From a virus: a DNA stretch of 31,766 bases. Below the pieces are notes generated by a model. That model saw only the letters and a list, made by a program, of their open reading frames with translations. It ran no database searches and had not been told where the DNA came from. Positions 1-31,766 of the stretch are shown one piece after another. The position numbers and the translations under genes were made by a program. Location of the stretch: the IMG/VR virus record IMGVR_UViG_3300006753_000034, positions 1 to 31,766 of that record, one strand, 5' to 3'. The stretch's first letter is position 1; each line of letters starts with the position of its first letter.

Positions 1-222
1 AGCGTCAAACGTGACAACCGCACCGCTAACTGAATAAGTATCGTGATGCTGCACCACACCGTCAAAGGTGATAACCACATGATTTTCCGTACCCGGATCA
101 TCGGACAGCGTGATCGTAGTGGAAGAGCCAGATGTATAGCCAACTCCATCCGTCAGGACATCTACAGTCGGCGTCCTTGTCTGACGCAGACCGGGATCTG
201 TTCCTACAAGAAATCCAGTCAT
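1..222 (-). CDS. Partial tail fibre/appendage protein, N-terminal part
   Basis: An open frame starts at an ATG overlapping the stop of the upstream gene (TAATG) and runs off the left edge after 74 codons without a stop. The translation begins MTGFLVGTDPGLRQTRTPTV. Its second half (residues about 36-74) has the beta-rich pattern TITLSDDPGTENHVVITFDG followed by VVQHHDTYSVSGAVVTF. That kind of repeat is common in phage tail fibre and appendage proteins, where short strand-rich modules sit in series. It is the last visible gene of the leftward virion operon, directly after the 107-aa gene. The role in host binding is inferred from the pattern and from its position after the tail genes; the C-terminal domains that would decide it lie outside the window. 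Confidence 0.6.
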   Translation of the reverse strand, partial: MTGFLVGTDPGLRQTRTPTVDVLTDGVGYTSGSSTTITLSDDPGTENHVVITFDGVVQHHDTYSVSGAVVTFDA

Positions 223-545
223 TACGTTTGCACCAGATAGCTGAGTGAAGCCTCAAGGCTGGAAGCATTTTCAGCATCCAACCAGAGAGCATCATTATTA
301 TTAAGAATAACCTTGCCTTGCAAAAGATCAAGGCTGTCATTCACCGGAATGGAAACTTGATGAGCTAACTCACTATCCACCCCACCAGATCGAACGACAT
401 TAGCTGTCACCCAAGAAGCTGTGGTCGCATGAATGTTAGCAATGGTAATCCCAATCAAGGTGATTGTTTCGCTGCCACCAGCAGTTAACGCCGCCGCATC
501 GCTGGTCGTAACCGCATAACCCTTACCTGTCAATGTGTCTGCCAT
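222..545 (-). CDS. Hypothetical virion-module protein (107 aa)
   Basis: This 107-residue protein starts at an ATG preceded by AGGAGG with six bases of spacing; that ribosome site lies inside the last codons of the upstream fibre gene, so the genes are tightly packed. The sequence is Thr/Ser/Ala-rich and strand-prone (GGSETITLIGITIANIHATT), without cysteine, signal peptide or membrane segment. I recognise no family. Composition and position between the collagen-like fibre gene and another appendage gene suggest a small structural component of the tail or a fibre accessory. The stop overlaps the next start. Confidence 0.6.
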   Translation of the reverse strand: MADTLTGKGYAVTTSDAAALTAGGSETITLIGITIANIHATTASWVTANVVRSGGVDSELAHQVSIPVNDSLDLLQGKVILNNNDALWLDAENASSLEASLSYLVQT

Positions 546-546
546 G

Positions 547-1278
547 TTATCCTCCTAAAGCCAAAGCCATGCCTAATGTTACATCTCCGTCTGCACCCGC
601 CGCACCAGTAGCACCAGTGGCACCAGTGGCCCCGGTTGCGCCCGTAGCACCGGCCAGCGTAGTACCGGCAGGCCAAGTACCCGAAGCCTTCGGCCCATAA
701 ATAGTATCGGTAGCCGTATCAATGTAGAAATCACCGTTGATGCCCTCAGTGGTCGGCGCACCAGATCCATTGAGTACGGCATTCTGTCTCTCAACAAGCG
801 TAATGCCACTCGTTGTATCCACCGCCATCGTCTGCGTGGTAGATGTGGCAACCGGGAGATCCAGAGAGTAGGACGTTGTATCCGTGGAGCTACGCCCAAC
901 CTTCCGATCAATGTTCTCAAACGCCTGTTTGAAAATTACCATCATCTTGTCAATCCAAGTATTCAACGTGGTAATGTTGAACGGCCCGGAAGTCGGGAAG
1001 TCAGTTGATCTTTGCGGCTGCATATCTAGTTCGATGACAATCGTATCATTGAGCGTAGCGCCAGCGACCAGTGTAATATTACCACCATCATACCCGCCAG
1101 TATATGTCGTGTTAGGCGTGACAGTGTAATGCGTAGTCAACGTAAGCAGCGTTCCCTCTTGATATACGTCAAGATCAGTTTCATCAAAGAACTCAAAAGA
1201 GACACTAAACACAGTTTGACCGCTGGTCGCTGTAAAGCTTGCAGAGGTTGTCGTCGTTCCTATAGGTATATGTGCCAT
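547..1278 (-). CDS. Tail fibre-like protein with collagen-type C-terminus
   Basis: The protein has 243 residues. The N-terminal part (about 10-115) resembles the particle-attachment domain of T7-like tail fibres in layout: a strand-rich TATSGQTVFSVSFEFFDETD opening, followed by LNTWIDKMMVIFKQAFENID near residues 106-125, a helix typical of the fibre N-terminal/coiled-coil junction. Near the C-terminus (about 207-230) is a run of Gly-X-Y triplets (repeated GAT, then GAAGADG), a collagen-like triple-helix segment often found in trimeric phage fibres. It is short for a complete receptor-binding fibre, so it may be a fibre base or adaptor to which the downstream proteins attach. The gene abuts the upstream ejection-protein stop (TAG then ATG) with an AAGGA ribosome site about ten bases upstream. 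Confidence 0.7.
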   Translation of the reverse strand: MAHIPIGTTTTSASFTATSGQTVFSVSFEFFDETDLDVYQEGTLLTLTTHYTVTPNTTYTGGYDGGNITLVAGATLNDTIVIELDMQPQRSTDFPTSGPFNITTLNTWIDKMMVIFKQAFENIDRKVGRSSTDTTSYSLDLPVATSTTQTMAVDTTSGITLVERQNAVLNGSGAPTTEGINGDFYIDTATDTIYGPKASGTWPAGTTLAGATGATGATGATGATGAAGADGDVTLGMALALGG

Positions 1279-4200
1279 CTATTCATCGTCCTTTTCAAGA
1301 TCAGCACCCACTGACCGTTGCAGTTGGTCAACCAAACCTGACCACCAGATTAAATTATTAAACGGCATTAATCTACGCACAGAACGTGCGTAATCCGATC
1401 CAGTTGCTTCCGGACTAAATATCGTATGAAGGAGATCAAAGCCCAACGATGCCGCAGGACCGCCGATTTGTCCTGTTCTCTGCGCTAAATTGGGGTCTTT
1501 GAAGAAACTGTCGACACCAAGCAAAGGCCGTAAACCAACCTCATTGCCACTAATAACCTCAATCATATTATCGACATCGAACAAAATCCCAGTGGCACCG
1601 GAATAATCCACCGCTTGAACAAACCGATCAATAGACAAAAGATCGCGCTGGTCATAAGACGGAGACTTAATCCTATCTACCAGATAACCCATAGCAATCA
1701 TCGCCATAATACCATGCAAAGCCTTGGCATCCCTTTGCTGCAAGCCAGCAAGCAGGGTCCGATGCGTAGCAGAAAAAGCAAAAGATTTGAACTGCGTCAT
1801 AAGCGCACCGATAGGCGTAGACATAAAGTTAAGCCTCTCAGCCGGTCCCGGCGTAATCACCGCATTATTAATTTCCTGTACCAGCGCAGTACGGAAAGTC
1901 TTTTGGATTACTGGATCATCCCATGCCCCAACATTAGCAAGGTGCAAAGCATCCCCTTGCTTACCATGCTTCGCATACTCTTGAGCGATCCTGACCGCAT
2001 CCTCAAAGCCGATACCGTTCCGAGTGAGATCCGTCATATCTCTCTCAGAAATCTTACCAGCCTTGCCCTTAATAACAATTTCTCCAATGGCCTCTTGATA
2101 CTTGGAAGGGATCTCAACAGCAGAAATATCAAGCCCTTTGGTTTCCGACGAACTAAACCCAATCAATCCCATCGGATCTCGCACATCGAAATCATCCATA
2201 AGGCCATTCAAAATACGATCAAATAATTCCTGTTCTGTTTCATACCCACTATCAACAAGATGTAAATCTGCCTTCCATTCGTCGGATGATTTAACAATCT
2301 TCCGTAATAAGTTATTGGCAAATTCTGCTCGGATCGCTAACTCAGGGTCACTTCCAAAAGCATTTACAATATCAATGCTTTCTTGGTTTAATTTTTCTGT
2401 GCTTTCAAAAAATCTAGTGTGTTCGGCCATCTCTGCGGCTTCCACATCTTTTACAGATATTTCAAATAGCTCCTTTATCTGATCGTCAGATAGCTTGGAG
2501 GTATCACTACCAAATCTTTCGACCATTTCTTCCGCAGTTTTAGAAGAGAAAGCATTCAAAGCTTCAAAATCATCTGCAAAGTTATGGACTTTGAAACTTC
2601 CTTTCGGGATTACGATCTCTCCACCCTCATCCAAAGCTATAAACTTTTCATTCATAGCCTCATCTATAATGTCCTCTTTAATAGATGCTCTATCAATCTC
2701 AAACACTATAGCGTCACGCTTGCTTATACCAAACGGACCACCGCCTTTAATCCTAGCCGCATAGTCTCGGGCGCTCTCCTCCACATCTGTAAGAGACACC
2801 CCAACTTGCCGACCTTCAAAATTAGAGGAGGCTTTCAAACGCAAGTTACCATCCAGATCAATGAAATTTTCCAGAGTTCTTCCGTCCCTCAGATTGCTAC
2901 CGTGAAATAAACTATTGACAGTGCTTCTTTCAAAATGTGCATCACCAGCCCACGCCAACGAGGACTTAATCATCTGCGATTGGATAAGAGACCCGAAGAA
3001 CCTCTTCATCATATCGGTATAGGGCATCAAGCCGTTGAGGATGAACATCTTGTTCACGCCGCTTTCCAGCATCTTCTCAAAGGCATTCTGGCTTGTGACG
3101 AACCCTTCCAGATCAAACATAGCCTCAAAGCGGCCATGTATTGCCATTTCCCCAGCTTCACCCGCTTCATTCACCATCGCACCGGCGATCTTAAAATCCT
3201 CAATGCCGTGACTGAACTTAGCAAAGGCACCTTCAAAGGCTTGCTTGGCACCCACCGACATAACGCCCCGGCCCACATCAGCCAGCGCAGCAATAGCTGG
3301 CTTACCCATGAGGGCCAATACCATAAAATTCTTTATCGCCCGAACACTACGATTACCAATCGACCCCGGATCAGCCGGAATATTATATACCCCAAGTACC
3401 TTCTGGCTTAGATCCTGCATCGCCTGTAATTGCAGCTTGCCCTCTGCCCGGATCTCATCAGCCTCTTTGGTCACACCACCAGCAGCTTCCGCCAATTCAT
3501 CAATCTGGTCACTTAATTCCTCCATGAAATTCCTCATGGTGGGATCACCGAACTCATGAGTCATCTCAATCGACGCTGACATACGCCTATGGTACGCCCT
3601 CATAACACTTTCGGGATTAACTTCTATGAAATCAACAGAAGCTATGCCCCTAGAGCGCCCTTCTCCGCGTATTAAGAAAGCCGAAGGTATGTCGAGTACC
3701 CTTTCAAACGTAGACATAGCCGCACCGAAGCCCTCTGGGTGTCCTGACGCTGATATTCTCTCTATTTCAGACAGTGCTTCCGCGACTTGGGCCTTAATAT
3801 CGTCACCAAAGCCATAATTCTCCATATATTCTTTCATTAATGCCCTTGCATCAGCACGTTGGGCATTGCGGAAAGCTGTCGCATCAGTCTTTTTAGGCTT
3901 CTTCCGACTAAAAATGTCGTCAACCTTACGCTCCATCACACGAATGGCTTGCGGATCTGCGCCAGTAGCTTCCAAGCCCTCACGCAAAGTGCGCTTAACA
4001 AGGCCCGGATCATGCTCCTTCAAAATACTATCTACCGTAGCTTCCGCCCGTTTGACCGCACCAGCATCCTTGCCATACCAATCCTCAAGTATTTTGACCA
4101 ATTCATCCCGGTTTTCCCTGATCGCTTGCTGGTTCCAGAAGCGGGGGAAGTGACCATGAGACATTTCATCAGGGTTCTTAACCGATGTGTTCCGGAACTC

Positions 4201-5988
4201 CTCGATACGAAGATTGGTGTCATCAAGCTTCCGCCGCCGCTTAACAACATTCTTGAGGAATTGATTGGCGAACTTAGGCTCACTACCTTCCGCCCTGATC
4301 GCTCCGATGAAACCATCTTCATCCTTCAAAAAGCTATTCAACTCTTTGATTTTGGCCTCACGCTCCGGAATAGCCTTTTGCAGACCCCGATGATATTTCA
4401 TCTGCGCCTCAGTCAACGAACCTTTTTCACCCCATTGAGCCTCAAGGCTATCGAAGGCTTCATAGTCCCGCTTCAACCTACCGATCTCTCCAAGCTGAAA
4501 AGCCTCGTTAGGCGCATCCGGATCACCATCCATATACTTCCGGATGAACTCTCTTGACCGGGGAAGGTGGACTTCCGCCAGATACTTCGCTTCCTTCTCC
4601 AAACGACGAATGCCAAAGACACCAGCCTCGTTACCCAATTCACCCATTGTGTCGTAATACTTTTTAAGGTGGCCCACCGCAGCAGTCATGTTTGGATCTG
4701 CATGAGTACCGCCAGAGATATAAAGCCGGGAAACATCATCCAAGAACTGAGCGTAGTGCTTGCCTTGGAATTTCACCGTATCAAATATTGATGAAACCAC
4801 CTGTCTGCCAGCAGTCATATCAACTGCATCATCGGCCATCACACCAGAGAACCGCTTGTATGAATTATAAAGCCCACTCTTGGCTTCCATCACATGAACA
4901 TTAAGCAGCGTAGCTTTGTTAAATACGCCCTGCGCTTGGGCCACACCAACCGTAGCGCCCTTAGTCATCATCCCCGGAGGGCCAGAGATCCGATCCGCAA
5001 CCCGCCTAAATATATTGCCAAGCTGACCGCCAAACGTGGTGTTCTTCAACATGAAGTACGGATGCTGAGATAAGCGCCACCCTTCAATACCAATGCCGGT
5101 AGATAAGAACTGATCCGGATCCCATAACTTAGCCGCATCACTGAGATCGGAATAAATCTTATCGTCACCGGCAATTAATTCTAGCCGAGCATTATAATCT
5201 GCATCAGTCTCCCGGCCAGTTTTCTCAACAAACTCTTTCAAATGGCTAATACGAGACTGCCCTTCTTTGATCTCAACAAAAGGCTTAACCCCATCAAGCA
5301 GAGTATCATCAACTTCTTGCAGCCGGTTATACGCATCAAGACCGTTGTTGTGGGTTTCAAACCACCGCTTCCCGGCAAGCTGCATGGTTCCCGGCTTCAT
5401 GCTGCCGACAAGACCGCCAATGGCACCACCGAATAACGCACCACCAGCAATAGCAAGCACCGGCTCAAGCGGGTGATTAGTTGGGTCTATATCTGCCCGG
5501 ACAGTTTCAGACACGGCAAAGGGGCCAGCAACGCCAAGCGCACCACGTTTAAACCCCCCAACGAACCCCAATCCCTTCGCAAGAGGAATTGGTATCAAGT
5601 TAATCGGATCAATAAGATTACCCATAAGCCGAGCAAAACCATGATTTTCAAGATTGGTTCTATGCTCAATATTCCTATCGATCATCAGCTTCCGCATCTC
5701 TACTTCTTTTGGAGATGTAGCAGTAATAAACTCTTCTAACCATTGATCGTAACCCTCAAGATCACCATCATCAATCGGGTTAAAGCCCTCGACTTCCGGG
5801 GGGCGAAAGCCATCATTTTCAAATCTATAAATCAAACTTTGGGCGATTTGCCCAACACCAGTATCTAAAGCAGCCGCAGTCATCATACGCTCCATAAAGG
5901 ATTGCTCACCAGTAATGCGCTTATACGATTTAGCGTGAGCGTTCTTCTGCGCTTGGATCTCTTCCAGTGTGTTCCAGAACTCACCCAC
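1279..5988 (-). CDS. Very large internal virion / DNA ejection protein (T7 gp16 position)
   Basis: This is a 1,569-residue protein at the end of the three-gene internal virion cluster, where T7-like phages place the largest ejection protein. I chose the GTG start because it overlaps the upstream stop (TAGTG) and is preceded by AAGGAG. Hydrophobic or glycine-rich stretches occur near residues 125-155 (LIDPINLIPIPLAKGLGFVG) and 180-200 (AIAGGALFGGAIGGLVGSM), and the centre and C-terminal third are helix-rich. In T7 the equivalent protein leaves the capsid and helps form a channel across the cell envelope. I see no obvious lytic transglycosylase motif at the N-terminus, where T7 gp16 has one. 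The assignment rests on size, order and composition rather than on a motif. Confidence 0.75.
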   Translation of the reverse strand: MGEFWNTLEEIQAQKNAHAKSYKRITGEQSFMERMMTAAALDTGVGQIAQSLIYRFENDGFRPPEVEGFNPIDDGDLEGYDQWLEEFITATSPKEVEMRKLMIDRNIEHRTNLENHGFARLMGNLIDPINLIPIPLAKGLGFVGGFKRGALGVAGPFAVSETVRADIDPTNHPLEPVLAIAGGALFGGAIGGLVGSMKPGTMQLAGKRWFETHNNGLDAYNRLQEVDDTLLDGVKPFVEIKEGQSRISHLKEFVEKTGRETDADYNARLELIAGDDKIYSDLSDAAKLWDPDQFLSTGIGIEGWRLSQHPYFMLKNTTFGGQLGNIFRRVADRISGPPGMMTKGATVGVAQAQGVFNKATLLNVHVMEAKSGLYNSYKRFSGVMADDAVDMTAGRQVVSSIFDTVKFQGKHYAQFLDDVSRLYISGGTHADPNMTAAVGHLKKYYDTMGELGNEAGVFGIRRLEKEAKYLAEVHLPRSREFIRKYMDGDPDAPNEAFQLGEIGRLKRDYEAFDSLEAQWGEKGSLTEAQMKYHRGLQKAIPEREAKIKELNSFLKDEDGFIGAIRAEGSEPKFANQFLKNVVKRRRKLDDTNLRIEEFRNTSVKNPDEMSHGHFPRFWNQQAIRENRDELVKILEDWYGKDAGAVKRAEATVDSILKEHDPGLVKRTLREGLEATGADPQAIRVMERKVDDIFSRKKPKKTDATAFRNAQRADARALMKEYMENYGFGDDIKAQVAEALSEIERISASGHPEGFGAAMSTFERVLDIPSAFLIRGEGRSRGIASVDFIEVNPESVMRAYHRRMSASIEMTHEFGDPTMRNFMEELSDQIDELAEAAGGVTKEADEIRAEGKLQLQAMQDLSQKVLGVYNIPADPGSIGNRSVRAIKNFMVLALMGKPAIAALADVGRGVMSVGAKQAFEGAFAKFSHGIEDFKIAGAMVNEAGEAGEMAIHGRFEAMFDLEGFVTSQNAFEKMLESGVNKMFILNGLMPYTDMMKRFFGSLIQSQMIKSSLAWAGDAHFERSTVNSLFHGSNLRDGRTLENFIDLDGNLRLKASSNFEGRQVGVSLTDVEESARDYAARIKGGGPFGISKRDAIVFEIDRASIKEDIIDEAMNEKFIALDEGGEIVIPKGSFKVHNFADDFEALNAFSSKTAEEMVERFGSDTSKLSDDQIKELFEISVKDVEAAEMAEHTRFFESTEKLNQESIDIVNAFGSDPELAIRAEFANNLLRKIVKSSDEWKADLHLVDSGYETEQELFDRILNGLMDDFDVRDPMGLIGFSSSETKGLDISAVEIPSKYQEAIGEIVIKGKAGKISERDMTDLTRNGIGFEDAVRIAQEYAKHGKQGDALHLANVGAWDDPVIQKTFRTALVQEINNAVITPGPAERLNFMSTPIGALMTQFKSFAFSATHRTLLAGLQQRDAKALHGIMAMIAMGYLVDRIKSPSYDQRDLLSIDRFVQAVDYSGATGILFDVDNMIEVISGNEVGLRPLLGVDSFFKDPNLAQRTGQIGGPAASLGFDLLHTIFSPEATGSDYARSVRRLMPFNNLIWWSGLVDQLQRSVGADLEKDDE

Positions 5989-8900
5989 TACCTACTCCTT
6001 GTAGGATCATAAGCATCAAACTCTGACGGTTTCAACCGATCTCCGAACACACCTTTACCGGACAATATTTCCTTACGGGTTTCTTCTCGGCGCTGATGTT
6101 CAGCAGCTTTCACTGAGGCTATCATCCGTCTGGATTGGAAATCTACTAAAACGTCCCAATCAGCATGAGATTGCGCTTTGAGATAATCTTCCTCAAGATC
6201 AATGACCAAAGGCTTATTGTCCTTACCCATCATCTCATAGATCGTTGTGTAGTTATCCTTATCAATTATCCTGATTGTATATAGCGGGATAGCCTCATTG
6301 CCAGTAAGCCCCTTCACTGTCTTGTAGCCAGCAATATTAAGCCTGATATTTTCATTGAATGAAATTCCATCCCACCAACCGGGATTATGTTTTTTATGCA
6401 TGCCGTCTTGAATTTTCTGCATGATAATAGGCTCAATATAGGCAACGCTCTTGCCACCACCAACCGTATTAACACCGAAGTATTGCATCGGGCTGTCTTT
6501 AACCAGATTTATCATTCCCGGCTCATGGACACCGGGAGCAGCAGATGAAAGGGTTGACCACTGGAAAGACCCCGGCCCCGGAGTTGCAAGCAGTTCATTG
6601 TACGCACTCTTGAAAGCAAACCGAGCGTTTACTTCCGCAGTATCCGTTCCGTTCTGGTATAAATGCAGAGTAGCAAGAGCAAGTTTTTCAACTCTATCTC
6701 TAAACTCTTTGGGCATAGAACCTACTTTTCGGGACGATGAAAAGATACCTGTATTAACTATGAACTCCCCGCCTTCGGCAGTAAGCTCTATGGTTTTACC
6801 ATCATTCTCATCCTCGAAATCATCTTGAATGTCGTCAGCAACTTTATCTTGCAGCCAATCGAATATATCATTAATGGCCTCCTTGCCCTTAGTTGGGCTG
6901 TACTTGCCATCTTTAAACGCATCAGGGAGCAATTCACGATTAGCTTGGATCAATGATGTCCCACCTTTGGTACTTCCACTTTCTCGCATTGCCTTAACAT
7001 AATCATCGAGTTTTCCTTGTGGTGTGTTAAGTGCAAATTCAGAAAGCTTAAACAACTGTTGGGAAAAACTAGACCCAAGCTGCTTATCAAGATGATCTCT
7101 ACCCTTCGGGTGTTTCAGTATCGTTCTGTAAAACGCCATAGCGCGAGTTCTTGCAACAGGATCATCGCTCAATCCTAGCTTCATGATTTCTATACCGGAT
7201 TGAGGAATACCGGCATTAAGGATGCCTTCTGTAAACCATGTGCCCGGATTGGTAGGATCGAGATCGGTTCCGTTCTCGTCATTCTTAGCCTTGAAATGCT
7301 TCCGCATAACGTTCTCAATCGCAAAGCCGCTATCCTTCGTAACTTCATTATAAAGACCATGCTTAATAGCACGATATATCGGGCCTTCTATCGCTTGCTG
7401 CTTTTCCAGTGCATTAATTTCACTGACCATATCTGTAGTGACTTTGGTCAACTGACTTAACGCATCGCCGGGGCGAACACCTGTCATTATCGCTTCAAGA
7501 GCAGCCTCGGTTCCCTTAGGGTCTTTACCAAGCCGCGCACTGAAATTCCGATACTGCTTCTTGTAAATATCAAGCATACTGTTTTGAACATGACTAGTGC
7601 TTACCGTTGAAATCTGTCTCATTTGGTGGGTAAGATATGAAAGCACCTGAGTATTATTTGTTGGGTGTTGAGGATCTTTTTCATCCTCCAACACTTCCGA
7701 TATTCTGCCCCACGCCTTCGGCGCTTGTGTTTTTATCCATAGAGTGATATCAGCAATAGACTGCTTTTCATTGAACGCAATGTTATCCCTCTTCGCTTGG
7801 GCGAGAAGATCCTTCGCTTGTCGCCTTGCTTCCTTCTCTTCTGTAATTTCAATGCCTCTAGCTTTTGTCATTACAGCCATAACAGTAGAAGGAATATCGT
7901 CCATCGCGTTAGGGTCATCCGCCAATATACGGTTGAACGCTGCATTCGCGGCAGGACCAAGTTTAGGCATAATGCTTCTAATGAAATTAGCGTTAATCTC
8001 TTTTATCCGTTCCTTGTCATTTTCAGAACGTGCGCTTGTAATCCATTTAAGCGTTGGATTAATCAGCTTGATCTTGCCCTTGAATGTTTTCTCATGGTCA
8101 ACAATGCTTTGGAGATGGATCGCAATGGATTTGCCTTCACCGCCCTCTCCTTCAAACTTAGCAATCATTCCATTCCAAGCAGTCTCAGAAGCCTTCTCAT
8201 CAAGCTTCTCATTCATCACTCTTCGGACCTCTGCCGCCCTTGCTCGGCCTATACCCTCTGCACTACGCATACCGCCAAGAACACTATTCATTAGATTCAA
8301 ATTAAGAATTGGAAAGCGATCACTCATAGGAAGTTGGGAAACCGCTTCTTTCTCTGCTGGTGTCGCTAGTCCAAGCGCTTGTTTTATTAATATACCAGCA
8401 GTCATTTTAAGGTAGTTTTTCTCGTTAGCATTCCTTACGGCACTGGTCGAAGCAGCTATAGCCTTCAGACCAGTAACAACATTTTTTCGTTCTGCCTCAG
8501 TTAAGCCATGCAGTCCTTTATTCCCATCCCAAAACTCACCTTTTTGATTAATAACGCTATCAATCGCTTGTGCCTTCCCGATCTCATTTAAAGAAGAAAA
8601 TACCTTACTGGCTTTCTTTGCGCTGATCCGCCGATTTAAAGTTTCAATCTTCATCTCAACTAATTCTAAATTACCACCATTAAACCTTCCGCTCTCACGA
8701 ATATTGTTGATCGCAATGGAATACAGATCCGCAAACTCTTTATTATTCAAAGGATCGTCATAGCTGGCCCTTACAGCATTAAGAACATCATTCGTTGATA
8801 GAGTAATGGCTTGGTCGGTAGCGGTTTTCGCAGCAGCATAAGCAGTTCGAGAAACGAAATCGCCAATCTTACCGCCATACTGATTACGTTGCTGATCAGC

Positions 8901-9365
8901 ATAGAGAGTAACGGCATTGCGTACTCTTGGGTCGACACCCTCCAAAACAGTCTGGATATAAGCATCACTTGAAGCATAGAAACCGGCCTGATTGTCGATA
9001 TTGTCAGCAGCAAATTGGTGCAGCGTAGAAGCAATATCTGTTTGGAGCTTGCTCTGGTACTTACTCAGAATAGCATCCCGATAAACTTGATCGTAAATAC
9101 TAAAATTGCCGCCAGTATCTTCTGGCAAAACGATATTACCTGTCTCCGGATCACGCGATAACTCAGCAGATTGACCAGCAATATTACCGGCTATCTTAGC
9201 TTCATTCGCGCCCTCGGTTCTAGCAATATCGCTCATCGTATCAAAGACTTTAACCGCACCAAGAAGCCCCTCTGATACTGCATTAGCACCACGAACAATA
9301 CCGGCTGTACTGGATAAGCCAACAGGCCCAACATTTGCTTTAGAGGTAAATCGTTTTAAAGCCAT
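5988..9365 (-). CDS. Large internal virion protein (T7 gp15 position)
   Basis: This 1,125-residue protein is mostly helical and charged, without signal peptide or clear membrane segments. The preferred start is the ATG at 9365, which forms TGATG with the upstream stop and has AAGGA seven bases before it; the frame also offers a GTG one codon earlier. It lies second in a trio of internal virion genes of growing size (159, 1,125 and 1,569 aa), matching the gp14-gp15-gp16 order of T7-like phages. Such proteins form the core inside the head and are ejected with the DNA. No enzymatic motif is evident; the function is inferred from order and length. Confidence 0.7.
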   Translation of the reverse strand: MALKRFTSKANVGPVGLSSTAGIVRGANAVSEGLLGAVKVFDTMSDIARTEGANEAKIAGNIAGQSAELSRDPETGNIVLPEDTGGNFSIYDQVYRDAILSKYQSKLQTDIASTLHQFAADNIDNQAGFYASSDAYIQTVLEGVDPRVRNAVTLYADQQRNQYGGKIGDFVSRTAYAAAKTATDQAITLSTNDVLNAVRASYDDPLNNKEFADLYSIAINNIRESGRFNGGNLELVEMKIETLNRRISAKKASKVFSSLNEIGKAQAIDSVINQKGEFWDGNKGLHGLTEAERKNVVTGLKAIAASTSAVRNANEKNYLKMTAGILIKQALGLATPAEKEAVSQLPMSDRFPILNLNLMNSVLGGMRSAEGIGRARAAEVRRVMNEKLDEKASETAWNGMIAKFEGEGGEGKSIAIHLQSIVDHEKTFKGKIKLINPTLKWITSARSENDKERIKEINANFIRSIMPKLGPAANAAFNRILADDPNAMDDIPSTVMAVMTKARGIEITEEKEARRQAKDLLAQAKRDNIAFNEKQSIADITLWIKTQAPKAWGRISEVLEDEKDPQHPTNNTQVLSYLTHQMRQISTVSTSHVQNSMLDIYKKQYRNFSARLGKDPKGTEAALEAIMTGVRPGDALSQLTKVTTDMVSEINALEKQQAIEGPIYRAIKHGLYNEVTKDSGFAIENVMRKHFKAKNDENGTDLDPTNPGTWFTEGILNAGIPQSGIEIMKLGLSDDPVARTRAMAFYRTILKHPKGRDHLDKQLGSSFSQQLFKLSEFALNTPQGKLDDYVKAMRESGSTKGGTSLIQANRELLPDAFKDGKYSPTKGKEAINDIFDWLQDKVADDIQDDFEDENDGKTIELTAEGGEFIVNTGIFSSSRKVGSMPKEFRDRVEKLALATLHLYQNGTDTAEVNARFAFKSAYNELLATPGPGSFQWSTLSSAAPGVHEPGMINLVKDSPMQYFGVNTVGGGKSVAYIEPIIMQKIQDGMHKKHNPGWWDGISFNENIRLNIAGYKTVKGLTGNEAIPLYTIRIIDKDNYTTIYEMMGKDNKPLVIDLEEDYLKAQSHADWDVLVDFQSRRMIASVKAAEHQRREETRKEILSGKGVFGDRLKPSEFDAYDPTRSR

Positions 9366-9844
9366 CACGTTGTCCTTGTTTTAGGTATATGGATCTTGCC
9401 AGCTTCATATCCGCCTTTGAGCAAGGTGGCAGTAGGAGCCAGCCAAGCCATTCGCCCCGCCTGTCTAAACGATCCAGCCTCAAACAAAGAACTCTCCATA
9501 GATTGCTGGTGACGCTCTGCATTAATCCTACCCATTAGCTGTATTTTACCAATATCCCGATCTAATGTACTCGCATTGGCATCGCCTAACGCAGCATAAC
9601 TCGCGCTTGTAAAGGGGTCATAATTAACGCTGGCATTATTTGTTGCTTCTAAAGCAGCAAATTCTAAACGCCTATCAGTCTCTTGCTCCATAGCTTGAAG
9701 CTTCGCAAGATCAGAATTGGTCTTATGCTGCTTGGCTTCAATGTTAGCTCTTGCCTCACCAGCAGCAGCTTGTTGCTTACCAGAAATATATTGTGCGCCA
9801 GCAGATAGAACCGACGATGCAACGAGTATCAGTTCCCAACTCAT
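9365..9844 (-). CDS. Small internal virion protein (T7 gp14 position)
   Basis: A 159-residue protein beginning MSWELILVASSVLSAGAQYI. The frame is open 12 codons further upstream, but the ATG at 9844 overlaps the stop of the nozzle gene (ATGA) and has AGAGG seven bases before it. A hydrophobic, small-residue N-terminal segment (about 4-20) is followed by an Ala/Gln/Glu-rich helical region (about 20-65, KQQAAAGEARANIEAKQ). This hydrophobic head plus helical body is typical of the small core/ejection protein of podoviruses, which in T7 ends up in the host outer membrane. It is the first of three consecutive internal virion genes. Confidence 0.7.
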   Translation of the reverse strand: MSWELILVASSVLSAGAQYISGKQQAAAGEARANIEAKQHKTNSDLAKLQAMEQETDRRLEFAALEATNNASVNYDPFTSASYAALGDANASTLDRDIGKIQLMGRINAERHQQSMESSLFEAGSFRQAGRMAWLAPTATLLKGGYEAGKIHIPKTRTT

Positions 9845-11754
9845 ACCATAACCTCTTTCCAAATGCTCAACACCGTACAAGCAAGCGGAGCCGTTTGCGT
9901 AATAGTAATCTGTCCTGTCTTAGTCCAGCCCAAGGGGTGAAACTCGTAGAGATCAGATACCGGCGTGGGATCAGTCTCAAGATCATCGTCAACTTGCCTG
10001 ATAAGAAACTTAGTACCATCAACTGACCAATTCACACTCTCATAAACACGGATCACAACAGAGCCTACACGCTTCTTCAAGCCGTGGGTACTGCCTGTGG
10101 GTCCAGCAACTACTACCGGCAAATCTTTCAGCGTCCGGGTGAAATCAAGACCAGCAAACGGAGCCGTAGCTGTCTCCGTGAGAACAACCTGACCAGAGCC
10201 ATTAACCGTGAAATTTCCGTGGAATAGATTGCCATCAACTACAGATGCAGTTTCCGCCACCAAGTGAGATAGCCCGTTCCAAGTCGTCCCGCTTACGATA
10301 GCCAGATTCGCAGAGCAATCGGTTGTCCGATCAAAGTTAAACTTCTCAAGATAGTAAACATCGGAGCTATTGATATTCCGCTTCACGCCTACGAATATCT
10401 CCCCGTTCAACTCAGTAACGGTTTCAAATGTTCCGTCAGTATCCCAAGGTATCCAGGCCGCTATCTTCTCAGCACGAACCGAATGGTAAATAGAGATTGT
10501 ACCATCAGCATTGACCAGCGTGGCCCACTGTTCCGGGCCAGAAGTATTACCAAAGAACACCGATATTTGCTGAACATCATTGATCATCTCGTTTGAAACA
10601 AGACTTACAGGATCAGCCGTATAAGAATTTTGGAGATCATTCCAGAGCAATTCCCTTACCACCTTGCCTGTGTCTTGCACAAAGAGGACTGCACCATCAT
10701 AGCGGCGTGGCGTAACGTCACCTGTGCCATACGGAACAGAGAAGTTAGGGTCATAGTTGGCCGGGGTAATCGGCTGCGTAGAACTCTCACGCAAATACAA
10801 TACGGCGCTATCAGTGAAGATCAGTAAGTGACGGTTAGAAACCAAGTGCTGAATATTGTTGACCTCATCAAGACCAAGGCTTCCCTGTATGCTCTCGTCG
10901 TCTGAGCCAGTTCCTACGTCGAAGTTGAAGAAGGCGTTGGACTGCGAAGAGAACACGAAGTTCGGCAAGTCTCTTGAGCCTCCAAACCACAAACGGCGGG
11001 GGTGGAAGGCGACTGAACGGGCATACCCATTCTTCGCTGAAAATACATTCTCATCCCAATCCGCATCTGCGGTGGTGCCAGCGAGCGTTTCACGCACTGT
11101 GGCGGTAACTTGGGTTGCACTGGTGTAAGCTGTGACATCACATTCCTTTCCGATATACCGAACAATCCCGCCAACATCATCAGCCGTAAAGTGATCGGCA
11201 GACGTTGTAAGAGTTATTGATCCGGTTGTCGCACTTGCGGCTAATGTAACGTCACTGTCAGCAAACTTATAGAAGGGCAGATAGCGGGGATACCCGGAGC
11301 TATGCGCCTCAAACTCAAAGTCAGCGATGGTAAATGTTGAGGCTCCTGTCCGGAGCAATTTCTGTATCATCCAATCTTCGTGGACGATGATCGTCGTATC
11401 ACCAGACGTTGTGATCCGCATCTCCCACATGGTCGTGGCATTCCAAGGTTGGGTGGAGAGGGTCTGCAACAAAGAGCCGGTTTCATCGAAGATTTTCAAT
11501 TCAGCATTGGAAAAGGCAAAGAGATAAAGCTGTGACTTGTTAAACCGAAAACGCTCCATCCTCGTATGCGCGGTGAACACATTCAAGTAATCTGTTCCGG
11601 GCCTCCGAGCCATCCCACCCTGCACAAGGGGAGCGTTATTCTGCAAATTCTCTGCGGCATTGGCAAAAATACCAATATCCTCGCGCCCAAGCATTCTTGG
11701 ATCGACTTCACCGGCGGAAAAGTTTGTTTGGAAAGTTCTCGCCCGTAGAGGCAT
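9841..11754 (-). CDS. Tail nozzle protein (tail tubular protein B / gp12-like)
   Basis: This 637-residue protein opens with the pattern RTFQTNFSAGEVDPRMLGRE followed by NAAENLQNNAPLVQGGMARRPG (residues about 6-53). That N-terminus is widespread in podovirus tail nozzle or stabilisation proteins, in which FSaGE.dp and a GG...RPGt element recur. The remainder is beta-rich, consistent with a propeller-like nozzle. It lies directly downstream of the adaptor gene and upstream of the internal virion proteins, as in T7-like order. In the particle it should form the distal tail tube through which DNA passes. The stop overlaps the next gene's ATG. Confidence 0.82.
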   Translation of the reverse strand: MPLRARTFQTNFSAGEVDPRMLGREDIGIFANAAENLQNNAPLVQGGMARRPGTDYLNVFTAHTRMERFRFNKSQLYLFAFSNAELKIFDETGSLLQTLSTQPWNATTMWEMRITTSGDTTIIVHEDWMIQKLLRTGASTFTIADFEFEAHSSGYPRYLPFYKFADSDVTLAASATTGSITLTTSADHFTADDVGGIVRYIGKECDVTAYTSATQVTATVRETLAGTTADADWDENVFSAKNGYARSVAFHPRRLWFGGSRDLPNFVFSSQSNAFFNFDVGTGSDDESIQGSLGLDEVNNIQHLVSNRHLLIFTDSAVLYLRESSTQPITPANYDPNFSVPYGTGDVTPRRYDGAVLFVQDTGKVVRELLWNDLQNSYTADPVSLVSNEMINDVQQISVFFGNTSGPEQWATLVNADGTISIYHSVRAEKIAAWIPWDTDGTFETVTELNGEIFVGVKRNINSSDVYYLEKFNFDRTTDCSANLAIVSGTTWNGLSHLVAETASVVDGNLFHGNFTVNGSGQVVLTETATAPFAGLDFTRTLKDLPVVVAGPTGSTHGLKKRVGSVVIRVYESVNWSVDGTKFLIRQVDDDLETDPTPVSDLYEFHPLGWTKTGQITITQTAPLACTVLSIWKEVMV

Positions 11755-11756
11755 GG

Positions 11757-12335
11757 CTACCTCCGATTGGTAATAAAGCGAGTGGTCGTTATCTCATGTG
11801 TCGTATCGGATTGGCTATCAACAGATCGCGCCCTACGCAAAGCAAAGTCTGCCAGTGTAGCAAATTCACCAGCCATATCAGGTTTGGCGATCACCGCCAT
11901 CGCAAACAATGAAGCAAGCTGCATCTGGACCGCATAGCGGAAGTACGGAGGCCAATCCTGCTCAACCGCACGAAAGATGTAATTCATGGTAAGGGTATTA
12001 GTATTGTCGTAACCGCAGTAAATCTTATCAGCATAAATCTCATAATCAATATCAGAGCCGTTTACCGTTACACGCCTGACCGTCAGCATATCCGTAGGGA
12101 TTTGCCATGCGTTAGACCAGATAGCATCCGGGGCTGCGGATAAATGAGAGAGATCGTCTTGCTTAATCGCAAAACGCCAAGGGTGCTGCGAAAGCATATC
12201 TTCCACAACACCATCATAAATGTTTTCTGCTACAATTGCGCCTGATGTAGAACCGTCAAACGCTGAAATCGGATCGTCGCCAATCAGAACCAGAGCCATC
12301 GAAGCGACTGCAACATCTGTTGTTGCGACTGCCAT
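11757..12335 (-). CDS. Tail adaptor protein (tail tubular protein A / gp11-like)
   Basis: A 192-residue protein starting MAVATTDVAVASMALVLIGD with a helical N-terminus. It contains VVEDMLSQHPWRFAIKQ (residues about 43-59), the characteristic 'L..hPW.fA' segment of gp11-like adaptor proteins, and a central RRVTVNGSDIDYEIYADKIY region. These proteins form a dodecameric ring joining portal to nozzle. Length, order (capsid - adaptor - nozzle) and motif agree. A ribosome site CGGAGG lies about eight bases upstream of the ATG. Only two bases separate it from the nozzle gene. Confidence 0.82.
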   Translation of the reverse strand: MAVATTDVAVASMALVLIGDDPISAFDGSTSGAIVAENIYDGVVEDMLSQHPWRFAIKQDDLSHLSAAPDAIWSNAWQIPTDMLTVRRVTVNGSDIDYEIYADKIYCGYDNTNTLTMNYIFRAVEQDWPPYFRYAVQMQLASLFAMAVIAKPDMAGEFATLADFALRRARSVDSQSDTTHEITTTRFITNRR

Positions 12336-12352
12336 ATTTTACCTCCGAGTGC

Positions 12353-12374
12353 GGGGGAAGCCGTAGCCCCCCCC
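12353..12374 (-). terminator. GC-only hairpin between decoration and adaptor genes
   Basis: On the leftward transcript an eight-G run and a five-C run can pair across a loop of about nine bases. There is no U-tract, so as a terminator it would be weak or factor-dependent; it may instead stabilise mRNA ends or attenuate read-through from capsid to tail genes. It occupies the 59-bp gap between the two genes. Confidence 0.35.
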
Positions 12375-12394
12375 TAGTCCCGGCGTGGAACTAA

Positions 12395-12685
12395 TTAGTC
12401 AGTATCAGTGACGACAACACTAGTTCCGTCAGATACATCAACGGTGGTTCCATCGTTAGAAAGAACCCACATCAGCGTACCAGCCGTTACCGAAGTCGGC
12501 AAAGCTACCGTACCACCAACCGTTTGCTGGATGATGAAATCACCAATACTCAACATATCAACGGCATCACCAGTAAAGTAAGCGGCAGAATTAACGGTCG
12601 CAGTTGTGTCCAGCGTCCGGTAGAACCAGACGTTAGCACCGCCACCACTTGAAAGACGGGTCAAACCCGCAGCACTATAAGCCAT
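12395..12685 (-). CDS. Putative capsid decoration / head-associated protein (96 aa)
   Basis: A 96-residue protein starting MAYSAAGLTRLSSGGGANVW and continuing with a strand-rich body that ends in alternating Val/Thr/Asp (DVSDGTSVVVTDTD). It has no cysteine, charge cluster or membrane segment. Small beta-rich proteins in exactly this place, immediately after the major capsid gene, are usually head decoration or fibre-like head proteins, and the SGGGANVW.Y opening is familiar from such genes. Only 12 bases separate it from the capsid gene, so the two are probably co-expressed at high level. The function is inferred from position and size. Confidence 0.6.
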   Translation of the reverse strand: MAYSAAGLTRLSSGGGANVWFYRTLDTTATVNSAAYFTGDAVDMLSIGDFIIQQTVGGTVALPTSVTAGTLMWVLSNDGTTVDVSDGTSVVVTDTD

Positions 12686-12697
12686 ATCAGCCTCCTT

Positions 12698-13528
12698 CTA
12701 TGCGCTATCGTAAACGCGTTCGATGCAGCCTGTATCGTCGATAAGGCCAGCACCATGAGACATCTTCGCCATGACTTGATTGCTGTCATACTCAGCAAGG
12801 TAATCAATCCGTTGGGAGTAATCCGTGCCAATTGCATGACCGCAAGAGGAGCGATGGTAGAAGAAGTTTTTGGCATCCGATGAGCCGTCAACCGGCAGAT
12901 TTTCATGCGGGAACCATTTGAAGCCCAACCAAGTTTTGGCTGTTACGCCCTCAAACCAGAGGTTTTCAGACTGGACGTAATCGGCATTGGAGAACTCGTC
13001 GAGATCAAGGAGATCACCCCAAGCTTCCCAACAAACAACGGCATACAACTCACCATCAAACGGGATGGACGAGTTACCGAAATTTTCCATCATGCCAATC
13101 GGCGTAGCCGCAGCACTGAAAGTCTCAGCAGTCGTTACGTTGTTACTGTTAGCCGAAGCATCCATAGCAGTAAGGATAATGTCGTCGGTATCCTTACCCA
13201 TCGCAGACGCAATATTTTTGGCTTGAACGCCACGTTCATCGTGCTGGATTTTCAACTCGTCAAGATCGTCAATCAAGACAGAAGCGTAACGGTCTTGCAA
13301 CGAGACTTCGACGGGTGCATGGGTGGGATGGGACCGAGGAACCTTACCCTCGCGTGACTTGGTGCCGACATCGGCATTACCGATTACTTGGAACGTGGTA
13401 CTTTCACCCGTGATACCAGTTTTGGTACGGATGGTATTGCGAAGCTTGGAACCCATTTGCTGATATTCAACATGGGCCTCGCTTTCAAACTGCTTTACAA
13501 AAGCATCATCAATATCTGGAAAAGCCAT
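12698..13528 (-). CDS. Major capsid protein
   Basis: A 276-residue protein located between the scaffold and the decoration protein. It starts MAFPDIDDAFVKQFESEAHV and contains the conserved coat-like stretch LQDRYASVLIDDLDELKIQH followed by DTDDIILTAMDASANS (residues about 112-128). Of two adjacent ATGs I prefer the second: GGAGG lies five bases before it, but only two before the first. The length suits a compact HK97-fold coat protein, though the fold cannot be proved by eye. A hairpin/T-tract and the repeated 13-mer lie just upstream, suggesting separate transcription control for this most abundant product. Confidence 0.85.
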   Translation of the reverse strand: MAFPDIDDAFVKQFESEAHVEYQQMGSKLRNTIRTKTGITGESTTFQVIGNADVGTKSREGKVPRSHPTHAPVEVSLQDRYASVLIDDLDELKIQHDERGVQAKNIASAMGKDTDDIILTAMDASANSNNVTTAETFSAAATPIGMMENFGNSSIPFDGELYAVVCWEAWGDLLDLDEFSNADYVQSENLWFEGVTAKTWLGFKWFPHENLPVDGSSDAKNFFYHRSSCGHAIGTDYSQRIDYLAEYDSNQVMAKMSHGAGLIDDTGCIERVYDSA

Positions 13529-13631
13529 CATAGCCTCCGTTAAGTTAAAAGAAAAACGAAACGGGTATCTTCAAATATCGAGTAGCGGGTATCCCAATGG
13601 GGCCGGTTCTATATTTTCAGGCCGCGAACAT

Positions 13632-13663
13632 AAAAAAAATGACCTAAGATTGCTCCTAGGTCA
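13632..13663 (-). terminator. Intrinsic terminator between scaffold and capsid genes
   Basis: On the leftward transcript a seven-base-pair perfect stem (TGACCTA with TAGGTCA, ten-base loop) is followed immediately by eight U. It comes 34 bases after the scaffold stop and about 100 bases before the capsid start. Its distal part shares a 14-bp string (AAAAAAAATGACCT on the plus strand) with the terminator at 20276-20302. Confidence 0.75.
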
Positions 13664-13673
13664 ACGCACAAAA
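13661..13673 (-). repeat. 13-mer repeat copy 1 (TTTTGTGCGTTGA on minus strand)
   Basis: The plus strand reads TCAACGCACAAAA; on the coding (minus) strand this is TTTTGTGCGTTGA. It lies just upstream of the terminator and about 133 bp upstream of the major capsid start. The same 13-mer occurs at 17743, 20329 and 21457, always upstream of a leftward gene. It is a candidate late-promoter or activator site whose GTTGA end resembles a -35 box. Confidence 0.55.
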
Positions 13674-13696
13674 TGAAGTGCAAGTTTACAGGGAGG

Positions 13697-14437
13697 TTAC
13701 TTTAAGGCCGCAAAACCAGCCTCAACTCGTTGAACGAATACCGGATCGCGCTTCTGAACATCACGATACCGTGGGTCTTTCATCATTGTTTCAAGCTCTT
13801 GTCTTGATAGTGGACCGTGAGCCTGACCGTCACCAGCGCCTTCCATATCAACGCCGCTTCCGGTTTTATCTATCAACTCTTCCATAGCAAGAATGAACTC
13901 ACCACTGGTGGCCTGACGTACAATGGCGTTATATGCGCCCTCAGTTAGATTGGATTTAGCCCAGAGATCAACACGCTCGATCCGAGCCTTGCCGTTCTCA
14001 CCAAGCTTGGCCGCTTCCGCCTTTTGATCAGGCATCATGGCAAGCTCGTTCTTAACATATAGGTCAACAACACTGTCATATTGTGTCTGGGACAATCCTA
14101 TATCATGCGCCATCTCGCCAAAAGCTATAAGCTGCGGGTTGTTTGAGTCCATCTTGAACTCAGTACCCTTCGGAATAATATCCTCTCCGGGCTTATAGAT
14201 GTAATCAGCAGCCTCTTCCGGTACGTCCTTACGCATATCAGCCTTGATCTCAGCCGTGATCTCCTCTCTGGAAGTCTCTTCTCGCTTGCCGAGGGTTGAG
14301 GAAAGCTCAATGTAACCTTTCCCCAAATCTTCAACACGCGCACGACCAGATGCCGCATCCCAATATTTCTCAGGAATATATTCCGGGCGTCCCGCAATCT
14401 CTTCCGTCTTTTCTTCTGCTACTTCTTCGTCAGCCAT
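13697..14437 (-). CDS. Scaffolding protein
   Basis: A 246-residue acidic protein (N-terminus MADEEVAEEKTEEIAGRPEY) with the EYIPEKYWD...RVEDL.K.Y.EL segment characteristic of podovirus scaffold/capsid assembly proteins. A predicted helical body and a basic-hydrophobic C-terminal end (RRVEAGFAALK-like helix, residues about 236-246) fit the usual coat-binding tail of scaffolds. Its place, directly upstream of the capsid gene and downstream of portal and Bbp19-like genes, is standard. It directs procapsid assembly and leaves before maturation. The start lies eight bases inside the end of the preceding gene. Confidence 0.82.
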   Translation of the reverse strand: MADEEVAEEKTEEIAGRPEYIPEKYWDAASGRARVEDLGKGYIELSSTLGKREETSREEITAEIKADMRKDVPEEAADYIYKPGEDIIPKGTEFKMDSNNPQLIAFGEMAHDIGLSQTQYDSVVDLYVKNELAMMPDQKAEAAKLGENGKARIERVDLWAKSNLTEGAYNAIVRQATSGEFILAMEELIDKTGSGVDMEGAGDGQAHGPLSRQELETMMKDPRYRDVQKRDPVFVQRVEAGFAALK

Positions 14438-14675
14438 TGGCTATGTCCTTTCCTAGTTCAACACGCCGTTCAATTTCAGCAACGATAAAACGCTGCCCTT
14501 CATAGTGCATCAGAGCATTCGGCTCTATGCCGGGGCCACCAATGCTGTAAATAGATATTTGCTTGAGATGATTGAGGACTGCCTTCCCTGCACCTGTCTT
14601 AAAGGCCGCATAATACATCTTGTCTAATTTTGCCACTTCTTCTGATTTCTTAGTCTCACGCCGGGATTTTATCAT
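14430..14675 (-). CDS. Bbp19-like small phage protein (81 aa)
   Basis: An 81-residue protein with the pattern YYAAFKTGAGKAVLNHLKQI followed downstream by LMHYEGQRFIVAEIERRVEL. This 'F.t..Gk.vL..L ... G.R.....I' layout matches the Bbp19-like family (named after a Bordetella phage BPP-1 protein), small proteins of unknown function encoded in head-gene clusters. The first 20 residues are basic. It overlaps the end of the portal gene by four bases (ATGA) and the scaffold start by eight, so it is probably translationally coupled to both. A head-assembly role is likely but unproven. Confidence 0.7.
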   Translation of the reverse strand: MIKSRRETKKSEEVAKLDKMYYAAFKTGAGKAVLNHLKQISIYSIGGPGIEPNALMHYEGQRFIVAEIERRVELGKDIANG

Positions 14676-16240
14676 GGTAGAAAGTCTTTCAGTTGGGTTA
14701 TCACTTCTTCACTTCCGGGCGGGGCATCAGACAAGTTCTGACTAACTTGCTCCGCTAACTGATTTTGCTCTTGCTGATCTCTGATCAAAGTACCTTCAAC
14801 CTCATACCATGACGCAAGCTTCTCTGAGAACGCAGTAGGATTGATAATCGTTTGCACCATCTGTGGCCCAAATAACTGACCAACAACAGAAGCGAAATTA
14901 ATATGCTGAGAAATATCCTCGTTCCGTTGCGCCCTCATCATCGGAGAGACAGCTCGGATCTTAATCTCCCGGCCATCAACCTGTGGCAAGTCGATACGAC
15001 CCTGCTTTTTTAACAGATAAAGAATACGCTGCATGGTAGGTACTACAAATTCAGTCTGTAGTCTGCCATAGGTAGCACCAAGTTGCTTGGCTAGTTCGCC
15101 CATGCGCTCCGCAACCTCAGTCGCAGAGATCGGCGTACCTTCCCGCCGACCAAGGGTTTCGTTGTAAAGAGCCTTGTTGATATTGTATCGCATTTCGTTC
15201 AACACAAGCTGGCTTACATCGAAGTTGCCGGGGAATTGAAGTGCCTCAAGGCCACGGCTTCCGGGTGATCGGGGGATGATAGTGCCAGGGATCAAGCGAG
15301 TATTGGCCGGATTGAGTACACCATCATCATCCCCTTGCCAAACTCCAGACAGTGCCAGTTCTGCATTTTCCAAGATAAGCTGGACTGTTAGATTGGCTGT
15401 TTTTATAGCAGCAAGAGAATTGAATACAGGGCCACGGCCATAGACTTCATTCGACAGCTTGGCCCACCTAAAATTAACCCAAGGACTTGAGCCTAATCCA
15501 ACGAACTCATCACTGAATACCTTAAACTCACTTCCTTTATGATAGACGCAATAGTAATAGATAAATTCATTCGGCTGCGTCCAATCACGATAGGTAGCCT
15601 CGGATAACACGATCTCCTCATAAGGCTTCTCAGCCTTCATCTTGATCATTTCTTGAGAGAGGACAGCTTTGGGCCAGATCACTTGGATCATATCCACACG
15701 TATCTTGCGCTTGCGGTACTGTGCAGCCACGCCATCGAAGGGGCCACGCTCAAGGGCAACTTCACTCAGAGGCACCGCACTAAACTTGATCGGCTGGTAG
15801 CTATCGCCTTCCTCAATCGTCATGTTGCCAGTGCTGACAGCAAGATCATGGAAGGCTTCATGGGCCTCCGTTGAAAAGTTTGAATTGTTGATTACCTCAA
15901 AAGCATACTCAGTGACAGCATCCAGATCATCTTGGATCGTTTTAATATCGCTATCAGATAGTTCCGCAACAGCAGCCGGGGCTGGCTCAAGCCTTACCCA
16001 TCGGGAGTTGTTAGGCACTACGCCTTGGATCATACGAGAGGTAAATTCTTGGACACCAACAACAGCAGTCTCATCGAAGATCAGTTCATCACCACGACCA
16101 CCGGGGCTGCTACTGGTAAAGCCATTGCTTCCGGGCATGGTGTAATCGTAACACTCGCCCCAAGTTCCTTCCCACATACCGCGATTACGGAGAGCTTTGT
16201 CCTCACTCAGAACGAGTTCCTTAACTGATTTCATTACCAT
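14672..16240 (-). CDS. Portal (head-to-tail connector) protein
   Basis: A 522-residue protein of T7-like connector type. The N-terminal region (about 20-70) includes MWEGTWGECYDYTMPG and DETAVVGVQEFTSRMIQGV followed by PNNSRWVRLEP, the typical opening of these connectors. The middle contains GRGPVFNSLAAIKTANLTVQ, a conserved wing/stem segment, and later SATEVAERMGELAKQLG. The ATG overlaps the upstream stop (TAATG) with GGAGG six bases before it. The dodecameric portal is the DNA channel at one vertex and docks the terminase. Length and order agree with the family. Confidence 0.88.
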   Translation of the reverse strand: MVMKSVKELVLSEDKALRNRGMWEGTWGECYDYTMPGSNGFTSSSPGGRGDELIFDETAVVGVQEFTSRMIQGVVPNNSRWVRLEPAPAAVAELSDSDIKTIQDDLDAVTEYAFEVINNSNFSTEAHEAFHDLAVSTGNMTIEEGDSYQPIKFSAVPLSEVALERGPFDGVAAQYRKRKIRVDMIQVIWPKAVLSQEMIKMKAEKPYEEIVLSEATYRDWTQPNEFIYYYCVYHKGSEFKVFSDEFVGLGSSPWVNFRWAKLSNEVYGRGPVFNSLAAIKTANLTVQLILENAELALSGVWQGDDDGVLNPANTRLIPGTIIPRSPGSRGLEALQFPGNFDVSQLVLNEMRYNINKALYNETLGRREGTPISATEVAERMGELAKQLGATYGRLQTEFVVPTMQRILYLLKKQGRIDLPQVDGREIKIRAVSPMMRAQRNEDISQHINFASVVGQLFGPQMVQTIINPTAFSEKLASWYEVEGTLIRDQQEQNQLAEQVSQNLSDAPPGSEEVITQLKDFLP

Positions 16241-17478
16241 TAAAAGCCTCCAAAGCCATTCGACAAAAGGGAGTTCTGGCCGCTTCTGGCCTTTCTAGCT
16301 AGTGCTAAAGGATCCTCATCTTCATCAAGAACAGACGTTCCAGATAGTAAACTCTGATCCCGCCGCCGCCGTAGGCTATCCGCAACAACACTATCACTGC
16401 CGCCAGGAAGATCCATGTCATTATTAGTGATAAACCTATCATCGCCGGTAGCCTTCTTTCCTCCAGATAAAGTATTAGGCTCAGATTTGCCGGTAATAAC
16501 AGCAACAAGATCAGAAATAAATTGGCCAGGAAGATCGGCAAGCCCTCCTGATCTTTCATCCTCAGTCACCTTATCATTTGACGCATCAGGGCTGACACCG
16601 GGATTACGACTATCAAGCTCATTCGCCGTTGTGGTTTCACCAAAGAGAATGCTGTCATTCGTTGTGGTGTTCGGGCCAGAAATTTGTACGCCGTAAGCGT
16701 CACCGGGAGCGACATGGGCATTATCACCTATCTCCGCTTCTACCGCAGCGTTTCTATCAGCCGCCTTATCATTTGGCGCATCGATGGGCATTACCCCTCC
16801 AGATGAAGATCCAGGCACAGATTTGCCGGTAACAACGGCAGTCAGATCAGAAATAAACTGGCCGGGAAGACCGGCAAGATCAGACCAAACACTCCCTCCT
16901 TGTCTTTCATTCTCAGTGGTAGTACTCGTTGTCTTGCCAGTGACAGCATTCACCGCATCCACCGCAATGCCGCTAACATTTATTCCTTTATTTGGGTTGG
17001 CTTCAACACTAAGAAGAGACGGAACACCGAGTATCATTTCCGCAATACTCATACCCATTGTCACCGGATTGGATAGCCCCGCCAATTTACCAATCGTACT
17101 TACCGGCCCAAGTTTAAAGCCGGGGGCGCGATTCATTCCGCCAAGTATACCAGTATCGGTCGGCGCGAAATTACGCGAATAGTCTGCCACTGCCATTTCC
17201 AGGCCACGACTATTCGTGAAATTGCGGTGACCGGCTTCCATAGCAGCGGTCACCGCCACATCATCAAAGACTTGCTGATCAGATCGGCGATCACCCGTAA
17301 GCTGCCCAAGTGCGCTATCGGCCTCAGTATAAGTATCCCAGCCATCAGTTTTATCTGGATCGTTAGCCAGACCATCCGCCGGGACTAAGTCGCCGCTTTG
17401 GTTTACGTCCCAGCCTACGCCGCCAGTGTCAGCATCGTTGTCACCGCCGCCACCGCCGCCGCTTCCTTCACCACCCAT
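16240..17478 (-). CDS. Gly-rich virion-module protein with internal repeats (412 aa)
   Basis: The protein begins with a glycine stretch (residues 2-12) and is low in complexity. Two long internal repeats, around residues 189-228 and 306-340, share LPGQFISDL-x-AV-x-TGKS-x-P followed by SGG; a third, shorter relative is at 171-182 (IAVDAVNAVTGK). The repeat is also visible in the DNA (around 16480-16545 against 16820-16880), so it is a fairly recent duplication. Near the C-terminus an SLLS motif occurs twice (residues 376-379 and 403-406), and the protein ends NGFGGF. The same SLLSS-G-x-x-GF ending occurs in the neighbouring 70-aa protein. I recognise no family; location between terminase and portal suggests a role at the portal vertex or in the particle. 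The start overlaps the upstream stop (TGATG), with AGGAG about ten bases upstream. Confidence 0.65.
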   Translation of the reverse strand: MGGEGSGGGGGGDNDADTGGVGWDVNQSGDLVPADGLANDPDKTDGWDTYTEADSALGQLTGDRRSDQQVFDDVAVTAAMEAGHRNFTNSRGLEMAVADYSRNFAPTDTGILGGMNRAPGFKLGPVSTIGKLAGLSNPVTMGMSIAEMILGVPSLLSVEANPNKGINVSGIAVDAVNAVTGKTTSTTTENERQGGSVWSDLAGLPGQFISDLTAVVTGKSVPGSSSGGVMPIDAPNDKAADRNAAVEAEIGDNAHVAPGDAYGVQISGPNTTTNDSILFGETTTANELDSRNPGVSPDASNDKVTEDERSGGLADLPGQFISDLVAVITGKSEPNTLSGGKKATGDDRFITNNDMDLPGGSDSVVADSLRRRRDQSLLSGTSVLDEDEDPLALARKARSGQNSLLSNGFGGF

Positions 17479-17690
17479 CAGACATTAGCTCCTAATAATT
17501 TACGAAAACCCTTGTTGCCAGAAGATAACAAAGAACGACGACCACGGAAACCAGAAGCGATTGCCTTCTTCTTTTCAATTGCCGCCTCTTCCGCTTCACG
17601 CAGTCTCTTAGCTTCTTCCGCCTTAAGACGCTCAACTTCGGGGTCGGCCTGTGGTTCGGGTTGAGGATCGGGGCCAAAATCAAACGGCAT
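17478..17690 (-). CDS. Small Pro/charged protein ending in an SLLSSG motif (70 aa)
   Basis: The frame is open four codons further to a TTG, but that TTG lies inside the ribosome site itself; the ATG at 17690 with GGAGG five bases upstream is the clear start. The protein has a Pro-rich head (FGPDPQPEPQADPE, residues about 4-17), a charged Ala/Lys/Glu helix (18-45) and a basic tail with GRRSLLSSGNKGF. The tail resembles the last residues of the next protein in the operon (NSLLSNGFGGF), so both may use the same short peptide to bind a shared partner. Function unknown; it probably belongs to head or packaging assembly. Confidence 0.65.
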   Translation of the reverse strand: MPFDFGPDPQPEPQADPEVERLKAEEAKRLREAEEAAIEKKKAIASGFRGRRSLLSSGNKGFRKLLGANV

Positions 17691-17707
17691 AGCTGCCTCC
17701 AATAATA

Positions 17708-18142
17708 TCAGGGTTCAAATATCACTGATCCGCCACGTTTCTTCAACGCACAAAATAATTGTCGGGGTGTAATCGCAGCGCACCGCCTAAGACCAAGCAA
17801 ATGTTTTACCCAGGACACACAATAAAACGGCATCCGGAACTTGATAATCTTATTCGGGTCAATCTCTGCCTCATAAGAGATCAAAGCCCCATCTCTCTTT
17901 AGCCAAGCAAAGAGATTGTCCATTTGTTCGCCACGCCACAACTCAACATGAATACATATCCCACACCATTCAACAAAATGCCACGCATTAAAGTCCGGAT
18001 CATACCTAAATGCCGTAACATGAGAGAACTGCTTGTTGATAAACCACCGCCAAGGAGCCGGGAGCGTCTTTGGAACAGGGCGAAACCCTACATACCAAAT
18101 CTGCCCTCTGACCTTTGCCTGCTCTGCCTCTGTCTTTGCCAA
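17708..18142 (-). CDS. Putative permuted papain-fold (NlpC/P60-like) phage protein
   Basis: A 144-residue protein with no ATG near its start; a TTG at 18142 has AAGGTGG a few bases upstream and is the best start, overlapping the end of the large terminase by about 55 bp. Conserved-looking elements are FSHVTAFRYD around His41, HFVEWC near 55-60, and FYCVSWVKHLLGLRR around Cys108, followed by ITPRQLFCAL. His first, then Cys before a helix, is the order of circularly permuted papain-like (YiiX/LRAT-type) proteins; phages often carry such a protein beside the terminase. Catalytic activity is inference: the fold cannot be shown by eye and the substrate is unknown. The second 13-mer repeat lies in its last codons. 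Confidence 0.6.
   Translation of the reverse strand: MAKTEAEQAKVRGQIWYVGFRPVPKTLPAPWRWFINKQFSHVTAFRYDPDFNAWHFVEWCGICIHVELWRGEQMDNLFAWLKRDGALISYEAEIDPNKIIKFRMPFYCVSWVKHLLGLRRCAAITPRQLFCALKKRGGSVIFEP
17743..17755 (-). repeat. 13-mer repeat copy 2
   Basis: TCAACGCACAAAA on the plus strand, located inside the 3' end of the papain-like gene (it encodes the LFCAL codons) and 53 bp upstream of the 70-aa gene's start. Presence inside a coding sequence at the same upstream distance as the other copies argues for a regulatory constraint rather than drift. Confidence 0.5.
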
Positions 18143-19635
18143 AATCCACCTTCTGCCTTTATATTAAAGCTCTTCATTGGACCTTTCGAGCCGTGTAACA
18201 CCTCTCTACCCTCACCAGCACCCAAAGCCATGTACTGTAATGCGTCATGGGGGTGGGAAAACTTGTTCTTGAGAGGCTTATCCTCAAATCTGGCATCACC
18301 AGACACTTGCATCTTGCGATATTGGTAGCCTGACCGGAAACCCTGCCGCAATACCTTGCAAGATGGGTCCAATAAGAAGCCGGGAAGCCCATCAATCATG
18401 CGATTAAGCATCGCCATCACGCTTTCTGTCCTGACAACTGGATCATTTGTGTTGGTGGGCCGAGCAATAATGCCATGCGTCCTCAATATCTGGAACGGAG
18501 TAACCTCATCAGTCTGCGCCCGTTGATCACCGGCTGGATCACCATAGAAATGAAACAAATCAGGAGAAAAACTAGGAAAATTTCTAGAAATTTCAGACTT
18601 AATAGCGTCAGCAAAACGAGCAGTACCCATATCATACGTCACAAGCTCCTTTAATATAAGCCATCGGCCGTTCGGCATCTTCTGTCCGAAGATTGCAGCC
18701 GGGGTTAGCCCGAAATCCATGCCGACATAGATTGCCAAGCCCTCAATCGGCATGATTGCCTCCTTGGCAACATGTACTTCGTCGTTATAAGTGGGGTAAA
18801 CCGTCTTGCCTTCGTCAATAGTACCGAGCCGGTTCATCACATAAACGTCAATCCAGCTTTTTGTCTTACCAAGAATGATCTTATCGTAATAATCAGCCGG
18901 TAAATTACTCACATTCTCCGCATTTTCGCTAATTGAGTAGCCAGTAATCTCTTTACCTGTAACATCAAAGTCCTCTACCATCCCTGCGGGTTGAGTAAAG
19001 AATTTCCAGTCGGCTGGCTTCTGTAACATGAGAGCCTCTTCCCTTGGGATGTACTCAGGGACCGGACTTTCACCCGCCATGATCGGCCACCAGTGGTCGT
19101 CACCCGGAGCATTGGTGTCAGCGATTACCCCATACCAAGATGGACCGCCATCTTTCATGGAAGGGTAACGGCCAACACGCATAGTGCAGCCGTCAACGAC
19201 AGCTTTCGCTACTTCACGCGCCTCATTTACCCAAACGCCCGTAAGATCAAGAGAAAGAAGCTTATCCACATCATCAGGGCGGTCAAGCGCGAGAAATATA
19301 ACCTCAAGTTCACAGTCCCCAATCTTAATCAAGTGGGTGTAAGGAACCGACCAGTTAAATTTTCCGAATACTCTCTCCGGAAACCATTCAAGCCAAGTTT
19401 TTATAGTGGTGGTTTTTAATTGAGGATTGGTATTTCTGATTATCGCCCAACGGGATCGACGTACCCCATCTGATCCAACTTCTTGTTCATTCGCCCTACG
19501 AAATATCTCAACACAACACGCGCTTGAAGTACCAGAGCCAACCGGACCCCGTATGCCACGGAAAAAGCTTTGGTCGAGAAGGAATGAACGAAGGACTTCT
19601 CCAACTGGCTTGTATTTGAAATCATATCCCGCCAT
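18088..19635 (-). CDS. terL: Terminase large subunit (ATPase/nuclease)
   Basis: A 515-residue packaging motor. The P-loop position reads GPVGSGTS (residues 30-37), with Thr36 where the invariant Lys is expected; arginines 26 and 29 lie just before. The Walker B-type strand is GVWVNEAREV (catalytic Glu after Asn). The RNase H-like nuclease half has GMDFGLTPA, FYGDPAGDQRAQTDE and the final HPHDALQYMALG, supplying three acidic residues. It cuts and pumps DNA through the portal. The ATG at 19635 fits homologous starts, although its ribosome site is weak (GTGAG) and the frame extends five codons to a TTG. It overlaps the next gene. Confidence 0.9.
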   Translation of the reverse strand: MAGYDFKYKPVGEVLRSFLLDQSFFRGIRGPVGSGTSSACCVEIFRRANEQEVGSDGVRRSRWAIIRNTNPQLKTTTIKTWLEWFPERVFGKFNWSVPYTHLIKIGDCELEVIFLALDRPDDVDKLLSLDLTGVWVNEAREVAKAVVDGCTMRVGRYPSMKDGGPSWYGVIADTNAPGDDHWWPIMAGESPVPEYIPREEALMLQKPADWKFFTQPAGMVEDFDVTGKEITGYSISENAENVSNLPADYYDKIILGKTKSWIDVYVMNRLGTIDEGKTVYPTYNDEVHVAKEAIMPIEGLAIYVGMDFGLTPAAIFGQKMPNGRWLILKELVTYDMGTARFADAIKSEISRNFPSFSPDLFHFYGDPAGDQRAQTDEVTPFQILRTHGIIARPTNTNDPVVRTESVMAMLNRMIDGLPGFLLDPSCKVLRQGFRSGYQYRKMQVSGDARFEDKPLKNKFSHPHDALQYMALGAGEGREVLHGSKGPMKSFNIKAEGGFWQRQRQSRQRSEGRFGM

Positions 19636-19684
19636 TAATCGCTCACGCAAACTTCAAGTATATGAGCCGAAATGCGAGTATCAT

Positions 19685-19921
19685 TCATTCAACAAGCCTC
19701 CTATCAACTGCTTGCTTGATTGTCTTTTGTCGGGTACGCTCTCCGACACTCTCAATCCACTTGTCCAATTCGTAATCAGACATTTCCCTCCCCTTGGTTC
19801 TATGCTTGTAAAGCCGCCGCAAGATACTGCGAAGGCGGTTTAAATCCTTGTCGCTCAACTCAGCGCAAAAAGAACTCCGGTGGTTGATCGAAAGAACCGC
19901 AGTTTCGGGCAGTGCGTCCAC
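19685..19921 (-). CDS. Small basic protein upstream of terminase (78 aa)
   Basis: The start is a GTG with AGGGAG seven bases upstream, eleven bases after the preceding stop. The 78 residues include a helical, basic core (SDKDLNRLRSILRRLYKHRT) and a second helix ending GERTRQKTIKQAVDRRLV. The combination recalls small phage proteins that precede the large terminase in podovirus genomes, but I cannot name a family. No cysteine pair, signal or membrane segment is present. A packaging or nucleic-acid-binding accessory is possible from charge and context only. Confidence 0.55.
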   Translation of the reverse strand: MDALPETAVLSINHRSSFCAELSDKDLNRLRSILRRLYKHRTKGREMSDYELDKWIESVGERTRQKTIKQAVDRRLVE

Positions 19922-19932
19922 GCCAGAACTCC

Positions 19933-20265
19933 CTATTTCTTTTTAGACTTACCGCCAACCGCCTTCTTCGCGGCACTCATAGCTTTGTCTGCAAGAGAAG
20001 CCGTTTCATTGGCCGCATCAGCCTTGGCAGTCGCAGCCTTGGCTTCATCATTGGCCTTGGCGGCAACCTTCTTAGTCTCACCAACTGCTTTAGCCTTCGC
20101 CTTCTCATCAGCCCGAGCAGCAACGCCAGCCAAAGCATCATCAAGCGACTTCTCAATGCTGTCCAACTTGCCAGCAATTGCCTCAATATGAGAACTGCCA
20201 TCCATCGACTTGTGAAGCCGACGACTTAATTTAACCATCCGTTTAGTAAGCGATCCTGCTTGCAT
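19933..20265 (-). CDS. Ala/Lys-rich coiled-coil protein (110 aa)
   Basis: A 110-residue protein starting MQAGSLTKRMVKLSRRLHKS; the ATG has GGAG six bases upstream, while the longer open frame has no ribosome site. After residue 30 it is one long Ala/Lys/Glu/Asp helix (DEKAKAKAVGETKKVAAKAN) ending in a lysine cluster GGKSKKK. Such low-complexity, alanine-lysine coiled coils in phage late regions can bind DNA or act as structural spacers. No family is recognised. A terminator and a copy of the 13-mer repeat lie just upstream, so it may be the first gene of a transcript that continues into the terminase. Confidence 0.6.
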   Translation of the reverse strand: MQAGSLTKRMVKLSRRLHKSMDGSSHIEAIAGKLDSIEKSLDDALAGVAARADEKAKAKAVGETKKVAAKANDEAKAATAKADAANETASLADKAMSAAKKAVGGKSKKK

Positions 20266-20275
20266 AACTTTCTCC

Positions 20276-20302
20276 AAAAAAAATGACCTCCAAAAGAAGG
20301 CC
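20276..20302 (-). terminator. Hairpin plus T8 tract upstream of the coiled-coil gene
   Basis: On the leftward strand GGCCTTC-TTTT-GGAGGTC pairs over seven positions (two G-U pairs in RNA) and is followed by CA and eight U. It shares AAAAAAAATGACCT (plus strand) with the terminator before the capsid gene. The ribosome site of the 110-aa gene follows immediately. Confidence 0.55.
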
Positions 20303-20328
20303 AACCATTACACACCAATCATAAGTGT

Positions 20329-20341
20329 TCAACGCACAAAA
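20329..20341 (-). repeat. 13-mer repeat copy 3
   Basis: TCAACGCACAAAA; with flanks it can also form a weak GTGTT/AACAC hairpin. It overlaps the stop codon of the 63-aa gene and lies 64 bp upstream of the 110-aa gene's start. Confidence 0.55.
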
Positions 20342-20520
20342 CACTTCCCCTGCAACTGTGCAGTTCTCTCGCAAAGCTTCTCAAACACATGAGCATCCTT
20401 CGTGCCAATGCCATGCACCACAGCACGATCAATAAGCCCATGCTCCCGCATCAGCCTTGCCAACTCTTCCGCAGCAAACCGAACTTCATCCGGAACCGCA
20501 GGCTTAACAACCCGTAACAT
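20329..20520 (-). CDS. Hypothetical small protein (63 aa)
   Basis: The frame extends to an ATG at 20544, but that start has no ribosome site; the ATG at 20520 has GGTGA four bases upstream and lies ten bases after the preceding stop. The 63 residues contain a helix DEVRFAAEELARLMREHGL and end in the codons that form the 13-mer repeat. I do not recognise a family. Position between small and large terminase suggests a late gene. Confidence 0.5.
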   Translation of the reverse strand: MLRVVKPAVPDEVRFAAEELARLMREHGLIDRAVVHGIGTKDAHVFEKLCERTAQLQGKCFVR

Positions 20521-20530
20521 AACATCACCA

Positions 20531-20695
20531 CTACCTCTCACCATTCAATGCTTTGTCTGCAAGCATCGCATAAAACTCAACACCCTCACTAACCCGCGCA
20601 GTGTCCCTGATCTCTTCCAACGCACCACGAAGAACCCTAATCTGCTCCTCCGCTACATCTAACTGATCACTCAATGACCTTGCAACCGTCTCCAA
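20531..20695 (-). CDS. Short coiled-coil protein (about 54 aa)
   Basis: A short open frame with clear heptad spacing (LSDQLDVAEEQIRVLRGALE) and a tail FYAMLADKALNGER typical of real small phage proteins. The start is uncertain: TTG at 20695 keeps the whole heptad run, TTG at 20674 is shorter, and GTG at 20707 is also possible; none has a strong ribosome site. The stop lies ten bases before the preferred start of the next gene. Function unknown. Confidence 0.45.
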   Translation of the reverse strand: METVARSLSDQLDVAEEQIRVLRGALEEIRDTARVSEGVEFYAMLADKALNGER

Positions 20696-20915
20696 AACAA
20701 ACCCCACAGCAAAAAAAATATTTCAAACACTCCAATCCATATAACACAGGAGTAAAGAATAAGTGAAGAACCTTTCTGGGAAAAATTGGGTGGATGGGAC
20801 ATATACTCGCAAGGCCAGGTAGTTTTTTAACCCCTCCTTCCGCCTAGCGTTGCACATCACTACAAGCTCACCCGAGGTTCGCTTACCGTTCGATCAGCCT
20901 CAACGAACATCTCAC
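20696..20915. other. Intergenic stretch after the small terminase
   Basis: About 220 bp between the end of the small terminase gene and the short coiled-coil gene. I see no convincing gene, tRNA or terminator. On the minus strand a TTCACT and TTATAT pair 17 bp apart (about 20738-20766) is a weak promoter candidate. Confidence 0.35.
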
Positions 20916-21344
20916 TCAGCCTAGATCAATACTGATCTTTATGTCGCCTTGGACCGAGTGTTGTTTACGTTCTGGTGGCTTAAAGCCAATCCTATCTAGG
21001 ATGCTATCACTTGCCTGCAGCTTCACATACTCAGACCGACCTGACTTAGCTAATTGAACCAGAGAATTAGACGCTACAACACCGGCAAGACTTAACTTCT
21101 CACCAATCTCCTTTTGTATAATCTCCTGCACATAAGGATCAGCGAGTGCTTGGCTCACACTTACCCTGTTGCAATTCAGTGCGTTAGCTGTAGCAGTAGG
21201 GCCATCGCCGGTAGTTATATAATGATCAATGATCTTCTTCCGGAGCGGGGTTAATTGCTTCCTGCGTGTCTCTGCTGCTTGAGGCTTAGTGAGGAATCCT
21301 GGCTTGTTATTATCTCTGTATGCTTTGGGGTTTTCTTTGGTCAT
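20916..21344 (-). CDS. terS: Terminase small subunit
   Basis: A 142-residue protein with the usual small-terminase layout: a basic N-terminus, a helix-turn-helix (residues about 34-70, GDGPTATANALNCNRVSVSQ then ALADPYVQEII), and a C-terminal helical part SEYVKLQASDSILDRIGFKP, the 'vklqAa..iLdr.G' segment common in these proteins. It binds the packaging site and loads the large subunit. Unusually it is separated from terL by four small genes. The ATG has GAGG eight bases upstream. It is the first gene of the leftward late module. Confidence 0.75.
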   Translation of the reverse strand: MTKENPKAYRDNNKPGFLTKPQAAETRRKQLTPLRKKIIDHYITTGDGPTATANALNCNRVSVSQALADPYVQEIIQKEIGEKLSLAGVVASNSLVQLAKSGRSEYVKLQASDSILDRIGFKPPERKQHSVQGDIKISIDLG

Positions 21345-21431
21345 TCAACAACCTCTTTTCTTTGTTCCTTCTCTTGCTTGTCGCTTGTTGGGTGTATCTC
21401 TTTCCCCCTCTTTACTCCCCCTCTGGGGGAT

Positions 21432-21473
21432 AGATAAGGGGGATTTGAAATCCTTGTCAACGCACAAAACACC
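21432..21473 (-). promoter_or_regulatory. Candidate late promoter with 13-mer repeat copy 4
   Basis: The fourth TCAACGCACAAAA (21457-21469) is followed on the minus strand by a perfect TTGACA (-35, 21460-21455) and, after 17 bases, TTATCT as a poor -10. It lies 113 bp upstream of the small terminase start. The leader downstream can form GGATTT/AAATCC and CCCCC/GGGGG hairpins. Confidence 0.5.
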
Positions 21474-21549
21474 TGTATGAGACAGCCTTACTGCCCTTCT
21501 TTCTGCTATGTAGTTGATAATGCTTATTGTTTATGTTGGGGATAAGTCC

Positions 21550-21593
21550 AACCAAAAGGGATCATGCTTGTAACCCGCAGTCTACGATCCCTT
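21550..21593 (-). terminator. Terminator of the inverted decayed gene copy
   Basis: On the leftward transcript AAGGGATCGT pairs with ATGATCCCTT (one G-U pair) around a loop containing GCGGGTTAC, followed by four U. It is the inverted relative of the rightward terminator at 22680-22720, with stem changes that keep pairing. Confidence 0.55.
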
Positions 21594-21606
21594 GTCGGGT
21601 GTTGGG

Positions 21607-22013
21607 TCACGAAGCTAACTCAGCATACGGCACTCCGTTCGGCAGCATTATTCTGATCATCCTTGCTGGCAGGGATTGTCGGGCTTGCGAATAGTAATCC
21701 AGCCATCATTCAGTCCTCCGTAGTCCGATCCGCAGAGGCATCCAGCCAAGGCATCGGATCTTGTTGATCTCATCAACACGCCCCGCCTTGGCGCTGATGT
21801 CTTACTTGTCGCTCATCGGGGTGGCCCATGTGCATCACCTTATGAGTTCTTCTCTGCCTTCCTGCTAATTGCTGAGGGTCACATTGAAGAGGCAATCATT
21901 GGAGAATTGTAAGGAAGCGAATGCCCAACGTCGAACCACTGGCTCATTAAAGCGAAGCGTTCCACCGTCTTTTTTGTCGAGGATTTTGGGAATTTCCTAA
22001 AAGTCTTGGTCAT
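21607..22013 (-). pseudogene. Inverted, decayed copy of the 22261-22662 gene
   Basis: Read on the minus strand, this stretch aligns end to end with the intact gene at 22261-22662: ATGACCAAGACTTTT against ATGCCTAAGACTTTT at the start; CAAAATCCTCGACAAAAAAG, CCCCGATGAGCGACAA, TGCTGCCGAACGGA inside; and AGCTTCGTGACCCAACAC against AGCTTCGTAACCCAACAC at the end. Small deletions near the fifth codon and in the TTACAATTCT region shift the frame, and in-frame stops follow; the ATG frame ends after about 44 codons. Homology continues into the leader and the terminator. By eye roughly two thirds of positions match. It is a pseudogene or a sequence now kept for a non-coding role. Confidence 0.85.
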
Positions 22014-22032
22014 AAGAGAGATGTACTAACCT

Positions 22033-22054
22033 GTTGGTTAAAGTTGAGGATCGA
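22033..22054. repeat. Left arm of perfect 22-bp inverted repeat
   Basis: Starts GTTGGTTAAAGTTGAGG and is the exact reverse complement of 22225-22246. It is the leader of the decayed copy and is far better conserved than the coding part. Weaker arm similarity continues inward (TGACTACTTTGTAG against TGACTTCTTTGTGG). Confidence 0.9.
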
Positions 22055-22073
22055 GCCTACAAAGTAGTCATTG

Positions 22074-22121
22074 CCACCACAAGGGTAAATGCACTGGCCT
22101 TCGGCCAGCCCTTGGTGGTGG
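22074..22121. other. Long nested hairpin between the inverted arms
   Basis: CCACCACAAGGG (22074-22085) pairs with CCCTTGGTGGTGG (22109-22121) with one bulged base; inside, CTGGCC (22094-22099) pairs with GGCCAG (22103-22108) around TTC. Both strands can fold. There is no U-tract, so it is not a classical terminator. It could be a structured RNA element or an origin-type stem-loop. Confidence 0.7.
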
Positions 22122-22125
22122 TTAG

Positions 22126-22203
22126 TATGGGGTCACGCCTATGGGGTCACGCCGTGGGCGTGACACTCTTTGTAATACGTGGGCGTGACACTCTTTGTAA
22201 TAC
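22126..22203. repeat. Iteron-like tandem repeats (2 x 14 bp and 2 x 25 bp)
   Basis: TATGGGGTCACGCC is repeated perfectly at 22126-22139 and 22140-22153. It is followed by two perfect 25-bp copies (22154-22178 and 22179-22203) beginning GTGGGCGTGACACTC and ending TTTGTAATAC. The cores GTCACGCC and GGCGTGAC are reverse complements, so four sites occur, two in each orientation. At the junction (22146-22164) they form an 8-bp-arm palindrome. This arrangement suits a replication origin or a multi-site operator for a dimeric protein. Confidence 0.8.
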
Positions 22204-22224
22204 ACTGACTTCTTTGTGGACGGA

Positions 22225-22246
22225 TCGATCCTCAACTTTAACCAAC
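22225..22246. repeat. Right arm of perfect 22-bp inverted repeat
   Basis: TCGATCCTCAACTTTAACC and the next three bases; exact reverse complement of 22033-22054, immediately before the ribosome site of the intact gene. Its conservation in both arms suggests a regulatory or 5'-leader function. Confidence 0.9.
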
Positions 22247-22260
22247 TAGGAGTACATCTA

Positions 22261-22662
22261 ATGCCTAAGACTTTTGAAAATATCACCAAAATCCTCGACA
22301 AAAAAGACGCCTCCACTTGGGTTAAATCTCAGATGGTTCGGGCAGTCGCTTACAATTCTTTCAATGATTACCTCTACAATGTGAAGCAATTAGAGGAAGG
22401 CAAAGAAGAACTGGTGATGCACGAAGCATCCCCGATGAGCGACAAACAATTGTTAGACATCATCACCAAGACGGAACGTGCCGATGAGCAAGCTCCGGAG
22501 TTCTTGGCTGTCTACCATGCGGCTCAAGTGGACTACGAAGTCATCAACGATGGCTTCAAGTATTACCATCCGGAAGACCCGGACAATCCCAAAGCCAGCA
22601 AGGCTGCTCAGAATAAAGGGTCTGCTGCCGAACGGATTGCCGAGCTTCTTAAAGCTTCGTAA
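22261..22662 (+). CDS. Hypothetical early protein with inverted pseudogene partner (133 aa)
   Basis: The ATG at 22261 has AGGAG eight bases upstream; the frame is open 15 codons further but through the conserved leader. The protein starts MPKTFENITKILDKKDASTW, is acidic and helix-rich, has no cysteine, signal or membrane segment, and ends in an Ala/Lys helix. I recognise no family. It is the first gene of the rightward module and has its own terminator at 22680. A decayed inverted copy with leader and terminator lies at 21550-22072. Single-gene transcription and the elaborate upstream region suggest an abundant early product; what it does is unknown. Confidence 0.7.
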   Translation: MPKTFENITKILDKKDASTWVKSQMVRAVAYNSFNDYLYNVKQLEEGKEELVMHEASPMSDKQLLDIITKTERADEQAPEFLAVYHAAQVDYEVINDGFKYYHPEDPDNPKASKAAQNKGSAAERIAELLKAS

Positions 22663-22679
22663 CCCAACACTCTCCTCCG

Positions 22680-22720
22680 AAAGGGATCGTAGCCTACGGG
22701 TTACGGTCCCTTTTTCTTTG
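22680..22720 (+). terminator. Strong intrinsic terminator
   Basis: AAAGGGATCGTA pairs with TACGGTCCCTTT (12 bp, one G-U) around a ten-base loop and runs into TTTTT. It follows the 133-aa gene by 17 bases. Confidence 0.85.
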
Positions 22721-22761
22721 ACATATACCCAACCGACGCAGAAAGAAGGGGAGTTTTAATT

Positions 22762-23007
22762 ATGAATTATGTGACTGTTGTTATCGTTGCTTGCATAGCG
22801 TTGCACTTAACAATGAGTAAGGTGGCTGACATCGAAGAAGCTACCGATGGTGGCTACATTATCAGTGCCATCGAAGGTTATACATTCGATGCTCAATGCC
22901 AGTATCCAAGCTGGTACTTCGAAGAACTTAACGTGGTTAAGATGTATAATATTGTACGTCATGTGCAGCCTTGTCTCTTACCCCATCAAATCTATGAGGA
23001 TCAGTGA
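22762..23007 (+). CDS. Small protein with N-terminal hydrophobic segment (81 aa)
   Basis: The ATG has GGGGAG eight bases upstream. Residues about 3-17 (YVTVVIVACIALHLT) form a hydrophobic segment with little charge before it, either a membrane anchor or an uncleaved signal. The rest is acidic with aromatic residues (YPSWYFEELNVVKMYNIV) and two cysteines (CQYP and PCLL). I know no family. It is followed immediately by the next gene (TGA then ATG), so the pair is co-translated. A role at the host membrane during early infection is inference. Confidence 0.6.
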   Translation: MNYVTVVIVACIALHLTMSKVADIEEATDGGYIISAIEGYTFDAQCQYPSWYFEELNVVKMYNIVRHVQPCLLPHQIYEDQ

Positions 23008-23238
23008 ATGACTGACAAAGAACAGATCAAATCCCTCACGTTAAAGGTGGCTCAACTTACGATGCGCCTTGATAAACTCGAAGCCTTTATCGTTACCGAT
23101 CATCCTCATTGGTGCGATCCTCTTGATAATATCCCTCAAATTCTTACCGAAGATACGCTTATTGATACAGTAATAAGCGTGGTCAATACCAAATTCTATA
23201 TCAGTTCTCGCATTGAACTTGAAAGGAATGGAAGTTGA
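23008..23238 (+). CDS. Hypothetical protein with N-terminal coiled coil (76 aa)
   Basis: It begins directly after the stop of the membrane-type gene. Residues about 5-28 show heptads (IKSLTLKVAQLTMRLDKLEA), implying oligomerisation. The rest has no recognisable motif. The stop overlaps a TTG that opens the next short frame. Function unknown. Confidence 0.55.
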   Translation: MTDKEQIKSLTLKVAQLTMRLDKLEAFIVTDHPHWCDPLDNIPQILTEDTLIDTVISVVNTKFYISSRIELERNGS

Positions 23239-23411
23239 CTGATCTTCAACTTGAAACCATCAAGCATAAGCATACCCAATCAGATCAAGGTGTCTCGCTT
23301 GAAGAATTTATCGCCACATCCCAACCAACAATAGGATGTGATGATGCTGTCGCTATACAGTGGTGCGGAATGTGGCTCTGCATTGAAACCGATGGCTATT
23401 GTCACACATAG
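23235..23411 (+). CDS. Short TTG-start protein (58 aa)
   Basis: A 58-codon frame opening with TTG that overlaps the preceding stop (TTGA), with AAGGA seven bases upstream. The translation starts MTDLQLETIKHKHTQSDQGV and contains four cysteines in its second half (IGCDD, QWCGMWLCIE, YCHT), possibly metal binding. It fills an otherwise empty gap between co-oriented genes and ends 11 bases before the DUF932-like gene. I recognise no family; the unusual start keeps the confidence moderate. Confidence 0.5.
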   Translation: MTDLQLETIKHKHTQSDQGVSLEEFIATSQPTIGCDDAVAIQWCGMWLCIETDGYCHT

Positions 23412-23422
23412 GAGCAAAGATT

Positions 23423-24349
23423 GTGAACTTTATAAATTCAACAACCATTGACGACATCGACTTGTCGGCTATGGATTTCCCGGTGGAACTGCAAGACATT
23501 TTCACTGAGCGTCCCGGCAAAGCTTGGATGTCTAACACTAAAACATATACTGCCGTCAGTCGTGACCGAGCGCAAGCGGTGGTGCGTACTGATACGCATG
23601 AAGTCTTAGGCGTACATGGTGGGCGGTATGCTCTCCGATCCTTCAACGATAACGCTGGTCGTATGATCGAAGCGTTAAAGGAAAGCGACATTGATCTGGC
23701 TGATGTGACAGGCAAGATCGAAGTCTTTGAAGGTGGCCGCAAGCTCAAGGCTGAACTGATCCTACCTAAACACGCCATCGAACCAGCCATCGGTGACATC
23801 ACACAGCTACGCTTTAAGATGTGGGATAGCTATGATGGTACGTTTGCCAGCCAGCATATCCTTGAAGGCTATCGCTTGTGGTGTCTCAACGGGTGTACCT
23901 CTCGTAACTTTGCACTCAAGGCACACCAGAAGCACACCAAGCAGATCACGGGTGACTTCCAGATGGAAGCTGCGGTCAACAAAATGAACGTAGCTATGCT
24001 TGCCTTCCATGAAAGGGAGGACGAGTTCAGAAGGTGGATCGCCCAACCTGTCCAGCGTGAGGAAGTACAGGATATGTATACCCGAACGCTGGCTCTATCA
24101 CCCCGCCCATCCAAGCCTGATAACGTCAGCGATAAGGTGTTGGATAACCTCATGCAACTGTTCGATAGTGAACAGCGTAATGTATGGGGAGCATACAACG
24201 CAGCGACAGCGTGGGCCTCACACCCTGAGACTAAGGGCAAGGCATACAACGTCGAGCGTACCCGTGAGGGTAAGGTATCCTCCATGCTACGAGGTAAGCA
24301 CTGGCTTGAACTGGAGAGGGCAGACAATGACATCGTAACCGCAGCATAA
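23423..24349 (+). CDS. DUF932-family protein
   Basis: A 308-residue protein. The start is a GTG with AGGAG eight bases upstream. The stretch from the N-terminal third, DTHEVLGVHGGRYALRSFND, followed by a strand-rich middle (VFEGGRKLKAELILPKHAI) and then SQHILEGYRLWCLNGCTSRN, matches the layout of DUF932 (phage/plasmid-like) proteins, found on phages and plasmids and of unknown biochemical role. The C-terminal part (NVWGAYNAATAWASHP with later AYNVERTREGKVSSML) is also typical. It ends before a terminator. It is often found near recombination genes, but no activity can be assigned. Confidence 0.8.
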   Translation: MNFINSTTIDDIDLSAMDFPVELQDIFTERPGKAWMSNTKTYTAVSRDRAQAVVRTDTHEVLGVHGGRYALRSFNDNAGRMIEALKESDIDLADVTGKIEVFEGGRKLKAELILPKHAIEPAIGDITQLRFKMWDSYDGTFASQHILEGYRLWCLNGCTSRNFALKAHQKHTKQITGDFQMEAAVNKMNVAMLAFHEREDEFRRWIAQPVQREEVQDMYTRTLALSPRPSKPDNVSDKVLDNLMQLFDSEQRNVWGAYNAATAWASHPETKGKAYNVERTREGKVSSMLRGKHWLELERADNDIVTAA

Positions 24350-24372
24350 TTCCTCCCCACTCCATTAAACTC

Positions 24373-24415
24373 GGGGGCTTGGTCTTTAGTATCGGATCAA
24401 GTCCCCATTTTTTTT
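24373..24415 (+). terminator. Intrinsic terminator after the DUF932-like gene
   Basis: GGGGGCTTG pairs with CAAGTCCCC (one G-U) around a 16-base loop, followed by A and eight T. Confidence 0.85.
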
Positions 24416-24420
24416 GTGAA

Positions 24421-24441
24421 GTGTTCCCAAAATGGGAACAC
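24421..24441. promoter_or_regulatory. Perfect 21-bp palindrome, probable operator
   Basis: Arms GTGTTCCCA and TGGGAACAC separated by AAA. It lies between the terminator and the next ribosome site, just where a promoter for the three-gene cluster 24464-25238 should be. No U-tract follows, so an operator is more likely than a terminator. Confidence 0.6.
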
Positions 24442-24463
24442 CTAACAAACTATGGAGTATGCA

Positions 24464-24640
24464 ATGCCAATCGACGAACAAGTAGGACTACTCACCACTG
24501 ACCTAATGTATTGGGAAGGTAAACTCTCTGCTGCTGAACAGGTGGAAGAGAACAAATCAATCAGCGAGATCAAAGGGTTCATAGCTCACATCAACAACGA
24601 GCTATTCAGACTTGGCGATCTCCTAGATATTGAGGTATGA
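24464..24640 (+). CDS. Hypothetical acidic protein (58 aa)
   Basis: The ATG at 24464 has GGAG six bases upstream; an ATG four codons earlier lies on the ribosome site. The 58 residues (MPIDEQVGLLTTDLMYWEGK and onward) look like a two-helix acidic protein (SEIKGFIAHINNELFRLGDL). No family is recognised. It is the first of three tightly packed genes: its stop is inside the ribosome-site region of the next. Confidence 0.6.
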   Translation: MPIDEQVGLLTTDLMYWEGKLSAAEQVEENKSISEIKGFIAHINNELFRLGDLLDIEV

Positions 24641-24642
24641 AC

Positions 24643-25002
24643 ATGACTAGCACAATCGAAACACCAACTGCCGATGCACCATTAGATGAGCGCATTAAAC
24701 TGCGTGAAGCTAAAATTGCAAAGCTAGAGGCAGCAATGGCTGGCACTGAGGCTGAACTAAGCGTAGCTAAAGCAAGGCTTAATGCAGTAGAAGTTTTGTT
24801 TCGTCCGGTAATCGAAACAATCTGCGCGGAACAAATCGACATTGCGATGGAGGCTATGGATATTAGTTCCTTAATTGACAATGCCTATCCAACGGTAGTG
24901 ACAGAAGATAATGTCTACGAGTATGCTGTCACCGAAGATGATCTCAAAGAAAAAGTCGTTGATGTTATCAGCAACCTAGACTTTTCTATCGAGGTAAACT
25001 AA
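24643..25002 (+). CDS. Hypothetical coiled-coil protein (119 aa)
   Basis: Two ATGs are close together; the one at 24643 has GAGG seven bases upstream. Residues about 15-55 form a coiled coil (LREAKIAKLEAAMAGTEAEL), followed by an acidic region (TEDNVYEYAVTEDDLKEKVV). It is strongly acidic overall. Function unknown; acidic early proteins of phages often bind host enzymes, but nothing here identifies a target. The stop overlaps the next ATG (TAATG). Confidence 0.6.
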   Translation: MTSTIETPTADAPLDERIKLREAKIAKLEAAMAGTEAELSVAKARLNAVEVLFRPVIETICAEQIDIAMEAMDISSLIDNAYPTVVTEDNVYEYAVTEDDLKEKVVDVISNLDFSIEVN

Positions 25003-25238
25003 TGGGTAGAATGTCCGACCTTCTAATTGAAATGCAAGAGCAAGGACTATTGCTAGAGCAACAAGGATCAGATTATCCTGAGTGTTTAACTGCAACCATA
25101 CTCGCGGAGACAATCGTGAACCAGATGTGTGATGTTGGTTACATAACACCGGAGCATAAGCTCCAAGCTTTACATGATGTGGAAACTATCATTGAATACA
25201 AACTTGGTATTCACATGACAGCCTTCACACAGTCATAA
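25002..25238 (+). CDS. Hypothetical acidic protein (78 aa)
   Basis: The start forms TAATG with the upstream stop, with GAGG seven bases before it. The protein is acidic and helical (MSDLLIEMQEQGLLLEQQGS) with two cysteines. It is the last of three coupled genes and ends just before a strong terminator. No family recognised. Confidence 0.6.
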   Translation: MGRMSDLLIEMQEQGLLLEQQGSDYPECLTATILAETIVNQMCDVGYITPEHKLQALHDVETIIEYKLGIHMTAFTQS

Positions 25239-25241
25239 GAA

Positions 25242-25280
25242 AAGGGGACACCCTCACGCCGCGAGTGTCCCCTTAATTTT
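25242..25280 (+). terminator. Intrinsic terminator
   Basis: AAGGGGACAC pairs perfectly with GTGTCCCCTT (10 bp), with further CTC/GAG pairing inside, followed by AATTTT. It closes the three-gene cluster. Confidence 0.8.
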
Positions 25281-25309
25281 GAAGCCGCTAAGAAAGATAG
25301 GCAAGGTGC

Positions 25310-25513
25310 ATGGTAAAGAAATATATTACGATCTTCAAGTCTGATGGTATCGGTAGTTTCTTTTACGACCACAACAAAGAAGTCTTAAAGATGAATGGTC
25401 AACATGCCAGGAGAACAGATACTTATTCTTTATTTAAACTTCTGCACGAAAAGATAAGGGAGTGTAAAGAAAGAGGGATAGATTATAAAGTCAATCAGCT
25501 AAAGGATGATTGA
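25310..25513 (+). CDS. Small basic protein (67 aa)
   Basis: A 67-residue protein starting MVKKYITIFKSDGIGSFFYD, with a basic middle (KLLHEKIRECKERGIDYKV). AAGGTG lies only three bases before the ATG. It is monocistronic: a terminator precedes it, and a leftward gene converges on it about 40 bp downstream. No family recognised. Confidence 0.5.
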   Translation: MVKKYITIFKSDGIGSFFYDHNKEVLKMNGQHARRTDTYSLFKLLHEKIRECKERGIDYKVNQLKDD

Positions 25514-25555
25514 TATGGTAGATTTTATTTTAGAATTACTGTTTCATCTGTTGCT

Positions 25556-25732
25556 TTAATCTTCTTCAAGTCTCTTGAGCCAGTAGTCTTTTAAGTCTTG
25601 TCGAGAAAGCTGGTTGATATATCTTTGCTCTGCTCTAGCTTTTCTGCTTGGCATCTTTCCATGAACTACAGCTTGGTAAGATACGTTCGTTCCTTTTCGA
25701 GCGTTGTCTATTATCTGCTTAATTGTTTTCAT
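25556..25732 (-). CDS. Small basic protein (58 aa) at the end of the leftward control block
   Basis: A 58-codon frame starting MKTIKQIIDNARKGTNVSYQ and ending DYWLKRLEED. Its ATG lies within the last codons of the PD-(D/E)XK nuclease gene (overlap 14 bp), so translation may be coupled; no separate ribosome site is evident. It is rich in Lys/Arg/Gln with a central VVHGKMPSRKARAEQRYINQ. The compact basic helices suggest nucleic-acid binding. It is the last gene of the block led by the two helix-turn-helix proteins. Confidence 0.55.
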   Translation of the reverse strand: MKTIKQIIDNARKGTNVSYQAVVHGKMPSRKARAEQRYINQLSRQDLKDYWLKRLEED

Positions 25733-26042
25733 TAGTCATATCAAAAAAGGTGCTGAGTGGAACAACAATTAGCGGGTCATGGCGATCTTCGATAAGAAAG
25801 AGTGCGTCATTATCAGCAAGGTAGTCTTTGATTTTTTTCCAAAATATATTTTTAGAACTGCGAGATTTAACTTCCGTAATTATTCTACGATTTAAAAGTC
25901 CATCAATAAATACATCACCGGAGAACTCACCGCCAGCCGCACCAGATAAAGGTACTCTGTGTGCTGGATACCCTGCCTCAACACACAAGGCTACAATCTT
26001 ATTTTCCCCACGATTACCTTTTAATTTACTGCGACTTGCCAT
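25719..26042 (-). CDS. PD-(D/E)XK nuclease, Holliday-junction-resolvase-like
   Basis: A 107-residue protein starting MASRSKLKGNRGENKIVALC. The frame extends further upstream, but through the neighbouring gene's coding region and without family similarity. The catalytic pattern is complete: Glu13 in GNRGE, Asp43 in FSGDVF, and Glu57-Val-Lys59 in ITEVKSRSS, with the family-like RVPLSGAAGGEFSGD between. Archaeal-type Hjc resolvases and related phage nucleases share this layout. It may resolve recombination intermediates made by the exonuclease/annealing pair encoded at 26955-28804, or act in defence; its location with repressor-like genes is odd. It overlaps the upstream HTH gene by 17 bp. Confidence 0.75.
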   Translation of the reverse strand: MASRSKLKGNRGENKIVALCVEAGYPAHRVPLSGAAGGEFSGDVFIDGLLNRRIITEVKSRSSKNIFWKKIKDYLADNDALFLIEDRHDPLIVVPLSTFFDMTNENN

Positions 26043-26274
26043 CAACCGGGACCAATTCAAATGAACAAGAAAGGGCATCAGCCCAACGTGATAAAGATGA
26101 AGCATGAGGGACACGCATTCCGCATTCCCATTTGCCACATAATCCTTCGGCATTATCAAGTGCCAAGTCTATGTCACGTTGGGCAAGGCCAAGGTATTTA
26201 CGCCTTAACCGTAGCTTTTCAACAAGCATGAAGTCATTAAAACTGTAAGGATTTCTGTCCTTAAGCTGCGTCAT
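26026..26274 (-). CDS. XRE/Cro-like helix-turn-helix protein (82 aa)
   Basis: Residues about 17-72 fit the Cro/CI-type helix-turn-helix: VEKLRLRRKYLGLAQRDIDL, then a recognition region around NAEGLCGKWECGMRVP and ALSCSFELVP. The LaQrDi...l.....l.kWE.G.r.p spacing is classic. The ATG has AAGGG seven bases upstream and overlaps the previous gene's end by 14 bp. It is likely a DNA-binding regulator working with the first HTH protein on the palindromes at 26474 and 26601. Confidence 0.75.
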   Translation of the reverse strand: MTQLKDRNPYSFNDFMLVEKLRLRRKYLGLAQRDIDLALDNAEGLCGKWECGMRVPHASSLSRWADALSCSFELVPVDGKSQ

Positions 26275-26461
26275 GTATCATCCCTTGCATGGTAGCCATA
26301 ACTTTACGCGCACTATCTTCATTGGGTGTAGTCTTATTATTCATCCACCGATAATAGGTGCTGTCCTTGATACCGGCATTGATGCAAGCCAACCGAAGAT
26401 CAATATCATTCTGATTTGCAATCGCTATCATCTGGTCGAAGTATGAAATAAAAGTAACCAT
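26261..26461 (-). CDS. Putative helix-turn-helix regulator (66 aa), first gene of control block
   Basis: A 66-residue protein starting MVTFISYFDQMIAIANQNDI. Residues about 20-50 (LRLACINAGIKDSTYYRWMN then NKTTPNEDSAR) look like a helix-turn-helix of the XRE type: 'a...aGi..sTyyRw.n....P' is frequent in phage and prophage repressors. It is the promoter-proximal gene of the leftward block, and its own promoter carries an operator, so it is the best candidate for the repressor of both divergent promoters. The exact family is not certain. Confidence 0.65.
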   Translation of the reverse strand: MVTFISYFDQMIAIANQNDIDLRLACINAGIKDSTYYRWMNNKTTPNEDSARKVMATMQGMIHDAA

Positions 26462-26473
26462 GCCCTATTACCT

Positions 26474-26489
26474 ACTGCATATATGCAGT
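26474..26489. promoter_or_regulatory. Operator 1 within the leftward promoter
   Basis: Perfect 16-bp palindrome ACTGCATATATGCAGT. On the minus strand it starts four bases after TTGACA (26498-26493, a perfect -35). The -10 is not clear, but the operator would cover the spacer of this promoter, as in autoregulated repressors. It shares CTGCAT-N2-ATGCAG with 26601-26616. Confidence 0.75.
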
Positions 26490-26545
26490 CCATGTCAACA
26501 GCTAACAACATATAGATAAATATTAATAACCCAAAGGGTCTGAAA

Positions 26546-26575
26546 CCCCCGCCCCTCCTCAAGTGAGGGCGGGGG
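26546..26575. terminator. GC-rich hairpin between divergent promoters
   Basis: CCCCCGCCC...CTC pairs with GAGGGCGGGGG (about 11 bp, one bulge). There is no U-tract in either direction apart from GTTTC on the minus side. It lies between the two divergent promoters, where neither transcript should pass; it may block stray transcription. Confidence 0.4.
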
Positions 26576-26594
26576 TGTCAACCCCTTTTAACTC

Positions 26595-26623
26595 TTGTGC
26601 CCTGCATTAATGCAGGATATAAA
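26595..26623 (+). promoter_or_regulatory. Rightward early promoter with operator 2 in its spacer
   Basis: TTGTGC (-35, 26595-26600) and TATAAA (-10, 26618-26623) are separated by exactly 17 bp, and that spacer is the 16-bp palindrome CCTGCATTAATGCAGG (26601-26616) plus one base. It shares CTGCAT-N2-ATGCAG with operator 1. It should drive the operon starting at 26653 and be blocked when the palindrome is occupied. Confidence 0.75.
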
Positions 26624-26652
26624 TAATCACTGCCAACCAATGGAGATCAGCT

Positions 26653-26958
26653 ATGTCTGATGATATTATCCGTATGATTACCGATACCGTCACCGATACC
26701 AACGCAGCTATAACAGAACACCGTACCCTTGGCGCAAAAGCCGAGCATATGCGTATCAGAATGAAAATCCAACCCAACATAGATACCATCGTTGAGTACA
26801 ACGAAAGGATCAAAGGGATAGCCAATGAACTTGTTGGCGATCAGTACCACACCCTGCTGCATATCACCGAGATGATAGACATATGTGCAGCATCAATCCA
26901 AGAAGCCGTGGGCGAACCTACTTTCACCACTGTTTACATGAAGGAAAAAAACAAATGA
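26653..26958 (+). CDS. Hypothetical protein, first gene of recombination operon (101 aa)
   Basis: The ATG has GGAG seven bases upstream and lies about 30 bp after the promoter. The 101 residues are helical and without cysteine clusters except ICAASIQEAV near residues 76-86. It starts MSDDIIRMITDTVTDTNAAI. No family is recognised. Its stop overlaps the exonuclease start (ATGA), so it is coupled to the recombination genes and may be an accessory to them. Confidence 0.65.
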   Translation: MSDDIIRMITDTVTDTNAAITEHRTLGAKAEHMRIRMKIQPNIDTIVEYNERIKGIANELVGDQYHTLLHITEMIDICAASIQEAVGEPTFTTVYMKEKNK

Positions 26959-27857
26959 CCATGAAACAATTCTCCGCACCTACATTCAATGCCGAACAAC
27001 TTGAAGCCAGACGCAACACCATCGGCGCCTCAGAAATAGGGCGTGTTATGAATGGAGATTGGGCCAGCCTATACAGGGAAAAAATTGGAGAGGTCGAAGT
27101 TGATCTATCCGATGTATTCCAAGTACAGCTTGGCAAACACACTGAACTGTTCAATCTCTACTGGCTGATGAAAACCAAACCCGAATACTTTGATGATGAA
27201 AGCCGTAATCTAAACGAGCGCATCATCAATGGCGGCGGGATTCAGTCCATCAATCAATCTGATTGTAATGCCATCTCAGCTACACCCGATGGATACTGTT
27301 GCATCAATGGAGTGCTTGGCGTAGTCGATACCAAGCACACCAACGATAATTCATGGGGCAAGGAGAAGTACGACACCCCGGAAGAACGAGTGATAGACAC
27401 ATACAAATGGCAGATGCAGCAACAGATGCTATGTACTGCTCACTCTATCGCCATCATCTCCCCCATCTACGGTAATAAATTCGGACCACCAATCATTCTG
27501 CATAAAGATGAAGAGATGCAGCAACAGATCATCACCGAAGCCGAGAAGTTTTGGGAACATATCGAACTGCGTGTGCCGCCCGAAAATCCAGATGCTATTG
27601 AAGGGCCGAAAGTAGAACATGACAATATGCGTGTTATATCAGAGAAAGAGTTCAAAGGATGGAACGCATACTCTGAATGGTGCGACTTGGTTCCGGATTA
27701 CATTGCATCCGAGAAGGCAGTCAAACGAAACAAGAGCATAAAGGAATGGCTTAAAGGTGCCATGCCTGACGATGTGAAGTCACTCACCGGCAACGGACTA
27801 ACAGGGAAGCGCGACAAGCGTGGTCGCGTTACGTTTAAGTATGGCCCACAATCATAA
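26955..27857 (+). CDS. YqaJ-like viral recombinase exonuclease
   Basis: A 300-residue protein. The start at 26955 overlaps the upstream stop (ATGA), with AAGGA nine bases before it. It shows the YqaJ/lambda-exonuclease layout: IGASEIGRVM (residues 23-32), LGKHTE (59-64), ATPDGY (109-114), VVDTKHT (123-129) and the WQMQQQM helix (152-158). The metal-binding set would be Glu64, Asp112, Asp125 and Lys127; most relatives have Glu rather than Asp in the E-x-K position. It should degrade one strand 5'-3' to expose single strands for the annealing protein encoded at 28127. Confidence 0.85.
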   Translation: MTMKQFSAPTFNAEQLEARRNTIGASEIGRVMNGDWASLYREKIGEVEVDLSDVFQVQLGKHTELFNLYWLMKTKPEYFDDESRNLNERIINGGGIQSINQSDCNAISATPDGYCCINGVLGVVDTKHTNDNSWGKEKYDTPEERVIDTYKWQMQQQMLCTAHSIAIISPIYGNKFGPPIILHKDEEMQQQIITEAEKFWEHIELRVPPENPDAIEGPKVEHDNMRVISEKEFKGWNAYSEWCDLVPDYIASEKAVKRNKSIKEWLKGAMPDDVKSLTGNGLTGKRDKRGRVTFKYGPQS

Positions 27858-28125
27858 GAAAGAATGGTGGGAGTTCCATAAGGATAATCCAAAAGTCTAT
27901 AAATTATTCTGCAAGTTTACGCATGAAGCTATCGAAGCTGGCTGCAAAAACTTTGGAACCAATGCCATTATCGAACGAATCAGATGGGAAACTAATGTCG
28001 TCACCCGTAGCGATGATGAGTTCAAAATAAATAATAATCATGCACCATATTACGCACGATTATTCATGCACTATAACCCTGAGTACGAAGGTTTCTTCCG
28101 TACTCGCCAGTTATTAGGAGAGTAG
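27841..28125 (+). CDS. Conserved phage protein of unknown function (94 aa)
   Basis: A 94-residue protein starting MAHNHKKEWWEFHKDNPKVY. The patterns EFHKDNPKVYKLF, TNAIIERIRWETNV, FKINNNHAPYYARLFMH and PEYEGFF recur in a widespread phage protein placed among recombination and replication genes; its role is unknown. It overlaps the exonuclease end by 17 bp and has only a weak ribosome site; a GTG seven codons upstream is an alternative start. Confidence 0.7.
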   Translation: MAHNHKKEWWEFHKDNPKVYKLFCKFTHEAIEAGCKNFGTNAIIERIRWETNVVTRSDDEFKINNNHAPYYARLFMHYNPEYEGFFRTRQLLGE

Positions 28126-28126
28126 A

Positions 28127-28804
28127 ATGTCTGACGAACCAGCAATCCTCAAAAAGAACATGGCATTATGGAATACAGTGTCTAAAACCAACCCCAAACA
28201 TACCAAGAAAGTAAAGTTTGGGCGTGAGTTCACCGCAATCGATCCACATTCCCAAATCCAAGCAGCCACAGGAGCCTTTGGCGCAGCCGGTAGGGGGTGG
28301 GGATGGAATATTGAGAGGGTAGAATACCCCTCGACCAATGAGATAGCCGTATTGGTGCGCCTATGGCATGGAGAGCGGGACTGTACCATCGAACAATGGG
28401 GCCAATGCGGATTGTATATCGATAAGAATGACACCAGAAAGGACGGTGATTGCTTTAAGAAAGCAACAACCGATGGACTAACCAAATGTCTGTCCTATCT
28501 GGGCTTCAATGCCGATGTATTCCTTGGCAAGTTTGACGATAGCAAGTACGTCAAGAGCATGGAGAATGAATACGCCGAGGTGAACGATAACCCCAACGCA
28601 CCCACGTTAGATAACAATGAAGTCGGATCATTGAACACACTGGTTTCAGCCTTTGACAGTTGTAAGAAGGATGAAGAAGTGGACAAACTCTTTACCGACA
28701 ACCAAACATTCATGAAGAAGCTAAAGGATGGAGGTTACAAAGAGTATTCATCTGTTGCCAACGCCTACAAGAAGGCAAAAGCTAGAGCAAAAGGAGATAG
28801 CTAA
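28127..28804 (+). CDS. RAD52-like single-strand annealing protein
   Basis: A 225-residue protein. The N-terminal half has HSQIQAATGAFGAAGRGWGW (residues 41-60), a beta-strand region with WHGERDCTIEQWG, and the signature CFKKATTDGLTKCLSYLGFN followed by ADVFLGKFDDSKYV (109-142). This 'A.TDgltK.Ls.LGf.aDvf.GkFDd.kYv' pattern belongs to phage RAD52-like/Erf-type recombination mediators. The C-terminal third is charged and variable. Together with the YqaJ-like exonuclease and the SSB-like protein it forms a phage recombination module. AGGAG lies six bases before the ATG. Confidence 0.78.
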   Translation: MSDEPAILKKNMALWNTVSKTNPKHTKKVKFGREFTAIDPHSQIQAATGAFGAAGRGWGWNIERVEYPSTNEIAVLVRLWHGERDCTIEQWGQCGLYIDKNDTRKDGDCFKKATTDGLTKCLSYLGFNADVFLGKFDDSKYVKSMENEYAEVNDNPNAPTLDNNEVGSLNTLVSAFDSCKKDEEVDKLFTDNQTFMKKLKDGGYKEYSSVANAYKKAKARAKGDS

Positions 28805-29079
28805 TGAGTATGCAGAAAACAAAGAACGCCGTTGTTGTCACTGGTAAATACACCAACAACGCCGGTGAAGAAAAGAACAGCTACATGACAATCGGATCGT
28901 TATTCGAGCGTGAAGATGGTAGCCTTGTAATGAAGCTTGATGCTGTCCCGGTAGGCAGCGAGTTCTCTGGGTGGGTAAACTTCTATGACCCCAAGCCAAG
29001 GGATGGACAGGCAAAGCAAGAGCCTAAACAAGAACAACGTCTTGCGGATGATCTCGACGACGAGATCCCATTCGACTAA
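28804..29079 (+). CDS. SSB-like single-stranded DNA-binding protein (91 aa)
   Basis: A 91-residue protein with an N-terminal strand pattern (KNAVVVTGKYTNNAGEEKNS then YMTIGSLFEREDGSLVMKLD) compatible with an OB-fold, a charged linker and an acidic tip DDLDDEIPFD at the C-terminus, the hallmark of SSB proteins that recruit partners. The start forms TAATG with the upstream stop and has GGAG seven bases before it. It is shorter than bacterial SSB. It should coat DNA exposed by the exonuclease and work with the annealing protein. Confidence 0.7.
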   Translation: MSMQKTKNAVVVTGKYTNNAGEEKNSYMTIGSLFEREDGSLVMKLDAVPVGSEFSGWVNFYDPKPRDGQAKQEPKQEQRLADDLDDEIPFD

Positions 29080-29104
29080 CTGAGTTGGTTGACAACCCAG
29101 TGAA

Positions 29105-29148
29105 GGAGGCAAGCACCCCAATACGATCCCTCTCGTATGCTTGCCTCC
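29105..29148. terminator. Long hairpin after the SSB-like gene
   Basis: GGAGGCAAGC pairs perfectly with GCTTGCCTCC; inside, ATACGA pairs with TCGTAT. There is no U-tract on the plus side, so it may be a processing or mRNA-stabilising hairpin rather than a terminator. Confidence 0.5.
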
Positions 29149-29173
29149 GGATCTATTCACATGGAGAAATCAA

Positions 29174-29374
29174 ATGAAACAAATGAAATGTTCTATCTGT
29201 AAAGGTAAAATTGAAATTCATCGCAATCCAGACACAAATCAAATCATATGGAATCAAGGCAACAACGCCGATCCTATCAATGATGGCCGATGCTGCGATA
29301 ACTGTAATGCAACGAAGGTTATCCCCGCACGATTTGAAATGCACCGCACTCAAATAAAAACCATTGAAGCATAG
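29174..29374 (+). CDS. Zinc-ribbon protein (66 aa)
   Basis: The ATG at 29174 has GGAG seven bases upstream; upstream codons of the frame lie in the hairpin region. The protein starts MKQMKCSICKGKIEIHRNPD and has two cysteine pairs, C-x-x-C (CSIC) and C-x-x-C (CDNC, preceded by another Cys), a zinc-ribbon arrangement. It is basic and probably binds nucleic acid or protein. It precedes the DnaA-like gene by two bases. Confidence 0.65.
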   Translation: MKQMKCSICKGKIEIHRNPDTNQIIWNQGNNADPINDGRCCDNCNATKVIPARFEMHRTQIKTIEA

Positions 29375-29376
29375 CA

Positions 29377-29679
29377 ATGACTATCTTTGAAATGATAGCA
29401 GCAAGATATAGTATCTCTGCCGAACATCTAAGAGGAGAGCGTAGGCACCAAAAGATAGCCGATATAAGAATGATAGGATACTGGTGTTACCGGGAACTAA
29501 CCGAACTCAGCTTCCCTCAGATAGGCAGGGTATTCAATCGAGATCATTCCACTGTCCTTCATGGATGTAAACGAGTTGACAAACTAATAAGAGATGGTCA
29601 ACCAGTTGGCATCGAAGCACAACAAACCCTCCACATAATAGAGAACCATTACCACAATCAGATAGAACTAGAGCTATGA
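29377..29679 (+). CDS. Stand-alone DnaA domain IV-like DNA-binding protein (100 aa)
   Basis: The whole protein matches the C-terminal DNA-binding domain of DnaA: ISAEHLRGERRHQKIADIRM (residues about 13-32), YWCYRELTELSFPQIGRVFN, then the DnaA signature RDHSTVLHGCKRVDKL (55-70). The AAA+ ATPase part is absent. Bacterial domain IV binds DnaA boxes at oriC; a phage version could bind an own origin, recruit or block host DnaA, or regulate transcription. The stop overlaps the next start (ATGA). Confidence 0.8.
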   Translation: MTIFEMIAARYSISAEHLRGERRHQKIADIRMIGYWCYRELTELSFPQIGRVFNRDHSTVLHGCKRVDKLIRDGQPVGIEAQQTLHIIENHYHNQIELEL

Positions 29680-29777
29680 CATACTTCATAGTCCTTTCTA
29701 TTGGCTCATTGATAATTGCTATTGCTCTGATTGTCGGTACAGTAAAGGTGGTTTTGGAGTTAAAGGCTGAACGATGA
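29676..29777 (+). CDS. Single-TM mini-protein (33 aa)
   Basis: A 33-codon frame with ATGA overlaps at both ends. Its translation, MTYFIVLSIGSLIIAIALIV followed by a basic tail, is one membrane segment. It lies immediately before the secreted cell wall hydrolase. The position and topology would suit a small holin-type or accessory lysis protein; with only one helix its role is a guess. Confidence 0.6.
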   Translation: MTYFIVLSIGSLIIAIALIVGTVKVVLELKAER

Positions 29778-30241
29778 GGACATTACTCGCATCGCTGGTT
29801 ATTTTCTGCGCTGCGGTCCCGGCATATGCTGATGAGGTAGCACGGAGGTGCATGGCAGAGGCTATGTACTTTGAGGCGCGGGGCGAGGGATGGCGAGGGA
29901 TGCTGGCAGTAGGCGTCGTCATACAGAATAGGGTGCGTCACCCGGACTATCCCAACACGGTATGCGCCGTGGTGCGTCAAGGCCGCTATCGGAACAGCAC
30001 ACCCGTCCAGAACCAATGCCAGTTCAGCTACTGGTGCGACGGCAAGCCAGAAGAGGCCACAGACGAAGACGCTCTAGGCCAAGCTCTGGATTTATCACAA
30101 ACGCTACTCGACAGCCGCTTGACACTCATCGGCCTGGAAACCGCCACCCACTATCACGCCCGGTCGGTAAATCCGGCCTGGGCGGAACGCTTCCGGCTCT
30201 GCAAACAGATAGGAGGTCACATTTTTTATGATGGAAGATGA
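29774..30241 (+). CDS. Secreted SleB-type cell wall hydrolase
   Basis: A 155-residue protein with a signal peptide (MRTLLASLVIFCAAVPAYA, likely cleavage after residue 19) followed by a Hydrolase_2/SleB domain: CMAEAMYFEARGEGWRGMLA then VGVVIQNRV, YPNTVCAVV, CQFSYWCDG and the late AT-HYHAR. The acidic residues Glu34 and Glu38 of the EARGE element are the likely catalytic region. Such enzymes cut peptidoglycan (SleB is a lytic transglycosylase of spores; relatives occur in proteobacterial phages). Export by Sec would allow lysis without a large holin. GC content looks higher than in the genes upstream. Its end overlaps the convergent lysozyme by 16 bp. Confidence 0.85.
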   Translation: MRTLLASLVIFCAAVPAYADEVARRCMAEAMYFEARGEGWRGMLAVGVVIQNRVRHPDYPNTVCAVVRQGRYRNSTPVQNQCQFSYWCDGKPEEATDEDALGQALDLSQTLLDSRLTLIGLETATHYHARSVNPAWAERFRLCKQIGGHIFYDGR

Positions 30242-30747
30242 CCAGTTTCACTGAGCCACTCAGTTATAATATCCATATTCGACGGTGGTTCATCAGGCGT
30301 TAGAAATAGCGCCCGTTCCGCTCTTCGTCTTCGTACTAGTCCCCGGAGAATACGACCGCCAGCCCGGTTCCACCGGATTAGCTCATTCGCAGCCGCATCC
30401 ATACGTCCACGATTAAGCTGCACTCGCATCGTACTGCTCTGGAGATTTCCGCTACCTAGATTGTATGTCCAGGAAACCAGGGCTGAGAATTGGTTAGAGC
30501 TTAGTGGTCGTATTGTAACCAATCGGCTAACTGATCGTTCAGTCGACCGAAGCTCTGTATCCAGGAGGAAGTCCGCCTCGTCTTGGGTAACCGACTCAGT
30601 ATCCATAGTAACGCGATTGCCACGCAAGTCCCAGATAGAACCCCAAGCAATAGTAGGAATACCGGCAGCACATAAATACGGGTGCAGACAGCACTGCTCG
30701 AAACCTTTAAGAATTGCCAAACCTTTTTCATTAAACTTTCCCTTCAC
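30226..30747 (-). CDS. GH24 lysozyme (phage endolysin)
   Basis: A 173-residue protein. The best start is GTG at 30747, with AGGGAG about ten bases upstream. The T4-lysozyme-type triad appears as Glu17-x8-Cys26-x5-Thr32 in the stretch GFEQCCLHPYLCAAGIPTIA, with Cys in the Asp position, as in some lambdoid-type relatives. Other family features are DEADFLLDTEL, NQFSALVSWTYNLGSGNL and RILRGLVRRRRAERALF. No signal peptide is seen, so it depends on the holin. Its start lies within the end of the holin gene. Confidence 0.88.
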   Translation of the reverse strand: MKGKFNEKGLAILKGFEQCCLHPYLCAAGIPTIAWGSIWDLRGNRVTMDTESVTQDEADFLLDTELRSTERSVSRLVTIRPLSSNQFSALVSWTYNLGSGNLQSSTMRVQLNRGRMDAAANELIRWNRAGGRILRGLVRRRRAERALFLTPDEPPSNMDIITEWLSETGHLPS

Positions 30748-31198
30748 GACGTCTGATCTCCCTGGACCCAAACCAGAATGTCAGCATCATGGTCAGCAGA
30801 CCCATAAATTCGTTGTCGAGTAACGCCATCAAATTATGAACTGATACGCCATCTTCACTCATCACCATGTATGCAATTGATGCGTTGATCACCAGGAACT
30901 CAACGACGAACACATATGTAATGATTGGTCTGATCGACGACGACAGGTTGGCGATCCATCTGGATGAACTTTTGACCATACTGGCCTGCTCCTGATGGCC
31001 GGCGATAATCTCATTGATCTCAGCGACATCGAGAGCGCCTTCCTGCTCGATCCTGACCTGCTCGACCTTCCCAGCCTGGACAGCAGCAAGCATCGCCAGT
31101 TCGTGCTTCTGATCAGACTTGGCCTGGAAGAAGTCGAGGACTTTGGGGAGGAAACTTCCACCAAATCCAAGCAGCCCGGTAAAAAATGTCAACATCAT
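30731..31198 (-). CDS. Three-TM holin of the GTA/phage type
   Basis: A 155-residue protein. The N-terminus is hydrophobic (LTFFTGLLGFGGSFLPKV), followed by a charged helix and the pair of hydrophobic segments IRPIITYVFVVEFLVINASI and FMGLLTMMLTFWFGSREIRR. The 'S..RWIANLSSSIRPIITY' element is typical of three-TM holins found in gene transfer agents and phages. AAGG lies five bases before the ATG. It releases the lysozyme encoded just downstream. Confidence 0.8.
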   Translation of the reverse strand: MMLTFFTGLLGFGGSFLPKVLDFFQAKSDQKHELAMLAAVQAGKVEQVRIEQEGALDVAEINEIIAGHQEQASMVKSSSRWIANLSSSIRPIITYVFVVEFLVINASIAYMVMSEDGVSVHNLMALLDNEFMGLLTMMLTFWFGSREIRRREGKV

Positions 31199-31272
31199 TT
31201 GTACCTTATTTGGTTTATCAATATGACGACCAGCACAATCAGAATAATTCCTTCGCCCCAGGAAAACGTCAT
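31195..31272 (-). CDS. 25-aa membrane peptide in lysis cassette
   Basis: A 25-codon frame MTFSWGEGIILIVLVVILIN plus a short basic end (QIRYK). Its ATG overlaps the upstream stop and its TGA overlaps the holin ATG, so both ends are coupled. One membrane helix fills almost the whole peptide. A regulator of the holin is a reasonable guess. Confidence 0.6.
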   Translation of the reverse strand: MTFSWGEGIILIVLVVILINQIRYK

Positions 31273-31595
31273 CGCCTTTTTACCTCTGTTAAAATTTCCT
31301 TTATATCCTGTCGGTTGTCATCCAGTGTCCGCTGCATGATTTCTATCGTGTTTTGAATAACTGCTGTCTGCGTTTTAAGCTCGTTAATTTGCTCACGATC
31401 ACGTTGGTTGGCCTCGACTTGTTGTATCTGGTCCGCAGCTTGTGCTATTTTATGATCTCGCAGATCATCGACATCATTCGCTACTGTTTGTTCTAGCGTG
31501 TTGAAGGCAATTATCCCCCCGCTGACCACTCCGACCACCGCCAGAACATGACCAATTGTGAAGTTCCTACTAAGATGCCATGATGTTTCGGTCAT
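31269..31595 (-). CDS. TM plus coiled-coil lysis-module protein (108 aa)
   Basis: The ATG at 31595 overlaps the upstream stop (ATGA), so I prefer it to an ATG four codons earlier. A TM helix (residues about 12-31, FTIGHVLAVVGVVSGGIIAF) is followed by a long coiled coil (QIQQVEANQRDREQINELKT and further). One membrane anchor plus periplasmic coiled coil is the layout of i-spanins and of related holin-neighbour proteins. No certain family. Confidence 0.65.
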   Translation of the reverse strand: MTETSWHLSRNFTIGHVLAVVGVVSGGIIAFNTLEQTVANDVDDLRDHKIAQAADQIQQVEANQRDREQINELKTQTAVIQNTIEIMQRTLDDNRQDIKEILTEVKRR

Positions 31596-31766
31596 TGGTC
31601 TATACATCCCGCTGGCGGTGTTACATAAGGGTGAGAGCCATTGTGCGCGGTCATCAGAGTATCGCAGTCACGCCTGATTGAACTAACCCGGTGTTGCAGA
31701 GCCTCCAGTTCCCGCGCTCTTTCTTCCCGCTGCTCTGGCGACAACATACTGGCGATTATTCCAATC
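31592..31766 (-). CDS. Partial Rz-like small lysis protein, C-terminal part
   Basis: A leftward frame enters from the right edge and stops at 31592, overlapping the next ATG. The visible 57 residues read IGIIASMLSPEQREERAREL, a helical stretch with LEALQHRVSSIRRDCDTL, and a Pro/Cys-containing end (TPPAGCIDQ). The hydrophobic start and coiled coil fit the tail of a spanin or similar protein. An ATG at 31747 is possible, but the frame remains open to the edge. Confidence 0.5.
   Translation of the reverse strand, partial: IGIIASMLSPEQREERARELEALQHRVSSIRRDCDTLMTAHNGSHPYVTPPAGCIDQ

What the first reader, a model, noticed from the sequence alone, without database searches (positions are those of the whole stretch)
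21550..22720. Half-kilobase inverted duplication: decayed copy of a gene with leader and terminator intact
Reading the minus strand of the apparently empty region 21550-22072 gives a sequence that matches 22206-22720 from before the leader to after the terminator. The gene part of the left arm has lost its frame, but the 22-bp leader segment is identical in both arms and the left terminator still pairs (AAGGGATCGT with ATGATCCCTT) despite changes relative to the right one. Conservation of control elements around a dead coding region suggests that the leftward transcript, the leader or the palindrome itself has a function: a non-coding RNA, a decoy for a leader-binding protein, or an origin-like structure. 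An inverted repeat this size is also normally unstable, so its persistence is of interest.
Basis: seen in the sequence. Interest (0 to 1): 0.85.

Follow-up and report, generated by a model that had tools for sequence, protein, structure and literature searches.

The report
Kilobase hairpin RNA mirroring a gene
In a large group of marine bacterial viruses, the 'dead' mirror copy of a gene is really one strand of a giant folded RNA of up to about 1.3 kb that evolution keeps base-paired, a kind of RNA for which I found no earlier description; its job is not yet known.

Summary
The inverted repeat is real: 21535-22073 against 22203-22733, 73% identical over 584 columns, alignment score 1549 against at most 531 for shuffles. 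It is not a decaying duplicate. The same imperfect inverted repeat sits just upstream of terS in 59 of 79 dereplicated related phage contigs, and in the isolate Pelagibacter phage EXVC031P Hodr. The two arms co-evolve: in a nine-sequence family of full-length 1.24-kb repeats, 97.8% of cells stay paired and 80 pairs changed on both sides, against 5-12 in slid controls. Bulges and mismatches stay put, which excludes gene conversion. G.T mismatches outnumber A.C 502 to 73 on the terS-sense strand, so the selected molecule is most likely an RNA read toward terS (leftward here): a giant imperfect hairpin, predicted at -713 kcal/mol against -390 for shuffles. Its 5' strand is antisense to the intact gene; its 3' strand is the 'decayed' arm. 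In the long class the stem covers the gene's transcription unit up to its terminator. Transcription was not observed and function is open. My leading model is that antisense RNA folds back on itself and so avoids pairing with the gene's mRNA; rivals are a trans-acting rod RNA or a leader control element.

The parts
22203..22733 (-). 5' strand of the predicted hairpin RNA (right arm read leftward): antisense of gene E, its leader and its terminator
   Evidence: arm alignment and fold; pairing selected in relatives
22074..22202 (-). apex of the hairpin, 129 nt, with tandem 14-bp and 25-bp repeats
21535..22073 (-). 3' strand of the predicted hairpin RNA (left arm): the supposed decayed gene copy
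   Evidence: covariation in relatives
22261..22662 (+). gene E, 133 aa, intact, first gene of the rightward module; predicted helical hairpin, function unknown
   Evidence: E homologues in relatives evolve under purifying selection
22681..22719 (+). terminator-like stem and U-tract of gene E; hairpin stem ends about 15 nt beyond it
   Evidence: sequence
21556..21593 (-). mirrored terminator stem inside the left arm; still self-pairs here, not in L063 or L005
21431..21460 (-). promoter-like TTGACA-N18-TATCTA between hairpin and terS; TTGACA conserved at this place in nearly all relatives
20916..21344 (-). terS, small terminase subunit
   Evidence: PHROG 2538, E = 1.7e-10

Best explanation
Shown (about 0.93): the repeat encodes the two strands of one giant imperfect hairpin, and in the families tested selection preserves base pairing within the terS-sense (leftward) strand. 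Inferred from mismatch polarity (about 0.85): that strand acts as RNA. The 5' strand is the antisense of gene E; the 3' strand, the 'decayed copy', is an E-mRNA-like mirror that evolves to follow E. Mechanism, inferred (about 0.4, the confidence given here): some transcription runs toward terS through E and makes RNA fully antisense to E mRNA. As it emerges it folds back on its own mirror, so the antisense part is locked in cis. It then cannot form a perfect duplex with E mRNA, which would silence E or expose both RNAs to RNase III. The model expects the stem to cover the sense-antisense overlap, and in the long class the stem runs from 58-114 nt upstream of the E start codon to E's terminator. 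Pairing can stay imperfect because it need only win kinetically, and a perfect palindrome would be unstable as DNA and cleavable as RNA.
For: Covariation: L106/L112, 34 pairs changed on both sides against 6.1 expected, 30 still Watson-Crick against about 2 expected; nine-sequence family, 97.8% of cells paired and 80 double-changed pairs against 37-42% and 5-12 when slid; independent short-hairpin family, 98.7% and 14 against at most 1. Bulges and mismatches persist (41/51 and 68/78), so not gene conversion. Strand polarity: G.T 502 against A.C 73; lower RNA energy on the terS strand in 39 of 42. Window RNA -713 against -390 +/- 10 kcal/mol for 25 shuffles. Stem end tracks the end of E's terminator within about 15 nt in the long class. 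Synonymous change in E is suppressed inside the hairpin: 0.12 against 1.02 and 0.41 against 0.72.
Against: No transcript has been observed, and no consistent promoter was found upstream of the hairpin's 5' end. A conserved promoter-like element lies between hairpin and terS, so terS mRNA may not carry the hairpin. 20 of 79 loci lack a detectable hairpin, and many of these still have an E-like ORF on the opposite strand. L088 breaks the terminator rule. In the short class the stem ends inside E, which needs an RNA start there that I could not show. Hodr's hairpin shows no strand polarity. Covariation was measured in relatives, not in the window's own lineage.
Confidence: 0.4

Rival explanations
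1. The hairpin is a functional rod-like non-coding RNA acting in trans (decoy for dsRNA-binding or defence proteins, RNase sink, scaffold), and gene E simply lies on the opposite strand of one arm.
For: Pairing is conserved with no conserved sequence across families. A hairpin-forming RNA from the terS/terL genes of staphylococcal phages is sensed by CBASS (PMC10686824), showing that RNA of this region can matter to host defence.
Against: Does not explain why the stem ends at E's terminator in the long class, nor the wide range of lengths, about 140 to 1310 nt in total.
Confidence: 0.27
2. The hairpin is the leader of a terS-direction (late operon) transcript and controls that transcript: it hides an otherwise untranslated RNA of up to 1.3 kb from Rho and RNase E, or times late expression.
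For: RNA polarity is toward terS; in L088 and Hodr the 3' strand runs into terS; no terminator-like site was found on the minus strand at 20800-25000 of the window.
Against: A conserved promoter-like element lies between hairpin and terS, so late mRNA can start below the hairpin; the match of stem and E transcription unit is unexplained.
Confidence: 0.18
3. The quasi-palindrome works as DNA (single-stranded replication or packaging structure, or cruciform).
For: It sits beside terS and the early/late junction; G.T, G.A, G.G and T.T mismatches are also the milder ones in DNA, so single-stranded DNA of the terS strand would show a similar bias.
Against: A cruciform would use both strands and show no polarity; G.T is preferred over G.A 108 to 58 although unpaired columns show no excess of transitions (19:38); ends match a transcription unit.
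Confidence: 0.1
4. A neutral, decaying inverted duplication, with or without gene conversion.
For: The left arm has no frame; collinear with gene, leader and terminator.
Against: Compensatory changes about 15 times expectation with bulges retained; the 20 arm pairs tabulated are all 68-79% identical, none higher; recurrence at one site in 59 of 79 contigs.
Confidence: 0.03

Closest known systems
Rod-like RNAs: hepatitis delta virus RNA and obelisks (from general knowledge)
   Same: Long self-complementary rod with a protein-coding frame tied to one arm and imperfect pairing
   Different: Those are circular RNA replicons; this is encoded in a dsDNA phage, no ribozyme was found, and the frame is antisense to the folded strand rather than in it
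cabRNA of staphylococcal phages (PMC10686824)
   Same: Structured phage RNA from the terminase region, without shared sequence between phages
   Different: Less than 50 to about 400 nt and transcribed from the terS and terL genes themselves; here up to 1.3 kb upstream of terS, and no host sensor is known
Large structured phage-associated RNAs (GOLLD, ROOL; from general knowledge)
   Same: Large non-coding RNAs found in phages
   Different: Those are multi-branched with conserved sequence and have family models; this is an unbranched rod with no conserved sequence and no Rfam match
Cis-encoded antisense RNAs
   Same: 5' strand is fully complementary to a gene's mRNA
   Different: Carries a co-evolving mimic of the target that would mask the antisense in cis; I know of no described precedent

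Membership tests
Structured (base-paired) RNA element | Compensatory changes preserve pairing across relatives | tested here: met
Structured (base-paired) RNA element | RNA-type strand polarity of G.U pairs | tested here: met
   G.T 502 against A.C 73 on the terS strand; not seen in Hodr
Structured (base-paired) RNA element | The RNA is transcribed | not testable with these tools
   no RNA-seq at hand; no consistent promoter upstream of the hairpin
Rfam families (including GOLLD, ROOL and self-cleaving ribozymes) | Match to a covariance model at gathering score | tested here: not met
   0 matches in the window and in 9 related loci
Cis-antisense RNA | Strand complementary to a coding gene | tested here: met
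   5' strand is the complement of gene E
Cis-antisense RNA | The antisense RNA is made and acts on the mRNA | not testable with these tools
   needs expression data
Neutral pseudogene or decayed duplicate | Arm changes independent of the intact copy | tested here: not met
   both-changed pairs 34 against 6.1 expected
cabRNA | Transcribed from terS/terL and activates a CD-NTase | not testable with these tools
   only the location near terS was compared
HDV-like or obelisk RNA replicon | Circular RNA genome with self-cleaving ribozyme | tested here: not met
   encoded in a DNA phage contig; no ribozyme match in Rfam

The most novel reading that the evidence does not exclude
A new class of kilobase rod-shaped phage RNA, found in many marine podoviruses, in which a non-coding mirror of a gene is kept complementary to the gene's antisense strand, either to lock antisense RNA in cis or to serve as a sequence-independent double-stranded effector.
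Probability: 0.6. Interest if true: 0.92.

Novelty: categorically new. Interest (0 to 1): 0.83.

Why it matters
It would show that evolution can maintain hundreds of base pairs of RNA structure between a gene's antisense strand and a non-coding mirror of it, in a widespread group of marine phages, while looking to any annotator like an empty or pseudogene region. The cultured SAR11 phage Hodr gives a ready test system for how phages handle overlapping divergent transcription, or for a sequence-independent phage dsRNA. It also warns that 'decayed inverted copies' should be tested for covariation before being called dead. The novelty rating would fall if a described precedent exists; I found none in Rfam or in a limited search of open-access papers.

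Tried and rejected
Neutral pseudogene and gene conversion: rejected by covariation with retained bulges. Assembly artefact: rejected by independent contigs and an isolate. Known RNA family: no Rfam match. Function through protein E: no convincing Pfam or PHROG match, and only a generic helical hairpin with no significant fold match. Promoter for the hairpin RNA: no consistent sigma-70 site upstream of its 5' end. RNase III avoidance through short runs: paired runs are only slightly more even than random (sd 4.45 against 5.03) and runs above 22 bp exist, so not a strong rule. blastn with some gap costs missed most of the repeats, so gap-tolerant Smith-Waterman was used. Of wider TerL relatives, MEP301, vB_Pun_Y3, Mwe-JY08, Ss1 and Pmp11 show no comparable repeat; VA-RY-3 has only a short one (score 84) and BcepC6B one of score 96 at the very start of its record, neither followed up. 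Literature searches gave no precedent; the HTVC010P-type genomics paper was not held. The script ended with an error after printing its table, which is complete.

Full report
OBSERVATION. The inverted repeat is present and far beyond chance: score 1549 against at most 531 in 200 shuffles. Arms are 21535-22073 and 22203-22733 with a 129-nt apex. The divergence is unusual, with 60 mismatches but 41 gap openings. Two contigs from other metagenomes carry it almost unchanged. The right arm is an intact 133-aa gene, here called E, with leader and terminator; the left arm has no frame.

SETTING. The window is a virus contig related to podoviruses of marine bacteria: the best connector hits are Pelagibacter phage Hodr and Methylophilales phage MEP301. 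The late module runs left from terS (20916-21344). The rightward module begins with E. The repeat lies exactly between the two.

RECURRENCE. Searching viral contigs with the window's TerL and with TerS gave over 150 related loci. With gap-tolerant alignment, a significant inverted repeat appears just upstream of terS in 59 of 79 dereplicated loci. In an earlier set, 253 control windows elsewhere in the loci never exceeded a score of 54, whereas the repeats reach 774. Two size classes exist: about 1130-1310 nt in total (window, L063, L106, L112, L098, L122, L005, L149, L109, L115, L171) and mostly about 140-480 nt. The cultured phage EXVC031P Hodr has one (arms of about 390 nt, score 400). HTVC010P has a weaker one at the corresponding divergent junction (126 against 60 in shuffles). 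Over the 20 repeats first tabulated, arm identity is always 68-79%, never higher, which does not look like snapshots of neutral decay.

CO-EVOLUTION. L106 and L112 are 81% identical over 1.3 kb. Taking pairs from L106 alone, 34 of 423 Watson-Crick pairs changed on both sides (6.1 expected) and 30 of these remained Watson-Crick (about 2 expected). In the same comparison 41 of 51 mismatches stayed mismatches and 68 of 78 unpaired bases stayed unpaired, and the compensated pairs are scattered along the arm, mostly singly. Gene conversion would erase mismatches and indels together, so it is excluded. On a nine-sequence alignment the consensus structure keeps 97.8% of cells paired, with 80 pairs and 253 cells changed on both sides; partners slid by 1-3 columns give 37-42%, 5-12 and 13-32, and no shuffle of 500 reaches the observed values except for the count of pair types. 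That structure was derived from the same alignment, which favours it, but the pairwise test does not share this weakness. A second family of short hairpins gives the same picture: 98.7% of cells, 14 pairs and 38 cells, against at most 1 and 3 when slid. In that family one pair changed together, G-C to U-A, in the two sequences L101 and L105 that sit in different subgroups.

STRAND AND MOLECULE. Over 40 hairpins, opposed bases on the terS-sense strand are G.T 502 times and A.C 73 times; G.A 381 against C.T 142; T.T 198 against A.A 56. The terS-sense RNA folds more stably than its complement in 39 of 42 loci, by up to 245 kcal/mol. The window's own RNA is predicted at -713 kcal/mol against -390 +/- 10 for 25 shuffles. 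One-sided changes from Watson-Crick pairs go to G.T 108 times, G.A 58, A.C 37, while unpaired columns show no excess of transitions (19:38). This favours RNA over single-stranded DNA but does not prove it. Hodr alone shows no polarity.

RELATION TO GENE E. E is a real gene: a Shine-Dalgarno and start codon at a corresponding place in most loci, and dN/dS of 0.12-0.39 in most comparisons (0.63 in one close pair). In two comparisons its synonymous rate is lower inside the hairpin than outside: 0.12 against 1.02 for L018/L034 and 0.41 against 0.72 for L016/L024, though the inside parts are short. In the long class the stem begins 58-114 nt upstream of E's start codon and ends within about 15 nt of the end of the U-tract of E's terminator wherever one was found; L088 is the exception. 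So the stem covers the E transcription unit. In the short class it ends about 20-105 nt inside E in most loci. In L088 and Hodr the 3' strand runs into terS coding sequence and still pairs, which a decayed duplicate could not easily explain. The E protein is a predicted helical hairpin (pLDDT 86.7) with no significant relative of known function.

MECHANISM. Shown: pairing within the terS-sense strand is under selection in the families tested. Inferred: the molecule is an RNA. Inferred with less confidence: the 3' strand exists to lock up the antisense of E made by terS-direction transcription, which explains why the stem matches the E transcription unit. Against this, no transcript or promoter for such an RNA is known. 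A conserved promoter-like element (TTGACA, about 18 nt, an AT-rich hexamer, often a G-tract) lies between hairpin and terS in nearly all loci, with or without hairpin, so late mRNA may start below the hairpin. Rivals are a trans-acting rod RNA, a leader-control device and, less likely, a DNA element.

COMPARISON. No Rfam family matches. cabRNA (PMC10686824) is a structured RNA from terS/terL and shows that phage RNA of this region can be sensed by hosts, but it differs in place and size. Rod-like HDV and obelisk RNAs are similar in form only. Literature searches found no precedent.

VERDICT. Observation confirmed; interpretation partly supported; a widespread giant hairpin, not found described, with very strong evidence for selection on pairing and an open function.

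Noticed in passing
window 21431-21460 (-) and corresponding places upstream of terS in nearly all loci: Conserved promoter-like TTGACA-N18-AT-rich hexamer, often followed by one or two G-tracts about 13-14 nt apart, present with or without the hairpin; likely the late promoter, and the G-tracts might be a terminase (pac or cos) site.
   Followed up: partly
KC465898.1 (HTVC010P), record 34563-34892 and 1-31 (L196, L195): Inverted repeat (score 126, shuffles at most 60) between the first leftward gene and an unannotated 92-aa ORF at 3-281, at the corresponding divergent junction of HTVC010P; no RNA polarity of mismatches.
   Followed up: partly
window 22126-22202: Tandem 14-bp and 25-bp repeats at the hairpin apex, forming a GTCACGCC/GGCGTGAC palindrome flagged as terminator-like on the + strand.
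   Followed up: no
OQ414635.1 (L174): The record titled EXVC031P Hodr bears locus tags 'EXVC032PBaldr', and its terminase genes are labelled hypothetical protein.
   Followed up: no
window 21736, 21743, 22545 against L004: Three of the seven differences between the window and its nearest relative (6407 bases compared) fall in the hairpin arms; two hit unpaired positions of the predicted fold and one breaks a G-C pair.
   Followed up: yes
L174 about 4880-4910: In Hodr a TTGACA-N17-TATACT promoter-like site toward terS lies inside the 3' arm of the hairpin (sequence printed).
   Followed up: no
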